A DNA stretch of 64,000 nucleotides, taken from positions 1-64,000 of the forward strand of contig NZ_JAFBIO010000002.1 in NCBI RefSeq assembly GCF_021531255.1, written 5' to 3'. The notes beneath the pieces were generated by a model. That model did not search any database. It saw nothing but the letters and a program-made list of their open reading frames with translations, and had not been told where the DNA came from. Below are positions 1-64,000 of the stretch, in pieces. The DNA is from Allofournierella massiliensis. GTDB taxonomy: Bacteria; Bacillota; Clostridia; Oscillospirales; Ruminococcaceae. The position numbers were made by a program, and so were the translations under genes. How positions within the stretch are numbered: the stretch's first letter is position 1; each line of letters starts with the position of its first letter.

Positions 1-1266
1 GGGGCGGCCTGGCTGGGGGTGGGGATGTTCTGGCTCAGCCCCCGCTTTTTTGCGGAAGGGTATTACAACAATAAAGATATGGTGCTGGCCTGCCTGTGCC
101 TGGTGGTGTTCTGGCGGGGGCTGGAATTCTGGCGGGGCAGGGGCTGGGCCTCCTGCGTCTGGTTTGGGCTGGCAGGGGCCCTTGCCTCCAACCTGCGGCT
201 GGTGGGGCTGGAAGCTTTTGGCCTGATGGGCCTTGGGTATCTGGCCTGGGTCACCCTGAGCAAAACCTGGAGCCGGCGGGCCTTTGGGCGGGGATGTCTT
301 GCCCTGGGCAGCTGGCTGATTGTCTTTGTGCTGATCACTCCGGCCTCGTGGGCGGGCTTTGTGGCATATTGGCAGTACGTGACCTCGGCTTCCCTCAGCT
401 TTACCCGCTGGGGCGGTTATGTGTGGTATGGGGGTCGGCTGTATGACATGGCCAGCGAGAGCCTGCCCTGGCACTATCTGCCCCGGCTGATCCTGCTCAC
501 CACCCCGCCGGCCTTTCTGGCTCTGGCGCTGCTCTGGCCTTTTTCCTGGCTGCGCAAGAGAAGGGACAAAACGGAGACCCCGGGCTTTTCTGGGCTGTTC
601 CAGCTGGTCATGCTGGTTTTTGGCCTCATCCCCATATTGGGGGCCATGGCAGGGGATTCGGTACTCTACAATGGCTGGCGGCATTTTTACTTTGTATACG
701 GGCCACTGGTGATCCTGGCAGTGTGCGGCATCTGGCGGCTTACCGGCGAAAAAACGCTTTGCCGGCGGCTGGCGGTGGGCCTGGCCGGGTTGCAGATGCT
801 GAGCTGCGGGGTGTACATTGTTCGCAATTACCCGGTGGAAGGGCAATATTTCAATATTCTGGCCGGCGAAAATGCCCAGCTGCGCTATGACGCCGACTAC
901 TGGAGCCTGGGGGCGGTGGAAGCCCTGCGCTGGGTGTGTGAAAATGACCCGGATGAAAAGCTGTATCTGGCAGGCGTCTGCGCCGGGCCCTATCTGGTGG
1001 AACTGGATCATGCGCTGGACCTGCTGGAACCGGAGAACCGGGAGAGAGTGGTGCTGAAAAGCGGGGATAGCAGAACCGGCTGCGAGTACCTGCTGGTGAA
1101 CACCACCTACAACATCCACGGATGGGAAGCGCTGGCCCGGGGCTGGCAGGCCGAGGGCTTTGACGACTGGCTGCGCCATATGGAAGAGGGGGAGCCCCTG
1201 GCTGAGATCAAAAGCGGGCAGACCGTTTTGTGGCAGATCTGGCGCAACCCGGATTACACAGATTGA
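1..1266 (+). CDS. GT39-like membrane glycosyltransferase, N-terminus outside window
   Basis: The frame is open from base 1, so the start lies upstream; 421 residues are visible. It is a polytopic membrane protein with repeated hydrophobic segments through about residue 290, then a soluble tail of about 120 residues. Near residue 15 the motif PRFFAEGYYNNKD resembles the PRFF..YYNxKD loop of family 39 (ArnT/PMT-like) enzymes, which transfer a sugar from a polyprenyl-phosphate donor on the outer membrane face. The acidic catalytic loop expected near the N-terminus is not in the window, so activity and substrate cannot be judged. It reads toward ybaK with a 26-base gap, so the two may be co-transcribed. 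It could instead be another GT-C fold protein. Confidence 0.7.
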   Translation, partial: GAAWLGVGMFWLSPRFFAEGYYNNKDMVLACLCLVVFWRGLEFWRGRGWASCVWFGLAGALASNLRLVGLEAFGLMGLGYLAWVTLSKTWSRRAFGRGCLALGSWLIVFVLITPASWAGFVAYWQYVTSASLSFTRWGGYVWYGGRLYDMASESLPWHYLPRLILLTTPPAFLALALLWPFSWLRKRRDKTETPGFSGLFQLVMLVFGLIPILGAMAGDSVLYNGWRHFYFVYGPLVILAVCGIWRLTGEKTLCRRLAVGLAGLQMLSCGVYIVRNYPVEGQYFNILAGENAQLRYDADYWSLGAVEALRWVCENDPDEKLYLAGVCAGPYLVELDHALDLLEPENRERVVLKSGDSRTGCEYLLVNTTYNIHGWEALARGWQAEGFDDWLRHMEEGEPLAEIKSGQTVLWQIWRNPDYTD

Positions 1267-1292
1267 ATCCAAGACAAAAGAGGCAGAATAAG

Positions 1293-1784
1293 ATGGGAAA
1301 AGAAGCAAAAACCAACGCAATGCGGATCCTGGAGCGGGAGAAGATCCCCTACACCGCCCATGAATATGAGCATGGGGACGGAGCCATCGACGGAGTGAGC
1401 GTGGCCCAGAAGATGGGGGAAGACCCGGCCTGTGTCTATAAGACCCTGGTCACCCGGGGCGCCAGCGGGAACTACTTCGTTTTTGTGGTGCCGGTGGCCG
1501 ACGAGCTGGACCTGAAAAAGGCGGCCCGCAGCGTGGGAGAAAAGAGCGTGGCCATGATCCATGTGGCCGAGATCAACAAGATCACCGGATATATCCGGGG
1601 CGGCTGCAGCCCGGTGGGAATGAAAAAGCAGTATGTCACCGTGATGGATGAGAGTATCCTGAGCCACGAAAAGGTCTATGTGAGCGGCGGGCGGATCGGC
1701 ACCCAGGTCTGCCTGGCCCCCGCAGACCTGGTGCGGGCGGCCAGAGCCACCACCGCGCCCATTCGGTTCGAAAATGGGGAATAA
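1293..1784 (+). CDS. ybaK: YbaK/EbsC-family Cys-tRNA(Pro) deacylase
   Basis: This 163-residue protein matches the YbaK/ProX editing domain in length and pattern (KTLVTRG, a lysine-rich core around DELDLKKAARSVGEK, then GYIRGGCSPVGMKK). The family hydrolyses cysteine mischarged on tRNA-Pro in the cytoplasm as a trans-editing factor for prolyl-tRNA synthetase. The ATG at 1293 was chosen because the family begins a few residues before the NAMRILE helix; an upstream in-frame start would overlap the preceding gene by 37 bases. The upstream ribosome site is weak (GAGGCAG). A strong hairpin terminator follows. Confidence 0.88.
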   Translation: MGKEAKTNAMRILEREKIPYTAHEYEHGDGAIDGVSVAQKMGEDPACVYKTLVTRGASGNYFVFVVPVADELDLKKAARSVGEKSVAMIHVAEINKITGYIRGGCSPVGMKKQYVTVMDESILSHEKVYVSGGRIGTQVCLAPADLVRAARATTAPIRFENGE

Positions 1785-1790
1785 AGAAAC

Positions 1791-1828
1791 AAGCCGGGAA
1801 GGCAGAACGCCTTCCCGGCTTGCTTTTT
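1791..1828 (+). terminator. Intrinsic terminator after ybaK
   Basis: A perfect 13-bp stem (1791-1803 with 1809-1821) with a 5-base loop is followed by GCTTTTTATTTT. It ends the ybaK transcript where it meets the convergent DUF2812 gene. Confidence 0.9.
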
Positions 1829-3173
1829 ATTTTCCGGCCAGAGCCTGGCCAATCAGGGCTTTTTCTTCCGGGCCCAGTTGCCCGTCATATTCCAGCTGGG
1901 CCAGTGTTCCTTGCCAGTACAGCAGGTATTGGTCCTTGGGCTGTCCGTTCCAGAACAGCTGGCAGGCCTGCCGGGCGCCCCAGGGGCCGGCATCAATGGG
2001 GCAGTATTCCGCCGTATCTTCCGAAAAATCGGGGGACAGTTCGGTGCCCTCCCGGTAGAGCTGGTTCAGGAACGGTTTTTCCAGCAGGGGCAGCCAGGTG
2101 CGAAGAAGAGTATAATCCAGCAAGGGCAGGCCCCGGGCCATCTCTTCCAGAGGAGGGGACTGGTGATACTCGCTCCGGCTGGCCAGAAGCGAGCCTTCCA
2201 GATAGGAACTCTGTCATACTTCGCTTTCTTCCAGGCTGGTCAGCTGGGTGAGGAAAAGGGGCGCTTGGAGCTGTGACAGAGAGAGGGCGCCGTTGCCGGC
2301 CAGACGGATCAGCCCGAAGGTGAGGCCGATCATCATTCCCAGGGCCAGCAAAAGGTCCGCCGCCAGGGTCAGCACCAGGTTGAGCCGGGCGGATACCTTC
2401 TTCTTTTTCAAAAACTTCTTGATGCCGTTTACTGCCAGGCAGAGAAAAGCCATATACAGGATCAGGATGAAAAAGATCAGCAGGATAAAGGGCTGGTGAA
2501 TCAGGGAGAGAAGGTAGAACAGGAGCCCCAACCCCACCAGGCACAGCCCGGCCAGAAGGATCTTGTGGCAGCCCGGGGAGGGCAGAAATTCTCCCTGCCC
2601 GGCGGCTTGTTTGGCCCTTCGCATCCAGCGGAAATAGGTGAAAAGGTCGGCCCCGAAGTAGATCAGAAGCACACACCAGGCGATCCAGCCGTAAAGCCCG
2701 GAGGAGTTGGCCCAGAAACGGATGGGCTCAAAGACCGCGGTTGCCAGGCCTCCGTAGGTTCCGAACAGAGAAATAATCAGCATAAAGAAGCCGAAAGGCA
2801 AACCTTTCCGGGCAATCTTGCGGATCATCCGCAGTTCTTCCGTGGGCTCGGCGTGGATAGGCAGGGGATCGGGCTGATCCGTGTAAAAAACCTGGAGGGG
2901 CCCGTTGGAGCCCGCAAATTTCCAGCCCGAGTGGAGGCAGAAATCCTGGAAAGTCAGCTCTCCGTCGCTGGGTTCCGGCTCAAAATCCGAGGCCGGGGGA
3001 TAGTAGGTGGCAGTAAAGTGGAGCTTCTGGGGCGGGATGGCCCGGTAGCGCCAGCCGAAATTGGAGATTTTTTCGATCATTCAGCCCCAGGCTGCCTGCT
3101 TTTCCAGATGGCGGGCGATGCCGGTAAGATCATAAAAGGAAAAGGGGATCAGATCATGTTTCTTTTGTTTCAT
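1827..3173 (-). pseudogene. DUF2812 membrane protein interrupted by two in-frame TGA codons
   Basis: One frame runs from ATG at 3173 to the stop at 1827 (448 sense positions) and is broken only by TGA at 3081-3083 and at 2214-2216. Three parts result: 30 residues ending EKQAAWG, 288 residues starting MIEKISNFGW, and a 128-residue tail. The first two together form a DUF2812 domain (FSFYD, the LHFTATYYP strand, ASDFEPEP), followed by about four membrane helices. In family members the residue after the AxxG turn is usually tryptophan, and here that position is the first TGA. The start overlaps the padR stop (ATGA), giving the usual PadR-DUF2812 coupled pair; DUF2812 proteins are commonly PadR-controlled and of unknown function. 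Most likely two nonsense mutations (TGG to TGA) inactivated it; read-through or UGA-as-Trp is an unproven alternative. Confidence 0.78.
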
Positions 3174-3493
3174 GGGGCATCCTCCTTTTGGACAAAGCGG
3201 CGGTAATCCTCCGCCTGGCGGCAGAGCCGGCCGTATTCCTCCTGCAGGGCGTCCCGGCCCGCCGGGGTCAGGATATAGCTGCGGCGCCGGCCCTCGGCAC
3301 GGGTCTGACGGATGAGCCCGGCCTCGGCAAATTGTTCCAGCAGGTTGTATAGGGTGCCGGGCCCCACCCGCACCCGCCCGCCGGTGAGGGCGGGGATCTT
3401 CTCCATGATATCTATGCCGCATTTTTCCCGGCTCAGGCAGAGCAGAATATAAAACATCTGTTCGGTCAGGGTCTGAAATTTGGCTCGGGGCAA
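3170..3493 (-). CDS. PadR-family transcriptional repressor
   Basis: This winged-helix protein of about 107 residues has the PadR pattern: LTEQMFYILLCLSREKCGIDI, VRVGPGTLYNLL recognition helix, then GRRRSYILTPAGRDAL wing. PadR repressors bind inverted repeats and usually repress their own operon. I chose TTG at 3493 because a GGAGG lies 8 bases upstream; that GGAGG is embedded in the alternative in-frame ATG at 3508, which itself lacks a ribosome site. Its stop overlaps the start of the DUF2812 gene. Two dyads sit in its promoter, consistent with autoregulation. Confidence 0.85.
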   Translation of the reverse strand: MPRAKFQTLTEQMFYILLCLSREKCGIDIMEKIPALTGGRVRVGPGTLYNLLEQFAEAGLIRQTRAEGRRRSYILTPAGRDALQEEYGRLCRQAEDYRRFVQKEDAP

Positions 3494-3526
3494 GGCCTTC
3501 ACCTCCATTTTTGCGGGGCAATCTCG

Positions 3527-3538
3527 AATATCGATATT
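3527..3538. promoter_or_regulatory. Palindromic operator AATATCGATATT near padR start
   Basis: A perfect 12-bp palindrome sits between the padR -10 box and its start codon and shares the core ATCGAT with the second dyad. It is probably a PadR site; this is inferred from position. Confidence 0.6.
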
Positions 3539-3548
3539 CTCTGATTTC

Positions 3549-3577
3549 AGTGTATTATCGAACATCGATAATGCCAA
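3549..3577 (-). promoter_or_regulatory. padR promoter with embedded operator dyad
   Basis: On the minus strand a -35 TTGGCA (3572-3577) and a -10 TACACT (3549-3554) are 17 bases apart. The spacer holds an inverted repeat, ATTATCGA-3-TCGATAAT (3554-3572), which places a repressor between the two promoter elements, as in PadR autoregulation. Confidence 0.65.
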
Positions 3578-3659
3578 GAGAAAACGGGAAAGGCGGGGCT
3601 GGGCAAAGCCGGAGAGGGTCATGCCCAGCCGGGGCCGGCCGGGAAAAGGGCGGCCTTTC

Positions 3660-3689
3660 TTGACGGGCCCTTCGGCGATGGATTATAAT
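3660..3689 (+). promoter_or_regulatory. Sigma-A-type promoter of purB
   Basis: TTGACG (3660-3665), an 18-base spacer and a consensus TATAAT (3684-3689) lie 74 bases before the purB start. Small hairpins (AGGGG/CCCCT and AGGCC/GGCCT) follow in the leader. Confidence 0.8.
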
Positions 3690-3763
3690 AAAAATATCTG
3701 TGAGAACGACAGGGGAAACCCCTGATATGGCAAAAGAGGCCCTTGGCCTGAAAGGATGGAACT

Positions 3764-5206
3764 ATGGCACAGCATGATCGTTACCTGAGCCCCTTCTCTA
3801 CCCGGTATTCTTCGGATGAGATGCAGTATATCTTCTCGGAAGACAACAAATTCCGCACCTGGCGCCGTTTGTGGATCGCCCTGGCCCGGGCCGAAAAGGA
3901 GCAGGGCCTGGATATCACCGACGAGCAGATCGCCGAGTTGGAAGCCCACAAGGATGACATCAATTATGAGGACGCCATCGCTCGGGAAAAGGAAGTGCGC
4001 CATGACGTGATGAGCCATGTGTACGCTTACGGGCTCCAGTGCCCCCATGCCAAGGGCATCATCCATCTGGGCGCCACCAGCTGCTATGTGGGCGATAACA
4101 CCGACGTGATCGTTATGCGCCAGGGCCTGCAGCTGGTGCGCAAAAAGCTGATCGGCGTATTGAACCTGCTGAATGATTTTGCCGCCCAGTACAAGGATAT
4201 GCCCTGCCTGGCCTACACCCACTGCCAGCCTGCCCAGCTCACCACCGTGGGCAAGCGGGCCACCCTGTGGATGAACGAACTGGTGATGGATCTGGAAGAG
4301 ATCGACCATCGTCTGGCCTCCCTCAAGCTGCTGGGCAGCAAGGGCACCACCGGCACCCAGGCCAGCTTTATGGAGCTGTTCGAGGGGGATTCCGCCCGCA
4401 TCAAGGCGGTGGATGCCTCCATTGCCCGGGAGATGGGCTTTGAGCCGGAGCAGATCGTGCCGGTTTCCGGCCAGACCTATTCCCGCAAGGTGGACGCCAT
4501 GATCCTGAACGCCTTGGCCGGCATTGCCCAGAGCGCCATGAAGATGGCCACCGATATCCGTCTGCTGGCCAACTTCAAGGAGATGGAGGAACCCTTTGAG
4601 AAGCATCAGATTGGTTCTTCCGCCATGCCTTACAAGCGCAACCCCATGCGCTGCGAGCGGATCTGCGCCCTGGCCCGGTACCTGATGGTGGACGTGCTGA
4701 ACCCCAGCTTCACCGCCGGCACCCAGTGGTTCGAGCGTACCCTGGATGATTCCGCCAACAAGCGGGTGGCCATGGCCGAGGGCTTCCTGGCCGCCGATGC
4801 CATCCTGAACATCCTGCTGAACATTTCCGACGGTCTGGTGGTCTACCCCAAGGTCGTCCGCAGCCGGGTCATGGCCGAGCTGCCCTTTATGGCCACTGAG
4901 AACATCATGATGCAGGCGGTAAAGAAGGGCGGCGACCGGCAGGAGCTGCATGAAAAGCTGCGTCAGCATGCCATTGCGGCGGCTGCCCAGGTCAAGCAGG
5001 AAGGCCTGCCCAACGATATGATCGACCGGGTGGTGGCCGATCCCGCCTTCGGGCTGGAGCGCCACGAGATCGACGCGGTGCTGGTGCCCGAAAACTTCAC
5101 CGGCCGGGCTCCCCAGCAGGTGGAGGAATTCCTGGCAGAGGTGATCGCCCCCATCCTCAAGGCGAACCCCGACGCGGCAGGCCAGACCGCCGCGCTGAAC
5201 GTGTAA
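3764..5206 (+). CDS. purB: Adenylosuccinate lyase
   Basis: This 480-residue member of the fumarase/aspartase superfamily carries the signature GSSAMPYKRNP (about residues 284-294), whose flexible loop holds the catalytic serine; the TxCQPAQ-type segment THCQPAQLTT is also present. It cleaves SAICAR to AICAR and adenylosuccinate to AMP, two steps of purine synthesis in the cytoplasm, usually as a homotetramer. AAGGA lies before ATG 3764. The partner enzyme PurA is encoded at 25.6 kb, not adjacent. The next gene starts 5 bases after the stop. Confidence 0.97.
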   Translation: MAQHDRYLSPFSTRYSSDEMQYIFSEDNKFRTWRRLWIALARAEKEQGLDITDEQIAELEAHKDDINYEDAIAREKEVRHDVMSHVYAYGLQCPHAKGIIHLGATSCYVGDNTDVIVMRQGLQLVRKKLIGVLNLLNDFAAQYKDMPCLAYTHCQPAQLTTVGKRATLWMNELVMDLEEIDHRLASLKLLGSKGTTGTQASFMELFEGDSARIKAVDASIAREMGFEPEQIVPVSGQTYSRKVDAMILNALAGIAQSAMKMATDIRLLANFKEMEEPFEKHQIGSSAMPYKRNPMRCERICALARYLMVDVLNPSFTAGTQWFERTLDDSANKRVAMAEGFLAADAILNILLNISDGLVVYPKVVRSRVMAELPFMATENIMMQAVKKGGDRQELHEKLRQHAIAAAAQVKQEGLPNDMIDRVVADPAFGLERHEIDAVLVPENFTGRAPQQVEEFLAEVIAPILKANPDAAGQTAALNV

Positions 5207-5210
5207 GCCT

Positions 5211-5945
5211 GTGGCTTCGGGCAAAAAGGGCGAACGGCTGGATAAATACCTGAGCGAAGCGCTGGGGCTGAGCCGCAGCCAGAGCCGGGCCCTCATTGCA
5301 AAGAAGAAAGTGCTGGTGGATGGGCTGGTTGCCCAAAAGGCCGACTGGCCCCTGCAGGGCGGCGAAACGATCACTCTGGAGGGGCAGCGGCTGGAGCGGC
5401 AGAAATACGTCTATCTGATGCTGAACAAACCCCAGGGCGTGGTGAGCGCCAGCCAGGATAAAAGGGACTTGACCGTGACCGACCTGGTGAAGGAGGTTTT
5501 TCCCCGCCGGCAGCTTTTCCCCGCCGGCCGGCTGGACAAAACCAGTACCGGGTTTGTGCTGCTCACCGATGACGGGGTGTTTGCCCATGAGATCCTGGCG
5601 CCCCGGCGGCATGTGAGCAAGACTTATCAGGTATTGCTGGATTGCCCCTGCACCCCTGAAATGCAGCGGGGGTTTGAGGAAGGGGTCACCCTGGCCGACG
5701 GCCAGAAACTGGAGCCTGCCGATTTGATGCCGGACCCCCAGGCCCCCTGTCAGGCCGTGGTGGTGCTGCACCAGGGGGTCTATCACCAGATCAAGCGGAT
5801 GTTCGGGGTGTACGGGGCGGGCGTAAACGGCCTGCACCGGCTGGCCATTGGCAGTGTGCGGCTGGATGAAAGCCTTGCCCCCGGCCAGTGGCGGCCCCTG
5901 AGCGAGCAAGAGGTGGAAACCCTGCGCCGGGAGAGCGGCAGCTGA
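5211..5945 (+). CDS. rsuA: RsuA-family 16S rRNA pseudouridine synthase
   Basis: This 244-residue protein has an N-terminal S4 RNA-binding domain (ERLDKYLSEALGLSRSQSRALI) followed by the RsuA/RluB/E/F catalytic domain with the active-site aspartate in GRLDKTSTGFVLLTDDG. The family isomerises a uridine in rRNA; for RsuA the site is 16S U516. The start is GTG at 5211, 5 bases after purB and without a clear ribosome site, so translation is probably coupled to purB. The exact target uridine is inferred from family size and order of domains. Confidence 0.85.
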   Translation: MASGKKGERLDKYLSEALGLSRSQSRALIAKKKVLVDGLVAQKADWPLQGGETITLEGQRLERQKYVYLMLNKPQGVVSASQDKRDLTVTDLVKEVFPRRQLFPAGRLDKTSTGFVLLTDDGVFAHEILAPRRHVSKTYQVLLDCPCTPEMQRGFEEGVTLADGQKLEPADLMPDPQAPCQAVVVLHQGVYHQIKRMFGVYGAGVNGLHRLAIGSVRLDESLAPGQWRPLSEQEVETLRRESGS

Positions 5946-6133
5946 GAGCATCTGCTGACCGGGGAAATTTTCCTTGGGAAAGAAAGACTTTTTTCAAAAA
6001 ACATACACAAATTTCTTGTATATTACAGAAAGATTGGGCCCCGAAAAGCGCACGTTTACGCTTTTTTTGCGCTCCCAGCGGTACGACGGCTTAAAATTGC
6101 ACAATAAAACCAAAATGGTTTTGCTAAAATATG
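5946..6133. other. AT-rich intergenic stretch upstream of the CdaR-like gene
   Basis: This stretch is markedly AT-rich compared with its flanks. Apart from the terminator at 6044-6068 I see no gene, repeat or named RNA element. Confidence 0.5.
6044..6068 (+). terminator. Terminator of the purB-rsuA unit
   Basis: AAAAGCG, an 8-base loop and CGCTTTT are followed by a run of T residues. The stem is short (7 bp) but the T-tract is strong. Confidence 0.7.
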
Positions 6134-6162
6134 TTGCAAAAGTAAATTCTATTGTGTAAAAT
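6134..6162 (+). promoter_or_regulatory. Promoter of the CdaR-like regulator
   Basis: TTGCAA (6134-6139), 17 bases, TAAAAT (6157-6162), in an AT-rich stretch 83 bases before the start codon. Confidence 0.65.
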
Positions 6163-6244
6163 ATACACAGAACGCTTGTCGAATTGTTCAATAATAACAA
6201 AGCCTTGGTCGTAAGCGGGAATACAGCACAGAGAGGATGCTATT

Positions 6245-7330
6245 ATGGCAAACAGAGTTTTTCAGGGTGTAATTTTCCAGATGAAAGAAGCCATCGACCG
6301 GATGCTCGGCGTGGTGGATGAAACCGGAACGGTCATCTCCTGTACCGAGCTCAATGCCATTGGCGAAACCCGGGAAGGGTTCGCAGCCGAACGGCTGGTG
6401 GCTGGGGACATCTTTACCAAGGACGGCTTCACCTACCGTCAGTTCAGCAGCACCAAGCACAACGACTACGCCGTGTTTGTGGAAGGCGTGGACGAGGCGG
6501 CTTTCCAGTTTGCCGCCATGTTGGCCATCAGCCTGCAGAGCATCAAGCAGTACCATGATGAAAAGTTTGATAAGACCAATTTCATCAAGAATGTGGTGCT
6601 GGACAATATCCTGCCCGGCGATATCTACGCCAAGGCCAGGGAACTGCATTTTTCCATCGATGTATCCCGGGTGGTGCTCCTGATCCGGGTCACCTCCGGC
6701 ACGGATATTTCGGCCTATGATGTGGTGAGCGGCCTGTTCCCCGACAAGACCAAGGACTTTGTGTTCAATATCAGCGAGACCGATACCGTTCTGGTCAAGG
6801 AGATCCGGCGCGGCATCGATCAGAAAGACGTGGAAAAACTGGCCGCCAGCATTGTGGATACCCTTTCCGGCGAGCACTATGTGAAGGCCGTGGTGGGCAT
6901 CGGCACCCCCATTTCCAACCTGAAAGACCTGGCCACCAGCTTCAAGGAGGCCCAGATCGCGCTGGAAGTGGGCAAGGTGTTCGATACCGAGCAGTCCATC
7001 ATCAGCTATGACAACCTGGGCATCGCCCGGCTGATCTACCAGCTGCCCACCACCCTGTGCGAGATGTTCCTGAAGGAAGTGTTCAAGCAGGGCAGCATTG
7101 ACAGCCTGGACAGCGAGACGCTTTTCACCATCCAGCGCTTCTTTGAGAACAACCTGAACGTTTCCGAAACCAGCCGCGGCCTGTTTGTGCACCGCAACAC
7201 GCTGGTGTATCGACTGGAGAAGATCAAAAAGCTTACCGGCCTTGATCTGCGCGAGTTTGATGACGCAATTGTCTTCAAGGTGGCGCTGATGGTCAAAAAG
7301 TATCTGTCGTCCAATCCGGCCAAATATTGA
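6245..7330 (+). CDS. CdaR/PucR-type helix-turn-helix regulator
   Basis: This 361-residue protein ends in a PucR/CdaR-type HTH_30 domain (NNLNVSETSRGLFVHRNTLV, about residues 300-320, then YRLEKIKKLTGLDLREFDDA). The middle region (about 130-260) resembles the GGDEF-like fold of CdaR proteins, but no cyclase motif is visible. The N-terminal 100 residues may sense a ligand. Such proteins usually activate catabolic genes; here the next genes are ftsE and ftsX, after a terminator, so any link to cell division is inference. An AGAGGA ribosome site precedes ATG 6245. Confidence 0.8.
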   Translation: MANRVFQGVIFQMKEAIDRMLGVVDETGTVISCTELNAIGETREGFAAERLVAGDIFTKDGFTYRQFSSTKHNDYAVFVEGVDEAAFQFAAMLAISLQSIKQYHDEKFDKTNFIKNVVLDNILPGDIYAKARELHFSIDVSRVVLLIRVTSGTDISAYDVVSGLFPDKTKDFVFNISETDTVLVKEIRRGIDQKDVEKLAASIVDTLSGEHYVKAVVGIGTPISNLKDLATSFKEAQIALEVGKVFDTEQSIISYDNLGIARLIYQLPTTLCEMFLKEVFKQGSIDSLDSETLFTIQRFFENNLNVSETSRGLFVHRNTLVYRLEKIKKLTGLDLREFDDAIVFKVALMVKKYLSSNPAKY

Positions 7331-7337
7331 CTTCCCA

Positions 7338-7380
7338 GAGGGCTGTCGGCCATAACAGGACGTCAGCCCCTTTCTTTTTT
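7338..7380 (+). terminator. Terminator after the CdaR-like gene
   Basis: GGGCTGTCG (7340-7348) pairs with CGTCAGCCC (7361-7369) with one T:T mismatch, followed by TTTCTTTTTT. Confidence 0.75.
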
Positions 7381-7412
7381 ACAGGCCCGCTCTCATCAGC
7401 AAGGAGAAAAAA

Positions 7413-8096
7413 ATGATCGAATTTGAGGACGTTACAAAAGTGTATCCGGGCGGGAATACCGCACTGGAAAATGTGAACCTACATATCGACAAGGGCGAAT
7501 TCGTCTTTGTGCTGGGCCATTCCGGCGCAGGTAAGTCCACCTTTCTCAAGCTGATCCTGAGGGAGGAAAAGGCTACCAGTGGAAGGGTACTGATCGATGG
7601 CAAGGATCTGGGCCGGATGAAGGAGAGGGAAGTGCCCTACCTTCGCCGGCGGATGGGCGTGGTCTTCCAGGATTTCCGCCTTATCCCCACCATGACGGTA
7701 TACGACAATGTGGCCTTTGCCATGCGGGTGACCAACATCGCCGAGGATAAGATCCGCAAGCGGGTGCCCTATGTGCTAGGCCTGGTGGGCCTGGCCCAGA
7801 AGAGCGACCGTCTGCCCGAGGAACTGAGCGGCGGCGAGCAGCAGCGGGTGGCCCTGGCCCGGGCTCTGGTACACAGCCCCCAGCTCATCATTGCCGACGA
7901 GCCCACCGGCAACATCGACCCGGAGCTCAGCCTGGAAATGATGGAGCTGCTCAGCGCCATCAACAGTGTGGGCATCACGGTGGTGGTGGTTACCCACGAG
8001 CATGAGCTGGCTTACCGCTTTTCCAAGCGGATCATTACCATCGACCACGGCGCCGTGGTGGGGGACGCCGTCAATAAGCAGGGGGTGAAGGGATGA
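7413..8096 (+). CDS. ftsE: Cell division ATP-binding protein FtsE
   Basis: This 227-residue ABC ATPase has Walker [10 protein letters not shown] (residues 35-43), the Q-loop VFQDFRL, signature LSGGEQQR and Walker [13 protein letters not shown]. With FtsX it forms a membrane complex that does not transport but relays ATP hydrolysis to periplasmic or extracytoplasmic peptidoglycan hydrolases at the septum. AAGGAGAAAAAA precedes ATG 7413. The stop overlaps the ftsX start (ATGA), and an M23 hydrolase-like protein follows, which supports the role. Confidence 0.96.
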
Positions 8097-8998
8097 GAGG
8101 CTCCAGTTTTCGTTATCTTTCCAAGCAGGGCCTCCACAGCCTGGTTGCCAACCGGCTGATGACCCTGGCCAGCGTGGGCGTGCTGACCGCCTGCCTGATT
8201 CTGGTGGGTGTGGCCACCCTGTTCAGCGCCAATGTGGACAGCCTGGTGGAATATCTGGGCGAGCAGAACGAGACGGTGGTGTACATCGGCAAGGATCTTT
8301 CCGAGGAGCAGATCGCCCAGGTGGATTCCCAGATCCGGGGTATCTCCGGTCTTTCGGCGGTCACCTATGTGTCCAAGGAAGAAGTGCTGGAAACCTATAA
8401 GGGTTATATGGAAGAATATGCTGTCCTGTTCGATGATTTTGAGGAGGACAACCCCTTCCGTGCCAACTATCGGGTGGTAGTGGAAGACCTGAACCAGCTG
8501 GATGAGATCGTAGCCCAGCTGGAAGCCATCGAGGGAGTGGAGGATGTGAGCCCGCCCACCGAGCTGGCCAGTGTCTTCCTCAGCATTCAGCGGGCCGTGA
8601 ATGTGGGCGGCTGGGTGCTGGTGGCGGTGCTGAGCCTGGTGAGCATTGTGGTTATCAGCAATACCATCCGCATCACCGTGTTTGCCCGCCGCAAGGAGAT
8701 CAGCATCATGAAGTATGTGGGCGCCACCAACGCCTTTATTCGCTGGCCCTTCTTTGTGGAGGGTATGAGTGTGGGCCTGATCGCTGCCCTGGTATCTTCC
8801 GGCGTGGTGATGGGGGCCTATGCAATTGTTCTGCACTATGCCGGCGATCTGAGCGGCTTCTGGAACAGCCTGCTGGGCGTATCCCTGCTGCCGCTTTCCC
8901 AGGTTTGGTACTGGCTGTTGGGGGGCTTTGCGGCTTTCGGCATCCTGATCGGCAGTCTGGGCACTGCCACATCCATCCATAAATATCTGGAGGTATAA
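8093..8998 (+). CDS. ftsX: Cell division protein FtsX
   Basis: This 301-residue protein has the FtsX plan: an N-terminal helix (about residues 20-43), an extracytoplasmic domain (about 45-165, including the PPTEL turn), then three helices with the conserved cytoplasmic FARRKEISIMKYVGAT segment that contacts FtsE. It passes conformational change to cell-wall hydrolases. Start ATG 8093 overlaps ftsE by 4 bases; the next gene begins one base after the stop, so all three are coupled. Confidence 0.96.
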   Translation: MRGSSFRYLSKQGLHSLVANRLMTLASVGVLTACLILVGVATLFSANVDSLVEYLGEQNETVVYIGKDLSEEQIAQVDSQIRGISGLSAVTYVSKEEVLETYKGYMEEYAVLFDDFEEDNPFRANYRVVVEDLNQLDEIVAQLEAIEGVEDVSPPTELASVFLSIQRAVNVGGWVLVAVLSLVSIVVISNTIRITVFARRKEISIMKYVGATNAFIRWPFFVEGMSVGLIAALVSSGVVMGAYAIVLHYAGDLSGFWNSLLGVSLLPLSQVWYWLLGGFAAFGILIGSLGTATSIHKYLEV

Positions 8999-8999
8999 C

Positions 9000-10292
9000 A
9001 TGCGCACCGAGAAAATCCGTGTCCGGATGCTGGCCGGCCTTTTGGCCGCGGGGCTGGTTCTCTCCCTGCCGGCAGGCGGCGCTCTCGCGTTGGGCGAGGG
9101 CACTTTTACCGAAGAAACCGTCAACTCTGACGCATTGGCCCAGGACCAGAATGTGCAGGATGCCAAGGAGAAAAAAGAGGCCCTGCAGAAGGAACTGGAT
9201 GCCCTGAACCAGCAGCTGGCCAATATCCAGGGAGATAAGAAAGAGGCCGAGGAAACCAAGGCCGCCCTGGAAAAGCAGAAGAACCTGATCACCCAGCAGA
9301 TCAGCGCCCTGATCTCCACCATTTCGGACGCGGAAGAGGCCGTGGCCCAGAAAGAGGAGGATATCCAGCGCACCCAGCAGGCCATTGAGGAAAAAGAAGC
9401 CGAGATCGACGAGCAGTGGGATGCCTTCAAGGACCAGATGGCGGCCATGCAGATGCTGAATGATACCGGCTATGTGGCCATGCTGGCCAATGTGAACAGC
9501 CTGTATCAGCTGCTCACCTTCTCCAACACCATGCAGGAGATCAGCCAGCAGGATACCGAGATTCTGGACAACATGAAGGCCCAGAAGGAAGAGCTGAACG
9601 AGCAGAAAGCCCAGCTGGACAAGGAAAAGCAGGAGCTGGAGGCAGCCAAGCAGGAGCTGGAAAGCCAGAAGAGCGAATTGGACGCAAAATCCGGCGAACT
9701 GGCCCAGAATATCAGCGCCACCAACCAGGAAATCAGCGACGCCCAGGCCAAAGAGCAGGCTCAGCAGCAGGTGGTGGACGCCAAGCAGAAGGAATACAAC
9801 CAGGCCGAGCAGGAGTATGAAAACGCGGTTCGGGCCGCCCTTTCCAACGCCCAGGGCAACGACACCAGCAACGACTTCACCAGCTCTCTCTTTGTCTGGC
9901 CTCTGCCCGGTTATCATGAGATCACCACCTATTTCGGTGAGACCCAGGATATCAACGGGTATATCAAATCCGGCCATAAGGGCATTGACGTGCGCACTGC
10001 CGGCGCCAGCCCGGCTATCCATGCGGCGGCTGGCGGCACGGTCACCGTTTCCACCTATAGTTCCAGCTACGGCAACTATGTGCTGATCTATCACGGGCAG
10101 GATGCGGACGGCAACGGCTACGCCACCCTATATGCTCATATGTCCAGCCGCGCGGTGAGCGAGGGCGAGACGGTGAGCGCCGATCAGACCATCGGGTATG
10201 TGGGTTCCACCGGCCTTTCCACCGGCATGCATCTGCATTTTGAGGTGCGTGTCAACGGCAACCCTGCGAACCCCTTCAACTATTTCAGTTAA
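9000..10292 (+). CDS. M23 peptidoglycan hydrolase or activator, EnvC/NlpD-like
   Basis: A signal peptide (about residues 1-31, ending ALA) is followed by a long coiled coil rich in E, K and Q (about 45-280) and a C-terminal LytM/M23 domain. The zinc residues of M23 are retained: H326 and D330 in GHKGIDV and H413 in HLHFEV, with YAHM between them, so it may be an active DD- or glycyl-endopeptidase, unlike E. coli EnvC. The coiled coil is the part that binds FtsX in homologues. It is co-transcribed with ftsEX (1-base gap). Confidence 0.9.
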   Translation: MRTEKIRVRMLAGLLAAGLVLSLPAGGALALGEGTFTEETVNSDALAQDQNVQDAKEKKEALQKELDALNQQLANIQGDKKEAEETKAALEKQKNLITQQISALISTISDAEEAVAQKEEDIQRTQQAIEEKEAEIDEQWDAFKDQMAAMQMLNDTGYVAMLANVNSLYQLLTFSNTMQEISQQDTEILDNMKAQKEELNEQKAQLDKEKQELEAAKQELESQKSELDAKSGELAQNISATNQEISDAQAKEQAQQQVVDAKQKEYNQAEQEYENAVRAALSNAQGNDTSNDFTSSLFVWPLPGYHEITTYFGETQDINGYIKSGHKGIDVRTAGASPAIHAAAGGTVTVSTYSSSYGNYVLIYHGQDADGNGYATLYAHMSSRAVSEGETVSADQTIGYVGSTGLSTGMHLHFEVRVNGNPANPFNYFS

Positions 10293-10324
10293 GCCAAGTC
10301 CCATAGAAAAGAAGGTAACACTCC

Positions 10325-10423
10325 ATGAAACAAACTCGCCTGTGGGTACGCCTGGTCTGCCTGCTGATCGCAGTGCTGATGATTTTCAGCCTGGGGGTCA
10401 GCGTAGTCTGGCAGCTGCTGTAA
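10325..10423 (+). CDS. 32-residue single-helix membrane peptide
   Basis: ATG 10325 to TAA 10423 encodes 32 residues beginning MKQTRLWVRLV, with one hydrophobic helix (about residues 9-32) after a positively charged start. AGAAGGTAAC sits before the start at usable spacing. It lies between the M23 gene and the S41 gene in the same direction, so it may belong to the FtsEX-M23-S41 unit. I do not recognise a family; the charge pattern predicts the N-terminus in the cytoplasm. Confidence 0.55.
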   Translation: MKQTRLWVRLVCLLIAVLMIFSLGVSVVWQLL

Positions 10424-10478
10424 AGAAGGGCAGTACTGTGAGAAGGACCCGACCTTATTTTGCGGCAGGGGGAAGAGA

Positions 10479-11789
10479 ATGAACAAGAAAATATCTGTCA
10501 GCCTGGCCATTACGGTGGCTTTGCTGGCCATGACCGTTACGTTTTCCATCACCATGATCGTGGCTATGCGCATGTTCGACAACCAGGTCCAGAGCGTGCA
10601 GGAAAAAGAGAGCATGTACGGCAAGCTCTCGGAGATCGACAAATTCGTCCGTGCCAATTATTACGGCGAGATCAATGACGACACCCTGTATGATACCATC
10701 GCCTCGGGGTATATCCTGGGGCTGGGCGACCGGTATGCCACCTACTACACTGCCAAGGCTTTCACCGAGCTGCAGGATATGCAGAACGGAAAGATCATGG
10801 GCATTGGCGTGGATGTGATCAAGGACACCTCCGGCGCTGCCCGCATCACCAAGGTGTATGCCGATTCGCCCGCCGACCAGATGGGTATGGAGATGGACGG
10901 CTTCATCACAGCCATTGACGGGGTGGAGGTCAAGGGCCTCACCCGGGACAATGTGATCAGCCGCCTGCGGGGCGAAGCCGGTACCACCGTGAAGGTCACC
11001 TATCTGACTCCCTCCAACGAGGAGCAGGAGCTGGAAGTCACCCGTGCCCAGTACAGCACCCCCAGTGTGGAATATCAGCTGCTGGCCGGCAACCGGGGTT
11101 ATATCAAGATCACCGCTTTCAACAACAATACGCCCTCGGAACTGAGCTATGCGGTGAGCCAGCTGCAGAATACCGGCGCTACCGGCCTGGTGCTGGACGT
11201 GCGCAACAACAGCGGCGATGTGATCAGCGCCGCCGAACAGTGCATTGATATCCTGTGCGGCGAAGGCGTTGTGGCCAGCGCCGAGTACAAGGACGGCACC
11301 ATCGAAACACTTTATGAGAGCGACGAAAATCAGGTGAGCATTCCCCTGGTCTGCCTGGTGAATGGCTCCACAGCCAGAGGGGCGGAACTGTTTGCCGCTA
11401 CCCTGCGGGATATGAACGGGGCCCAGATCGTGGGCGTCAAGACCATGGGCAAGGGGATGCTGCAGGCCGAGCCGGAAAAGCTCAGCGACGGCAGCGCCAT
11501 TGTGATCACGGTGGCAAAACTTCTCACCAGCCAGGGCGACAGCTTTGACGGGGTGGGCGTAACGCCGGATGTGGAAAGCGCCCTCACCGCCGACGAGGAG
11601 CAGATGTCCTATGCCCTGACGGTGGACACCGACCCGCAGATCCAGCGCTCGCTGGAGGTGCTTTCCGGCATGATCGGCGATGAGACCGGCGACTCTTCGT
11701 CGGAATCTTCTTCCGAGGCATCCTCGGAGACAGCTGATTCCCAGCAAACCGCTGAGGATGATGCCAGCGAAACCAGCGAGGAGGGCTGA
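10479..11789 (+). CDS. S41 (CtpA-type) peptidase homologue lacking the catalytic serine
   Basis: The 436-residue protein has a membrane anchor (about 8-30), the S41 helical start, a PDZ domain (about 100-185, with GIGVDV and SPADQMG), and the tail-protease domain. Compared with E. coli Tsp (S430, D441, K455), the lysine (K325 in GKGMLQ) and the aspartate 14 residues before it are kept without gaps, but the serine position is arginine R300 (NGSTARGAELF). The DLRxNxGG motif is also altered to DVRNNSGD. A tail of about 40 residues rich in S, E and D ends the protein. It may be an inactive binding or scaffold homologue, or carry a recent mutation. GCAGGGGGAAGAG precedes ATG 10479. Confidence 0.88.
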   Translation: MNKKISVSLAITVALLAMTVTFSITMIVAMRMFDNQVQSVQEKESMYGKLSEIDKFVRANYYGEINDDTLYDTIASGYILGLGDRYATYYTAKAFTELQDMQNGKIMGIGVDVIKDTSGAARITKVYADSPADQMGMEMDGFITAIDGVEVKGLTRDNVISRLRGEAGTTVKVTYLTPSNEEQELEVTRAQYSTPSVEYQLLAGNRGYIKITAFNNNTPSELSYAVSQLQNTGATGLVLDVRNNSGDVISAAEQCIDILCGEGVVASAEYKDGTIETLYESDENQVSIPLVCLVNGSTARGAELFAATLRDMNGAQIVGVKTMGKGMLQAEPEKLSDGSAIVITVAKLLTSQGDSFDGVGVTPDVESALTADEEQMSYALTVDTDPQIQRSLEVLSGMIGDETGDSSSESSSEASSETADSQQTAEDDASETSEEG

Positions 11790-11818
11790 CAGGTTTCAGC
11801 CCGTGAAAGGAAAGACCC

Positions 11819-12673
11819 ATGCCCAAACTCACCGACGTCAGTACCATACGGGATCTGTGTGCCCGGTATGATTTTTCCCTGTCCAAGGGGTTTGGGCAGA
11901 ACTTTATCGTGAACCCCGGCGTCTGCCCCAAAATCGTGGAGGCGGCGGGCATCGACAAAAGCTGGGGCGTGCTGGAAGTGGGCCCCGGCATTGGGGTCCT
12001 CACCCGGGAACTGGCCCAGCGGGCCGGCAAGGTGGTGGCCGTGGAGGTGGACGAGCGTCTGCCTGCCCTGCTGCAAGAGACCATGGCCGGCTGCGAAAAC
12101 TTCCGCCTGGTGATGGGGGATGTGCTGAAGATCGACCTGGCATCCCTGCTGCGGGAAGAATTCGGTGAAATGCCGGTGGCGGTCTGCGCCAACCTGCCCT
12201 ACTACATCACCAGCCCCATCCTGATGCGCCTGCTGGAGGAAAAATTGCCCATCCGCCATATCACCGTGATGGTGCAGAAGGAAGCGGCAGAGCGGATCAC
12301 CGCCGCCCCTGGTACCCGCCTGGCGGGGGCCATCAGCTACGGGGTGTATTACTATGCCGAGCCCAGACTGCTCTTCCATGTGCAGCCGGGCAGCTTTTAC
12401 CCGCCTCCCAAGGTGACCAGTTCGGTGATCCAGCTGAAGATCCGGCCCCGGCCGGCGGTGGATACCCCGGATGAAGCTGGGCTGTTCCGCCTGGTGCGGG
12501 CAGCTTTCAGTCAGCGCCGCAAAACCGCCGCCAATTCGGTGGCTTCCGGCCTGGGGGTGGAAAAAGCCCGGGTGGCAAAGGCTCTGGAACAGGCGGGCCT
12601 GCCCGCCGCCGTCCGGCCTGAACAGCTGACCCTGGAAGACTTCTGCGCCCTGCAGAAGGCCCTGGAAAATTGA
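11819..12673 (+). CDS. rsmA: 16S rRNA (adenine1518/1519-N6)-dimethyltransferase
   Basis: This 284-residue KsgA/RsmA enzyme shows the GFGQNFI substrate motif, the SAM-binding EVGPGIGVLT, the acidic VEVDE strand end, and the catalytic NLPYYITSP. It dimethylates two adjacent adenines in helix 45 of 16S rRNA during small-subunit maturation. ATG 11819 follows GAAAGGAAAGACCC. Its stop lies inside the -35 box of the tRNA promoter. Confidence 0.96.
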   Translation: MPKLTDVSTIRDLCARYDFSLSKGFGQNFIVNPGVCPKIVEAAGIDKSWGVLEVGPGIGVLTRELAQRAGKVVAVEVDERLPALLQETMAGCENFRLVMGDVLKIDLASLLREEFGEMPVAVCANLPYYITSPILMRLLEEKLPIRHITVMVQKEAAERITAAPGTRLAGAISYGVYYYAEPRLLFHVQPGSFYPPPKVTSSVIQLKIRPRPAVDTPDEAGLFRLVRAAFSQRRKTAANSVASGLGVEKARVAKALEQAGLPAAVRPEQLTLEDFCALQKALEN

Positions 12674-12699
12674 CAAGACCGACCGGTATGTGCTATCAT
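12670..12699 (+). promoter_or_regulatory. Promoter of the tRNA-Thr gene
   Basis: Consensus TTGACA (12670-12675) overlaps the rsmA stop codon; an 18-base spacer leads to TATCAT (12694-12699), 28 bases before the mature tRNA end. Confidence 0.8.
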
Positions 12700-12727
12700 A
12701 TCCTTTGCCGAGAGAGTTTGGCGGCAA

Positions 12728-12802
12728 GCTGGTTTAGCACAGTGGTAGTGCAGCTGATTTGTAATCAGCAGGTCGGGGGTTCAAATCCGTCAACCAGCTC
12801 CA
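12728..12802 (+). tRNA. tRNA-Thr (anticodon TGT), CCA encoded
   Basis: The cloverleaf has acceptor GCTGGTT/AACCAGC, D-stem GCAC/GTGC, and anticodon stem GCTGA/TCAGC with loop TTTGTAA, giving anticodon TGT, which reads ACA. The discriminator is T73 and CCA is encoded. The T-stem GGGGG/CCGTC has a G:T wobble and a central G51:G63 mismatch, which is unusual for an active tRNA. It is a single-gene unit with its own promoter and terminator. Confidence 0.92.
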
Positions 12803-12843
12803 AAAAGTCATGTGAGGAGGATTTTCCTGACATGACTTTTTTG
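12803..12843 (+). terminator. Terminator of tRNA-Thr
   Basis: AGTCATGT (12806-12813) pairs with ACATGACT (12830-12837), preceded by A4 and followed by T6. Confidence 0.85.
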
Positions 12844-12901
12844 TTTAGAACTCAGATATAAACCAGGCAGACCATACCTGCCCGGCAAGGGAGGTAGCAA
12901 A

Positions 12902-14293
12902 ATGCATCACGATCAGACAGACGCGCTGGGTACCCAGCCCATAGGCCGGCTTTTGCTGCGTTTGGCGGCGCCCGCCATTGCCGCCCAGATCATCAACCTG
13001 CTCTACAATCTGGTAGACCGGATGTATATCGGCCATATTGCCGAGATCGGCAAGCTGGCTCTTACCGGGGTGGGGGTATGCCTGCCCCTCACCATGCTGA
13101 TTTCCGCCTTTGCCGCGCTGGTGGGCATGGGCGCCGCGCCCCGGGCTTCCATCTTCCTGGGCAAGGGCGAAAAGGATCAGGCCGAAGAAGTCCTGGGCAA
13201 CTCGGTCACCCTGCTGGTTCTGGTTTCGGTGGTGCTCACGGCGGTATTCCAGATCTTTGCCCGGGATATGCTGCTGTTCTTCGGGGCCAGCGAAAACACC
13301 ATCGGCTATGCCATGGAATATGTGCGCATCTACACCGCCGGCACCCTATTTGTGCAGTGCACCCTGGGCCTGAACGCCTTTATCAGCGCACAGGGCTTTT
13401 CCGGGGTGAGCATGGCCACCGTGCTGATCGGCGCGGTGCTGAACATCATCCTGGACCCCATCTTCATCTTTGGGCTGAACATGGGGGTACAGGGCGCGGC
13501 TCTGGCCACCATCATCTCCCAGGCGGTATCCATGCTCTGGATCCTGAAATTCCTTACCGGCCCCAAGACCACGCTGCGGATCCGCCGCCGGTATCTGGCC
13601 CTGAAAAAGCAGGTGGTCCTGCCCTCGGTGGCGCTGGGTCTGGCTCCCTTTGTGATGCAGTCCACCGAGAGCATCATCTCCATCTGCTTCAATGAATCCC
13701 TGCTGCGGTACGGGGGCGACCTGGCTGTGGGCGCCATGACCATCCTCACCAGTGTCAACCAGTTTTCCATGCTGCCCCTTACCGGCCTGACCCAGGGCGC
13801 CCAGCCCATCTTGAGCTATAACTTCGGTGCCTGCAACCCGGAGCGGGTGAAAAAGACCTTCCGGCTGCTGCTCATTTGCTGCCTGACCTTTTCCTGCACC
13901 CTCTGGGCGGCCGCCATGTCTTTCCCCCAGATCTTTGTAAAGATCTTCAACAATGACCCGGAACTGGTGGAATTTGCCTCCCATGCCCTGCGGCTGTATA
14001 TGGCGGCCATGCTGGTATTCGGCGCTCAGATCGCCTGCCAGCAGACCTTTATTGCCCTGGGCAACGCCAAGTGCGCCCTGTTCCTGGCCATGCTGCGCAA
14101 GCTCTTCCTGCTGGTGCCCCTGATCTATATCATGCCCCTCATCCTGCCCTGGGATAAGACCACCGCGGTCTTCCTGGCGGAACCGGTGGCCGATATCCTG
14201 GCCGTGACCACCACCGTGACCCTGTTTGCCTTCCAGTTCAAAAAGGCCATGCGCCGGATGCAGGAGGGCCCCAACGGAGAGTGGGACCACTGA
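12902..14293 (+). CDS. MATE-family multidrug/Na+ efflux transporter
   Basis: This 463-residue membrane protein has about 12 hydrophobic helices in two homologous halves, typical of MatE domains. The second half opens with the family pattern PLTGLTQGAQPILSYNFGA. Such proteins export cationic drugs or metabolites in exchange for Na+ or H+; the substrate cannot be told from sequence. AAGGGAGGTAGCAAA precedes ATG 12902. The gene stands alone between terminators. Confidence 0.9.
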   Translation: MHHDQTDALGTQPIGRLLLRLAAPAIAAQIINLLYNLVDRMYIGHIAEIGKLALTGVGVCLPLTMLISAFAALVGMGAAPRASIFLGKGEKDQAEEVLGNSVTLLVLVSVVLTAVFQIFARDMLLFFGASENTIGYAMEYVRIYTAGTLFVQCTLGLNAFISAQGFSGVSMATVLIGAVLNIILDPIFIFGLNMGVQGAALATIISQAVSMLWILKFLTGPKTTLRIRRRYLALKKQVVLPSVALGLAPFVMQSTESIISICFNESLLRYGGDLAVGAMTILTSVNQFSMLPLTGLTQGAQPILSYNFGACNPERVKKTFRLLLICCLTFSCTLWAAAMSFPQIFVKIFNNDPELVEFASHALRLYMAAMLVFGAQIACQQTFIALGNAKCALFLAMLRKLFLLVPLIYIMPLILPWDKTTAVFLAEPVADILAVTTTVTLFAFQFKKAMRRMQEGPNGEWDH

Positions 14294-14298
14294 ATCCT

Positions 14299-14335
14299 GA
14301 AAAAAGCCCCCTGCGAAAACGCCGGGGGCTTTTTA
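14299..14335. terminator. Bidirectional terminator after the MATE gene
   Basis: AAAAAGCCCCC pairs with GGGGGCTTTTT across a 12-base loop. The A/T runs on both sides let it serve the MATE gene and the convergent XRE gene. Confidence 0.85.
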
Positions 14336-14371
14336 TGGTTTCTCAGCCGGGGTGAAAGAGGGTATCCACCG

Positions 14372-14533
14372 TCAGCCCAGAGCCTTCGCCAGGGCAAAGG
14401 CCAGGGCCAGGGTAGGGTCATACTTGTTGTTTTCGATGGCGTTGATGGTCTGGCGGGATACTCCGCACTGTTTGGCAAGCTCTTCCTGGGAAAGCCCCAG
14501 CTCCTTACGCCGGGTGCGGATACAGTTTTCCAT
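14372..14533 (-). CDS. XRE-type HTH regulator, last residues frameshifted
   Basis: The 53-residue product is a small Cro/C1-type HTH protein (LGLSQEELAKQCGVSRQTIN, then AIENNKYDPTLALAFALAKALG). It stops just after KALG, while the next frame continues LTVDTLFHPG and stops at 14343; family members end with this kind of segment. One base therefore seems to be missing in the GGG run at 14376-14378. The DNA-binding helices are intact, so the short form may still work. ATG 14533 follows the stop of the membrane protein by one base. Such pairs of small HTH and membrane proteins are common in Clostridia, but their role is unclear. Confidence 0.75.
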   Translation of the reverse strand: MENCIRTRRKELGLSQEELAKQCGVSRQTINAIENNKYDPTLALAFALAKALG

Positions 14534-14534
14534 C

Positions 14535-14843
14535 TCAGCCCCCCAGCTTTCTGCGGAAATAGAGCAGGACAACATAATAGGTGATGCCGGTGACCACCAG
14601 ATGTACCAGGGGATTGATGGACATGACCTGGGCACGCACAAAGGTCTCGATCACTTCCAGCATCAGCGCGCCGCTGGTGGCCAGCAGGGTGTAGGCGCTG
14701 GCCTTCCACACCACCAGCTGGCCCCGCTCGTCCCCCGGGTGCAGCAGGGTGAAGAGCATGTACAGATCCAGCCCTATAAAAATCAACAGCACCGATAAAA
14801 ACAGGGCGACCGCGCCCCAGCTCATCATGCCTGCGGTATTCAT
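14535..14843 (-). CDS. Small membrane protein paired with XRE regulator
   Basis: This 102-residue protein has about three to four hydrophobic segments and a charged loop near residue 37 (HPGDERGQ). GAAAGGAGTGGCAG precedes ATG 14843. It sits directly upstream of, and nearly touches, the XRE gene, so the HTH protein probably controls both. I do not recognise a named domain. Confidence 0.7.
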   Translation of the reverse strand: MNTAGMMSWGAVALFLSVLLIFIGLDLYMLFTLLHPGDERGQLVVWKASAYTLLATSGALMLEVIETFVRAQVMSINPLVHLVVTGITYYVVLLYFRRKLGG

Positions 14844-14879
14844 CTGCCACTCCTTTCACCGGCCAGGCCGGCCCTAAAA

Positions 14880-14898
14880 TGTCAAAAACTTTTTACAG
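14880..14898. promoter_or_regulatory. Imperfect dyad upstream of the XRE operon
   Basis: TGTCAAAAA faces TTTTTACA in an imperfect inverted repeat 37 bases upstream of the membrane-protein start. It resembles the dyad at 14926-14943, so both may be sites for the XRE protein. Confidence 0.45.
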
Positions 14899-14915
14899 TT
14901 TCAGGACAACAGAAG

Positions 14916-14953
14916 CCCCTGGAAATGTCAAGATTTTTTGACACTTTCAGGGG
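14916..14953. promoter_or_regulatory. Large dyad between XRE operon and amylase gene
   Basis: A core TGTCAA-6-TTGACA (14926-14943) is extended to 16-base arms (CCCCTG..AA.TGTCAA) with two mismatches. It may be an operator for the XRE protein or part of the amylase 3' end; no T-tract follows on the amylase strand. Confidence 0.45.
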
Positions 14954-14966
14954 CCGCAGACAAAAT

Positions 14967-16277
14967 TCAGGATTCGGTTTTCCAGTAAAAACAGCTGTAG
15001 GGGGGCAGCAGGCTGCCGCCGCCAAAGTCGTGCTGCCGGCCGGTGATCAGATCCCATCCCAGGCCCGAGCGGGCGTCAAAGTGGGCAGTGAAGGGATTGG
15101 CGTCTCCATTGATGGCCACGATTACCCGCTGGCCCTGGGCCTCCCGCTCAAAGACCAATTGCCGGGGCTGGGTAAGCAGGGGACGATAGGAACCGTGGCA
15201 AAGGGCTGGGCTTTCCCGGTGGGCCCTGGCCAGCTGACTCAGCCACCGGGTCTGCTCATTGGCCTGGGGTTTTTCCAGGGCGGGGCGCAGGGCCGGGTCG
15301 CCGTCCTTTTTGTCGCCGGCCATTCCCCATTCGCTGCCGTAGTACAGGCAGGGCACCCCCGGCATCCCGAAGAGCAGGCCATACAGGGCCGGCAGCTGGT
15401 TGGCATCCTTTAAAAGGGTGGCGATCCGGCTCACATCATGGTTGTCGGCAAAGTTCAGCAGGTGTTTGCCCCGGTAAAGGCACCAGTTTTCGGGCCCGAA
15501 CTGGCGGTTCAGGCTGTAGCCGATCTCGTGCATGTTCCCCTCGTTGAAGCTGGAATACAGGCCCTTATAGCACTCATAATTGGTCACCGAGTGGCAGGCC
15601 CGGTCGTTCATCCAGCGGTTATAATCCCCGTGGAGGGTCTCACCAATCAGCACAAATTCCGGCTTAAGGGTGTCGGTGTGGCGGCGCAGGGCAGCCAGAA
15701 AGCCCTCGTCCAGGCAGTAGGCCACATCCAGCCGCAGCCCGTCGATCCCGTATTCCTCTATCCACCGGTCCACCACGCCCAGCAGATATTCCACCACAGC
15801 GGGATTTTTCAGGTTCAGTTTGACCAGCTCATAGCAGCCCTCCCAGGCTTCGTACCAGAAGCCGTCGTTATAGGGGCTGTTGCCGTCAAAGGAGAGGCAG
15901 AACCAATCCTTATAGGGGCTATCCCATTTTTTCTCCTGCACATCCCGGAACGCCCAGAACCCCCGGCCCACATGGTTGAATACCCCGTCCAGCACCACCC
16001 GCAGCCCGGCCTGGTGGAAAGCGCCGCATACCTGCTGCAGATCCTCCCGGGTGCCCAGGCGGCAATCCACCTGCAGGTAATCCCGGGTATCATAGCCGTG
16101 GGCGTCGCTCTCAAACAAGGGGTTCAGCAGTACCGCCGTGGCCCCCAGAGACCGGATGTGTTCCACCCAATCCAGCAGACGCAGAAGCCGGTGGGCGGGC
16201 TGCCCGTCATTCTGCAGGGGGGCGCCGCAGAGCCCCAGGGGATAGATCTGATACAGGACTGCTTGTTCATACCACAT
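14967..16277 (-). CDS. GH13 alpha-amylase family enzyme
   Basis: The 436-residue protein has the four GH13 regions: DGVFNH (D97-H102), GLRLDVA with nucleophile D184, IGET with acid/base E213, and FADNHD with stabiliser D281. There is no signal peptide, so it is intracellular. An N-terminal carbohydrate-binding or neopullulanase-type domain is absent, and the C-terminal beta domain is short (about residues 355-436). It probably hydrolyses maltodextrins or cyclomaltodextrins. ATG 16277 follows AGGAGAAATAAAT; a longer reading upstream would overlap the neighbouring gene. The membrane-protein gene upstream ends two bases before it. Confidence 0.9.
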   Translation of the reverse strand: MWYEQAVLYQIYPLGLCGAPLQNDGQPAHRLLRLLDWVEHIRSLGATAVLLNPLFESDAHGYDTRDYLQVDCRLGTREDLQQVCGAFHQAGLRVVLDGVFNHVGRGFWAFRDVQEKKWDSPYKDWFCLSFDGNSPYNDGFWYEAWEGCYELVKLNLKNPAVVEYLLGVVDRWIEEYGIDGLRLDVAYCLDEGFLAALRRHTDTLKPEFVLIGETLHGDYNRWMNDRACHSVTNYECYKGLYSSFNEGNMHEIGYSLNRQFGPENWCLYRGKHLLNFADNHDVSRIATLLKDANQLPALYGLLFGMPGVPCLYYGSEWGMAGDKKDGDPALRPALEKPQANEQTRWLSQLARAHRESPALCHGSYRPLLTQPRQLVFEREAQGQRVIVAINGDANPFTAHFDARSGLGWDLITGRQHDFGGGSLLPPYSCFYWKTES

Positions 16278-16279
16278 AT

Positions 16280-16714
16280 TTATTTCTCCTTTTGTGGGGG
16301 AGCGGACTGATCGTGCCATTTTTCCGGGTGGGCCTTGCGCCGGCGGAACAGAATGCTCAGCACCAGGGCAGAAACGATAAAGCACAGCCAGAGAATGAGA
16401 ACCGGCCATACCCAGGTGGGACGGGCCAGGGCCAGAATGATGGCTGTGATCACAAAGCAAAAGGGGAGATACTGAATCCAGCGGCCCATCGGGCCGAACA
16501 GGCTGCACCAGATCTTGCGCACCTCGACAGCCCGTTCCTGCTCCTGCCGGAAGGCAAATTCATTGAAAGCAATTTGAAAGGCCTGAACCGTATAGTAGAG
16601 TACCAGGAAGATATAGATCAGGGAGGAGAACCCGTTGAAATGGAAAATCTGGTATACGATAAACGCGACCCCCGCAAAGGCGGCCAAAAGAGTTTTCCAG
16701 CTGTAGATCTTCAT
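16280..16714 (-). CDS. Conserved membrane protein, unknown function
   Basis: This 144-residue protein has two hydrophobic pairs (about residues 8-45 and 85-130) and a charged middle segment (RQEQERAVEVRKIW). ATG 16714 is preceded by GGAGG at 8 bases, which is better than the GTG three codons upstream. Its stop is two bases before the amylase start, so they form an operon. No domain was recognised. Confidence 0.7.
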   Translation of the reverse strand: MKIYSWKTLLAAFAGVAFIVYQIFHFNGFSSLIYIFLVLYYTVQAFQIAFNEFAFRQEQERAVEVRKIWCSLFGPMGRWIQYLPFCFVITAIILALARPTWVWPVLILWLCFIVSALVLSILFRRRKAHPEKWHDQSAPPQKEK

Positions 16715-16805
16715 AACAGGCACCTCCGTTCAGCGGATGTCGAGGGAAAAATCTCTTATCATCATCATACTATATTCTGCCCCCAAATGGAATTGGGCGG
16801 CCGCC

Positions 16806-16834
16806 TTGACAAGCCCCGGCTCCAAAGGTATACT
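16806..16834 (+). promoter_or_regulatory. Promoter of the ABC transporter leader
   Basis: Consensus TTGACA (16806-16811), 17 bases, TATACT (16829-16834). Transcription would start near 16841, leaving a leader of about 290 bases before the coding region. Confidence 0.85.
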
Positions 16835-16840
16835 GAACCC

Positions 16841-17033
16841 TGACAAAATAATCTTTCTGTGCGCCGGAAGGGCATTCCTGACGGCAAACAGCGTTCTGAT
16901 ACAGCGGCTGCCGGCAGGATTCCGGCGGCCCTTCCATCCTCTTTGTTCTGACGGTACCGGGGCTCCGGGCCAAAAGGCAGGGAAAAGCAAGGTGCCTTTC
17001 TCTCTCCCTGCCCTTTGGGCGGGGAGTTTTTTT
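16841..17033 (+). promoter_or_regulatory. Riboswitch-like attenuated leader of the ABC transporter
   Basis: The 5' half folds as nested helices: 16862-16869 with 16920-16927 (CGCCGGAA/TTCCGGCG) and 16877-16886 with 16909-16918 (one mismatch). An alternative perfect helix, 16866-16873 with 16928-16935, shares bases with the first, so they exclude each other. Downstream, 16976-16983 (GGCAGGGA) can pair with 17005-17012, which would break a strong terminator stem (17004-17013 with 17017-17026). I could not assign it to a known riboswitch class; no B12 box, TPP or SAM signature is visible. Control of metal-complex uptake is inferred from the gene it precedes. Confidence 0.65.
17004..17033 (+). 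terminator. Leader terminator (attenuator) before the ABC operon
   Basis: CTCCCTGCCC and GGGCGGGGAG form a 10-bp stem with a TTT loop and seven T residues after it, about 97 bases before the coding start. Being upstream of the gene, it acts as an attenuator. Confidence 0.85.
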
Positions 17034-17129
17034 CCGGCCCAGAAGAAAAGCAGGTATGGCGGGACGGCGCAGCGCACCCGCAAAGAAAGGGCAGGGCCCG
17101 GTGCGGAAAAAAGAGAGGAAATTGACAGT

Positions 17130-18308
17130 ATGATGAAAAAACGTATCCTTGCGGCGCTGCTTTGCCTGTGCCTTGCGGCGGGCCTGCTGACCGGCTGCGG
17201 CAATTCCCCCGCCTCCGGTTCTCAGCCTGCTTCTTCCGCCCCGGCTTCTTCCGTGCCTGCTTCCAGCGCTGCCGGCCAGGGCGAGACCCGCACCATCACC
17301 GACCATGCCGGCCGGCAGGTGGAGATCCCCGCCCAGGTGGACCGGGTGGTGGTCACCGATATCTACCCGCTGCCCTCGGTGCTCAGCGTCTTTTTGGGCA
17401 GTGCCGAGAAGATCGTGGGCATCCACCCCATGAGCATGAGCGCGGCCCAGACCGGCACCCTGGGGGAAATCTTCCCCGAGATTCTGGAAGCCGATACCAG
17501 CTTTATGACCGGCACCGAGCTGAATGTGGAATCCCTGCTGGCTCTGGAACCGGATCTGGTTTTCTGCAACGCCTCCAATGCTGAGGAGATGGAAGCCATC
17601 ACCAATGCGGGCATCCCCTGTGTGGGTGTAGCCACTGGCAAGTGGAACTTTGACATTCTGGAAACCTATGCCCAGTGGACGGCCCTGCTGGGTGAAATCT
17701 TCCCAGAGAGCGACAAGAGCGCCCTGGTGCGGGAGTATTCCGAAGAGGTCTACCAGGAGGTACAGGACAAGGTGGCTGATCGGGAAGAGGGCAGCAAGAA
17801 AAAGATCCTTTTCCTCTATCAGTATGATGAAAACACCATGGTTACTTCCAGCAGCAAGTTCTTCGGCCAGTTCTGGTGCGAGGCAGTGGGCGGCGTGAAC
17901 GTGGCCAGCGAGGTGCCCGCCGAGACCAGCAACGCAGTGATCACCATGGAACAGGTGTACCAGTGGAACCCGGATGTGATCTTCATCACCAACTTTACCG
18001 AGTGTCAGCCCGAAGATCTTTACACCAATGCCATCAACGGGGATGACTGGAGCAGTGTGGCCGCGGTGCAGAACCAGCAGGTATATAAGATGCCTCTGGG
18101 CACCTACCGCACCTACACCCCCAGCAGCGATACCCCGCTCACCCTGCTCTGGCTGGCCCAGAAGGTCTACCCGGAAAAGTTCGCCGACCTGGACCTGAAC
18201 GCCCGGGTGAAGGAGTACTACAGCGAGATCTACGGGGTGGAGCTCACCGACGAGCAGGTGGAAGCCATGTACAACCCGCCTGCCGAGGCGGCTGCCGGCC
18301 GGGGCTGA
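17130..18308 (+). CDS. ABC transporter substrate-binding lipoprotein (iron-complex/B12 family)
   Basis: The 392-residue product has a lipoprotein signal (LLTGC, C23), a Ser/Ala/Pro-rich linker (about 24-48), then a BtuF/FhuD-type domain starting TRTITDHAGRQVEIP. The segments VESLLALEPDLVF and WNPDVIFITNF are typical of this fold. It captures a metal chelate at the cell surface and delivers it to the permease. The ligand could be a siderophore, cobamide, haem or oxyanion; the sequence does not decide. GAGAGGA precedes ATG 17130; an ATG three bases later is an alternative. Confidence 0.88.
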   Translation: MMKKRILAALLCLCLAAGLLTGCGNSPASGSQPASSAPASSVPASSAAGQGETRTITDHAGRQVEIPAQVDRVVVTDIYPLPSVLSVFLGSAEKIVGIHPMSMSAAQTGTLGEIFPEILEADTSFMTGTELNVESLLALEPDLVFCNASNAEEMEAITNAGIPCVGVATGKWNFDILETYAQWTALLGEIFPESDKSALVREYSEEVYQEVQDKVADREEGSKKKILFLYQYDENTMVTSSSKFFGQFWCEAVGGVNVASEVPAETSNAVITMEQVYQWNPDVIFITNFTECQPEDLYTNAINGDDWSSVAAVQNQQVYKMPLGTYRTYTPSSDTPLTLLWLAQKVYPEKFADLDLNARVKEYYSEIYGVELTDEQVEAMYNPPAEAAAGRG

Positions 18309-18396
18309 GAGGGCCCTGTATCGGCAAAACTTGATACAAATCGGAAATTTGCGAAAAGAATAAACAAAAAGTAAAACAGCAGGGGAGGGATTTGCC

Positions 18397-19401
18397 ATGA
18401 AAAAGCGGATTCTCTCCCCTGTTTTTTGTGTTCTGGGGCTGGCGGTTCTGGGGCTGGCGGCCCTCTGCCTGGGCCAGTACAGCCTGAGCCCGGCCAAGGT
18501 ATTGGCCGCCCTTTGGCCCGGAGGCTGGCCGGGGGTGAGCCTGTCGGATACGGATCTGACCGTGATCTTCAACGTGCGGCTGCCCCGGGTACTGCTGGCC
18601 CTGCTGGCGGGGGCCGCTCTCAGTGGGGCAGGGGCTGCCTTCCAGGCTGTCTTTTCCAACCCGCTGGCCACGCCGGACACCCTGGGGGTGGCCACAGGGG
18701 CCTCTTTCGGGGCGGTACTGGCCATCCTGATGGGCCTGCCCGCCCTGGCGGTGCAGGGGGCGGCCCTGGCCATGGGTCTGGGTGCGGTGGCTCTGGTCTA
18801 TCTGGTGGGGCAGGTGCGGGGCGAGCGCACTGTCCTGACCCTGGTGCTGGCGGGGCTGGTGGTAAGCAGCCTCTTTTCGGCGCTGGTCTCTTTAGTGAAA
18901 TATGTGGCCGACCCCCAAAACACCCTGCCTGCCATCACCTTCTGGCTGATGGGCAGCCTTTCGGGCACCACCCGGCGTTCCCTGGCCCTGGGCCTGCCCT
19001 TCCTGGGGGTGGGCGTGGCGGTGCTCTGGCTGCTGCGCTGGAAGCTGAACCTGCTGGCCCTGCCCCAGGAGGAAGCCCTCAGCTTGGGGGTACCTGTGAA
19101 AAAGCTGCGGGTGCTGGCGGTGGGGGCTGCCGCCCTCATCACGGCCTCGGTGGTCTCCCTCTGCGGGCAGATCGGCTGGGTGGGCCTGCTGGTGCCCCAT
19201 GCGGCCCGGATGCTGGTGGGCGGGGATAACCGGCGGCTGATCCCGGCCAGTTTTGGGCTGGGGGCGGCGTTTTTCCTGGTCATCGACACCCTGGCCCGCT
19301 GCGCCACGGCGGCCGAGATCCCGGTCTCCATTCTGACGGCGGTGGTGGGCGCGCCGCTCTTTATTGTGCTGCTGCGCAGAACAGGGGGGGCTGGGCTGTG
19401 A
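18397..19401 (+). CDS. FecCD-family ABC transporter permease
   Basis: This 334-residue membrane protein has about nine to ten helices and the FecCD hallmarks RLPRVLLALLAGAALSGAGA, FQAVFSNPLATPDTLGVATG and, near the end, GQIGWVGLLVPHAAR. It probably works as a homodimer that passes metal complexes through the membrane. GGGGAGGGATTTGCC precedes ATG 18397. Its stop overlaps the ATPase start by four bases (GTGA). Confidence 0.94.
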   Translation: MKKRILSPVFCVLGLAVLGLAALCLGQYSLSPAKVLAALWPGGWPGVSLSDTDLTVIFNVRLPRVLLALLAGAALSGAGAAFQAVFSNPLATPDTLGVATGASFGAVLAILMGLPALAVQGAALAMGLGAVALVYLVGQVRGERTVLTLVLAGLVVSSLFSALVSLVKYVADPQNTLPAITFWLMGSLSGTTRRSLALGLPFLGVGVAVLWLLRWKLNLLALPQEEALSLGVPVKKLRVLAVGAAALITASVVSLCGQIGWVGLLVPHAARMLVGGDNRRLIPASFGLGAAFFLVIDTLARCATAAEIPVSILTAVVGAPLFIVLLRRTGGAGL

Positions 19402-20189
19402 AACTGGAAGTAAGAGGGGGCAGCTTTGGCTACCCCGGCGGGCCGCCCCTTCTGCGGGGCGTGTCCTTTCAGGTGGAAGGTGGGGAGGTCCTCTCCATTC
19501 TGGGACCCAACGGGGCGGGCAAGACCACCCTGCTGCGGTGCATGCTGGGGCTGCTGAGCTGGAAGGAGGGCCAGACCCTGCTGGATGGCCAGCCCCTGGC
19601 CAACGATACCCGCCGCTGGCAGAGCATCGGCTATGTGCCTCAGCAAAAGCGGCCGACCCTGGGCTGTACCGCCCTGGAGATGGTGCTGCTGGGCCGAAGC
19701 CCCCATCTGGGCCTGTTGGCCCAGCCCACCGCCCGGGACGAGGCCCTGGCCCGGGAATGTCTGGAACGGGTGGGGGCAGAGGCCCTGGCGAACCGGCTTT
19801 GCAGCCAGCTTTCCGGCGGGGAATATCAGCTGGTGCTCTTTGCCCGGGCGCTGGCCGTGCAGCCCCGGTTTCTGGTGCTGGATGAACCGGAGGCAAACCT
19901 GGATTTTAAGAATCAGCAAAAGGTGCTGGAAGTGCTGGAACGGCTCTGCCGGCAGGAGGGCCTGGGGGCTTTGTGGATCACCCACTCCCCCCAGAACGCC
20001 CTGGCCCTGGCCGATAAGGCCCTGCTGCTGAACCGGCAGGGCGAATACCGCTTTGGCCCGGCGGAAGAGGCACTCACCGAAGAAAACCTGAGCTGGTGCC
20101 TGGAAATGCCCCTGAAACTCTGCCGGGTACAGGCTGGGGAAAAGCAGGGCTGGTGCGTGCTGCCCCTGGGCAGCCGGGAGAAAGGATGA
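19398..20189 (+). CDS. ABC transporter ATP-binding protein (FecE/BtuD type)
   Basis: The 263-residue ATPase has Walker A GPNGAGKTT, Q-loop YVPQQ, signature LSGGEYQLVLFARAL and Walker B FLVLDEPEANLD, then the switch THSPQN. It energises import by the upstream permease and lipoprotein. The start is GTG 19398 overlapping the permease stop. The last 50 residues extend past the usual ATPase core and look regulatory or simply divergent. Confidence 0.93.
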   Translation: MKLEVRGGSFGYPGGPPLLRGVSFQVEGGEVLSILGPNGAGKTTLLRCMLGLLSWKEGQTLLDGQPLANDTRRWQSIGYVPQQKRPTLGCTALEMVLLGRSPHLGLLAQPTARDEALARECLERVGAEALANRLCSQLSGGEYQLVLFARALAVQPRFLVLDEPEANLDFKNQQKVLEVLERLCRQEGLGALWITHSPQNALALADKALLLNRQGEYRFGPAEEALTEENLSWCLEMPLKLCRVQAGEKQGWCVLPLGSREKG

Positions 20190-20194
20190 GAGGA

Positions 20195-20443
20195 ATGGAA
20201 GAGACAAGAATCGCCCTGATCGGGATTCTGGTGGAAGAACCGGAATCGGTGGAACAGATGAACCGGTTGCTGCACCAGTATGCCCCTTACATCATCGGGC
20301 GAATGGGCATCCCCTACCGGGAAAAAGGGATATCCATGATCAGTGTGGCCCTGGATGCCCCCCAGCCGGTGATCAGCGCCCTTTCGGGCAAGCTGGGCAT
20401 GCTGCCCGGGGTGAGCACCAAGACTCTCTATTCCAAGACCTGA
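20195..20443 (+). CDS. TM1266-family regulator
   Basis: This 82-residue protein matches the TM1266 group (RIALIGILVEE, LLHQYAPYIIGRMGIPYREK, ISALSGKLGMLPGV), an ACT/NikR-like small fold often encoded with [FeFe]-hydrogenase maturation genes. Here it follows the ABC importer by 5 bases instead. I chose ATG 20195 because the family starts just before ETRIALIG; ATG 20186 is an overlapping alternative. Its biochemical role is unknown; sensing or regulation is inferred from fold. Confidence 0.82.
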   Translation: MEETRIALIGILVEEPESVEQMNRLLHQYAPYIIGRMGIPYREKGISMISVALDAPQPVISALSGKLGMLPGVSTKTLYSKT

Positions 20444-20463
20444 AACAAAACACAAACAAAAAA

Positions 20464-20507
20464 CAGCCCCCGACTCTCCTTTCTCAGGAGGGCCGGGGGC
20501 CTTTTTG
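20464..20507 (+). terminator. Terminator of the ABC transporter operon
   Basis: GCCCCCG (20466-20472) pairs with CGGGGGC (20494-20500), with an inner CTCCT/AGGAG helix, followed by CTTTTT. Confidence 0.85.
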
Positions 20508-20516
20508 CGGGCAGGG

Positions 20517-21902
20517 TTATTGGGTCAAGTCCACCGTGAAGCAGGTAGCTTCAGGTGCCTGCCACTGGCGGCTGTACTGAGGGCAGAGCCACACCTGGTC
20601 ATAGGGATAATCTTCCAGGTACAGGGTGACCAGGAAGGAGTCATCCGGGGCGTCCATAGGCAGGGCGCCGCTGCTCCAGCTGTGGTACTCCATCTGGTTC
20701 CCTTCCGGGTCGTAGTATTCGGTGCGGAAAATCTGGTGGACATAGCTCTCTTTGCGCTGCCGGGCCAGGAAGCTTACCTTCCAGCCAGAGCCGACCTGTT
20801 TGGCCTCATAAAAGCTGACCCCCTCGGGCAGAAAATCCGCCTTGCCGCCGGCCAGATCCACCAGGGTGCGCTCATGGGATTTATCCAGCCATTCGGCGCC
20901 GGTGACCCGGATGGTAAGGGAATCGGCCTTTTCAAAATAGGGGCTCTCGGCCCGATAGGAGGTCATGGTGTGGGTTTCGCCGGAGCCGGTGGCGGTGACC
21001 CCGTTGGATACCGGCTGGTATACCTGGCCGCCGCCCTCCACCGTAAAGTAGAGCTGGGTGAGCCAGGCCGTGTTTTCCTCCGATTCCTCCAGGTCCAGCC
21101 GCAGGTGGGTGGGGTAGATCTCCAGCTGGGTGAAGGTGAATGTCTGGCCGTCCAGGGTAAGGGTCTCGCCCAGTTCGATCTGCCGGCCCGAGGCAGTGAA
21201 GGTGGGGTCAAAGTGCAGCGCAAACCGGAAGGTGGTCAGGGGTTCCGGGTCCGGGGGCAGTTCCAGCCAGACATCCTCACCTACCTGCTGGTCGGCCGGG
21301 CCTTCTTCCGTCAGGGTGGGGGCGTCTTCCTCCGGGTCCTGCCAGACGTCCAGCTCCAGGAGGAGGGCGTCAGGCACATCCTCGGCCACAAAATCTACCG
21401 TCATGCTGCGCAGCTGGCCGTTGGGCACATCCCAGCTGTTCAGCCCGTAGGAGCAGGGGGCCGGAGAGGAGCCGTCCAGGGAAAGGATCCTGGGTTCCTC
21501 CCGCAGCTGGCCGCCGCTCTCGGTGTCCAGCCGGTAAAAGATGTTTACCTGCTTTTGGTCCACGAGCAGATATTCCACCTGGGCGGTGATGCCGCACCGG
21601 GTTTGGGTCAACTCCAGGGGCTGGACATATTCATTATCCACCGCCCGGCTCAGGGAGGGGGAAAAGGTGACCGCGGCGGCCAGTTCCCGCAGCAGGGGGA
21701 CCCGGGAGCAGGCATAGGCCACCGGGGCGCAGAAGTTTACCAGCAGCACAAAGCAGCAGGCAAGACCGGCCAAGCTGGCCGCAGGCTGCAGTACCCGGCG
21801 CCGGCGCAGCCGTGCCCGAGCCCGGGGCAGGGCCTTTTCCAGAGCGGGCGGGGTGTCTTCCAGTTCCCGCAGCAGGGCCGAATATTCTTCGTTCCGGTTC
21901 AT
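20517..21902 (-). CDS. DUF4179-type membrane protein, partner of ECF sigma
   Basis: The 461-residue protein has a short cytoplasmic N-terminus (RNEEYSALLRELEDTPPALE), one membrane helix (about 42-65) and a large extracytoplasmic beta-rich domain typical of DUF4179 proteins. These follow ECF sigma genes in Clostridia and are thought to act as anti-sigma factors or surface sensors. Its ATG overlaps the expected sigma stop (ATGA). Because the sigma gene is frameshifted upstream, coupled translation of this gene is uncertain. Confidence 0.82.
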   Translation of the reverse strand: MNRNEEYSALLRELEDTPPALEKALPRARARLRRRRVLQPAASLAGLACCFVLLVNFCAPVAYACSRVPLLRELAAAVTFSPSLSRAVDNEYVQPLELTQTRCGITAQVEYLLVDQKQVNIFYRLDTESGGQLREEPRILSLDGSSPAPCSYGLNSWDVPNGQLRSMTVDFVAEDVPDALLLELDVWQDPEEDAPTLTEEGPADQQVGEDVWLELPPDPEPLTTFRFALHFDPTFTASGRQIELGETLTLDGQTFTFTQLEIYPTHLRLDLEESEENTAWLTQLYFTVEGGGQVYQPVSNGVTATGSGETHTMTSYRAESPYFEKADSLTIRVTGAEWLDKSHERTLVDLAGGKADFLPEGVSFYEAKQVGSGWKVSFLARQRKESYVHQIFRTEYYDPEGNQMEYHSWSSGALPMDAPDDSFLVTLYLEDYPYDQVWLCPQYSRQWQAPEATCFTVDLTQ

Positions 21903-22373
21903 GCGTCTCCCTCCTTTTCACAAAGTTCCAGCCGCAGCAGGGCCAGGGCCCGGCGCTGACGGGTGGCGGCGGTGCCGGCCGGGATATCCAGGATGCGGGC
22001 GGTTTCGGCCAGGGTATAGCCGGAAAAATACCGCAGGATTACCACCTGGCTCAGTTCGGGGGGGCAGGCGCCGGATCGCCTCTTTCAGGGGCAGGGCGTC
22101 CAGATCATCGGCATTGGGGCAGTCGAATGTATCCAAGGGCTCCAGCCGGCGCTGGCGCTTTTTCTCCCGGCTGCACTCGTTCAGCAGGATGCGGGTGAGC
22201 CAGGTGGCGAAAAATTCCGGCTGGCGCAGCCCCCGCAGCCCCCGCAGTCCCTTGTATACCGTTTCGTCCACCGCGTCCAGGGCCAGGGCCTCGCTGCCTA
22301 AGTAGAGAAAGGCGGTGCGATAGAGCCGGGCGCGCAGATGCTCAACCGCAAGGGCGTATTCTTCCTGGGTCAT
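21899..22373 (-). pseudogene. ECF RNA polymerase sigma factor, frameshifted in a G7/C7 run
   Basis: From ATG 22373 the frame gives sigma region 2 (ALDAVDETVYKGL, RQPEFFATWLTRILLNECSR), then reaches a run of seven C (22058-22064 on the plus strand) where six would keep the frame. After the run the correct frame continues ELSQVVILRYFSGYTLAETA, sigma region 4, and ends in a stop overlapping the DUF4179 start. The 475-base length is one base over a multiple of three. The unshifted frame instead runs into unrelated sequence and stops at 21918. It could be a real mutation, a phase-variable tract or a sequencing error. Confidence 0.82.
22224..22250. repeat. Nine-base tandem repeat, three units, in the sigma gene
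   Basis: Three near-identical units (CGCAGCCCC, CGCAGCCCC, CGCAGTCCC) encode GLR-GLR-GLR between sigma regions 2.1 and 2.4. Unit number could vary between strains. Confidence 0.6.
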
Positions 22374-22464
22374 GGCGGTCCTCCTTTCTTTTGTCCTTCT
22401 GCTTATTAGACCGTTTGGGCCCTTGTTTTTATTGCGCCGGGGAAAATTTTTTTCGAAAACAGAC

Positions 22465-22494
22465 GAAAAAAGGCCGCCCGGCAGGCGGGCGGCC
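22465..22494 (-). terminator. Terminator of the DAGK-like gene
   Basis: On the minus strand GGCCGCCCG pairs with CGGGCGGCC across five bases and is followed by six T. Confidence 0.9.
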
Positions 22495-22512
22495 CATGAT
22501 CTGGCAGCGCTC

Positions 22513-23439
22513 TCAAAGCCCCTCGTCGCTGCCGGCCTCCCGGCGGGGCAGCATGATGGAAATCGCCTGAGGCTCCACCGAAATATCCGCAGTATCCGGT
22601 GTGCCCCCGTATTCTCCGTCCAGGGTCCAGGCGGTGCGCTGGAATGCGGTAAAGCGGATGCGGTCGGTCTGGAACAGGCGCACATAGGGGGTTTCTTCCC
22701 CCCGGGTCAGGGCAGTCAGGATCTGCTCGCCCTCCCGCAGGGTGGCGGGGGCCTTGATGAGCATCACCTCAAACAGGCCGTCGTTCAACTGTACCTGCCG
22801 GGCATTGGGGGCGGCAAAGCCCCCCACCGTGGTGGTGTTGGAAACCGAGCCGTACAGGTATTCGTCCTCTTCGATCAGGCCGTCGTGCTCCACCTTCATA
22901 TGGCAGCGGCAGCCCATGCTCTCGGGCAGGGAGAGAATCCCCTTGAGCACATAGGCCGCATGGCCCAGAGTGTTTTTTGTGTCCTGGGGGGTGGAATAGC
23001 TCACCGCCGTGAAAGCCCCGAAAGCGGCCACATAGTTGAAATAAGTTTCATTGAAGCGGCCGATGTCATAGGCAAAGGGGCGGCCGTCCGCCAGGGCGGC
23101 GCAGCCCTGTTCCAGCTCGATGGCCAGGCCCAGGCTGTTGGCAAAATCATTGGTGCTGCCCCCGGGCAGATAGCCCAGCAGGGGCCGGTGCTCCAGGGCC
23201 ATCAGCCCGCAAACCGCATGGTTCAGGGTGCCGTCGCCGCCGCAGCAGGCCACCAGATCAAAGCGGCTGCCGCACTCGGCCAGGATGTTTTCGGCGGTAA
23301 GGCCGTGGGCCGGCAGCAGGGGATATACCGTGGTCTCGCAGCCCCGCAGGGCCAGGGCTTCCACCATCCGGTAGGTGTTCTGGCGGGCGCTGCCGGTGCC
23401 CGCCGAGGGGTTCACCAGCAAAAGGACCTTCTTGCGCAT
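22513..23439 (-). CDS. Diacylglycerol/lipid kinase family protein
   Basis: This 308-residue protein has the DAGK catalytic domain: NPSAGTGSA at the start, CGGDGTLN (about residue 65) and LPGGSTNDFA. The family phosphorylates diacylglycerol or related lipids (DgkB/YegS type) using ATP at the membrane face, helping recycle lipids. The C-terminal half (EPQAISIML end) has the usual beta sandwich. AGGAGGAATCAATCC precedes ATG 23439. The gene is monocistronic. Confidence 0.9.
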   Translation of the reverse strand: MRKKVLLLVNPSAGTGSARQNTYRMVEALALRGCETTVYPLLPAHGLTAENILAECGSRFDLVACCGGDGTLNHAVCGLMALEHRPLLGYLPGGSTNDFANSLGLAIELEQGCAALADGRPFAYDIGRFNETYFNYVAAFGAFTAVSYSTPQDTKNTLGHAAYVLKGILSLPESMGCRCHMKVEHDGLIEEDEYLYGSVSNTTTVGGFAAPNARQVQLNDGLFEVMLIKAPATLREGEQILTALTRGEETPYVRLFQTDRIRFTAFQRTAWTLDGEYGGTPDTADISVEPQAISIMLPRREAGSDEGL

Positions 23440-23503
23440 GGATTGATTCCTCCTTTATGGGAAGGGCGGGCCGGGCCCGCGCCGATCAGATGATTTTATA
23501 GAG

Positions 23504-23513
23504 ATTATACCAT
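23504..23513 (-). promoter_or_regulatory. Extended -10 promoter of the DAGK-like gene
   Basis: On the minus strand TGGTATAAT is an extended -10 element; no good -35 is visible 17 bases upstream. It lies about 70 bases before the start. Confidence 0.5.
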
Positions 23514-23626
23514 CCCGGGAAGGATTTATGGGCCTTAACCCCAAAAAAGTTGCCCCATACAGGAATGTTGGGGCAGGGCGGGGCGTACCATGTACCAAAA
23601 CCGCCGGATAAGGAGGGAAAAGGTAC

Positions 23627-23884
23627 ATGCCGTCCAAAACAAGGCCGGTGTTCTGGCCCCGCCGCCAGGACCCCATGGATGAAGAACTGCGCCGTTACCA
23701 GCCCACGCTGGAAGAGGAGATCCGGGACTGCCTGGAACAGATGCGCCACAACGAGATGCTCTTTTCGCTGGAGGTAGAGGAAGACCTGATCGACCAGCGC
23801 ATCTACGAGCGCAAGGCACTGCTGTGCCGGTACCATTACTTACAAGCCAAGGCGCGGGCCCTGGGGCTGCGCGCCATCCTGTGA
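23627..23884 (+). CDS. yaaL: DUF2508 protein (YaaL-like)
   Basis: The 85-residue protein has the DUF2508 core: long charged helices (LEEEIRDCLEQMRHNEMLF) and EEDLIDQRIYERKAL...YHYLQAKA. AGGAGGGAAAAGGTAC precedes ATG 23627. In Bacillus subtilis yaaL lies between recR and bofA; here bofA follows with a GTGA overlap but recR is not adjacent. Function is unknown. Confidence 0.82.
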   Translation: MPSKTRPVFWPRRQDPMDEELRRYQPTLEEEIRDCLEQMRHNEMLFSLEVEEDLIDQRIYERKALLCRYHYLQAKARALGLRAIL

Positions 23885-24135
23885 GCGGGTGGCTTTGGGC
23901 CCTGGCGGCGGTGCTGCTGCTGGCGGTAAGCCGGGCAGCTGCCTCGGGGCCCCACCCCATCGGCAGGGCCTGCCTGTCGGCCCTGTGCGGGGTAAGCGCT
24001 CTGGGGGCGGTAAACCTGCTGGCCCCCTATACAGGGGTGAGCATCGCCCTTAACTACGGCACCGCCTTTGCCGCGGTGGTGCTGGGCCTGCCCGGGGTGA
24101 CCGGAATGCTCTTTCTGCAGGTCTTATTTCTCTGA
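23881..24135 (+). CDS. bofA: BofA-like sigma-K processing regulator
   Basis: The 84-residue protein starts at GTG 23881, overlapping the yaaL stop. It has two hydrophobic stretches and the BofA C-terminal pattern (ALNYGTAFAAVVLGLPGV). In sporulating Bacillus BofA holds the SpoIVFB protease inactive until the engulfed spore signals; here it supports a sporulation-type heritage. Its last 12 bases overlap the convergent queH gene. Confidence 0.82.
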   Translation: MSGWLWALAAVLLLAVSRAAASGPHPIGRACLSALCGVSALGAVNLLAPYTGVSIALNYGTAFAAVVLGLPGVTGMLFLQVLFL

Positions 24136-24783
24136 GGGTGCCTGGGCCGCGCCGGCGGCGCTCTCCTCATCAAAGCCCCGGGCCCGGGCGCTGAATTCGC
24201 AGCCGCAGTAGGCCTGGCGGTACAAGCCGTACTGGGCGCTCAGTTCCAGGCTGCGCTTGTAGCCGTCCCGCTTGCGGAACTCGCTGGGCAGGTGCTTTAC
24301 CCCATACTTTTCTTCCAGTTCCAGGCCGATCTGGTTGATCCGCACCGGGTCCTTGAGGGGTGAGACCGAAAGGGTGGTGGTGAACCACTCAAAGCCGTGC
24401 TGGGCGGCGTAGCGGGCGGCCCGCTCCATCCGCAGCCGATAACAAAGGGTGCAGCGGCCGCCCTTTTCGGGCTCATCCTCCAGCCCCTTCACCGCCTGGT
24501 AAAACTCGGCCGGGTCGTAGGTGTCCTCTACCAGCTCCACCTCTCCGGGGTGGGCAAGGCCGAGAAAACGGGCCAGTTCTCTCTGCCGCCGCTCATACTC
24601 GGCGGCGGGCCAGATATTGGGGTTATAGTAAAGCACAGTGACCTGAAAATGGCGGCAGAGAAGTTCCAGCACCGAGCTGGAGCAGGGGCCGCAGCAGGCG
24701 TGCAGCAAAAGGCGGGGGCGGGTCTGCCCCAGCTGTTCCAGCACCTGGTCCATCTGCTGGGTGTAATTGGGTCGGTTGGCCAT
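24124..24783 (-). CDS. queH: Epoxyqueuosine reductase QueH
   Basis: This 219-residue DUF208 protein has the iron-sulfur and metal cysteines: HACCGPCSS, RCTLCYRLRM and AYCGCEFS. QueH reduces epoxyqueuosine to queuosine in tRNA, the last step of queuosine synthesis, and replaces the cobalamin-dependent QueG. The C-terminal 20 residues (EESAAGAAQAPSEK) are an extra tail. The gene is convergent with bofA and overlaps it by 12 bases. Confidence 0.92.
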   Translation of the reverse strand: MANRPNYTQQMDQVLEQLGQTRPRLLLHACCGPCSSSVLELLCRHFQVTVLYYNPNIWPAAEYERRQRELARFLGLAHPGEVELVEDTYDPAEFYQAVKGLEDEPEKGGRCTLCYRLRMERAARYAAQHGFEWFTTTLSVSPLKDPVRINQIGLELEEKYGVKHLPSEFRKRDGYKRSLELSAQYGLYRQAYCGCEFSARARGFDEESAAGAAQAPSEK

Positions 24784-24817
24784 CTGACGTTACCTCGCTG
24801 AAATCAGGTTTTGCGCG

Positions 24818-24858
24818 CCCCGGCTGCCGGCAAGCTGCCCGGGGGCCGGGGGCTTTTT
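24818..24858 (+). terminator. Plus-strand terminator beyond queH
   Basis: GCCCCGGC pairs with GCCGGGGGC and is followed by six T. No plus-strand gene ends here, so it may stop yaaL-bofA transcripts that run antisense through queH. Confidence 0.6.
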
Positions 24859-24906
24859 TATTTTACCACATTTTGTTTTCAAACTGTTCAAAAGTGTACC
24901 ACAAAA

Positions 24907-24934
24907 CTGCCACAAATGGGGAGTATTCTATACT
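24907..24934 (+). promoter_or_regulatory. Promoter of the orphan RNA candidate
   Basis: A weak -35 CTGCCA (24907-24912) and a good -10 TATACT (24929-24934) are separated by 16 bases. Confidence 0.5.
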
Positions 24935-24940
24935 CACAGC

Positions 24941-25123
24941 AAAGATACCAAATACCGGGCGCCGCGGAATACTGCGGCGTGCGGCCACTGAACCCCGCCC
25001 ATGCCAGCGCCCCGGAAGGGGCCCGGGCGGGTCAGACTACCATCCTCTTTCTGGACAGAAAGTTACCATAAACAGCAAAAACGGCGCGCGCGGTTTTCCT
25101 TTCTTTCCGCACGCGCCGTTTTT
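24941..25123 (+). ncRNA. Orphan structured RNA candidate
   Basis: The stretch from a promoter (-10 TATACT 24929-24934) to a terminator (25076-25123) has no open reading frame I can support but strong helices: GCCGC/GCGGC, a CCCGCCC/GGGCGGG stem capped by GCCCC-GGAA-GGGGC, and CTTTCT/AGAAAG. A separate promoter for the next gene lies after the terminator, so this looks like a stand-alone RNA of about 180 bases, not a leader. It lacks the SRP loop and RNase P signatures. Parts (GCCACTG, GTCAGACTACC) resemble a cobalamin aptamer, but the closing helix is missing. 6S RNA is possible by size but unproven. Confidence 0.5.
25076..25123 (+). terminator. Terminator of the orphan RNA
   Basis: AAAACGGCGCG pairs with CGCGCCGTTTT across a pyrimidine-rich loop, followed by T5. 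Confidence 0.85.
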
Positions 25124-25150
25124 GCGTTTTCTTGGCAGGTGTAGTATACT
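25122..25150 (+). promoter_or_regulatory. Promoter of ynzC
   Basis: TTGCGT (25122-25127), 17 bases, TATACT (25145-25150), overlapping the T-tract of the preceding terminator. Confidence 0.65.
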
Positions 25151-25213
25151 GAACATATCCGAAAGGAAAAATAAAGGCTCCGGCCCAAGGGCCGGGCAGG
25201 AGAGAAGGCAAGC

Positions 25214-25432
25214 ATGACACAGGAAAAGATCGCCCGCATCAATGAGCTGGCAAGAAAGAGCAAGACCCCCGAAGGGCTGACCGATGCCGAAAAGGCGGAA
25301 CAGCAGGCCCTGCGCCGGGAATATGTGGAGGCCTGCAAGCGCAGCCTGAAAAGCCAGCTGGACGCCACCGTGGTGGTCTCGCCGGACGGCAGCCGCCGCC
25401 CCCTTCGGCTCCAGGAGGGCAAAAAGGGCTGA
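25214..25432 (+). CDS. ynzC: DUF896 protein (YnzC-like)
   Basis: This 72-residue protein matches DUF896: KIARINELARKSKTPEGLTD, an alpha-helical hairpin, then a C-terminal DGSRRPL tail. Homologues are small cytoplasmic proteins, one of which is SOS-linked (YneB-YnzC region) in Bacillus, but no reaction is known. GGAGAGAAGGCAAGC precedes ATG 25214. purA follows with its own promoter. Confidence 0.85.
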   Translation: MTQEKIARINELARKSKTPEGLTDAEKAEQQALRREYVEACKRSLKSQLDATVVVSPDGSRRPLRLQEGKKG

Positions 25433-25470
25433 AAAGTGCGGCAAAAGCCCCGAATTCTGCGAAAAAAGGC

Positions 25471-25499
25471 TTTTCAACCAGGGCGGGGTACAGTATAAT
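25471..25499 (+). promoter_or_regulatory. Promoter of purA
   Basis: TATAAT (25494-25499) with a weak -35 TTTTCA 17 bases upstream, 84 bases before the purA start. Confidence 0.6.
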
Positions 25500-25582
25500 G
25501 AATGTTGGTTTTCGGGCCGCGCATCCCGGGCAAAGCGCGCGGAAAAGGCGGCCTTTGAGCATATTGTAAGGGGAATAGAGAA

Positions 25583-26872
25583 ATGCTTACAGCAATTACC
25601 GGAATCAACTGGGGCGACGAGGGCAAGGGCCGCATGGTGGACCTGCTCAGCCAGGAATATGACATTGTGGTGCGCTATCAGGGCGGCAACAACGCGGGGC
25701 ATACCGTCAAGAATCCCCGGGGCAAGTTTGTGCTGAACCTGCTGCCCTCGGGCATTCTGCGCCCGGAGGTGGTCTGCGTCATGGGCAACGGCATGGTCAT
25801 CGATCCCCATCATCTGGATAAGGAGATTGCCACCCTGCGCCAGCAGGGCATCGAGATCAGCCCTGCCAACCTGAAGATCTCCGATCGGGCCACCATCTGC
25901 ATGCCCTTCCATGTGGATCAGGACGGCCTGGAAGAAGCCCGCCTGTCCCAGACCGGCGCTCAGTTCGGTTCCACCAAGCGGGGCATTGCCTACAGCTACG
26001 GCGACAAATATATGAAAAAGACCCTGCGCATGGGGGATCTGCTTCATCTGGATGAGGCCATGAAGAAGCGCCTCAAGACCATTGTGGACGCCAAGAACCT
26101 GACCATGGTGAACATCTACGGGGCCAAGCCCATCGACCTGGAAGAGATGTGGGCCTGGTGCCAGGAGTACGGCCGCGTCTTCAAGGATTATATCTGCGAC
26201 GCGGGCGCCTACCTGGACGCCGCCGACCGCCAGGGCAAGAAGATTCTGTTCGAGGCCCAGCTGGGCGCTCTGCGGGATATCGATTTCGGCATCTACCCCT
26301 ACACCAGCTCTTCCAACGTAATCGGCGCCTATGCGCCCATCGGCGCGGGCATTCCCGGCCGCAAGCTGGACCTCTCCATCGGCATCATGAAGGCCTATTC
26401 CAGCTGCGTGGGCGAGGGCCCCTTCACCGCTGAGCTGGCCATGACCGAAGAGGAGAAGGACGTGCTGCGGGAGCATGGCCATGAGTACGGCGCAGCCACC
26501 GGCCGTCCCCGCCGGGTAGGCCCCATCGACCTGGTGGCCAGCCGGTACGGTGTGCGCTGCCAGGGCGCCGACCAGGTGGCCCTCACCCTGCTGGACGTGC
26601 TGGACTATATGGAAAAGATCCCGGTGGTGGTTCGCTATAAGCTGGCCGACGGCACCGAGACCGACCTGTTCCCCATGGGCGAAGCACTGGATACCGCCCA
26701 GCCGGTGGTGGAATACCTGCCCGGTTGGCATTGCGACATCACGGGGGTCCGCCGCTTTGAGGATCTGCCCAAAGAGGCCCAGGACTATGTGCTGTATCTG
26801 GAAAAGGCAGTGGGCTGCCATATCCAGTATATCTCGGTGGGCGCCGAGCGCGAGGCCTATATCAAGCGCTGA
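25583..26872 (+). CDS. purA: Adenylosuccinate synthetase
   Basis: This 429-residue protein has the GTP-binding start GINWGDEGKGRMVD, the GGNNAGHT IMP loop and the later TTTGRPRR-like segment (AATGRPRRVGPID). It couples GTP hydrolysis to joining IMP and aspartate into adenylosuccinate, which PurB then cleaves to AMP. ATG 25583 follows AAGGGGAATAGAGAA. A perfect hairpin terminator follows, so it is monocistronic. Confidence 0.97.
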   Translation: MLTAITGINWGDEGKGRMVDLLSQEYDIVVRYQGGNNAGHTVKNPRGKFVLNLLPSGILRPEVVCVMGNGMVIDPHHLDKEIATLRQQGIEISPANLKISDRATICMPFHVDQDGLEEARLSQTGAQFGSTKRGIAYSYGDKYMKKTLRMGDLLHLDEAMKKRLKTIVDAKNLTMVNIYGAKPIDLEEMWAWCQEYGRVFKDYICDAGAYLDAADRQGKKILFEAQLGALRDIDFGIYPYTSSSNVIGAYAPIGAGIPGRKLDLSIGIMKAYSSCVGEGPFTAELAMTEEEKDVLREHGHEYGAATGRPRRVGPIDLVASRYGVRCQGADQVALTLLDVLDYMEKIPVVVRYKLADGTETDLFPMGEALDTAQPVVEYLPGWHCDITGVRRFEDLPKEAQDYVLYLEKAVGCHIQYISVGAEREAYIKR

Positions 26873-26897
26873 GACGCTGTCCCCAATATTCATACGG

Positions 26898-26930
26898 AAT
26901 ACCGGTAACAGGGGTTACCGGTATTCTTTT
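26898..26930 (+). terminator. Terminator of purA
   Basis: A perfect 12-bp stem AATACCGGTAAC/GTTACCGGTATT with loop AGGG is followed by CTTTT. Confidence 0.88.
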
Positions 26931-26959
26931 GCCCCAAACACAGAAAAATCGGAGGAAAT

Positions 26960-28141
26960 ATGACAGATTTTCTAGTCCGGCATTTCATCAAGGATCATGA
27001 GCGCACCGGGGATGCGGCGGTGCGTACTGCCTACGGCAACCTGGCGGGAATTGTCTGCATCCTGTGCAACCTGCTGCTGGCGGGCGGGAAGATGGCGGCG
27101 GGCTTTTTGTTCGGCAGCATCTCCATCACGGCCGACGGCCTGAATAACCTTTCGGATGCTTCCTCCAATGTGGTCAGCCTGATGGGCTTCCGGCTGGCCA
27201 GCCGCCCCGCCGACGAGGAACACCCCTATGGCCATGGCCGCTATGAGTATCTGGCCGGGCTGGTGGTGGCGGCCATGATCCTGCTGATTGGTGTGGAGCT
27301 GGCCAAGAGCAGCCTGGAAAAGATTCTGCATCCCACCCCGGTGGAATTCAGCCTGCTTTCCGTGGCAGTGCTGGTGGCCTCCATCCTGGTCAAGTTCTGG
27401 ATGTCGGCCTTCAACCGCCGGCTGGGCAAGCTGATCCATTCCGGTACCCTGGAAGCCACCGCAGCCGACAGCCGCAACGATGTGATCAGCACGGCGGCGG
27501 TGCTGATTGCCCTTGTGCTGGGCAAGGTCACCGGCCTGGAACTGGATGGCTGGATGGGCATGGGTGTGGCTCTCTTTATCCTGTACAGCGGTTTCGGGCT
27601 GATGCGGGAGACCATCGACCCTCTGCTGGGCAGCGCCCCCGACCCGGAGCTGGTCCGCCACATCCGCCAGAAGGTCCTGAGCTACCCCGGCGTGTTGGGC
27701 GTACATGACCTGATGATCCACGACTATGGCCCGGGTCGGCAGTTTGCCAGCCTGCATGTGGAAATGGCGGCCGAGGCGGATGTGCTGGAAAGCCATGAAC
27801 TCATTGATACCATTGAGCGGGATTTCCGGGCCGAGCGGCTGGAGGTGCTCATCCACTTTGACCCGGTGGTCACCCAGGACGAGCAGGTGAACCAGGCCCG
27901 CAGCAAGCTGACCCAGATCGTGCAGGAGCGCTGGGGCGACAGGGTGAGCATCCATGATTTGCGGATGGTGCCCGGCAAGGAACGGATCAACCTGATTTTT
28001 GACTGCGTGACTCCTTACGGTTTTGAGGAGGATGACAAGCAGGTGTGCGGGGCGATCCGGCAGGCTGTGGCGGCTTGGGATAAGCGGTATGTCTGCATCA
28101 TCCGTCCCGAAAAAGAGATGGCGCCCGAAACAGCAAAGTAA
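26960..28141 (+). CDS. Cation diffusion facilitator (CDF) metal transporter
   Basis: The 393-residue protein has six helices and the CDF metal motifs DGLNNLSD in helix 2 (usually DSLxNLSD; the GL is a small variation) and DSRNDVIST in helix 5, plus HPYGHGRYE between. A cytoplasmic domain of about 190 residues follows; it is longer than the usual 90 and may contain a repeated half. The family exports Zn, Mn, Fe or Co in exchange for protons. GGAGGAAAT precedes ATG 26960. The metal cannot be told from sequence. Confidence 0.92.
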   Translation: MTDFLVRHFIKDHERTGDAAVRTAYGNLAGIVCILCNLLLAGGKMAAGFLFGSISITADGLNNLSDASSNVVSLMGFRLASRPADEEHPYGHGRYEYLAGLVVAAMILLIGVELAKSSLEKILHPTPVEFSLLSVAVLVASILVKFWMSAFNRRLGKLIHSGTLEATAADSRNDVISTAAVLIALVLGKVTGLELDGWMGMGVALFILYSGFGLMRETIDPLLGSAPDPELVRHIRQKVLSYPGVLGVHDLMIHDYGPGRQFASLHVEMAAEADVLESHELIDTIERDFRAERLEVLIHFDPVVTQDEQVNQARSKLTQIVQERWGDRVSIHDLRMVPGKERINLIFDCVTPYGFEEDDKQVCGAIRQAVAAWDKRYVCIIRPEKEMAPETAK

Positions 28142-28148
28142 ATCAGAG

Positions 28149-28182
28149 CGGCGGCGGCCCCGGCGGGCCCCGCCGCTTTTTG
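28149..28182 (+). terminator. Terminator of the CDF transporter gene
   Basis: GCGGCG (28151-28156) pairs with CGCCGC (28171-28176), with an inner GC-rich helix, then T5. Confidence 0.8.
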
Positions 28183-28296
28183 CGTAAAAGGGAAAGGCTT
28201 TGTCGAAGCCCCGCCCTGCAACAAAATTCTTCCTTCCCCCCGTGCTACAGTGACCCCAAAAGCCGGATTTTTTCGGAACAGGAAAGAGGAAGAAGA

Positions 28297-30543
28297 ATGC
28301 TGTCCACAAAAAGCTTACAACGAAAGGCCCGCTGGCAGAAGACTCTGCCGGCCCTTCGGCAGGGCGGTGCGGTGCTGGCAGGTTTTCTGCTGGCCGGCGG
28401 CCCGGTGCTGGAGCTGTATCCCCTGGGGCTGGCCTATACCCTGGGGGTTCCCGAGCGGTGGATGTACCTGGGCGCGGCAGGGGCAGCCTTTGGCTCGCTG
28501 CTTATCCTGGAACCGGTGGCCGCCCTGCGCACGGTGGGGGCGGTGGCTGCTGCCCTGGCGGGGCGGGCCATCTGCCGCCGCAGCCGATGGGCAGGCTTTG
28601 CGGCGGGCTGCGGGTGCCTTTTGCTGGTGCAGGGGATGCTGGCCCTTTCCGGGCTGAGCACCCTGGCAGGTACCCTGGCTGCCCTGGGGGAGGCGGCCCT
28701 GGCGCTCCTGTTCGGCCTGGCGCTGGGCCGGGCAGGCCAGGGGCGGCCTCAGGCAGGTCTGGTCTGGATCATGCTGTTTATCCCTGCCCTGGAAGGGATC
28801 GGCACCGGCGCCTTCCGCCCGGGATTCTTGCTGGCGGGGACGGCAGGGCTGGCCCTGGCCTATAGGGGCGAAGTAAAGCATGCGGCGGTGGGGGCTATTT
28901 GCTGGGGCGGAATGCTGGCGGCCGCCGACCCAGCCCTCCTGCCCTCGGCCCTGGGCCTGTGCGGCGGGGTGCTGGCAGGCGCGGTATTTGGCTCGGGCGA
29001 AAAAATGCTGACGGCCGGCCTTTTTGCGGCGGCGCAGCTGTGCAGCCTGGGGCTGGTCCAGCCGGATCTGCAGTGGCAGACTGTTCTGCTCTGCGGCCAG
29101 GCGGTGCTGGTGTTCTGTCTGATCCCCCGGCGGTATCTGCTGGCCCTGCCGGGAGAGAGCAGCTTCCGTCAGGATGCCCGGCAGGCAGGGCTGGTAGGGG
29201 CCAGCGGGCGGCTGACGGCGGTGGCCGATGCCCTGGCTGACGTGGCCCAGACGGTGGACGCGGTGATGGACAAGCTGCCCAAGGCCGGGGAGGGGTATGA
29301 GTTCACGGTAGATTACCTGGCCCGTGGGCTCTGCGTTTCCTGCCGTCAGCGAGAGCGCTGCTGGATCCGGGAATACAACGATACCGTCAAGGGGCTGTAC
29401 TCCCTCAAGGGCCTGTTGGAGGAGGGGCAGCGGCTTTCGGTGGAGCAGCTGCCGCCCCAGTTTTACCGCTGCGAAAAGCCGGCGGCCCTGTGCAGCTGCC
29501 TGTGCCAGGGGTATGCGGTCCAGTGCAGCCGGCGGGAATCCGCCCTGCGGATGACGGCATTGCGCAGCGCCCTTTCCGAACAATACGGCGCCATGGCGGG
29601 GGCCCTGGCCCATATGGCCGAGGATCTGGCCCAGGGCGGGGCGGTGGATGAGACCAAAAGCAGCCGGGTGGCTTCCCTGCTGGAATCCATGGGGCTGGAA
29701 CCCCTGGAAGCGCTGGTGCAGAGCGACGGGCTGGGGCGGATGAAGGTCACCGCCACCCTGAGCCGTACCCCCTTTGAGGAGGAAGAGCTGCAGGGCCTTG
29801 CCGAAGAGGTGGAGCATCTCTGCCGGCGCAGTTTTGGTCTGCCCCAGGTGAACCACTGCCGCACCGTTACCACCCTGATTTTTGCGGAAAAACCGGTATA
29901 TGAGGCGGTCTTTGGCCTGGCCCTGCGCCCGGCCCGGCAGGAAGCCAGCGGGGACGCGGCCCGGCAGTTCTGTGACGGCAGCGGCCGGGCCCATATGCTG
30001 CTCTGTGACGGGATGGGCGTGGGCAAATACGCCGCGGTGGATGGGGCCATGGCGGCCAACCTGGCCGACCGGCTGCTGCGCACCGGCTTTGAGGGAGATA
30101 CCACGGCCCGGCTGGTGAATGTAGCCCTGAACCTGAAAAGTGAAGAGGAGAGCGGCGCTGCCCTGGATCTGCTCAGTGTGGACCTGTATACCGGCCGGGT
30201 GCGGCTGTACAAGGCGGGGGCGGCCCCCAGCTTTACGGTGCAGCAGGGCAAGGTACGGGCGGTGGAAGGCGCCGGGCTGCCGGTGGGGATCCTGAAGGAA
30301 GTCTCCGGCAAGGAGCATCGGTTTGGGATGACCGGCGGCGACTGGGTCGTGCTGGTGAGCGATGGGGTGCTGGGGGAAGGGGATACCTGGCTGCGCCAGC
30401 AGATCGAATTGTGCGCTGCTGTGGGCAATACGCCCCAGGAGATGGCGGATATCCTGGCAGATACCGCCCGCCGGCGGCAGAGCGGCACCGCCCCGGCAGA
30501 TGACATTACCGTGGAAGTGCTCAAACTGGAAAGAAGCCTGTAG
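28297..30543 (+). CDS. spoIIE: SpoIIE-like stage II sporulation phosphatase
   Basis: This 748-residue protein has a hydrophobic first third (about residues 20-285, ten helices), a cytoplasmic linker, and a C-terminal PP2C phosphatase domain with D571 in LLCDGMGVGKYA, D689 in VSDGVL and DDIT (735-738), which bind manganese. SpoIIE dephosphorylates SpoIIAA to release sigma-F in the forespore and joins polar septation. ATG 28297 follows GAAAGAGGAAGAAG. A cysteine-rich segment (CVSCRQRERCW, then CSCLCQGYAVQC) near residues 350-410 occurs in the linker of clostridial homologues. Confidence 0.9.
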   Translation: MLSTKSLQRKARWQKTLPALRQGGAVLAGFLLAGGPVLELYPLGLAYTLGVPERWMYLGAAGAAFGSLLILEPVAALRTVGAVAAALAGRAICRRSRWAGFAAGCGCLLLVQGMLALSGLSTLAGTLAALGEAALALLFGLALGRAGQGRPQAGLVWIMLFIPALEGIGTGAFRPGFLLAGTAGLALAYRGEVKHAAVGAICWGGMLAAADPALLPSALGLCGGVLAGAVFGSGEKMLTAGLFAAAQLCSLGLVQPDLQWQTVLLCGQAVLVFCLIPRRYLLALPGESSFRQDARQAGLVGASGRLTAVADALADVAQTVDAVMDKLPKAGEGYEFTVDYLARGLCVSCRQRERCWIREYNDTVKGLYSLKGLLEEGQRLSVEQLPPQFYRCEKPAALCSCLCQGYAVQCSRRESALRMTALRSALSEQYGAMAGALAHMAEDLAQGGAVDETKSSRVASLLESMGLEPLEALVQSDGLGRMKVTATLSRTPFEEEELQGLAEEVEHLCRRSFGLPQVNHCRTVTTLIFAEKPVYEAVFGLALRPARQEASGDAARQFCDGSGRAHMLLCDGMGVGKYAAVDGAMAANLADRLLRTGFEGDTTARLVNVALNLKSEEESGAALDLLSVDLYTGRVRLYKAGAAPSFTVQQGKVRAVEGAGLPVGILKEVSGKEHRFGMTGGDWVVLVSDGVLGEGDTWLRQQIELCAAVGNTPQEMADILADTARRRQSGTAPADDITVEVLKLERSL

Positions 30544-30647
30544 ACTTGCGGGGCGCCGCGGGAGAGATTATACTGAACAGGAGGGTTAAAATTGCGGAGG
30601 GGGAAAAACGGCCCGGCCCTGCCGGGCGGGAAAGGAAGGGAGAACCT

Positions 30648-31493
30648 ATGAATTCCATGATTCTGGAAGGCGGCGCATTCCGGGGCGTCTACACCTCGGG
30701 CGTGCTGGATGTATTGGCCGAAAACGGCGTGGGCTTTGACGCAGTGGTCGGGGTGTCGGCAGGAGCGCTGAACGGCATCAACTTTATCTCGGGGCAGATC
30801 GGCCGGTCGGCCCGCATCAATCTTTGCTATGTGCGGGACAGCCGGTATGTGGGGCCCCGGGCACTCCTGCGCAGTCACAGTGTGATCGGCTTTGATTTCC
30901 TTTTTGGGGAAGTGTCGGACGAGCTGGACCCCTTTGACAACGAGACCTTTTTCTCATCACCCACCAAGTTTTATGCGGTGGCCACCAACTGCCTGAACGG
31001 CAAGCCTGTATTCTTTGAACGGGATCACTCGGATATCCTGCTGGCGGCCCGGGCATCGGCCAGCATGCCCCTGCTCAGCCGGTTTGTGCAGATCGATGGC
31101 GTTCCCTATCTGGATGGAGGAATCGCCTGTGCCATCCCCTACCAGTGGGCCCTGGATGCCGGCCATGAAAAGGTCGTGCTGGTGCTCACCCGGCAGAAGG
31201 GGTACCGGAAAGAGCCCCTTTCCTATAAGATGAAGGAACTGTATTACCGCACCTACCGGAAATATCCGGCTCTGATGCGCCAGCTGCTCAGCGCCCAGCA
31301 GAGATACAACCGGATGCAGGAGGAGATTGAGGAACTGGAGGCCGCCGGCCGGATCTTTGTGCTGCGCCCCCAAAAGCCGGTGGCAGTTTCCCGGCTGGAA
31401 CGGAATGTGGATAAGCTGGAACAGCTGTACAGTGAGGGCAGGCTGGAAACCCTGCAGCGGCTGGAAGAGCTGAAATGGTACCTGCAGGTATAA
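30648..31493 (+). CDS. Patatin-like phospholipase family protein
   Basis: The 281-residue protein has the oxyanion loop EGGAFRG, the nucleophile serine in GVSAG (about residue 42) and the DGG aspartate motif (YLDGGIA, about residue 160), the Ser-Asp dyad of patatins (RssA/YlbK-like). They hydrolyse acyl esters of phospholipids; the natural substrate is unknown. AAGGAAGGGAGAACCT precedes ATG 30648. About 100 bases separate it from spoIIE, in the same direction. Confidence 0.9.
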   Translation: MNSMILEGGAFRGVYTSGVLDVLAENGVGFDAVVGVSAGALNGINFISGQIGRSARINLCYVRDSRYVGPRALLRSHSVIGFDFLFGEVSDELDPFDNETFFSSPTKFYAVATNCLNGKPVFFERDHSDILLAARASASMPLLSRFVQIDGVPYLDGGIACAIPYQWALDAGHEKVVLVLTRQKGYRKEPLSYKMKELYYRTYRKYPALMRQLLSAQQRYNRMQEEIEELEAAGRIFVLRPQKPVAVSRLERNVDKLEQLYSEGRLETLQRLEELKWYLQV

Positions 31494-31536
31494 AAAATAC
31501 GGCGCAGCCCCAAAAGGCCGCGCCGTATTTTTTATT
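31493..31536. terminator. Bidirectional terminator between patatin and lysO genes
   Basis: AAAAATACGGCGC pairs with GCGCCGTATTTTTT across a 14-base loop; the A and T runs serve both converging genes. Confidence 0.85.
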
Positions 31537-31568
31537 TCACAAGCAGGGGAATCGAAATCTCCCAAACG

Positions 31569-32170
31569 TCAGAACAAATTCAGGGACAGGGAGATGAGGA
31601 TGGGCACAAAAAAGGAACAGATCATCCCGTTCAATACCGAGAGGACCACGGTCTCCTCGTTGGTATACCGCAGCATCAGGGCAGGGTGGTATCCTCGCTG
31701 GTGGCTGCGGCCGGGGCGATGCAGGTATAACAGTTGAGCCGCACGGCCAGCAAAGGAATGAGGAAAAAGGAAAAGAGTTCCCGCATCAGGTTGCTCATAA
31801 AGGCGATGCTGCCCATCTGGGCGTCGATCAGGTTGCTGATGGTCACACCGGCCAGGCTGTGCCAGCCCAGGCCGCTGGCAATGGCAGCGCCGTAGCTGAC
31901 CGGCATGGAAAGGATCCAGGAACAAAGAATGCCGCCCAAAAAAGAACCCGCAATGATCCCGAAGGGGATGATGAATATTTTCAGGTGGTATTCCTTGATC
32001 TTGGAGAAGATCCCCCTTTGCATGCCCACGCTGATGCCCACCGAAAACATGAGCAGGTAGAGGATCAGGTCGGTATGCCAGCTGATCAGGGAAAACAGCC
32101 AGAACTGCGTGCCGGACATGCCGCATAGAATCCCCAGAAACAGGGAAGCAATCAGAAACAGAAGAATCAT
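31569..32170 (-). pseudogene. lysO: LysO-type lysine exporter, C-terminal half, frameshifted
   Basis: From ATG 32170 (overlapping the N-half stop) about 165 residues of LysO-type membrane helices are read (GISVGMQRGIFSKIK, ASGLGWHSLAGVTISNLID, CIAPAAATSEDTTLP). Then TGA stops the frame at 31676; the next frame continues LRYTNEETVVLSVLNGMICS to a stop at 31569. A base is missing in the GGG at 31679-31681. LysO exports lysine or related amines. Clostridia often encode it as two proteins, and both halves here carry a one-base loss. Confidence 0.8.
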
Positions 32171-32456
32171 TTTCCCATCCTTTCCGGGCTGTCGGGCTGT
32201 CTGTTTCGCCATCCTTTGGTGAGGAAAAATACGATCACGATGGACAGCAGGGTGGGGATGGCAAAGAAGAGGGCGCTGGAAACCCCCAGCTGGGACAGCT
32301 CCTGCCAGAAATTTTCCCGCTGGCCCAGCAGGCTGCCCATGGCAAAAATCAGCAGGAAGGTGCAGGCCGGGGAAATCCATTCCACCCTTTGGCATGGGAG
32401 GGGACGAGGAAGCGGCCGGCAAGAATGCCCAGGCACATCACGATCAGTATATCCAT
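32167..32456 (-). pseudogene. LysO-type lysine exporter, N-terminal half, frameshifted
   Basis: ATG 32456 begins MDILIVMCLGILAGRFL, the usual first helix of the short LysO half, then leaves frame near 32385-32387 (a run of three C on the plus strand). The other frame continues VEWISPACTFLLIFAMGSLL and ends at 32167. The 290-base length is two over a multiple of three, as expected for one lost base. Its stop overlaps the C-half start. A lone N-half product of about 33 residues would be non-functional. Confidence 0.78.
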
Positions 32457-32550
32457 CTTTTTTGTTCCTTTCCGATTGGATGGTGGAAACAAGGAGGCGA
32501 GCCTCAAAATGGGGCAGGCCCTGCCCCGGCGGGCAAAAGCGGGCTGCCCA

Positions 32551-32598
32551 CAAAAAGCTCCCGCCTGGTTCCCCGAGAAAAACCAGGCGGGAGCTTCA
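32551..32598 (-). terminator. Terminator of fba
   Basis: A perfect 16-bp stem (32555-32570 with 32581-32596) carries the T-tract on the minus strand. It ends fba transcription before the lysO genes. Confidence 0.92.
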
Positions 32599-32675
32599 TA
32601 TTCCGGGAGAAAGCGCCCTCTTCAGCGGAGGGACCGGGCGCCGGCACCCTTCCGGGCCGGCGCAAAAGGGGAAAA

Positions 32676-33539
32676 TCAGGCCTTGTTCATGCTGCCGAAC
32701 AGCTCAATCTTTTCCCGAACGGTGGCCTTGATGGCGTCGGCGCCGGGGGCCAGCAGCTTGCGGGGGTCAAAGCCCTTACCCTGCTTGTCCTTGCCGGCCT
32801 CGATATACTGGCGGGTGGCGGCAGCAAAGCTCAGCTGGCATTCGGTGTTCACGTTGATCTTGGAAACACCCAGGGACACGGCCTTGCGGATCATATCGGC
32901 AGGGATGCCGGTGCCGCCGTGCAGCACCAGGGGAATGTTGTTGGTGGCAGCGTGGATCTTGTCCAGAGTTTCAAAATCCAGGCCCTTCCAGTTGGGAGGA
33001 TAAACGCCGTGGATGTTGCCGATGCCGGCGGCCAGGAAATCCACGCCCAGACCGGCGATCGTGGCGCACTCGGCGGGGTCGGCCACTTCGCCCATGCCCA
33101 CAACGCCGTCCTCTTCGCCGCCGATGGTACCCACCTCAGCCTCAATGGACATGCCGTTGGCATGAGCCAGGGCCACCAGCTCCTTGGTCTTTTCCACGTT
33201 CTCGTCGATGGGGTAATGGCTGCCGTCAAACATGATGCTGCTGAAGCCGGCGGCCACACAGGCCTTGGCGCCCTCGTAGGTGCCGTGATCCAGGTGCAGG
33301 GCCACAGGCACGGTGATCTTCATGGTCTCCAGCATGGCCTTGACCATGGCAGCCACCACGGGGAAGCCGCACATATACTTGCCAGCGCCCTCGGAGACAC
33401 CCAGAATCACCGGGCTCTTGCACTCCTCGGCAGCCTGCAGAATGGCCTTGGCCCATTCCAGGTTGTTGACGTTGAAGGCGCCCACGGCGTAATGGCCGTC
33501 CCGAGCTTTCTGAAGCATTTCGGTTGCGTTTACCAGCAT
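32676..33539 (-). CDS. fba: Class II fructose-bisphosphate aldolase
   Basis: This 287-residue protein has the class II zinc site: HLDHG (about residues 84-88), SIEAEVG, GIGNIHG and LHGGTGIP, with catalytic DGSH. It splits fructose-1,6-bisphosphate into two triose phosphates in glycolysis. The ATG at 33539 has AGGAGGAAC before it; an upstream in-frame start would add 14 residues without a ribosome site. It is highly conserved and monocistronic with a strong promoter and terminator. Confidence 0.96.
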   Translation of the reverse strand: MLVNATEMLQKARDGHYAVGAFNVNNLEWAKAILQAAEECKSPVILGVSEGAGKYMCGFPVVAAMVKAMLETMKITVPVALHLDHGTYEGAKACVAAGFSSIMFDGSHYPIDENVEKTKELVALAHANGMSIEAEVGTIGGEEDGVVGMGEVADPAECATIAGLGVDFLAAGIGNIHGVYPPNWKGLDFETLDKIHAATNNIPLVLHGGTGIPADMIRKAVSLGVSKINVNTECQLSFAAATRQYIEAGKDKQGKGFDPRKLLAPGADAIKATVREKIELFGSMNKA

Positions 33540-33641
33540 GTTTGTTCCTCCTGACTTTGTACTAAAAATAGTCGTATTCATCCGGGCAGCAAAAAAGCCG
33601 TCCGTGCGGGGGATCCTTGCCTTTTTCTTTTTCTACCCTAT

Positions 33642-33670
33642 AGTATAGCGGCCCGGGGGGATAAAATCAA
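33642..33670 (-). promoter_or_regulatory. Promoter of fba
   Basis: On the minus strand TTGATT (33665-33670), 17 bases, TATACT (33642-33647). The -35 overlaps the end of the ogg gene. Confidence 0.78.
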
Positions 33671-34500
33671 TCCGGCTTTTTCTTTTCCCCTTTTTTGCCG
33701 CCCCGGGGCAGATGAGCCCGGGCATAGGCAAAGATGTACTGCTGGGCAATGCCGGCCTGGCTGCGGCAGCAGACCGGGATGCCCCGGGGGAAGAGGGTAT
33801 CCATGGCCCGGTTGATCCACACATCCCGGGGAAAGGCCTGCCACCGGCCCAGACCGAACAGAAGCACGCAGTCCGCCACCTTGGGGCCCACCCCCCGCAG
33901 GCTCTGCAGCCGCAGGCGGGCCTGATCCAGGGGCAGCGCCCGCAGCTCTTCTTCCGAGATCTGCCCCAAGGCCACCTGCTGGGCGGCGTTCAGCAGGTAG
34001 GCCGAGCGCCAGCCCGCCCGCAGTGGGGCCAGCTCCTGCAGGGAAAAACCGGCCAGCCGGGCCGGGTCGGGGAAAGAAAAGCGACTGTAAGCCACCGGTT
34101 CCCCAGCCAGGGCGCACAGCCGCTCCACAATGCCCCGTATCCGGGCGATGTTGTTGTTCTGGCTGATGAGAAAGGTGCAGAGCGTTTCAAAAAAAGGTTG
34201 GCGCAGCACCCGGATCCCGGGGTTTTCCTCCACACAGAGTTTCAGCCGCCGGTTGCCGGCGCAAAAGCGCTCCTGCAGGGCGGGGTAATCCAGGTCCAGC
34301 GCAAAATAGTTTGCCCAGAACTCCCGGTCCTCTTCCTCGGCCCCTTCCAGGATAAGGGCATTTCCCTTGGTATAGGCCAGCACCGAGCGGCCCTCGGCCA
34401 CCCCCTGCCAGACCTCTTTTTGGGGCAGCCAGCGGAAGCACTGGCCGCAGTCCAGGGTGGAAGAAAGCTCCAGCCCCTTTGCGTCCTCAAAAATCAGCAT
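33667..34500 (-). CDS. ogg: 8-oxoguanine DNA glycosylase (OGG1/AlkA-like)
   Basis: The 277-residue protein has an N-terminal OGG_N beta domain and the helix-hairpin-helix GPD motif LRGVGPKVADC (catalytic lysine of OGG1 type) followed by FPRDVW, whose aspartate is the catalytic acid. It removes oxidised guanine from DNA as bifunctional glycosylase/lyase. The C-terminus ends in a lysine-rich tail (GGKKGEKKKPD). No clear partner gene; fba follows with its own promoter. Confidence 0.88.
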   Translation of the reverse strand: MLIFEDAKGLELSSTLDCGQCFRWLPQKEVWQGVAEGRSVLAYTKGNALILEGAEEEDREFWANYFALDLDYPALQERFCAGNRRLKLCVEENPGIRVLRQPFFETLCTFLISQNNNIARIRGIVERLCALAGEPVAYSRFSFPDPARLAGFSLQELAPLRAGWRSAYLLNAAQQVALGQISEEELRALPLDQARLRLQSLRGVGPKVADCVLLFGLGRWQAFPRDVWINRAMDTLFPRGIPVCCRSQAGIAQQYIFAYARAHLPRGGKKGEKKKPD

Positions 34501-35179
34501 AAGAACCCATTTTCCCCTTTCTTTTTGAAAAATATTATATCGGCAGACCCCTCAAAAGGCAAACCGGGCCCACTGGCAAAAAGGGGAAAAACGCGCCAGT
34601 TTTTTCCGTCAAAAAACAGCGAAATTCCCTCTTGACAGTCGTTCTTCAACGCTCCGTTTAAAAATAAGTTTTCAACATGCTGTTGAAAACTTGGTGGAGA
34701 ACTGGCTTTCCACAATAAAAAAACAGAGCAAAATGGCCAGTTATTCACTTTTTCCACAGAGTTTTCAACAAAACTTGGGGAAAGTGGAAAACCAAAAGGG
34801 AGTGTACATGTTGTATAACCGGCTTTACGAAGAGGAAGAAAAAGAAGGCAAAAGGGTTTGCCGAAAGGGAAAATGAGGAATAAAAGCCGGAAAACAGGAA
34901 AAAAGAAACGGAATACAATACAAAAGCAATCAAAACGGAAGAAGAGAGAATTATAAAAACAAGTGAAGAACAAAATCTTTGGAAAAAGATATAAGGCGGG
35001 AGCCCGGCCAAGAGGGGCCGGGGAGGAGAAAAAGCAGCCGACGGGAAAGAAAAAGGGGATTTTGCGGTAAATTATAGAAAAGCGCCCGAGACTGTGCTAT
35101 AGTAAATATATTATGAAATAAAATGTGAAAATCTGTCGCCGGAAAAGGGGGACGGATTTTCTGGACATAGGAGCAGGGC
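34501..35179. other. AT-rich intergenic region with DnaA-box-like repeats
   Basis: This 679-base gap has no coding region I can support. It is sharply AT-rich against its GC-rich flanks and holds a dense set of TTTTCCACA/TTTTCAACA-type nonamers (34666-34795), including TTTTCCACA, TTATTCACT, CTTTCCACA and a perfect 12-bp-arm palindrome at 34666-34692. These resemble DnaA boxes (TTATNCACA). dnaA is not adjacent, so it may be a DnaA-binding cluster away from the origin, or an origin-like element moved away from dnaA. A GC hairpin (CCCGGCC/GGCCGGG, near 35005-35025) and an AT-rich promoter zone lead to rlmB. Confidence 0.5.
34666..34692. repeat. Palindrome made of two TTTTCAACA nonamers
   Basis: AAGTTTTCAACA, TGC and TGTTGAAAACTT form a perfect inverted repeat with 12-base arms. 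Each arm carries one DnaA-box-like nonamer. Confidence 0.7.
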
Positions 35180-35941
35180 ATGGAAGAAAAACAGAAGCCG
35201 GAACAGATCGTTTACGGCAAAAACCCGGTGGTAGAGCTGCTGAAGAGCGGCGGGGTAGATACCGTGATGGTCAGCGACAGTATGGCGCCCCAGCAGGCGG
35301 CCTACTATGGGGCCCTGGCCAAACAGGCCGGCGCGGTGCTGAAGAAGGTGCATCCCAACAAGCTGCGGCAGCTGTGCGGCACCGAAAACCACCAGGGGGT
35401 GGCGGCCTGGGCCAGCCTGATGGAATACGCCAGCGTGGAAGAGATTCTGGAAAAAGCGGCCCAGAAGGGGGAAGACCCCTTCCTGGTGCTGGCCGATGGG
35501 GTGGAGGACCCCCACAACCTGGGGGCCATCATCCGCAGTGCCTTTTTGTGCGGCGCCCATGGCCTGGTGGTTCCCAAGCGGGGCGGGGCGGCCGTGACCC
35601 CCACCGTGATGAAGAGCAGCGCCGGCGCGGCGGCCCGGCTGCCGGTGGCCAGGGTGGCCAACATCGGCGAGACCATCCGCCGGCTGAAGGAAAAAAATAT
35701 TTTTGTGTACTGCGCCGATATGGGGGGCGAGCCCCTGGCCAAAACTGACCTTACCGGCCCTCTGGCCCTGGTAATGGGCAGTGAGGGCGCCGGGGTAAGC
35801 GCCCTGGTGCGCAAGCTCTGCGACGGAGCGGTGAGCCTGGATATGGAAGCCGACGCCGGCGGGGTGGACAGTTTTAATGTTTCGGTGGCGGCGGGGATCC
35901 TGCTGTATGAGATCCGCCGCCAGCGCCGGGCCGGGCAGTAA
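35180..35941 (+). CDS. rlmB: TrmH/RlmB-family rRNA 2'-O-methyltransferase
   Basis: This 253-residue SPOUT protein has the N-terminal substrate-binding domain (YGKNPVVELL) and the three catalytic motifs NLGAIIRSA, VMGSEGAGVS and SFNVSVAAGILLYE. It methylates the ribose of a guanosine in 23S rRNA (G2251 for E. coli RlmB) using SAM. GAGCAGGGC precedes ATG 35180. The next gene starts 44 bases later in the same direction. Confidence 0.93.
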   Translation: MEEKQKPEQIVYGKNPVVELLKSGGVDTVMVSDSMAPQQAAYYGALAKQAGAVLKKVHPNKLRQLCGTENHQGVAAWASLMEYASVEEILEKAAQKGEDPFLVLADGVEDPHNLGAIIRSAFLCGAHGLVVPKRGGAAVTPTVMKSSAGAAARLPVARVANIGETIRRLKEKNIFVYCADMGGEPLAKTDLTGPLALVMGSEGAGVSALVRKLCDGAVSLDMEADAGGVDSFNVSVAAGILLYEIRRQRRAGQ

Positions 35942-35985
35942 GCGCGGCAGAGTTTGGAACATCAATCGGGGAGGATAGCGCAGCA

Positions 35986-38661
35986 ATGCCAGAAAACAGG
36001 TATTCCGGTTCGGTGGATGAGATCATTGAAAATGTAAGGCGGCAGCAGGAGGGCAAAAAGCCCGCGGATGACAGCGAGGTGAACGCCATCCTGGCCAGTT
36101 TGGGCCTGGGAGAAAAGACCCCCTCTGCCCCCAAACCCGACCGGATTGCGGACAAGGAACCGGAAAGCTTTGAGCAGCCGGCCCAAACGGCGGCCGTGAC
36201 CCGGGAACCCTCGCTCCGGGCGGGAGATACCGGGGAGATCCGGCTGGGGCAGCCCGAGCCTGCTGCCCAGGGCCGGCAAGAGACCACGGGGGAGATCTGC
36301 CTGGACTTTATCCGTGCCGGGCTGGAACAAAAGCAGGCCGAGGCAAGGCCTCAGGCGGAGGAAAAAGAGGAAAAGCCCGCCCCCGCCGCCCCGGTTCAGG
36401 CCGAGCCGGAGGCAGAAGAGGAAGAACAGGCGGAAAAGGCCCCGGAGGACAATGCTGCTGCCGAGCTGCGCCGCCGTTTTGAGAAGGCTGCGGCCGAATC
36501 GGTAGGGGCCGATTCGGATCTGGACGGTTCTTTTGTGGACTTCTTCAGCGACCATGTGGCCGTGATCCCGGAAGAAAATCCCGCCTCCTCCAGCCTGTTC
36601 AACCGCTTTATCAAGAAGCGGAAAAAGGAAGAATTTGAAGAAGCGGCCAAAAACCCGGCCATCATGATGCCGGGAGTCAGCGACCCGGAGACTACCCCGG
36701 ACGAGGACCCCACCGGAGAAGTGCGGCTGAATGTGGAGCTGCAGGATGAGACCGGGCAGATCGATACCCGCCTGGTGGCAGACGCGGTGGAAGAGGCCCG
36801 CCAGAAGGAAGAACCCGCTGAGGAGGAAGAGGCCACCCGGGAAACGCCCCTGAAAAAGAAATTCCGCTTTTTCGGTGTCGACGAGCCACAGACCCCCTTT
36901 GAGAGTGAAAGCGAACAGGAGGAAGGGGAGGCGCGGACGCCGGATTATGACAGCCTGGAGGATGCCCCGGCCGTCAAGGCTTCCCTGAGCGCGGCCTATG
37001 CCAAGGCCACCCTCTCCATGACCGTCACCGGCATCCTGACACTGGCCCTGCTGTATCTGGGCATCTCGGCCACCGGCGTATTCCCGGCGGTGCTGGACCC
37101 CAACCAGGTGCCCCAGGCCTTCCTGGGGGTGGAACTGGTGCTGCTGGCCCTGGCGGCGGCTTTCAATGCCCAACCCCTTAAGGAGGGCTTCCTGGGCCTG
37201 GGGAAGGGGCAGCCCTCCCCCAACAGCCTGAGCGCGCTGGCCCTGGCCGGCTGTGCCCTCCAGTGCGTGGCGGCCCTGCTGCTGCCCGAAAGTTATGACC
37301 CGGTCCACCTGACCTTGTACGCCCCCATTGCGGCGCTCCTGCTCTTTGCGGGCGCTGCCGGCCGGCGGATGGGCGCGGCCGTGGTAAAGGATAATTTCGA
37401 GCTGATCACCGCCGGGGTGGAGCATTCGGCGGCCTATCGGCTGCAGAATATGGAGCTGACCCGCCTGCTGGCCGAAGGCCTGGAAGAAGAAAGCCCGGTG
37501 CTGCTGGTCAGCCGCCCCACCTCCCTTATCAAGGGCTTCTTGCGCAAGAGCGCCGCGCGGCCCCGCAGTGATTACGGGCTGCAGAAGCTGGCCTGGGCGC
37601 TGAGTGGGGTGGCCCTGGTGGCGGCCCTGGCGGTCTATCTGAGAGAGAAAGATCTTCTGCTGGCAGTATCCGGCCTGGCGGCGGTGTTCTGCCTGGGCGC
37701 GCCCCTGTGCGCGGTCCTCTTCAGCGCTCTCTGCTCCCGGATGCAGCAGCGCAGCGCTGCCCGGGTGGGCGCGGTGGTGCCCGGCTGGGGCGTGGTGGAA
37801 GAGCTGGGCAAGATCAACACCATTGTGGTGGGCGCCAAGGACCTCTTCCCCCGGGGCAGCGTGGTGCTGCAGGGAATCAAGACCTTTGAAAAAGAACGGA
37901 TCGACCTGGCCATCCTGTATGCGGCCAGCGTGCTGGTGGCAGGCTGCGATACCCTGCGGGATGTGTTCCTGAATATCATCCAGAACAAGACCGAGATGCT
38001 TTACCCGGTGGAAAACTTGGTGAACGAGCGGGGCCGCGGCTTTACCGCTTGGATCAACGGCAGCCGGGTGATCTTGGGCAACCGGAACATGATGACGGCC
38101 CACGACATCGATATCCCCTCCCTGGATTATGAGAACCGGTATACCAAGGGCGAAAAACAGCCGGTGTATCTGGCGGTATCCGGCAAACTGTTCGGTATGT
38201 TCGTGGTGGATTACCGGGCCGGCAAGGAGACCGCCTCGGTGCTGCGGGTGCTGCAGCAGTCCGGTATTTCTCTGCTGGTTCACAGTGATGATTTCTCCAT
38301 CACCGGGCCTCTGGTAGAAAAGGTCTACCGCCTGCGCCAGGGATCTGTGAAGGTGCTTACCAGCCAGGAGATGGATCATCTGGCCACCGCCACCGGTTAT
38401 CTGCCCGAGAGCGAGGGCTGCATGGTGCATCTGGGCAGCTTCGCCTCCTATGTGGGCGGCATGCGCTCGGCGGCCAGCGCCGCCTCGGCCCAGCATTCCT
38501 CCTGCCTGGTGCTCTGCGCCTCGGTGGCAGTGGGCGCCCTGGTGGGGTTGTTGCTGGCATTCTCCGGCGGCCTGCTGGATCTGGCCCTGCCTGCGGTGGC
38601 CCTGTATCAGGTGGCCTGGGCTGTGCCCACCCTCGCCATCCCCACCGCAAAAAAATACTGA
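35986..38661 (+). CDS. Degenerate P-type-ATPase-like protein with long acidic N-terminal tail
   Basis: The 891-residue protein starts with about 330 low-complexity acidic residues (runs of E, A, P, D), predicted disordered. A membrane region follows (about 345-615, six or more helices). The segment ELGKINTIVVGAKDLFPRGS aligns without gaps to the P-type ATPase phosphorylation loop (xxLGKVDTIVFDKTGTLTEG); the phospho-aspartate is G616 and the KTGT is lost. A later segment (VSGKLFGMFVVDYRAGKETA, then GISLLVHSDDFSI) matches the P-domain, with the TGDN motif replaced by HSDD. It keeps the fold of a metal-ATPase pump but not the catalytic residues, so it should not pump by the usual cycle. GGGGAGGATAGCGCAGCA precedes ATG 35986. 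Confidence 0.75.
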   Translation: MPENRYSGSVDEIIENVRRQQEGKKPADDSEVNAILASLGLGEKTPSAPKPDRIADKEPESFEQPAQTAAVTREPSLRAGDTGEIRLGQPEPAAQGRQETTGEICLDFIRAGLEQKQAEARPQAEEKEEKPAPAAPVQAEPEAEEEEQAEKAPEDNAAAELRRRFEKAAAESVGADSDLDGSFVDFFSDHVAVIPEENPASSSLFNRFIKKRKKEEFEEAAKNPAIMMPGVSDPETTPDEDPTGEVRLNVELQDETGQIDTRLVADAVEEARQKEEPAEEEEATRETPLKKKFRFFGVDEPQTPFESESEQEEGEARTPDYDSLEDAPAVKASLSAAYAKATLSMTVTGILTLALLYLGISATGVFPAVLDPNQVPQAFLGVELVLLALAAAFNAQPLKEGFLGLGKGQPSPNSLSALALAGCALQCVAALLLPESYDPVHLTLYAPIAALLLFAGAAGRRMGAAVVKDNFELITAGVEHSAAYRLQNMELTRLLAEGLEEESPVLLVSRPTSLIKGFLRKSAARPRSDYGLQKLAWALSGVALVAALAVYLREKDLLLAVSGLAAVFCLGAPLCAVLFSALCSRMQQRSAARVGAVVPGWGVVEELGKINTIVVGAKDLFPRGSVVLQGIKTFEKERIDLAILYAASVLVAGCDTLRDVFLNIIQNKTEMLYPVENLVNERGRGFTAWINGSRVILGNRNMMTAHDIDIPSLDYENRYTKGEKQPVYLAVSGKLFGMFVVDYRAGKETASVLRVLQQSGISLLVHSDDFSITGPLVEKVYRLRQGSVKVLTSQEMDHLATATGYLPESEGCMVHLGSFASYVGGMRSAASAASAQHSSCLVLCASVAVGALVGLLLAFSGGLLDLALPAVALYQVAWAVPTLAIPTAKKY

Positions 38662-38666
38662 ATCCG

Positions 38667-38707
38667 CAAAAGCGCCCCGCCGGCAAAGCCCGGCAGGGCG
38701 CTTTTTT
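38667..38707 (+). terminator. Terminator of the P-type-ATPase-like gene
   Basis: AAGCGCCC-GCCGG pairs with CCGGC-GGGCGCTT (each arm with one extra base), followed by six T. Confidence 0.85.
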
Positions 38708-38789
38708 GCTGTTTGAGGGCTGCCGTCAGGTACTCCGGGCGGGCCGGGAAAAATCTGCCCGGCTGGCCACAGAATCGCCTTTTTGCCCC

Positions 38790-38817
38790 TTGACTTTCCC
38801 TGGGAATATGGTATTCT
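38790..38817 (+). promoter_or_regulatory. Promoter of the rubrerythrin gene
   Basis: TTGACT (38790-38795), 16 bases, TATTCT (38812-38817). Confidence 0.65.
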
Positions 38818-38904
38818 TTAATTAGGAATTATTCTCACTAAGCGAAACTGCGCGACCCCTTTTTGAGAGTATCCAAAAAAATTACGATCAGGAGGAATGC
38901 CCCT

Positions 38905-39444
38905 ATGAAAGAACTGAAAGGCACTAAGACCGAAGCCAATCTGCAGGCCGCTTTTGCCGGCGAGAGCCAGGCCCGCAACAAGTACACCTACTACGCTTCC
39001 AAGGCCAAGAAGGAAGGCTACAACCAGATCAGCGCTATTTTTGAGGAGACCGCCAACAACGAAAAGGAGCACGCTAAGATTTGGTTCAAGCTGCTGCACG
39101 ACGGCATGCCAGACACTGCCGCCAACCTGGCGGACGCCGCTGCCGGCGAGAGCTATGAGTGGAACGAGATGTACCCCACCTTCGCCAAGGAAGCCGATGA
39201 GGAGGGCTTTACCGAGATCGCCCGCCTGTTCCGCGCGGTGGCTGACATCGAGAAGGAGCACGAGGAGCGCTACAAGAAGCTGGCTGCCAACCTGGCCGAG
39301 AACAAGGTCTTTGCCCGTGAGGAGCAGCAGGTCTGGATCTGCACCAACTGCGGCCACATCCATGTGGGCACCCATGCCCCCGAGAAGTGCCCTGTCTGCG
39401 ATCATCCCCAGGGGTACTTCGTCATCCGCTGCGAGAACTATTGA
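38905..39444 (+). CDS. rbr: Rubrerythrin
   Basis: The 179-residue protein has the diiron four-helix domain ([29 protein letters not shown], and a second EKEHEERY) and a C-terminal rubredoxin domain with CTNCGHI and [11 protein letters not shown]. It reduces hydrogen peroxide in anaerobes using electrons from rubredoxin or NADH enzymes. GGAGGAATGCCCCT precedes ATG 38905. It stands alone. Confidence 0.95.
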
Positions 39445-39472
39445 TCGCTGCTGATCCAATTGTGACGCATAG

Positions 39473-39518
39473 GGAGCGCCGCTCCGCCGCTTTGGGCGCG
39501 GGGCGGCGCTCTTTCTTG
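39473..39518 (+). terminator. Terminator of rubrerythrin
   Basis: AGCGCCGC (39475-39482) pairs with GCGGCGCT (39503-39510), followed by CTTTCTT. Confidence 0.8.
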
Positions 39519-39544
39519 TGTTTTTGCCGGGTTTGCGGTACAAT
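39516..39544 (+). promoter_or_regulatory. Promoter of the DUF2142 gene
   Basis: TTGTGT (39516-39521), 17 bases, TACAAT (39539-39544), directly after the rubrerythrin terminator. Confidence 0.6.
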
Positions 39545-39583
39545 AACTCTGTGTCTGAAAGACGGCGGATAGAGGAGAGGAAC

Positions 39584-41779
39584 ATGGGGAAGATGCATCT
39601 GACCAGATCGGCAGCGGCCCGGCTGCTGGGGCTTGCGGTTTTTTTGCTGGCCGCAGCCTTCTGCCTGTTCTGGGCCGGGCGGCTGGTGGCCGCCGGAGCG
39701 GACGAGCGTCAGGACTATCTGATCCTGAACGATGAATACAGCCAGATCCTGGAAGCCGACCCGGAAGAGGGAATCACCCAGAGTTTTGACTGGCCGGCCG
39801 GAAGCCCCTTGTACGGGCTGCGGCTGGATGTGGCGGCCTTTGGCCGGGTCAACCGGGGCGTGGCCCATCTGGATCTGTACGACCCGGCGGGGAATCTGGC
39901 CGCCAGCGCCGTCTGCGATATGACCGAGCTGCTGGATAACACCTTCTATGGCTTTGTTTTTGAAAAGGCTTACTGCTCGCAGGAGGATACCGGAACCGAG
40001 ACCCTGACCTTCCGGTTCTGGTATGAACCCGAGACCGGGGAGGACCGGCTGGGCCTGTGGGCCAGCGAGGGAGTGCCCGCCGGGCAGACGAATCTGGAGG
40101 CCACCCTGGCCATGCAGGCCACCAGCGGCTATACCGGCACCCTGGTCAGCGATGCCTATCGCTGGCTGGCCCTGGGGTTGGCAGTGATGCTGGGGGCCGG
40201 CTGGCTCTGTGTGGGCCGAAAGGTGCCGGTGCAGCAGCTGTTCTGCCTGTGCGGGGCCCTGCTGGGGCTGGGCTTTGCCTTGGTGTTGCCTCCTCTGTGC
40301 GGGCCGGACGAATACGCCCATGGAGCCAGCGCCTATGCCCTGGCCAGCAAGCTGAGCGGTCAGCCTGCCTACAATGAAGCGGGCGAATTGTATATGCGGG
40401 CCTGTGACGCATCCTATATGACGGATGAGACCGGCCCTTCCGGTGCCTTTGTGTACGCGGACTGGCTGCGCCAGCTGGGTCAGGGCGGCAATAGCCCCCA
40501 GCTGACCGAGGCCGTTTCGGTGCGCAGCGCCGGGTCTGCCGCCTACCTTTACCTGCCCTCTGCCCTGGGTATGCTGCTGGGGCGGACCCTGGGCCTGAGC
40601 TTTTACGGCGTATGGCTGCTGGGGCGGTTGGGGAGCCTGGCCGCCTATCTGGCCCTGGGCACCTGGGCCCTGAGGCGGATGCCCTTTGGCAAAAACCTGC
40701 TGTTCACTGCTCTGGTGCTGCCCTCCACCCTGGGGCTGGCGGCCGGGCTTTCGGCGGATACCCTCATCATCGGCTGTTCTTTCGCCCTTACCGCGCTCTG
40801 CCTGGACTGTGCCTTTGGCCGCCGACAGGTGAGGAGAGGGGATCTGTGCGGCCTGGTGCTGCTGTCGGCCCTGCTGGGGCCGGGCAAGGCTGTCTATATC
40901 CTGCTGGTGGGGCTGGTTTTCCTGATCCCGGCGGAATGCTATTCTTCCCCCCGGCGCTGTGTGCTGGTCCGCTGCCTGACGGTGGGGGCTGCCGGGCTGG
41001 GATGGGCGTTCTATAATCTGGAATATATCCGGTATATCCTGCGGGATGTGAACGAATGGGCTGTGTGGGGCGGCCTGGTGCTGTTGGCTGTCCTGGCTGT
41101 TCTGCTGCCCCGTCTGCTGCGCTTCTGGAAGGCACTTGCGCCCCGGTATAAGCGGCTGAGCCTGGCGGCGGCCATGGTGCTGGCAGTCCTGGCGGCGGCG
41201 GTGGGGCTTTATGCCCTTCGGCTGGGCGGAGATCTTACTCCCCAGCAGCTGGCGGAAGGAATCCAGCCCAACGGGGATTCCATCTACACCTATTCGGTGG
41301 GGTACACCCTGCGGCATCTGCCCCAGGTGGCGGAGCTGCTGGTGAACAGCGTCATTGCCCAGGGCTTTTTCTGGCTCCAGCAGCTGCTGGGTGCCTGCCC
41401 CGGCGAGCCCATTGTACACCAGCTGGAACTGAACGGCCTGCTTACCCTGGCCCTTTTCTGCCTGGTGGCGCTGGCAAGCCTTTCCGCCGGCGAAAAGCGT
41501 CTGCCTGCCCGGGCGGCCTGGGGGGCAGGAGGAATCTGCCTGGGTGTGACGGCCCTGATCACGGCGGCCTGCCTGACCTGGACCCCGGTCAACTATCAGA
41601 TCATCTTTGGCCTGCAGGGCCGGTATCTGCTGCCTCTGCTGCCCCTGCTCATGCTTTTGCTGGGTAAAAACCGGTGGCTGACCCTTACCCGGCCCCGGGA
41701 AGGCGCCCTGCAGATGGGGGGGCTCTGCCTGTCCACCCTGGCCCTGCTGAACACCCTTTGTCTCTTTGCGGCCCTGTAA
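39584..41779 (+). CDS. DUF2142 membrane protein
   Basis: This 731-residue protein has one N-terminal helix (about 10-32), an extracellular beta-rich domain of about 150 residues, then many membrane helices, with the conserved PPLCGPDEYAH motif (about residue 240) at the start of the DUF2142 region. Such proteins belong to the GT-C-like superfamily and are thought to modify surface glycans; no activity is proven. AGAGGAGAGGAAC precedes ATG 39584. It has its own promoter and is not clustered with other glycan genes here. Confidence 0.87.
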   Translation: MGKMHLTRSAAARLLGLAVFLLAAAFCLFWAGRLVAAGADERQDYLILNDEYSQILEADPEEGITQSFDWPAGSPLYGLRLDVAAFGRVNRGVAHLDLYDPAGNLAASAVCDMTELLDNTFYGFVFEKAYCSQEDTGTETLTFRFWYEPETGEDRLGLWASEGVPAGQTNLEATLAMQATSGYTGTLVSDAYRWLALGLAVMLGAGWLCVGRKVPVQQLFCLCGALLGLGFALVLPPLCGPDEYAHGASAYALASKLSGQPAYNEAGELYMRACDASYMTDETGPSGAFVYADWLRQLGQGGNSPQLTEAVSVRSAGSAAYLYLPSALGMLLGRTLGLSFYGVWLLGRLGSLAAYLALGTWALRRMPFGKNLLFTALVLPSTLGLAAGLSADTLIIGCSFALTALCLDCAFGRRQVRRGDLCGLVLLSALLGPGKAVYILLVGLVFLIPAECYSSPRRCVLVRCLTVGAAGLGWAFYNLEYIRYILRDVNEWAVWGGLVLLAVLAVLLPRLLRFWKALAPRYKRLSLAAAMVLAVLAAAVGLYALRLGGDLTPQQLAEGIQPNGDSIYTYSVGYTLRHLPQVAELLVNSVIAQGFFWLQQLLGACPGEPIVHQLELNGLLTLALFCLVALASLSAGEKRLPARAAWGAGGICLGVTALITAACLTWTPVNYQIIFGLQGRYLLPLLPLLMLLLGKNRWLTLTRPREGALQMGGLCLSTLALLNTLCLFAAL

Positions 41780-41862
41780 AGGGCGAGCATACCGGCTTTT
41801 CCCCGTTCTGCGGGGTTGAGTATACAGAAGATCAAACCTGAACAACAAGAGAGGTATCAAGT

Positions 41863-42060
41863 ATGAAAGTCACCAAGGAAACCATCATCGGCGAGATCCT
41901 GGATGCGGATATGTCCACCGCCCCTTACTTCATGGAGATCGGCATGCACTGCCTGGGCTGCCCGGCTTCCCGCGGGGAGAGCCTGGAAGAGGCCTGCATG
42001 GTCCACGGCGTGAGCGTGGACGAGCTGGTCAACAACCTGAACAAGCATTTTGGCAACTGA
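41863..42060 (+). CDS. DUF1858 hybrid-cluster-associated redox protein
   Basis: The 65-residue protein has the DUF1858 pattern with cysteines C30, C33 (MHCLGCPASRGES) and C45 (ACMVHG). The family is often found with hybrid cluster protein or redox enzymes in anaerobes and may form a redox disulfide. AGAGAGGTATCAAGT precedes ATG 41863. It overlaps the trmK start by 11 bases, so they are coupled. Confidence 0.88.
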   Translation: MKVTKETIIGEILDADMSTAPYFMEIGMHCLGCPASRGESLEEACMVHGVSVDELVNNLNKHFGN

Positions 42061-42751
42061 GAACGTCCTGCATCTGGACGCCCGGCTGCGCGCTGCCGCG
42101 CGGCTGGTGCGCCCGGGGCATAAAGCGGCAGATATCGGCTGCGATCACGGAAAGCTCAGCGCGGCGCTGGTGTGCGGCGGGCGGTGCCCTTTTGTGATAG
42201 CGGCCGATCTGCGTCCCGGACCGCTGAGCGTGGCCCGGGCCAATATCCAGGCGGCAGGCTGCGCCGACCGGGTGGAACTCCGCCTGGGCGACGGCCTGGA
42301 AGTGCTGCGCCCCGGCGAGGCCCAGGATATTATCATTGCCGGCATGGGGGCCGAGACCATCTGCGAGATTCTGGAAAAAGCCCCCTGGGTGCGGGATCCC
42401 GCCCTGCGGCTGGTGCTGGTGCCCGCCACCAAGCACTCCATCCTTCGCCGCTGGCTCTGTCGGGAGGGCTTTGCCCTTCGTCAGGAGAGTCTGGCCCAGG
42501 TATCCGGCCGGTGGTATGCGGTGATGGCTGCCGAATATACCGGCCAGGCTTTTGAGCCCACGGGGGATTTCTGCCTGATGGGCCTCACCAAGGGACAGGC
42601 CGGCTGGCGGGAATATCTGGCTCAGCAGCTGGTGAAACTGAAAAAATTCTGCCGGGGCGTACAGGATGACCCGACCCTGAAAGGGCCGGTGGAGGAACTG
42701 ATCGCCCGGCTGGAAGCAGAACTGGAAGAGAAAGGGGAGAGGAAAACATGA
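42050..42751 (+). CDS. trmK: tRNA (adenine22-N1)-methyltransferase TrmK
   Basis: The 233-residue protein has the SAM-binding DIGCDHGKL and the TrmK motifs AGMGAETICEIL and LVPATKHSILRRWL. It methylates A22 of tRNA. The TTG start at 42050 overlaps the upstream gene; no stronger downstream start fits the family length. The stop overlaps the next gene (ATGA). TrmK next to a Nif3-like gene is a conserved Firmicutes pair. Confidence 0.9.
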   Translation: MATENVLHLDARLRAAARLVRPGHKAADIGCDHGKLSAALVCGGRCPFVIAADLRPGPLSVARANIQAAGCADRVELRLGDGLEVLRPGEAQDIIIAGMGAETICEILEKAPWVRDPALRLVLVPATKHSILRRWLCREGFALRQESLAQVSGRWYAVMAAEYTGQAFEPTGDFCLMGLTKGQAGWREYLAQQLVKLKKFCRGVQDDPTLKGPVEELIARLEAELEEKGERKT

Positions 42752-43491
42752 CCGAACTGAAGGAGATCTATGGCTATCTGAAGGAGCTGGCCCCTCTGGA
42801 ACTGGCGGAGGATTGGGATAACCCCGGCCTGCTGGTGGATTGCGGCCGCCCGGTGGGGCGGGTGCTCACCTGCCTGGATATCACCGGGCCGGTGGTGCGG
42901 GAAGCCCAGGAAAAGGGCTGTGATCTGGTGGTCTCCCATCACCCGGTCATCTTCCGCCCCCTCAAGGCTCTGCAGGAAGGGCAGGTGCCCTGCCTGCTTC
43001 TCAAAGCCGGAATTTCCGCTATCTGCATGCACACCAATCTGGATGCCGCCCCCGGCGGGGTGAATGATACCCTGGCCCAGTGGATGGGCCTGCGGGAAGT
43101 GGAACCCTTTGCCGAGGGGATGGGCAGGATCGGCTGGATCGAGGAAATGAGCGCCCACCAGCTGGCCCAGGAGACAGCCCGCATCCTTCACGCCCGGGTC
43201 CAGTGGGCGGATGGGGGAAAGCCCATTCGTCGTCTGGCCCTGATCACCGGCAGCGGCGGCAGCATGCTGGAAGATGCCATCCGGGCCGGGGCGGATGCCC
43301 TCCTTACCGGGGAGGCCAGCCATCATGCGGCCCTGGATGCCCTGGCTGCCGGGGTCACCCTGGTGGCGGCGGGCCATTATGCCACCGAATTCCCGGTGGC
43401 CCAGACCCTGGCCACCCGCCTGGGAGACCGGTTCCGGGATCTGGAAGTGCTGGTGAGCGAAATGGACCGGGATCCCTACCACTATCTGTGA
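42748..43491 (+). CDS. Nif3-like dinuclear metal centre protein
   Basis: This 247-residue protein has the family motifs WDNPGLL, SHHP, HTNLDAAPGG and GHYATE, whose His, Asp and Glu hold two metals in the hexamer. It is the short form without the inserted PII-like domain. Proposed roles include GTP cyclohydrolase 1-like chemistry, not settled. The start overlaps the trmK stop by 4 bases. Confidence 0.92.
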   Translation: MTELKEIYGYLKELAPLELAEDWDNPGLLVDCGRPVGRVLTCLDITGPVVREAQEKGCDLVVSHHPVIFRPLKALQEGQVPCLLLKAGISAICMHTNLDAAPGGVNDTLAQWMGLREVEPFAEGMGRIGWIEEMSAHQLAQETARILHARVQWADGGKPIRRLALITGSGGSMLEDAIRAGADALLTGEASHHAALDALAAGVTLVAAGHYATEFPVAQTLATRLGDRFRDLEVLVSEMDRDPYHYL

Positions 43492-43561
43492 GAGAAAACC
43501 GTCCTCTATATATACCTTATTATAATAGCGCCTGTTTGGAACACACAAAGGAGATGAACCC

Positions 43562-45304
43562 ATGGCTCTGGATGCCGCCCTGCTGTCCCTGGTGACAGAA
43601 GAACTGAAAAACCGTCTTGCCGAGGCGCGCATCGACAAGATCTTTGAGCCCACCCGGGATGAGGTGCTGCTCACCCTGCGCACCCGCACCGAGACCTTCC
43701 GGATGCTGCTGTCGGCCCGAAGCGGTTCGGCCCGGATCTGCCTGACCCAGGAGAATTTCGAAAACCCGGCAGTGCCGCCCAGCTTCTGCATGCTCCTGCG
43801 CAAGCACCTCTCCGGCGGCCGCCTGCTGGAAGTGCGCCAGCTGGAAGGGGACCGGATCGTCTTTTTTGACTTCCAGTGCGTCAACGAGATGGGGGATCTG
43901 GTGGTGAACACCCTGGCCGCCGAGCTGATGGGCCGGTATTCCAACCTGGTGCTGATCCAGAACGGCAAGATCCTGGATGCCCTCAAGCGGGTGGATTTTG
44001 AGGATTCCGAGATTCGCCAGCTGCTGCCGGGCCTGGCCTATACCCTGCCCCCCAAGCCCGGCAAGCCGGACTTTTTCCAGGTGAGCGGCCCGGGGCTGAT
44101 CGCGGCCCTGGCCCAGAAGGAACTGCCGGTGGCGGACGCCCTCATCAAGAGCGTGGGCGGCGTGGGGCCGGTGGTCTGCCGGGAGATCGTCTGCCGGGCC
44201 TTCGGGGACAATGCGCTCCAGGCCAACGAGCTGGACGCTGCCCAGAAGGAAGCCCTGCTGAACAGCCTGGAACAGGTGCGCCAGGAATACCGAAACGGGG
44301 GAGAGCCCTGGTCGGTGGCCGGCCCCGAGGGCAAGCCGGTGGAATACAGCTTCACCCGGCTGACCCAGTATGGCCCCGGTTATACCCTTACCCGGTGGGA
44401 GAGCTACAGCGAGATGCTGGAGGGCTACTATGCCACCAAGGACCGGGCCGAGCGGCTGCGCCAGAAGAGCAAGGAGCTGCACAAGGCGGTCAAGAACATG
44501 CACGAGCGGGCCCTGCGCAAGCAGGCGGCCCGGAAGGAGGAGCAGGCCCGGAGCGAAGCCAGCGATCAGCTGCGGCTGTATGGGGAGCTGCTCAACGCCA
44601 ATCTCTGGAAGCTGGAAAAGGGCATGACCAGCGTGGTGGTGGACAATTACTATGACGGCACCCAGCTGCGGATCCCCCTGGATCCCAAGCTTACCCCCAC
44701 CGGCAATGCCCAGAAGTATTTCAAGGATTACAAAAAGCGCCAGACTGCGGCCCGGATGCTGGTAGAGCTGCTGGAGAAGGGCGAGGAGGAGATCCGCTAC
44801 CTGGAGACCGTCCTGTATGAGGTGGAGGCAGCCGGCGGCGAGCAGGCCCTGGGAGAGATCCGGGCCGAGCTCAAGAGCCAGGGCTACCTGAAGTATTACA
44901 AGGTGAGGGATAAGCGCCAGAAGCCCGCCGACTTCCTGCGCTACCGCTCTTCGGATGGCTTCCTCATCCTGGTGGGCCGCAACAATACCCAGAACGACAA
45001 GCTCACCCTCCACACCGCCCGGGGGTGCGATCTCTGGTTCCATGTGCAGAAGGCGCCGGGCAGCCACACCGTGGTGATCAGCGAGGGGAAGAAGATCCCG
45101 GATGCCACCCGCCAGGAGGCCGCCGAGCTGGCGGTGCTCCACTCCAGCGTGGGCGGGGGAGCCAAGGTGCCGGTGGATACCACCGAGATCCGGAACATCA
45201 AAAAGCCGGCGGGGGCCAAACCCGGCATGGTGGTGTATGAGGTGTATACCACCGTTTACATCACCCCCCGGCCCGGCCTGCAGGAATCCCTGCGGGAAGA
45301 ATAA
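43562..45304 (+). CDS. rqcH: RqcH/NFACT ribosome quality-control protein
   Basis: The 580-residue protein has the NFACT order: N-terminal domain (MALDAALLSLVTEELKNRL), helix-hairpin-helix, coiled coil (about 290-345, RAERLRQKSKELHKAVKNMH), and NFACT-R near the C-terminus (GRNNTQNDKLT, DLWFHVQKAPGSH). RqcH binds obstructed 50S subunits and adds alanine tails to stalled peptides. AAAGGAGATGAACCC precedes ATG 43562. A TATAAT at 43521-43526 may be its promoter. Confidence 0.93.
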   Translation: MALDAALLSLVTEELKNRLAEARIDKIFEPTRDEVLLTLRTRTETFRMLLSARSGSARICLTQENFENPAVPPSFCMLLRKHLSGGRLLEVRQLEGDRIVFFDFQCVNEMGDLVVNTLAAELMGRYSNLVLIQNGKILDALKRVDFEDSEIRQLLPGLAYTLPPKPGKPDFFQVSGPGLIAALAQKELPVADALIKSVGGVGPVVCREIVCRAFGDNALQANELDAAQKEALLNSLEQVRQEYRNGGEPWSVAGPEGKPVEYSFTRLTQYGPGYTLTRWESYSEMLEGYYATKDRAERLRQKSKELHKAVKNMHERALRKQAARKEEQARSEASDQLRLYGELLNANLWKLEKGMTSVVVDNYYDGTQLRIPLDPKLTPTGNAQKYFKDYKKRQTAARMLVELLEKGEEEIRYLETVLYEVEAAGGEQALGEIRAELKSQGYLKYYKVRDKRQKPADFLRYRSSDGFLILVGRNNTQNDKLTLHTARGCDLWFHVQKAPGSHTVVISEGKKIPDATRQEAAELAVLHSSVGGGAKVPVDTTEIRNIKKPAGAKPGMVVYEVYTTVYITPRPGLQESLREE

Positions 45305-45321
45305 ACCCAAAATGCCCTGGA

Positions 45322-45356
45322 AACGGGGGCCCGGCGGTTTGGGCCCCCGCTTTTTT
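45322..45356 (+). terminator. Terminator of rqcH
   Basis: CGGGGGCCC pairs with GGGCCCCCG across eight bases, followed by CTTTTTT. Confidence 0.9.
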
Positions 45357-45449
45357 GCCAAGAATCTCCGGTGAAAAAACAGAGAAAAGCGGCTTTGGTC
45401 AAAAGTTAGAAAATCTTAAAAATTTTTCTAACTTTTTGCTAAAAAACCC

Positions 45450-45478
45450 TTGCAAGGCGGATTGGAGTATGATATTAT
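45450..45478 (+). promoter_or_regulatory. Main promoter of the S10-spc-alpha operon
   Basis: TTGCAA (45450-45455), 17 bases, TATTAT (45473-45478). An AT-rich stretch precedes it, as expected for a strong promoter. Confidence 0.75.
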
Positions 45479-45484
45479 AATACT

Positions 45485-45810
45485 CGGCTGCAAAAGGCTT
45501 GCATGGCAAGCTTGTCATGCAGGCCGCGATATGCGTTGATGCGGGAGGTTGCCGTCAGAAATCCTGACGGGTTTTTCCGCGGAGTATGTCCGATCTTAGA
45601 ACCGGGCGAAAGAATTACTGAGTGCAAAGGGTTATGTTCACGGTCAGTTACTCAGCCGCGAACCAATTTCCATCTTAATTTGCCGAAGTATGTCCGGGGG
45701 AACTGCCTAGCGGTTCACCGGCTTTTCTTGTGCAAAAAGATGAAACACCCGGAACAGTGTGAAGTAGTTTATCGGCTCGCCTAAGGCACAAAATTTTCAA
45801 GGAGGCGAAA
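45485..45810 (+). promoter_or_regulatory. Structured leader of the ribosomal operon
   Basis: The 325-base leader before rpsJ has helices GGCTTGCATG/CATGCAGGCC (45496-45505 with 45516-45525), an attenuator hairpin at 45552-45577, an ACTGAGT/ACTCAG long-range pair, and further GC helices. By analogy, S10 leaders in other bacteria bind a ribosomal protein for feedback control; which protein binds here is unknown. I found no supported open reading frame in it. Confidence 0.6.
45552..45577 (+). terminator. Attenuator hairpin inside the S10 leader
   Basis: CCGTCAG (45552-45558) and CTGACGG (45564-45570) form a short stem followed by GTTTTT, a terminator shape placed about 240 bases before rpsJ. 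Confidence 0.65.
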
Positions 45811-45813
45811 GCA

Positions 45814-46125
45814 ATGGCAGTCAAAGAGAAAATCAGGATCCGTTTGAAGAGCTACGATGCATCCCTCATCGATGCAGCGGCAGAGAAGATCGTGGAGACC
45901 GCGAAGCGCACCGGCGCCCGTGTGTCCGGCCCCATCCCCCTGCCCACCGACAAGGAGATCGTCACCATCCTGCGGGCTACCCATAAGTACAAGGATAGCC
46001 GTGAGCAGTTTGAGAATCGTACCCATAAGCGTCTGATCGACATCCTGAAGCCGTCCAACAAGACGGTGGAGGCCCTCACCGGCCTTCAGCTCCCCGCCGG
46101 CGTCGACATCGAGATCAAGCTGTAA
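45814..46125 (+). CDS. rpsJ: 30S ribosomal protein S10
   Basis: At 103 residues it has the S10 pattern ([37 protein letters not shown]). It sits in the head of the 30S subunit and is also NusE in antitermination. AAGGAGGCGAAAGCA precedes the ATG. It opens the operon. Confidence 0.98.
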
Positions 46126-46293
46126 GGAAAACCGGCGCCGCCCCGCAGGGCCGGCAAGGGCAGCCACCGAGCCGCCAACTGCTGGCAGGGACGGCAAGGA
46201 TCCCCAAAGCCGTCTGGATGCGAAAGCTGACAGAGGGGTCATGTTGGTGCGAGACCCCGCATCAACCAATAACCTTTAAGGAGGACAAAAACT
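46126..46293 (+). other. Intercistronic region between rpsJ and rplC
   Basis: This 168-base gap is long for this operon. It holds a GGGGTC/GACCCC hairpin near 46235-46258 and a competing TTGGTGCG/CGCATCAA pairing, plus a GC-rich start. No open frame is supported. It may be a control element for L3/L4 expression, but this is inference. Confidence 0.4.
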
Positions 46294-46926
46294 ATGCAAA
46301 AAGGAATCATCGGCAAGAAGCTGGGCATGACCCAGCTGTTTGACGAAAACGGCAAGGTCGTGCCGGTTACCGTCATCGAGGCCGGCCCCTGCACCGTGGT
46401 GCAGAAGAAGACCGTGGAGAGCGACGGCTACCAGGCCGTGCAGCTGGGCTACGGCGATCTGGCCGCCCGCAAGGTCAACAAGCCCATGAAGGGCAAGTTC
46501 GACAAGGCTGACGTGGCCCCCAAGAAGACCCTGCGCGAGTTCCGTCTGGCTGATATCAGCGGCCTGAACGTGGGCGACATCATCAAGGCCGACACCTTCG
46601 CCGCCGGCGACAAGATCGACGTGATCGGCACCAGCAAGGGTAAGGGCTACCAGGGCGCCATCAAGCGCTTCGGCCAGCACCGCCTGCGCGAGAGCCACGG
46701 CACCGGCCCCGTTGCCCGGCATGCCGGCTCCATGGGCGCCTGCTCCACCCCCTCCCGCGTGTTCCCCGGCAAGCGTCTGCCCGGCCATATGGGCGCTGTG
46801 CGCGTTACCGTGCAGAACCTCACCGTGGTTAAAGTGGACGCCGAGAATAACCTGATCGCCGTCAAGGGCGCGATCCCCGGCCCCAAGGGCTCCGTGGTCG
46901 CCATCCGTGACAGCGTGAAGGCGTAA
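46294..46926 (+). CDS. rplC: 50S ribosomal protein L3
   Basis: This 210-residue protein has the L3 start ([18 protein letters not shown]) and the central loop [20 protein letters not shown] that reaches the peptidyl-transferase centre. It is an early assembly protein of 23S rRNA. TAAGGAGGACAAAAACT precedes ATG 46294. Confidence 0.98.
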
Positions 46927-46940
46927 AGGAGGAAAGCAAA

Positions 46941-47564
46941 ATGGCAAAATTTGACGTTTTGGATATGAACGGCAAGAAGGTTTCCACCGTAGAGCTTTCC
47001 GACGCCGTCTTCGGGATCACCCCGAACGAGAAGGCTGTGCACATCGCAGTCGTCAACTTCCTGGCCAACCAGCGCCAGGGCACTCAGAACACCAAGATCC
47101 GCAAGGAAGTTTCCGGTGGCGGCCGCAAGCCCTGGCGTCAGAAGGGCACCGGTCATGCCCGTCAGGGTTCCACCCGCGCTCCTCAGTGGGCTCACGGTGG
47201 CGTGGCTCTGGGCCCCAAGCCCCGGGATTACAGCTACCACATCAATAAGAAGGTCAAGCGCCTGGCTGTGCTGAGCGCGCTGTCCGACAAGGCTCAGAGC
47301 GGCAACATGATCGTGATCGATCAGCTGACCGCCACCGAGTACAAAACCAAGGCTGTCATCAGCATGCTGAACGCTGTGGGCGCCGGCAAGAAGAACCTGA
47401 TCGTTGCCCCCGAGGTCAACCAGATGTTCGTCAAGAGCGCCGCCAACATCCCCGGCGTCAAGACCACCGTGGCCACCAGCGTGAACACCTACGACGTGGT
47501 TAACGCCGACAAGTTCATCATCAGCGTGGACGCCGCCAAAAAGCTCGAGGAGGTGCTGGGCTAA
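46941..47564 (+). CDS. rplD: 50S ribosomal protein L4
   Basis: The 207-residue L4 has the extended loop GGGRKPWRQKGTGHARQGST that lines the peptide exit tunnel (macrolide contact). In E. coli L4 is the S10-operon repressor; whether it is so here is unknown. Its stop shares one base with the rplW start. Confidence 0.98.
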   Translation: MAKFDVLDMNGKKVSTVELSDAVFGITPNEKAVHIAVVNFLANQRQGTQNTKIRKEVSGGGRKPWRQKGTGHARQGSTRAPQWAHGGVALGPKPRDYSYHINKKVKRLAVLSALSDKAQSGNMIVIDQLTATEYKTKAVISMLNAVGAGKKNLIVAPEVNQMFVKSAANIPGVKTTVATSVNTYDVVNADKFIISVDAAKKLEEVLG

Positions 47565-47857
47565 TGAAAACTGCACAGGACATCATTCTGAAGCCGGTCA
47601 TTACCGAGAACTCCATGGACGGCATCGCCAACAAGAAGTACACCTTCAAGGTTGCTACCGACGCCACCAAGGTTGAGATCGCTCAGACCGTCGAGAGCCT
47701 GTTCGGCGTGAAAGTCGAAAAGGTCAACACCATCAATGTCCGCGGCCGCTGGCGCCGTCAGGGCATGCACGCTGGCTACACTGCCAAGAGCAAGAAGGCC
47801 ATCGTCACCCTGAAGAAGGACTCCAAGGGCATCGAATTCTTCGAGTCCATGGTGTAA
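47564..47857 (+). CDS. rplW: 50S ribosomal protein L23
   Basis: The 97-residue L23 (DIILKPVITENSMDGIANKK, VRGRWRRQG) sits at the exit tunnel and docks trigger factor and SRP. It is translationally coupled to rplD (TAATG). Confidence 0.97.
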   Translation: MKTAQDIILKPVITENSMDGIANKKYTFKVATDATKVEIAQTVESLFGVKVEKVNTINVRGRWRRQGMHAGYTAKSKKAIVTLKKDSKGIEFFESMV

Positions 47858-47958
47858 GGCGAGAGCCCTTTTGAGGGCCGCCTGCTGAAAGCCCGCCGAG
47901 GGCTTGCCTATGGGGATATGACCCCGATAAAAATTCATAAGTTCAAAAGGAGAAAAAC

Positions 47959-48786
47959 ATGGCTATCAAGAAGTATAAGCCGACTACCCCGGGCCGCCGC
48001 GGTATGACTGTTACCGATTACAGCATCCTGAGCAAAGTAGAGCCCGAGCGCAGCCTGCTGGAGCCCATGAAAAAGAAGTCCGGCCGCAACAACACCGGCC
48101 GCATCACCGTCCGTCATCATGGCGGCGGCAACCGCACCAAGTACCGTGTGATCGACTTCAAGCGCAACAAGTTCGGCGTTCCCGCCACTGTCAAGACCCT
48201 GGAGTATGATCCCAACCGTTCCGCTCATATCGCTCTGGTCGAGTACGAGGACGGCGTGAAGAGCTACATCCTGGCCCCCGAAGGCATGAAGATCGGCGAT
48301 GTGATCATGGCCGGCCCCACTGCCGACATCAAGCCCGGCAACGCTCTGCCCTTCGAGAACATCCCCGTCGGTACCATCATCCACAACATCGAGCTGTACC
48401 CCGGCAAGGGCGGCCAGCTGGTGCGCAGCGCCGGCAACATGGCTCAGCTGATGGCTAAGGAGAACGGCTACGCCCTGGTTCGGCTGCCCTCCGGTGAGAT
48501 GCGCAATGTTCCTCTGAACTGCATCGCCACCATCGGCGAGGTTGGCAACCTGGATCACGAGAACGTGAACATCGGCAAAGCTGGCCGTAAGCGTCATATG
48601 GGCTGGCGTCCCACCGTCCGCGGTTCTGTCATGAACCCCTGTGACCATCCTCACGGCGGCGGCGAGGGCCGCGCGCCTGTGGGTCATCCCAACCCCATGA
48701 CTCCCTGGGGCAAGCCCGCTATGGGCCTCAAGACCCGCAAACATCACAAGCGCTCTGACAAGCTGATTGTCAAGCGTGCAAAATAA
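47959..48786 (+). CDS. rplB: 50S ribosomal protein L2
   Basis: This 275-residue L2 has the C-terminal signature [15 protein letters not shown] and the RNA-binding core. It bridges the subunits and is needed for peptidyl transfer. AAAAGGAGAAAAAC precedes the ATG. The 101-base gap before it contains small hairpins (GCCCT/AGGGC and AAGCCC/GGGCTT). Confidence 0.98.
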
Positions 48787-48801
48787 GAGAGGAGAAGGAA
48801 C

Positions 48802-49074
48802 ATGGGTAGAAGCATTAAAAAAGGACCTTTCGTCCAGCCTGTTCTGCTGAAGCGTGTTCAGGAAATGAACGCCTCCGGCGAAAAGCGGGTTTTGAAGACC
48901 TGGAGCCGCTCCTCCACCATCTTCCCCGATTTCGTGGGCCACACCTTCGCCGTGCATGACGGCCGCAAGCATGTGCCCGTATACGTCACCGAGGATATGG
49001 TTGGCCACAAGCTGGGTGAGTTCGCCCCCACCCGCACGTTCAAGGGCCATGCCGGCACCAAGACCGGTAAATAA
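48802..49074 (+). CDS. rpsS: 30S ribosomal protein S19
   Basis: The 90-residue S19 ([30 protein letters not shown]) lies in the 30S head near S13 and the inter-subunit bridge B1a. GAGAGGAGAAGGAAC precedes the ATG. Confidence 0.97.
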
Positions 49075-49093
49075 TTGAAGGAGGAACACAACA

Positions 49094-49429
49094 ATGGAAG
49101 CAAGGGCAACTCTTAGATACGCCCGCATCAGCCCCCGCAAGGTTTCGATTGTTCTGGATCTGATCCGCAATCAGCCTCTGGATAAGGCTCTGGCGATTCT
49201 GCAGTACACCCCGAAGGCCGCTTGTGAGCCCCTTCTGAAACTGGTGAAGTCTGCTGCCGCCAACGCGGAGAACAACCACAACATGGATAAGGCCAGCCTG
49301 TATGTGGCCGAGTGCTTCGTCACTCCCGGCCCCACCCTGAAGCGCATGATGCCCCGGGCTCAGGGCCGTGCATACCGCATCCTGAAGAGGACCAGTCACG
49401 TGACCGTCGTCCTCAAAGAGAAAGAGTAA
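49094..49429 (+). CDS. rplV: 50S ribosomal protein L22
   Basis: This 111-residue L22 has the ARISPRKV start and the tunnel hairpin region ([18 protein letters not shown]) that helps form the exit-tunnel constriction with L4. GGAGGAACACAACA precedes the ATG. Confidence 0.97.
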
Positions 49430-49441
49430 GGAGGTAAACAA

Positions 49442-50125
49442 ATGGGCCAGAAAGTCAATCCCCACGGTCTTCGCGTGGGCGTTATCAAAGATTGGGACAG
49501 CCGCTGGTTTACTTCCAAGAAGGAGTTCGGCGACACCCTGGTTGAGGACTACAAGATCCGCAAGATGCTGAAGAAGCGTCTGTACAGCGCCGGCATCCCC
49601 AAGATTGAGATCGAGCGCACCACCGATTCCACCGGTGCTCCCCGGCTGAAGGTGAACATCTACTGCGCCAAGCCCGGCATGGTGATCGGTAAGGGCGGCG
49701 CCGAGATCGAGAAGCTGCGCGCCGAGATCGAGAAGATGGTGGGCAAGAGCACCAACGTGAACATCGTGGAAGTCCGCAACATGGACACCGACGCTCAGCT
49801 GGTGGCCGAGAACATCGCTTCTCAGCTGGAGCGCCGCATCACCTTCCGCCGCGCCATGAAGCAGTGCATGGGTCGTGCCATGCAGCGCGGCGCCAAGGGC
49901 ATCAAGGCACAGTGCAGCGGCCGTCTGGGCGGCGCCGATATCGCTCGTACCGAGCAGTATCATGAGGGCACCATCCCCCTGCAGACCCTGCGTGCCGACA
50001 TCGACTACGGCTTTGCCGAGGCCAACACCACCTACGGCAAGATCGGCGTGAAAGTATGGATCTACAAGGGCGAGGTTCTCAAGGGCGCCAAGCCCGCCCC
50101 CCGTAAGGAAGGAGGCAAACAGTAA
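49442..50125 (+). CDS. rpsC: 30S ribosomal protein S3
   Basis: The 227-residue S3 contains the KH domain with [11 protein letters not shown] and the C-terminal [16 protein letters not shown]. It is part of the mRNA entry helicase. Its stop shares a base with rplP (TAATG). Confidence 0.97.
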
Positions 50126-50559
50126 TGTTACTGCCTAAGCGCGTTAAATATCGCCGCGTTCAGCGTGGCCGCATGACTGGTAAAGCCACCCGCGGCAATG
50201 TCGTCAACCAGGGCAAATACGGCCTGCAGGCTCTCGAGCCGGCGTGGATCACCTCCCGTCAGATCGAGGCCGCCCGTGTGGCCATGACCCGTTATATCAA
50301 GCGTGGCGGCAAGGTCTGGATCAAGATCTTCCCCGACAAGCCCGTCACCGAAAAGCCCGCCGAGACCCGCATGGGCTCCGGTAAAGGCAGCCCCGAGTAC
50401 TGGGTGGCCGTGGTCAAGCCCGGCCGCATCCTGTTCGAACTGGATGAGGTGGACGAGGCCGTGGCCCGCGAGGCTCTGCGCCTGGCCATGCACAAGCTGC
50501 CCATCAAGTGCAAATTCGTGGTCCGTGAGGACGCACAGAAGGAGGTTGAAGCCGAATGA
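50125..50559 (+). CDS. rplP: 50S ribosomal protein L16
   Basis: This 144-residue L16 starts [15 protein letters not shown] and has [16 protein letters not shown]. It organises the A-site tRNA region of 23S rRNA. Its stop overlaps the rpmC start (ATGA). Confidence 0.97.
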
Positions 50560-50741
50560 AAGCTGCTGAACTTCGTGAAATGACTGCTGTCGAGCTGACC
50601 AAGAAGCTCTCCGAGCTGAAAGAAGAGCTGTTCAACCTTCGTTTCCAGCACGCCATCAACCAACTCGAGAACCCCGGCCGCATCGAGATTGTCAAAAAGG
50701 ACATCGCCCGCGTGATGACCATTTTGGCCGAGAAACAGTAA
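50556..50741 (+). CDS. rpmC: 50S ribosomal protein L29
   Basis: The 61-residue L29 ([32 protein letters not shown]) is a two-helix protein at the exit tunnel beside L23. Start overlaps rplP by 4 bases. Confidence 0.96.
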
Positions 50742-50756
50742 GAGGGAGGTTAAACG

Positions 50757-51011
50757 ATGGAACGCAATTTGAGAAAGACCCGCGTGGGCACCGTTGTGTC
50801 CGACAAGATGGATAAGACCATCGTCGTCGCTGTGAAGGACAGCGTGCAGCACCCTCTGTACAAGAAGATCCTGAAGCGCACCGTGAAGTTCAAGGCTCAT
50901 GACGAGAAGAACGAGTGCGGTGCCGGCGACCGTGTTATGATCATGGAGACCCGTCCCATTTCCAAGGATAAGAACTGGCGCCTGGTCAAAATTATCGAGA
51001 AGGCTAAATAA
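50757..51011 (+). CDS. rpsQ: 30S ribosomal protein S17
   Basis: The 84-residue S17 ([33 protein letters not shown]) is an OB-fold primary assembly protein of 16S rRNA. GGGAGGTTAAACG precedes the ATG. Confidence 0.97.
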
Positions 51012-51040
51012 GCCTGTTACTTTGAAAGGAGGATCTGACT

Positions 51041-51409
51041 ATGGTTCAGATGCAAACTTATCTCAAAGTGGCCGACAACACCGGCGCCAAAGAACTTATG
51101 TGCTTCCGCGTGCTGGGCGGCTCCCGCAAGAGATATGCAAACATCGGCGACGTTGTGGTCTGCTCTGTGAAAAAAGCAAGCCCCGGCGGCACTGTGAAAA
51201 AAGGCGACGTAGTCAAGGCCGTGATCGTGCGCAGTGTCCATGGCCTGCGCCGTGACGACGGCTCCTACATCCGCTTCGACGAGAACGCGGCGGTGATCAT
51301 CAACGCCGACAAGAACCCCAAGGGTACCCGTATTTTTGGACCCGTTGCCCGTGAGCTGCGTGATGCAGGCTACACCAAGATTCTGAGCCTTGCTCCGGAA
51401 TCCCTGTAA
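51041..51409 (+). CDS. rplN: 50S ribosomal protein L14
   Basis: The 122-residue L14 ([40 protein letters not shown]) contacts 16S rRNA in bridge B8 and binds the silencing factor RsfS. GAAAGGAGGATCTGACT precedes the ATG. Confidence 0.98.
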
Positions 51410-51422
51410 GGAGGTTTTAAGA

Positions 51423-51737
51423 ATGAATACTCTTCATGTTAAAACCGGCGACAACGTTATGATCATCAGCGGCAAGGACAAAGGCCAGACCGGCAAGGTT
51501 CTGCAGGTCAGCCCCAAGGAGGGCAAGGTCATCGTCGAGGGCCGCAACATGGTTACCAAGCACGTCAAGCCTCGTCGTCAGGGCGAGCAGGGCGGCATCG
51601 TGAAGGCCGAGGGCGCCATTTACGCCTGCAAGGTCATGCCGGTTTGCCCCAAGTGCGGCAAGCCCACCCGCGTGGGCGTGTCCGTCAAAGATGGCAAGAA
51701 CGTCCGCGTCTGCAAGAAGTGCGGCGCGGAACTGTAA
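51423..51737 (+). CDS. rplX: 50S ribosomal protein L24 (four-cysteine form)
   Basis: This 104-residue L24 has the KOW start ([20 protein letters not shown]) and, near the end, two CxxC pairs (VCPKCGK and VCKKCGAEL) that can hold zinc; many L24 proteins lack these cysteines. It is an assembly initiator of 23S rRNA. GGAGGTTTTAAGA precedes ATG 51423. Confidence 0.96.
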
Positions 51738-51750
51738 GGGAGGGTCAAAA

Positions 51751-52290
51751 ATGGCACGTTTGAAAGAACAGTATATCAATGAGATTGCCCCCGCCCTCAA
51801 CAAGAAGTTCGGCTACAAGAGCGTGATGCAGATCCCCAAGCTGGATAAGGTCATCATCAACGTTGGCTGCGGCGACGCCAAGGACAACGCCAAGATCATG
51901 GACGCCATCCTGGCTGACCTGGCCACCATCACCGGCCAGAAGGCTGTGGTCTGCAAGGCCAAGAAGAGCGTGGCTAACTTCAAGCTGCGTGAAGGCATGC
52001 CCATCGGCGCCAAGGTCACCCTGCGCGGCGAGCGTATGTACGAGTTCGTGGATCGCCTGTTCAACGTGGCTCTGCCCCGTGTGCGCGACTTCCGCGGCAT
52101 CAACGGCAACGCTTTCGACGGCCGTGGCAACTACGCCTTCGGCATCAAGGAGCAGATGATCTTCCCCGAGATCGACTTCGATAAGATCGACGCCGTGCGC
52201 GGCATGGATATCTGCTTTGTCACCACCGCAAAAACCGACGAAGAGGCCAAGGAGCTGCTCAAGGCTCTGGGCGCTCCGTTCGCCAACTAA
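51751..52290 (+). CDS. rplE: 50S ribosomal protein L5
   Basis: The 179-residue L5 ([53 protein letters not shown]) binds 5S rRNA and contacts P-site tRNA. GGGAGGGTCAAAA precedes ATG 51751; an upstream in-frame start would overlap rplX. Confidence 0.97.
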
Positions 52291-52304
52291 GGGAGGGGAT
52301 CACA

Positions 52305-52490
52305 ATGGCTAAAACATCCATGAAACTCAAGCAGCAGCGTGAGCCCAAGTTCTCCACCCGCGCTTACAACCGCTGCAAGATCTGCGGTCGTCCCCACGCC
52401 TACCTGCGCAAGTACGGTGTCTGCCGTATCTGCTTCCGTGAGCTCGCCTACAAGGGTGAGATCCCCGGCGTTAAGAAGGCCAGCTGGTAA
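52305..52490 (+). CDS. rpsN: 30S ribosomal protein S14 type Z
   Basis: The 61-residue S14 has the zinc ribbon CKICG (C24, C27) and CRICF (C40, C43), the zinc-dependent type. It sits in the 30S head. GGGAGGGGATCACA precedes the ATG. Confidence 0.97.
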
Positions 52491-52583
52491 TCTTCGCGCT
52501 TTTGGTCCGGGCGCTTTGGGCGCCCCGGGCAAAAAGCCAGTTCGCTTCACAACCCAACAATTAACCTTAAGGAGGTTAGTGGC
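52491..52583 (+). other. Intercistronic hairpin between rpsN and rpsH
   Basis: A strong GC hairpin (CCGGGCGC/GGCGCCCCGG near 52508-52528) is followed by A5, not T, so it is not a standard terminator. It may mark an internal control or processing site. Confidence 0.45.
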
Positions 52584-52982
52584 ATGCAAATCACCGATCC
52601 CATCGCGGACCTGCTCACCCGCATCCGCAACGCGAGCACTGCCAAACACCCTTCTGTGGACGTTCCTGCTTCCAACATGAAGAAGGCGATCTGCCAGATT
52701 CTGGTGGATGAGGGCTACATCAAGGGCATGCAAGTGATCGAAGACAACAAACAGGGCGTTATCCGTCTGACCCTGAAGTATATGGAAGACGGCAGCTCTG
52801 TGATCGCCGGCCTGCGCCGCGTTTCCAAACCCGGCCTGCGCATCTACACCAACTGCGAGGATATGCCCAAGGTCATGAAGGGCCTGGGCACCGCAATCAT
52901 CTCCACCTCCAAAGGCGTCATGACCGACAAGGCTGCCCGTGCTGCCAACGTCGGCGGTGAAGTCCTCGCTTTTGTGTGGTAA
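52584..52982 (+). CDS. rpsH: 30S ribosomal protein S8
   Basis: The 132-residue S8 ([39 protein letters not shown]) is the primary binder of the 16S central domain and, in E. coli, the spc-operon repressor. AAGGAGGTTAGTGGC precedes the ATG. Confidence 0.97.
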
Positions 52983-52999
52983 GAAAGGGGCAATAGACA

Positions 53000-53554
53000 A
53001 TGTCGAGAATTGGAAGAAAACCCATCGTCATTCCTGCGGGCGTTGAGGTTAAGGTCAATGAGACCGAGCACACTGTGTCCGTGAAGGGCCCCAAGGGCAG
53101 CCTGCATTCCAACTATCATCCCCTCATGACCGTGAAGGTCGAGGGCAATGAAGTTCTGGTTACCCGCCCCAATGACGAGAAGGAGGCTCGCAGCCTCCAT
53201 GGACTGACCCGCAGCAACATCGCCAACATGGTCACCGGCGTGGTGGACGGCTTCTCCAAGGCTCTGGAGATTCAGGGCGTTGGCTACCGTGCCGCCAAGC
53301 AAGGCAAGAAAGTCACTCTGACCCTGGGCTTCTCTCATCCTGTCATCATCGAAGAGAACGATGACATCCAGATCGATGTGCCCGACGCCAACAACCTGGT
53401 GATCCGCGGCATCGACAAGCAGAAGGTTGGCCAGTTCGCCGCCGAAGTTCGCGAGAAGCGTCCTCCCGAGCCTTACAAGGGCAAGGGCATCCGCTATAAG
53501 GGCGAGTATGTGATCCACAAAGAAGGCAAGGCCGGTAAGGGCAAGGCCAAATAA
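53000..53554 (+). CDS. rplF: 50S ribosomal protein L6
   Basis: The 184-residue L6 (SRIGRKPIVIPAGVEV, RPPEPYKGKGIRYKGEYV) lies near the factor-binding site of 23S rRNA. GAAAGGGGCAATAGACA precedes the ATG. Confidence 0.97.
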   Translation: MSRIGRKPIVIPAGVEVKVNETEHTVSVKGPKGSLHSNYHPLMTVKVEGNEVLVTRPNDEKEARSLHGLTRSNIANMVTGVVDGFSKALEIQGVGYRAAKQGKKVTLTLGFSHPVIIEENDDIQIDVPDANNLVIRGIDKQKVGQFAAEVREKRPPEPYKGKGIRYKGEYVIHKEGKAGKGKAK

Positions 53555-53572
53555 GGTAAGGAGTGAAAGACA

Positions 53573-53932
53573 ATGGTTAATAAGCCTGACAAGAACGAAG
53601 CTCGTCTTCGTCGTCACCGCAGAGTTCGCGGTAAGATCAGCGGCACCGCTGAACGTCCCCGTCTCGATGTGTTCCGCTCCGCCAAGCATATCTACGCCCA
53701 GATCATCGACGATGTGGCCGGCGTGACGCTGGTCAGCGCGTCCAGCATGGACAAGGACTTTGAGGGTGCGGGCGGCAACATTGAGGCTGCCACCCAGGTG
53801 GGTAAGAAGATCGCCGAGAAGGCTCTGGCCAAGGGCATCAGCGAGGTCGTGTTCGACCGCGGCGGTTTCGTATATCATGGCCGCGTGAAAGCTGTGGCCG
53901 AGGGCGCCCGTGAGGGCGGCCTGAAGCTGTAA
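53573..53932 (+). CDS. rplR: 50S ribosomal protein L18
   Basis: The 119-residue L18 ([39 protein letters not shown]) binds 5S rRNA with L5. GGTAAGGAGTGAAAGACA precedes the ATG. Confidence 0.97.
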
Positions 53933-53945
53933 GGAGGAGGATACC

Positions 53946-54449
53946 ATGGAAAGAAGAAATCGTGAAGTTGACGACGGCATGCTGGAAAAGGTTGTCGCCA
54001 TCAACCGCGTATCCAAAACCGTAAAAGGCGGCCGCGTGATGAAGTTCAGCGCTCTGGTTGTCGTGGGCGACGGCAAGGGCACCATCGGCTTCGGCCTGGG
54101 CAAGGCCGGCGAGGTTCCCGAGGCCATCCGCAAGGGCATCGAGGCTGCTAAGAAGAACATGCACAAGATCGCCCTGAAGGGCACCACCATCCCCCACGAG
54201 ACCGTGGGCATCTACGGCGCTGGCCGCGTGCTGATGAAGCCCGCCGCCCCCGGTACCGGCGTTATCGCCGGCGGCCCCGTGCGTGCCGTTCTGGAAGTTG
54301 CCGGCATCAAGGACATCCGTACCAAGAGCCTGCGTTCCAACAACCCCTGCAACGTCGTTACCGCCACCTTCCAGGGTCTGTGCGGCCTGACCACTGCAGA
54401 ACAGGTCGCTGCCAAGCGCGGCAAGACCGTCAAAGAGATTTTAGGTTAA
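53946..54449 (+). CDS. rpsE: 30S ribosomal protein S5
   Basis: The 167-residue S5 ([40 protein letters not shown]) takes part in decoding fidelity and mRNA unwinding with S3 and S4. GGAGGAGGATACC precedes the ATG. Confidence 0.97.
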
Positions 54450-54463
54450 GGAGGCAGTGAATC

Positions 54464-54649
54464 ATGGCTGAGAAAAAGCTGACCATCAAACTGGCACGCC
54501 GCCTGTTTGGCCGCAGCGAGAAGCAGATCGCTACCGCCAATAGTCTGGGCCTGAAGAAGATCGGTGACACCACCGTTCAGCCCGACAACGACGCAACCCG
54601 GGGCAAGATCGCCAAGATCTCGCACCTGGTGGTCGTGACCGAAGCATAA
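54464..54649 (+). CDS. rpmD: 50S ribosomal protein L30
   Basis: The 61-residue L30 (LTIKLARRLFGRSEKQIATA, DNDATRGKIAKISHLVVV) is a small 23S-binding protein absent in some lineages. AAGGAGGCAGTGAATC precedes the ATG. Confidence 0.96.
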   Translation: MAEKKLTIKLARRLFGRSEKQIATANSLGLKKIGDTTVQPDNDATRGKIAKISHLVVVTEA

Positions 54650-54669
54650 CGGCAAGGAGGTGTGATCAA

Positions 54670-55107
54670 TTGAAGCTTCATGAACTGAAGGCGTCCAAGG
54701 GCGCTAATACCCCTGCAACCCGTAAAGGCCGCGGCCACGGCTCCGGCAACGGCAAGACCGCCGGCTTCGGCCACAAGGGCCAGAAAGCCCGCTCCGGCGT
54801 GAAGAAGGCTGGTTTCGAGGGCGGTCAGATGCCTCTGGCCCGCCGCCTGCCCAAGCGCGGTTTCAACAATATTTTTGCTACCGAGTATGCTACCATTAAG
54901 GTGAGTGACCTGGAGAAGTTCGAGGCCGGCAGCGTGGTGGACGTTCAGTCTCTGCTGGACAAGGGCATCATCAAGAAGTCCCTGGACGGCGTTAAGGTCC
55001 TGGGCAACGGCGAGCTCACCAAGGCTCTCACCGTTAAACTCACCGCCTACACTGCTTCTGCCAAGGAAAAGATTGAAAAGGCAGGCGGAAAGGCCGAGGT
55101 GATCTGA
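54670..55107 (+). CDS. rplO: 50S ribosomal protein L15
   Basis: The 145-residue L15 (KLHELKASKGANTPATRKGR, GFEGGQMPLARRLPKRGF) is a late 23S assembly protein. The start is TTG 54670, supported by AAGGAGGTGTGATCAA upstream. Confidence 0.96.
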   Translation: MKLHELKASKGANTPATRKGRGHGSGNGKTAGFGHKGQKARSGVKKAGFEGGQMPLARRLPKRGFNNIFATEYATIKVSDLEKFEAGSVVDVQSLLDKGIIKKSLDGVKVLGNGELTKALTVKLTAYTASAKEKIEKAGGKAEVI

Positions 55108-55108
55108 G

Positions 55109-56407
<1,299 letters not shown>

Positions 56408-56431
56408 CAAGGAGAAAGGGGACGAGTCCTT

Positions 56432-57070
56432 ATGAACCTGATTCTGTTGGGCGCGCCTGGCGCCGGCAAAGGCACCCAGGCCGAGATCATCTGTGACAAG
56501 CTGCAGATCCCTGCGATCAGCACGGGCAACATCATCCGGGCCGCCGTCAAGGAAGGCACCGAGATGGGGTGTAAGGCAAAAAGCTACATCGAATCCGGAG
56601 CATTGGTCCCCGATGCCGTGATCATCGGCATCATCAAGGAGCGCCTGGCTGCCGACGACTGCAAGAACGGCTTTATCCTGGACGGCGTGCCCCGCACGGT
56701 GGCCCAGGCCGAAGCCCTGGAGCAGATGGGTGTGCGCATCGATAAGGTGCTGGACATCGAGGTGGCCGACGAAAATATCATTCGCCGTATGAGCGGCCGG
56801 CGCGTCTGCGCAAGCTGCGGCGCCAGCTATCATACCGCTTTCAAGCCCAGTGCGAAGCCGGGCGTCTGCGATCGCTGCGGCGGCAGCCTCATCGTCCGCA
56901 AGGACGACGAGCCCGCCACCGTGGTGGAGCGGCTGAAGGTTTACCACGAGCAGACCGAGCCCCTGGTGGAGTTCTACCGCCAGAGAGGCAAGCTGGTTGT
57001 GATCCAGGGCCAGGATGGGATCGAAGAGACCAACGCCCAGATCATGAAGGCATTGGAGGCAAAAGAGTGA
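56432..57070 (+). CDS. adk: Adenylate kinase
   Basis: The 212-residue long-form kinase has the P-loop GAPGAGKGTQ, the LDGVPRT AMP site and a zinc-binding LID (CASCG and CDRCG). It balances ATP, ADP and AMP. AAGGAGAAAGGGG precedes ATG 56432. Its stop overlaps the map GTG start by 4 bases. Confidence 0.97.
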   Translation: MNLILLGAPGAGKGTQAEIICDKLQIPAISTGNIIRAAVKEGTEMGCKAKSYIESGALVPDAVIIGIIKERLAADDCKNGFILDGVPRTVAQAEALEQMGVRIDKVLDIEVADENIIRRMSGRRVCASCGASYHTAFKPSAKPGVCDRCGGSLIVRKDDEPATVVERLKVYHEQTEPLVEFYRQRGKLVVIQGQDGIEETNAQIMKALEAKE

Positions 57071-57840
57071 TCCAACTGAAAAACGCTTCCGAACTTGAGA
57101 AGATGCGCCGCGCTTGTGCCATCAGTGCGGCCGCTCTCAAGGCGGGGGGCGAAGCGATCGAAGCAGGTATCACTACCTGGGAGATTGACAAAATCATTTA
57201 TGACTTTATCGTCAAGCATGGGGCACGCCCCAACTTCAAGGGACTGTATGGCTTCCCCGGCACTGCCTGCATCAGCGTGAACGACACGGTGATCCACGGC
57301 ATCCCCAGCCATGGGATCGTTATTCGCCCCGGCGATATCGTCAGCATCGACACAGGCGCTGCCATCGATGGCTTCAACGGCGACAATGCCTGCACTTTCG
57401 GGTGCGGCAAGGTGGACCTGGAAGCCCAGCGGCTGATGGATGTCACCAAGCAGGCCCTGCATCTGGGAATCGCCCAGGCTGTGGCAGGCAACCGGGTGGG
57501 GGACATCGGCCATGCGGTGCAGAGCTATGTGGAGGAAAACGGTTTCTCGGTTGTCCGCAGTTTTGTGGGCCATGGGGTAGGCAAGGAACTTCACGAAGAT
57601 CCTGAGGTGCCCAATTACGGCCATGCCGGTCACGGCGTTCGGCTGGTGAATGGGATGACCATTGCCATTGAACCCATGGTAAACCAGAAACACCATTCCG
57701 TAAAAACCTTATCCGACGGCTGGACGGTAAAGACCTGCGACGGCGGCCTGGCAGCTCATTTCGAGCATACCGTGGCCATCACGCCGAAAGGTCCGGAGAT
57801 CCTGACACGAGGCTGGGAGGACGCCGGATGGACTTTGTAA
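57067..57840 (+). CDS. map: Methionine aminopeptidase type I
   Basis: The 257-residue enzyme has the two-metal site residues in SIDTGA, NACTFG, SFVGHGVGKELHEDP, AIEPM and HFEHTV. It removes N-terminal methionine from nascent proteins. The start is GTG 57067 in the adk stop. It overlaps the following KOW gene by 13 bases. Confidence 0.96.
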   Translation: MIQLKNASELEKMRRACAISAAALKAGGEAIEAGITTWEIDKIIYDFIVKHGARPNFKGLYGFPGTACISVNDTVIHGIPSHGIVIRPGDIVSIDTGAAIDGFNGDNACTFGCGKVDLEAQRLMDVTKQALHLGIAQAVAGNRVGDIGHAVQSYVEENGFSVVRSFVGHGVGKELHEDPEVPNYGHAGHGVRLVNGMTIAIEPMVNQKHHSVKTLSDGWTVKTCDGGLAAHFEHTVAITPKGPEILTRGWEDAGWTL

Positions 57841-58082
57841 GAGGCCGGCTGGTCCGTTCCAAGGCCGGACGGGACAAGACGCGTACCTTTGCGGTATTGG
57901 CTGTGGAAGGCCAGATGCTTCTTCTGGCAGACGGACGCCTGCGTACTCTTTGCCGCCCCAAGCGGAAAAAGAATAAGCATGTGGCCCCCACTGCCGCTGT
58001 CCTGCGGCAGGAAGACCTGGCCAGCGACGAAGCGCTCAGCAAGGCGATCGCGGCATTCGAAACCCAGACCCGATCTGAATGA
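57828..58082 (+). CDS. KOW-domain RNA-binding protein
   Basis: The 84-residue protein begins with a KOW/L14e-like domain ([31 protein letters not shown]). In Firmicutes it lies between map and infA and is thought to bind rRNA or the ribosome; its role is not known. ATG 57828 overlaps the map 3' end. Confidence 0.85.
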
Positions 58083-58095
58083 GGAGGGTAAAAGC

Positions 58096-58332
58096 TTGTC
58101 TAAAGAAGACGTCATCGAAGTGGAAGGCATTGTGCGCGAGGCAATGCCCAACGCCATCTTCAAAGTCGAGCTGATGACCGGCGAGGGGAAACCCAACGGT
58201 CACACAGTTCTCGCTCACATCTCCGGCAAACTGCGGACCAACTTTATCCGTATCCTGCCCGGTGATAAAGTCACTATGGAAATGTCGCCCTACGATCTTA
58301 CCAAGGGGCGCATCACCTGGCGCTCGAAATAA
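58096..58332 (+). CDS. infA: Translation initiation factor IF-1 with a short insertion
   Basis: This 78-residue IF-1 has the core ([55 protein letters not shown]). It is six residues longer than the usual 72 because of an inserted TGEGKP before [10 protein letters not shown]-1 blocks the A site during initiation. The start is TTG 58096 with GAGGAGGGTAAAAGC upstream. Confidence 0.95.
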
Positions 58333-58362
58333 AGCGCCGAGCTAAGAAGGAGGTTCAGCATC

Positions 58363-58476
58363 ATGAAGGTCAAGCCTTCCGTGAAACCCATCTGCGAAAA
58401 ATGCAAGGTCATCAAGCGCAAAGGCCGCGTGATGGTCATTTGCGAAAACCCCAAACACAAGCAGCGCCAGGGCTAA
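58363..58476 (+). CDS. rpmJ: 50S ribosomal protein L36 (zinc type)
   Basis: This 37-residue L36 ([20 protein letters not shown]) keeps the zinc ligands C11, C14, C27 and H32. AAGGAGGTTCAGCATC precedes ATG 58363. Its size keeps it out of simple gene scans, but position and pattern are standard. Confidence 0.97.
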
Positions 58477-58557
58477 TGCCTGGACTTGGGGGCCAAGTGC
58501 GTAGATTCCCGGCGCAGGCCCCGACACGGACATGGGATGATTTTATGGAGGTGCTTT

Positions 58558-58929
58558 ATGGCACGTATTGCTGGTGTTGATCTGCCCCGTGAGAAGCGGA
58601 TCGAAATTGGCCTGACCTACATCTTTGGTATCGGACGCAGCACTGCGGACGAGATCCTGGCTGGAACCGGAATCAACCCCGATACCCGCGTGAAAGATCT
58701 GACCGCCGACGAAGAGGCGAAGATCCGCGATTATATCGACAAGAACAACATCCTGGTGGAAGGCGATCTGCGCCGTGACGTTGCCCTGAACATCAAGCGT
58801 CTGATTGAGGTTCAGTGCTACCGCGGCACCCGTCATCGCAAGGGCCTGCCCTGCCGTGGCCAGCGCACCAAGACCAATGCCCGTACCCGCAAAGGTCCCA
58901 AGCGCACTGTAGCCAATAAGAAGAAATAA
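58558..58929 (+). CDS. rpsM: 30S ribosomal protein S13
   Basis: The 123-residue S13 ([40 protein letters not shown]) contacts P-site tRNA and bridge B1. TGGAGGTGCTTT precedes ATG 58558; a longer reading upstream lacks a ribosome site. Confidence 0.97.
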
Positions 58930-58941
58930 GGAGGAACAGAA

Positions 58942-59355
58942 ATGGCAACGAACAATAAAGCAGCCGGCAAGAAGTCTGCCGTTCGCACCAAAAAGCGCGA
59001 GCGTAAAAATATCGCCAACGGCGCTGCCCATATCCAGAGTACGTTCAACAACACCATTGTTACGATCTCCGATCTGCAGGGCAACACTGTATCCTGGGCC
59101 AGCTCCGGCGGCCTGAATTTCCGCGGCTCCCGCAAGAGCACTCCCTTCGCGGCCCAGTCTGCCGCCGAGACCGCTGCCAAGGCGGCCATGGAGCATGGCA
59201 TGAAGACCGTTGAGGTTTACGTGAAGGGCCCCGGCGCCGGCCGTGAAGCCGCCATCCGGGCTCTGCAGGCCACCGGCCTGGAGGTAACCATGATCAAGGA
59301 CGTTACCCCTGTGCCCCACAATGGTTGCCGTCCCCCGAAGCGGCGCCGTATTTGA
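58942..59355 (+). CDS. rpsK: 30S ribosomal protein S11
   Basis: The 137-residue S11 ([53 protein letters not shown]) forms the platform of the 30S near the E site. GGAGGAACAGAA precedes the ATG. Confidence 0.98.
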
Positions 59356-59375
59356 TGCAAGGAGGAATTTGAATT

Positions 59376-59981
59376 ATGGCAAAAAACATGCAGCCCATCG
59401 CAAAGCGTTGCAAGGCTCTGGGCATTTCTCCTGCAGTCATGGGCTATTCCAAGAAGACCACTACCCGCAACTCCAACGGCAACAACTTCCGCAAGAAGCA
59501 GTCTGAGTACGCTACCCAGCTGAAGGAAAAGCAGAAGCTGAAGTTCATCTACGGCGTGCTGGAGAAGCAGTTCCTGAACTACTTCATCGAGGCTGAGCGC
59601 CGCCCCGGCATGACCGGTGAGAACCTGCTGCAGATGCTGGAGTGCCGCCTGGATAACGTGGTGTTCCGTCTGGGCTTTGCTTCTACCCGTCGTGACGCCC
59701 GTCAGCTGGTGACCCACGCCCACTTCACCGTCAACGGCAAGAAGGTGAACATTCCTTCCTACCTGGTGAAGGCCGGCGATGTGGTGGAAGTGCGCGCTTC
59801 CAGCCGCTCCTCCGCCAAGTTTGCCAAGCTCACCGGCCCCGAAGCTCCTGTTGTCACCCTGCCCTCCTGGCTGAGCCGTGAGGCTAACACCCTGAAAGGC
59901 GTTGTGGAACGCCTGCCCGAGCGCAGCGATATCGACTACGAAGTGTCCGAGCACCTCATCGTCGAGTTGTACTCCAAGTAA
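59376..59981 (+). CDS. rpsD: 30S ribosomal protein S4
   Basis: The 201-residue S4 has the S4 RNA-binding domain ([40 protein letters not shown]). It starts 16S assembly and, in other bacteria, represses the alpha operon. The N-terminus has a single cysteine, so it is the zinc-free form. AAGGAGGAATTTGAATT precedes the ATG. Confidence 0.97.
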
Positions 59982-60056
59982 TCGCTCTGAACGTAGGGAA
60001 CGCGAACACACTGGCCGGCTGTTCCACACAGCCGGCCCACTTAGGAGGGTGTTTTT

Positions 60057-61013
60057 ATGATGGAGATTGAACGGCCCAAAATTGATACTGCCTCCCTCAG
60101 CCCGGACGGCCGCTATGGCAAATTCGTCGTAGAGCCTCTTGAGCGGGGATTTGGTACCACTTTGGGCAACAGCTTACGGCGTGTACTGCTCTCATCGCTT
60201 CCCGGTGTTGCTGTTACCAGCGTGAAGATCGACGGCGTTGTCCATGAGTTCTCCACCATCCCTGGCGTCAAGGAAGACGTCACCGAGATCGTGCTGAACC
60301 TGAAGGGCATCGAGGCCAGGCTCTTTACCGACGGCCCCGCCACTGTGCGGATTGAGGCTGAAGGCGAGGGCGAAGTGACCGCCGGCAGCATCAAGCAGAG
60401 CGATGAAATCGAGATCCTGAATCCCGAATGGCATATCGCCACCCTGGCCGAGGGCGCCAAACTCGTGATGGAGCTGACCTTTGACAAGGGCCGCGGCTAT
60501 GTGCCCGCAGAGCGCAACAAGCAGGCTGTTCTGGAGAAGAATGACATCAACACTCTTCCCGTTGACAGCATTTATACCCCCGTTTTGAAGGTGAACTACG
60601 CTGTTGATAACACCCGCGTGGGCCAGATCACCGACTACGACAAGCTGACCGTTGAGGTTTGGACCGACGGCACCATCAGTGCCCAGGAGGCTGTCAGCCT
60701 GGCTGCCCGCATCCTGACCGAGCATCTGAACCTGTTTGCCAACCTGTCTGAGGAGACCATGGGCACCGAGATCATGGTGGAGAAGGACGACAAGGGCAAG
60801 GAAAAGGCTCTGGAGATGACCATCGAAGAGCTGGATCTGTCCGTGCGTTCCTTCAACTGCCTCAAGCGCGCCGGTATCAACACGGTGGAAGACCTGATCA
60901 ACAAGTCCGAGGATGAGATGATGAAAGTCCGCAACCTCGGCCGCAAGAGCCTGGAAGAGGTCATGGCGAAGCTGGATTCTCTGGGCTTTACGCTTACGAA
61001 AGACGACGAGTAA
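60057..61013 (+). CDS. rpoA: RNA polymerase alpha subunit
   Basis: This 318-residue alpha has the assembly NTD ([20 protein letters not shown], about residues 1-230) and the DNA-binding CTD ([20 protein letters not shown]). It scaffolds RNA polymerase and binds upstream promoter elements. ATG 60057 (followed by a second ATG) has TTAGGAGGGTGTTTTT upstream. Confidence 0.98.
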
Positions 61014-61036
61014 TTACTGCAAAGGAGTGAAACGGG

Positions 61037-61369
61037 ATGAGAAAGCTTGGCAGAACCAGCGACAGCCGCAATGCGATGCTGCGTGCCATGGTCACTTATC
61101 TGTTTGAAAACGGCAAGATCGAAACTACCGTTACCCGTGCCAAGGAAGTTCGTTCCATGGCCGAGAAAATGGTGACTCTGGGCAAGGAAGAAGACCTGCA
61201 TTCCAAGCGCCAGGTGTTCGCCTACATCACCAAGGAAACCGTGGCCAAGAAGGTCATCGATGAGATCGGCCCCAAGTATGCCGACCGCAACGGCGGCTAC
61301 ACCCGCATCATCCGCACCGGCGCCCGCCGTGGCGATGCTGCTGAGATGGCCATCATCGAACTGGTGTAA
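61037..61369 (+). CDS. rplQ: 50S ribosomal protein L17
   Basis: The 110-residue L17 ([39 protein letters not shown]) lies near the tunnel exit. It closes the operon before a strong terminator; the ECF transporter genes that often follow in Firmicutes are absent here. Confidence 0.97.
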
Positions 61370-61404
61370 GGCGCTTCGCCCTCACGGGGCATCCAAAGCA
61401 AAAG

Positions 61405-61439
61405 AAAAGGCCGGACGGCTTTGCCGTCCGGCCTTTTTT
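61405..61439 (+). terminator. Terminator of the ribosomal operon
   Basis: AAAAGGCCGGACGGC and GCCGTCCGGCCTTTT form a perfect stem with a TTT loop and T6; it also faces the convergent anti-sigma-like gene. Confidence 0.93.
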
Positions 61440-61451
61440 GCGTTTGGGGGA

Positions 61452-63019
61452 TCACTCCGCCCGTCTGCATACATCCAGATAGTAATATTCCTGACCGAGG
61501 TCCAGGTTGACCTCTTCCACCCCGTTTTCCGGGTCAAAGCCATAGTTCTGGGCCCCGATCTCAATCCATTCCCCGCCCAGAAGGGTGGCGCTGAGGGAAG
61601 TGAAGGAGAGGGAAGAACCCAGCCGGGTGACCATGTCGTACCGCTCATAGCTGCTGCCGCCAGTGCCGGGATAGTTAAAGCTGGGCTGCTTGGTGAAGTT
61701 CAGCTGCACCGGCAGGCTGCCTCCGGCCGGGATCTCCGCCTGGCCCCGGAGATAGAAGATCCGGTCAGCGGACAGGGTGTCGCTGAAGATATCTTCCAGC
61801 CAACCGGTCTCATAGCGGCCGTACACCTCATCGGAGAGCATCCCGCGCCCTCATACAGCAGCCGGCAGGCGGAGGAGAGAATCTGTTCCTCGCTTACCAG
61901 AGAAAGGGCATCCGAATCAGAGCCGAAAGCACCGTATAAGGCCAGATAATCCCTGAACGCTTCCCTCAGCACCTGATCCAGGGGCTGGGTGGTACGGGTG
62001 ACGTTGGCGGTCACCGTGACGGGGGAATCGGGTTCCTGACCCGCCCGGCTGCCGGTGAGGGTGTAGTCTTTTACGTCCTCGCCCATCAAAATCAGCAGGA
62101 AGGGGGAATCATAGCGGGACTCGCTCTCCTCCGGGATGGAAAAACCGATGCCCAGATGTCCGGTTTCCTCGTTCCAATCCATGAAGTGGAAGCCGTAAGA
62201 GAGAACCCGGGTTTTGGCCGGGTCAATGTCCAGCTCCACACAGAGGGAGGGATTTTCCTCACTGGTGGAGGCGGCGTCCTCAAAGCGATAGACCGTGACG
62301 GTCTCCTGAGACAGGGGGAAGGCGCCGCTCAGGGCGTCGGCCTGATAGAGCCCGTCCTCCAGAAGGGTTTTGTAGTCCTGCCAGCTGGTGGCCGGCTGAA
62401 GGTTCAGCTTTTCCCCGCTCTCCTCGTCACCCCATGCCCCGGTATAGCTGTGGGAGGATGCCCCCACCAAAAGTTCGCTCTCAAGGACCTGGCCCCCCGC
62501 AGACAGCTCCGGCAGGGCCTGGGAAGGGCTGATATAGCTGGCCACAAAGGGGTAGAGGAGGATGAAGGTCTGGTCCTGATCGGTGGGGTTGGAGAGCTGG
62601 TAGGCATCGGTGACCTGAAGCTCGTTGCTCCAGACCGTGTGCTCTTTTTGGGTTCCGTCAGCGGCGGTATAGGATTCGGATCGGGGCGCATAGGCGGAAA
62701 AATCGTAGGTAAGGCTCCGCCGGGCTTCCAGGCTCCCCACATCCTCCTCCACCGTGAGGGGGAAGACCGGCCCGGCGTAGGAGAGAAAGACAGCATCGGC
62801 CGCGGATTCGGGCTCACTGCCTCCCGTTCCGGAAGAGGCGTCCCCCATGTGGGGCAGCAGCCGCAGACTCAGAGCACCCAAGCCCGCGCAGAGGGCCAGG
62901 CAGGCGGCCAGGGTACCCCATTTCCGGGCTGCGGGGCGGCGCCGGGGCGGCTGCAGGGCGCCGGCAAGGTGTTCGTCACTTACCAGTTACAGCATCTTGT
63001 CCACATCTTCTCTTCTCAT
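61452..63019 (-). pseudogene. Membrane-anchored partner of the second ECF sigma, broken
   Basis: ATG 63019 overlaps the sigma stop (ATGA) and starts MRREDVDKML, then meets TAA at 62987-62989. The same frame then gives a helix (LAACLALCAGLGALSLRLL) and a large extracytoplasmic domain to about residue 390, leaves frame at the ccc of 61842-61844, and continues in another frame (LSDEVYGRYETGWLEDIFSD) to the stop at 61452. It is 522 codons plus two bases long, as expected for one lost base. It resembles the sigma-linked membrane proteins of Clostridia. Nonsense plus frameshift make it a likely pseudogene. Confidence 0.78.
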
Positions 63020-63563
63020 ACCGAAACGCCTCCTTTGCGCAGGTGGTCCCGCAGCTGGGCCCGGGCCCGGAAGAGCAGGGAAGTGACCCGGCTCTCGGAA
63101 CAGCCGTACCGGGCCGCGATCTGCCGGATGGAATCAAAGCACCAGTACCGGCGCAGGAAGATATCCCGCTGCTCGGCAGGCAGGCCGTCCAGAAAGCTGT
63201 TGATCAGCTCCTCCAACACCATCTCTTCCACCGGGTTCTCGTTGAGGGAAAGGCTGTTGTAGAGTTCTTCCAGGGAAACCAGACATTCCGGGTTCCGCTT
63301 TTCCGCTCGGTTGTAGTCGTACCGGTTCAGGGAGATGTTCCGGGTGAGCCGGCAGAGAAAGGCCCGCAGCAGACTGGGGCGATGGGGCGGCATGGAATTC
63401 CAGGCCCCAGATAGGTGTCGTTCACGCATTCCTCCGCATCCCTTCGGCTTTTCAGGATGTTCAGGGAAAGGCTGTGGAGCAGCCTGCCGTATTTGATCTG
63501 TGTTTCCCGGATGGCGGTTTCAGAGCGGTCCCAGTACAGGGCTACGATCTTCTCGTCCTCCAT
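63016..63563 (-). pseudogene. Second ECF-type sigma factor, frameshifted
   Basis: ATG 63563 (AAGGAGGAATCGCC upstream) gives region 2 (LHSLSLNILKSRRDAEECVN, DTYL), then leaves frame at the cccc of 63405-63408. The other frame continues GAWNSMPPHRPSLLRAFLC and region 4 (CFDSIRQIAARYGCSESRVT) to the stop at 63016. One lost G in a run of four fits. Without repair the product would lack region 4 and could not recognise a -35 box. Confidence 0.8.
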
Positions 63564-63733
63564 GGCGATTCCTCCTTGTGGTTCCTCTTACCCATACAGT
63601 AAGTTTTGGGGGAAAGACATTGCGCTTTCGCGGGAATTTTGTGAAAAAGAGGCAGTTTTTCTTCTATCATAGCAAAGAAATGCCCAAAAAGACAGTGCCC
63701 GACAGGGCCGGGCAAGAAAAGCCGCTTTTTCGG

Positions 63734-63763
63734 TTGTACCGGTTTTGGCTGGTGTGGTATAAT
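63734..63763 (+). promoter_or_regulatory. Promoter of the pyrophosphatase gene
   Basis: TTGTAC (63734-63739), 18 bases, TATAAT (63758-63763), 80 bases before the start codon. Confidence 0.75.
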
Positions 63764-63799
63764 AGCCGCAAAGAAGGGGCGGCCTGACGCCCCGAATCC

Positions 63800-63823
63800 A
63801 AAGCCCCTTGCCGGGGCTTTTCT
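63800..63823 (+). terminator. Attenuator-like hairpin in the pyrophosphatase leader
   Basis: AAAGCCCC (63800-63807) pairs with GGGGCTTT (63813-63820) and TTC follows; an upstream GGGGCG/CGCCCC hairpin precedes it. It looks like a terminator shape within the leader. Confidence 0.45.
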
Positions 63824-63843
63824 GTGTGAGGAACGATACATCC

Positions 63844-64000
63844 ATGGAACATACAAAACGCAAAGTTATGGTGATCGGCCACCGGAACCCGGATACGGAT
63901 TCCATCTGCTCGGCCATTGCCTATGCCAACCTGAAAAACAAGACTGAGGGCCCCTGGTTTGAGGCCTGCCGGGCCGGGGAACCCAACCAGGAGACGGCCT
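63844..64000 (+). CDS. Manganese-dependent inorganic pyrophosphatase, 3' end outside window
   Basis: The visible 52 residues begin [20 protein letters not shown] with [12 protein letters not shown], the DHH-family family II pyrophosphatase start in which H and D bind manganese. The stretch [13 protein letters not shown] matches the form that carries CBS and DRTGG domains further on. It hydrolyses pyrophosphate to drive biosynthesis. GTGAGGAACGATACATCC precedes ATG 63844. Confidence 0.85.

Follow-up and report, generated by a model that had tools for sequence, protein, structure and literature searches.

The window, by which we mean the whole stretch of 64,000 nucleotides of Allofournierella massiliensis DNA analysed here, contains an ABC importer operon preceded by a leader of about 190 bases. 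The features of the leader and of the operon are listed below.

16806..16834, forward strand: sigma-70-type promoter TTGACA-17-TATACT, 11/12 consensus positions
16857..16891, forward strand: twin-purine-loop hairpin P1, CTGT[GC]GCCG[GA]AGG(GCATT)CCT[GA]CGGC[AA]ACAG, the conserved hairpin of the leader
16906..16930, forward strand: 9-bp hairpin whose 3' side is the partner of pairing A, in a stretch missing from the aligned relatives
16946..16977, forward strand: P2/core, a degenerate second copy, TTCTGAC...AAAAGG, which aligns with the core of the relatives' leaders
16976..16983, forward strand: antiterminator strand GGCAGGGA, sharing its first 2 nt with the 3' end of P2
17004..17033, forward strand: intrinsic terminator, 10-bp stem (17004-17026) followed by T7
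17005..17012, forward strand: partner of the antiterminator within the 5' arm of the terminator
17130..18308, forward strand: lipoprotein substrate-binding protein (Peripla_BP_2), start codon placed by eye from the signal peptide
18397..19401, forward strand: FecCD-type permease
19398..20189, forward strand: ABC ATPase
20186..20443, forward strand: putative regulator of the TM1266 family (TIGR03959), closing the operon; its start codon was inferred

A sequence-only reading of this DNA had proposed a candidate riboswitch with a terminator/antiterminator platform upstream of the importer operon, and our results support such a leader as conserved and unassigned. Its elements were recovered as described: a consensus promoter, a strong terminator, an antiterminator segment in perfect Watson-Crick complementarity with the terminator arm, and two mutually exclusive and perfect Watson-Crick pairings, A (16862-16869 with 16920-16927) and B (16866-16873 with 16928-16935). 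The leader is structured, the fold of 16841-17040 having an energy of -86.1 kcal/mol (z = -2.5) that was equalled in 0/200 shuffles. With a terminator 5' of the start codon and an antiterminator exclusive with it, the leader is, to judge by its anatomy, a transcription attenuator. The two exclusive 8-bp pairings form a modest feature when taken alone, because dinucleotide shuffling of the leader reproduced such a feature in 26 of 2000 cases, and 30 of 1277 slices of the window had it too (five of the 30 overlapping the leader itself). One short frame read by eye, a possible leader peptide, runs from GTG at 16859 to TGA at 16949-16951, and no ribosome-binding site was seen for it. The frame of the substrate-binding protein is open upstream across the whole leader (16737-18308, forward strand), probably as a by-product of high G+C content. 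Beyond the terminator, 17089-17096 is complementary to the terminator 5' arm (17006-17013) as well, with 8-bp matches that start at 17086-17089, and read-through RNA might therefore form an additional pairing.

The operon was earlier described as a metal-complex importer. The Peripla_BP_2, FecCD and ABC-ATPase genes confirm an ABC importer, and the metal-complex part amounts to protein-family kinship only; no profile names a substrate for the binding protein, all NCBIfam matches being far below cut-off. The TM1266-family protein scored 109.6 bits against TIGR03959 (cut-off 60.8), which is described as 'iron-only hydrogenase system putative regulator'. A profile search of the window's genome found no match to Oxidored_nitro (PF00148). 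The 3' part of the operon is present in a same-genus genome (G001; G numbers denote genomes and L numbers loci), in which the contig begins inside the permease gene.

Comparison of the window leader with Rfam 15 (covariance models, 4227 families) revealed no family at gathering score, and the T-box was likewise not matched, in agreement with the earlier failure to assign a class. At E values up to 10, the matches were sub-threshold and chance-like, the best (E 0.01) lying on the opposite strand. The leaders of relatives, with the G032 leader (L118) left out, also gave no match at gathering score; above it, the stretches scanned contained only tRNA, S10-Clostridia and FMN, all away from the leaders. 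Eight TM1266 loci of the class gave nothing but a tRNA gene at E values up to 0.5. Elsewhere in the window, an S10-Clostridia ribosomal protein leader is present at 45528-45609 (forward strand, 51.7 bits).

One large survey reportedly presented 224 candidate RNAs. In the available portions of four surveys and reviews (PMC8632094, PMC11109978, PMC2864571 and PMC10043782), the word 'hydrogenase' has 0 occurrences each, and the available portion of PMC3543383 concerns Moco and cobalamin riboswitches. No title or abstract among the literature matches listed connects a riboswitch with hydE/F/G or TM1266. Since no such element appears in the literature matches listed or in the available portions of these four surveys and reviews, novelty is likely, not proven.

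The leader in related genomes

Some relative of the binding protein was found in 169 of 297 family genomes, and the named genome collection contributed 26 loci. In 24 regions upstream of the orthologous substrate-binding gene, the window leader was not seen by eye, and in many of these regions a nitrogenase-component-like frame ends (also by eye). At one locus (L067), profiles identified the upstream genes as encoding one NifH-type protein (PF00142) and two PF00148 proteins. The leader was not seen next to the orthologous substrate-binding genes because the operon of the relatives starts earlier, and it was therefore to be sought at that upstream start. The alignment of homologous leaders, proposed earlier as a check, thus failed at first upstream of these orthologues; covariation was seen in hairpins located elsewhere (below).

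A DNA search of the 297 family genomes with the leader gave only short scraps besides the window (252/297, E up to 1), the best of them being 24 nt long (E=4.9e-4), and a single-sequence model (R1) matched 1 of 396 genomes, namely its own. A first relative was found in G030 upstream of a nifH-like gene, with a terminator by scan and a promoter-like sequence by eye. This leader shares two aligned blocks with the window leader in the same order; an equal chain occurred in 1/2000 shuffles and 4/1147 window slices, figures that are uncorrected for the inspection of 16 leaders. The better block by itself was equalled in 112/2000 shuffles. Built on two sequences of the 3' block, model R2 gave 13 weak matches beyond its own two, and those at E 0.29 and 0.41 are located just upstream of the hydE-like gene heading the G032 and G289 clusters. 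The same leader was recognised by eye in G093. The hydE gene of G032 was confirmed by profile (TIGR03956, 537 bits vs 255). Of the 297 genomes, 45 had an R2 match at E up to 1, all but G000 and G030 at E of at least 0.008; judged by score and by the alignments of the ten best, these were taken as chance.

A third model (R3) was built from the four relatives G030, G032, G289 and G093 with the window left out. When run on 438 kb, R3 matched the window at 16857-16919 (forward strand, 29.0 bits, E=4.9e-5), a match that covers the 5' hairpin and not the core. Across 396 family genomes, R3 gave ten matches at E 1e-3 or better, four of them training leaders; new leaders heading hydE or nifH-like clusters were found in G369 and G383, one more match is located upstream of TM1266-hydE in G092, and the remaining three (below) were taken as chance. 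Beyond these ten, a match upstream of TM1266-hydG in G282 has E 0.0017. Hairpin and core are common to the leaders of G030, G032, G289, G093, G369 and G383, upstream of hydE or nifH-like genes. Terminators were seen by eye in the G032, G289, G093 and G383 leaders and less clearly in G369.

Some R3 matches were discarded. Those in G060:C18, G348 and G058 were taken as chance and those in G192, G166, G387 and G117 were rejected, all being outside hydrogenase context; G000:C11 was also rejected. The plus-strand match in L094 is the antisense of the true one. Matches in L238, L202, L252, L261, L281 and L284 were not counted as members for reasons of position, strand or poor fit, and in L252 and L284 the motif is present at another, sense-strand site. 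This R3 scan of the 396 genomes was run with stricter filters; in the window's genome it scored only 9 of 462 candidates and missed the window leader, and it is therefore no measure of absence.

At several Treponema/Spirochaetales loci (L068-L083), the substrate-binding protein has paralogues in tandem, two or three per locus; a search of six of these loci with R3 gave no leader. At L045, an inverted repeat, TGTTCCACATGGAACA, and a near copy precede a distant relative of the binding protein and resemble a DNA operator.

At L061, L067 and L094-L105, a FecCD importer shares a cluster with hydE, nifH-like and Oxidored_nitro-like genes, and the G032 cluster also contains hydF and TM1266. These clusters appear to be a nitrogenase-like system tied to hydrogenase maturation genes, with profiles run on L067, L118 and L061 only.

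Hairpin architecture, covariation and the terminator

P1 consists of a 4-bp helix flanked by two 2x2 purine-rich loops, together with an outer and an apical stem. The unit common to the relatives has the order stem A, 2x2 loop (mostly GA/AA), 4-bp stem B, 2x2 loop (RA/GA), stem C of 2-4 bp and a short loop. P1 scored 34 in the hairpin scan, the best score among 129 regions upstream of TM1266 genes being 32, and it is the only site scoring at least 28 on either strand of the whole 64 kb. Two tandem units were found by scan in G142, and other leaders seemingly have two as well, by eye; under less strict criteria, the window leader and its relatives also have two copies.

Gene-led analysis found TM1266 in 73 of 148 family genomes, 42 of 79 order genomes and 54 of 79 class genomes, with a few genomes common to the sets. 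Of 86 loci that included up to 1.5 kb on either side, 67 had a Hyd maturase gene next to TM1266. The genes point to H-cluster maturation (TM1266, HydE, HydG and HydF), with nifHDK-like and importer genes added in clusters. The 129 upstream regions comprise 73 from the family, 28 from the order and 28 from the class, the lists holding further places. Matches to R3 upstream of TM1266 and on its strand were found in G060, G142 and G074 (E 2.6e-5 to 9e-4), more weakly in G041, G126, G057, G131 and G012 (E 0.04 to 0.34), and in other families in G542, G487, G461, G411 and G476 (E 0.003 to 0.2). The hairpin scan at a score of at least 24 identified the unit on the sense strand in 25 of the 129 regions, against 0 antisense and 0.4 in shuffled sequence, under rules drawn up on leaders partly inside the test set; the other 104 regions were below 24. 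With a previous version of the scan, the counts were 18 sense, 2 antisense and 0 to 4 shuffled. With slightly laxer rules, the unit was present in 36 of the 85 regions that have a terminator in the last 180 nt, against 6 of the 44 that have none. Several further regions look variant-like by eye. Possible variant hairpins with a shared apical GAGGGTNCGTCCCGA were seen by eye upstream of TM1266 at L174 (G130), L286 (G476) and L288 (G528).

The importer had been taken as the regulated operon. That view has to be widened, as the same RNA in other Clostridia precedes TM1266-hydE-hydG-hydF operons or hydE/nifHDK-like/ABC clusters. The window hairpin fits the proposed class structurally (score 34), and its gene context, importer and TM1266 only, differs.

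Covariation was assessed most freely at stem B of sites selected by sequence only, without requiring pairing (CTGA N4 RA N8-13 GA N4 RAAG). This selection gave 20 sense and 0 antisense sites, in which the stem-B arms were paired at 3.4 of 4 positions, compared with 2.1 when arms were re-dealt among loci (maximum 2.9 in 5000). An alignment of 19 hairpins (A8; four of 23 located hairpins left out for length or incompleteness) had 95.8% of cells paired, compared with 57.6% when shuffled and at most 47.4% when slid, with changes on both sides in 10/10 pairs. In the alignment of 21 matches fitted to R3, which includes at least two non-members (antisense L094 and window 60684), 11 of 13 pairs had changed on both sides and 93.7% of cells were paired. 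The percentages of both alignments are inflated, because most rows had been selected through pairing rules or by their fit to the model. Overall, these patterns of compensating change point to a conserved structured domain in the 5' leaders.

An intrinsic terminator is located between the unit and the gene in 27 of 31 leaders with the unit. The 14 nt after stem B are, on average, more complementary to the terminator 5' arm than shuffled letters are (mean 5.4 vs 4.3, with a maximum of 5.0 in 5000 resamplings). Leaders taken singly reached p <=0.05 in 9 of the 27 and had p >0.15 in 16, clear single cases being G124, G140, G015, G074, G487 and G503.

Predicted ensembles were computed for window transcripts of increasing length. 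Mean pair probabilities of P1, A and B were 0.93, 0.01 and 0.05 for 16841-16945, and 0.70, 0.10 and 0.18 for 16841-17000; the pre-terminator transcript is predicted to hold P1, which is the conserved hairpin, and neither A nor B. The best fold of 16841-17013 combines P1 with the antiterminator (-63.7 kcal/mol, against -62.3 with A and -60.9 with B), at predicted probabilities of 0.82 and 0.97, respectively, and forming P2 in this transcript gives -56.6, or 7 kcal/mol worse than the antiterminated fold. The complete leader (16841-17033) favours the terminator over the antiterminator (-77.7 vs -72.3, both with P1), with a terminator probability of 0.87 and P1 down to 0.30. Its best single fold (-78.8) contains neither P1 nor the terminator, and B with the terminator (-77.6) equals P1 with the terminator (-77.7). 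In the transcript seven bases longer (16841-17040), P1 has a probability of 0.00 and the terminator is kept. As P1 is lost in the complete leader, a switch would act during transcription.

Proposed class, rival explanations and meaning

The comparison establishes a covarying hairpin located ahead of a terminator in the leaders of these genes; it also shows that the 3' flank of the hairpin and the terminator 5' arm are, on average, more complementary than shuffled letters. From these sequence comparisons we consider it likely that the leader belongs to an undescribed class of cis-acting, transcription-attenuating RNAs, whose usual targets would be the [FeFe]-hydrogenase H-cluster maturation operons (TM1266, hydE, hydG, hydF) and the hydE/nifHDK-like/ABC-importer clusters of Clostridia. 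At its core the class would have one hairpin or two in tandem, in each of which a 4-bp helix lies between 2x2 purine-rich loops set back to back (mostly GA/AA for the first, RA/GA for the second). In the proposed mechanism, an effector would stabilise the terminator-proximal hairpin and thereby bar its 3' flank from acting as antiterminator; with this flank sequestered, the terminator would form and the operon would be off. When the effector is absent, the flank would pair with the terminator 5' arm and transcription would go on. In the window, an effector that stabilises P2 would favour termination, the direction being our inference, and the leader would drive the importer and TM1266. Since the same RNA precedes hyd maturation, hydE and nifHDK-like clusters, the signal is expected to be connected with maturation of the [FeFe]-hydrogenase cofactor. 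The effector could be a metabolite, a metal or a cofactor intermediate belonging to H-cluster assembly. Alternatively, an RNA-binding protein could play this part, TM1266 being, by its position, the obvious candidate.

The nature of the effector separates the two main explanations. In one of them the twin-loop hairpins would be an aptamer for a small molecule or metal, whether the imported compound itself or one connected with H-cluster assembly, and its binding would favour the terminator; we give this a nearly even chance. The leader resembles transcription-terminating riboswitches in its promoter, structured domain, adjoining antiterminator, intrinsic terminator and biosynthesis/transport operon, that is, in its expression platform. 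The targets form one biosynthetic pathway plus an importer, and the two copies per leader (in G142 and, by looser criteria, in the window leader and those of its relatives) point the same way. However, the conserved unit is small and has few fixed bases, and no Rfam family and no known ligand class is matched, in which the leader differs from those riboswitches. The label 'riboswitch' is plausible. The other explanation is a protein-bound terminator or antiterminator of the RAT/ANTAR kind, most simply with TM1266 binding the hairpins and autoregulating its operon, which we hold quite possible though somewhat short of even. The hairpin precedes TM1266 genes in 25 of the 129 regions, the window operon itself ends with a TM1266 gene, and small hairpins with two internal loops are typical protein sites. 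RAT/ANTAR hairpins are short, sometimes tandem, have internal loops and precede a terminator, and the operon here has a putative regulator gene; the purine-rich 2x2 loops around 4 bp are a difference. Against a protein effector stands the G030 leader, which heads a nifH-like operon that has no TM1266; the sole TM1266 match of G030 lies 5.8 kb upstream, from where TM1266 could act only in trans. We know of no RNA-binding activity of TM1266. Its single sequence match among solved structures, 2NZC, is named just 'Hypothetical protein', and among the literature matches listed, in their available text, no mechanism was found behind the label 'putative regulator'.

Two further explanations fare worse. 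Alternation of A and B in response to a ligand, the switch originally suggested for this leader, is now highly improbable. Both pairings are perfect, exclusive and within 1.4-2.8 kcal/mol of the best fold in the transcripts to 16945 and 17013, and B with the terminator ties with P1 and the terminator in the complete leader. Yet none of the transcripts folded gave A a pair probability above 0.10 or B one above 0.18, their 3' partners are in an insert that has no counterpart in the four aligned relatives, and both would destroy the conserved hairpin. The strength of the terminator would also suit a leader with no regulation, in which a constitutive terminator or a small RNA gene stands ahead of the importer by chance; this we regard as improbable, given a conserved hairpin, same-strand placement and a terminator ahead of the same genes in many families.

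Among described elements, the Moco riboswitch candidate (PMC2408646), as far as the available part of that paper describes it, is similar as a leader RNA over metal-cofactor biosynthesis genes and related transporters, but the window leader has no Moco match. The weak riboswitch candidate associated with nifV in Geobacter is likewise, in the available portion of its report (PMC11109978), the leader of a nitrogenase-cofactor gene; it differs in having four representatives from one genus, a Shine-Dalgarno sequence inside the structure and a different gene.

To our knowledge, little is known about the regulation of H-cluster assembly. Returning to the proposed class, we lean towards the view that the class is widespread among Clostridia, has not been described before, and senses the state of H-cluster assembly (an intermediate, iron supply, or TM1266 as a reporter) and sets expression of maturases, nitrogenase-like proteins and importers by termination, the window being the importer case that has no nitrogenase-like partners. 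If this is true, the window importer would be identified as part of the same cofactor economy. The leader common to hydEGF operons, nitrogenase-like clusters and a FecCD importer offers a concrete RNA for tests with ligands or TM1266, and it ties an importer that has no named substrate to hydrogenase cofactor metabolism.
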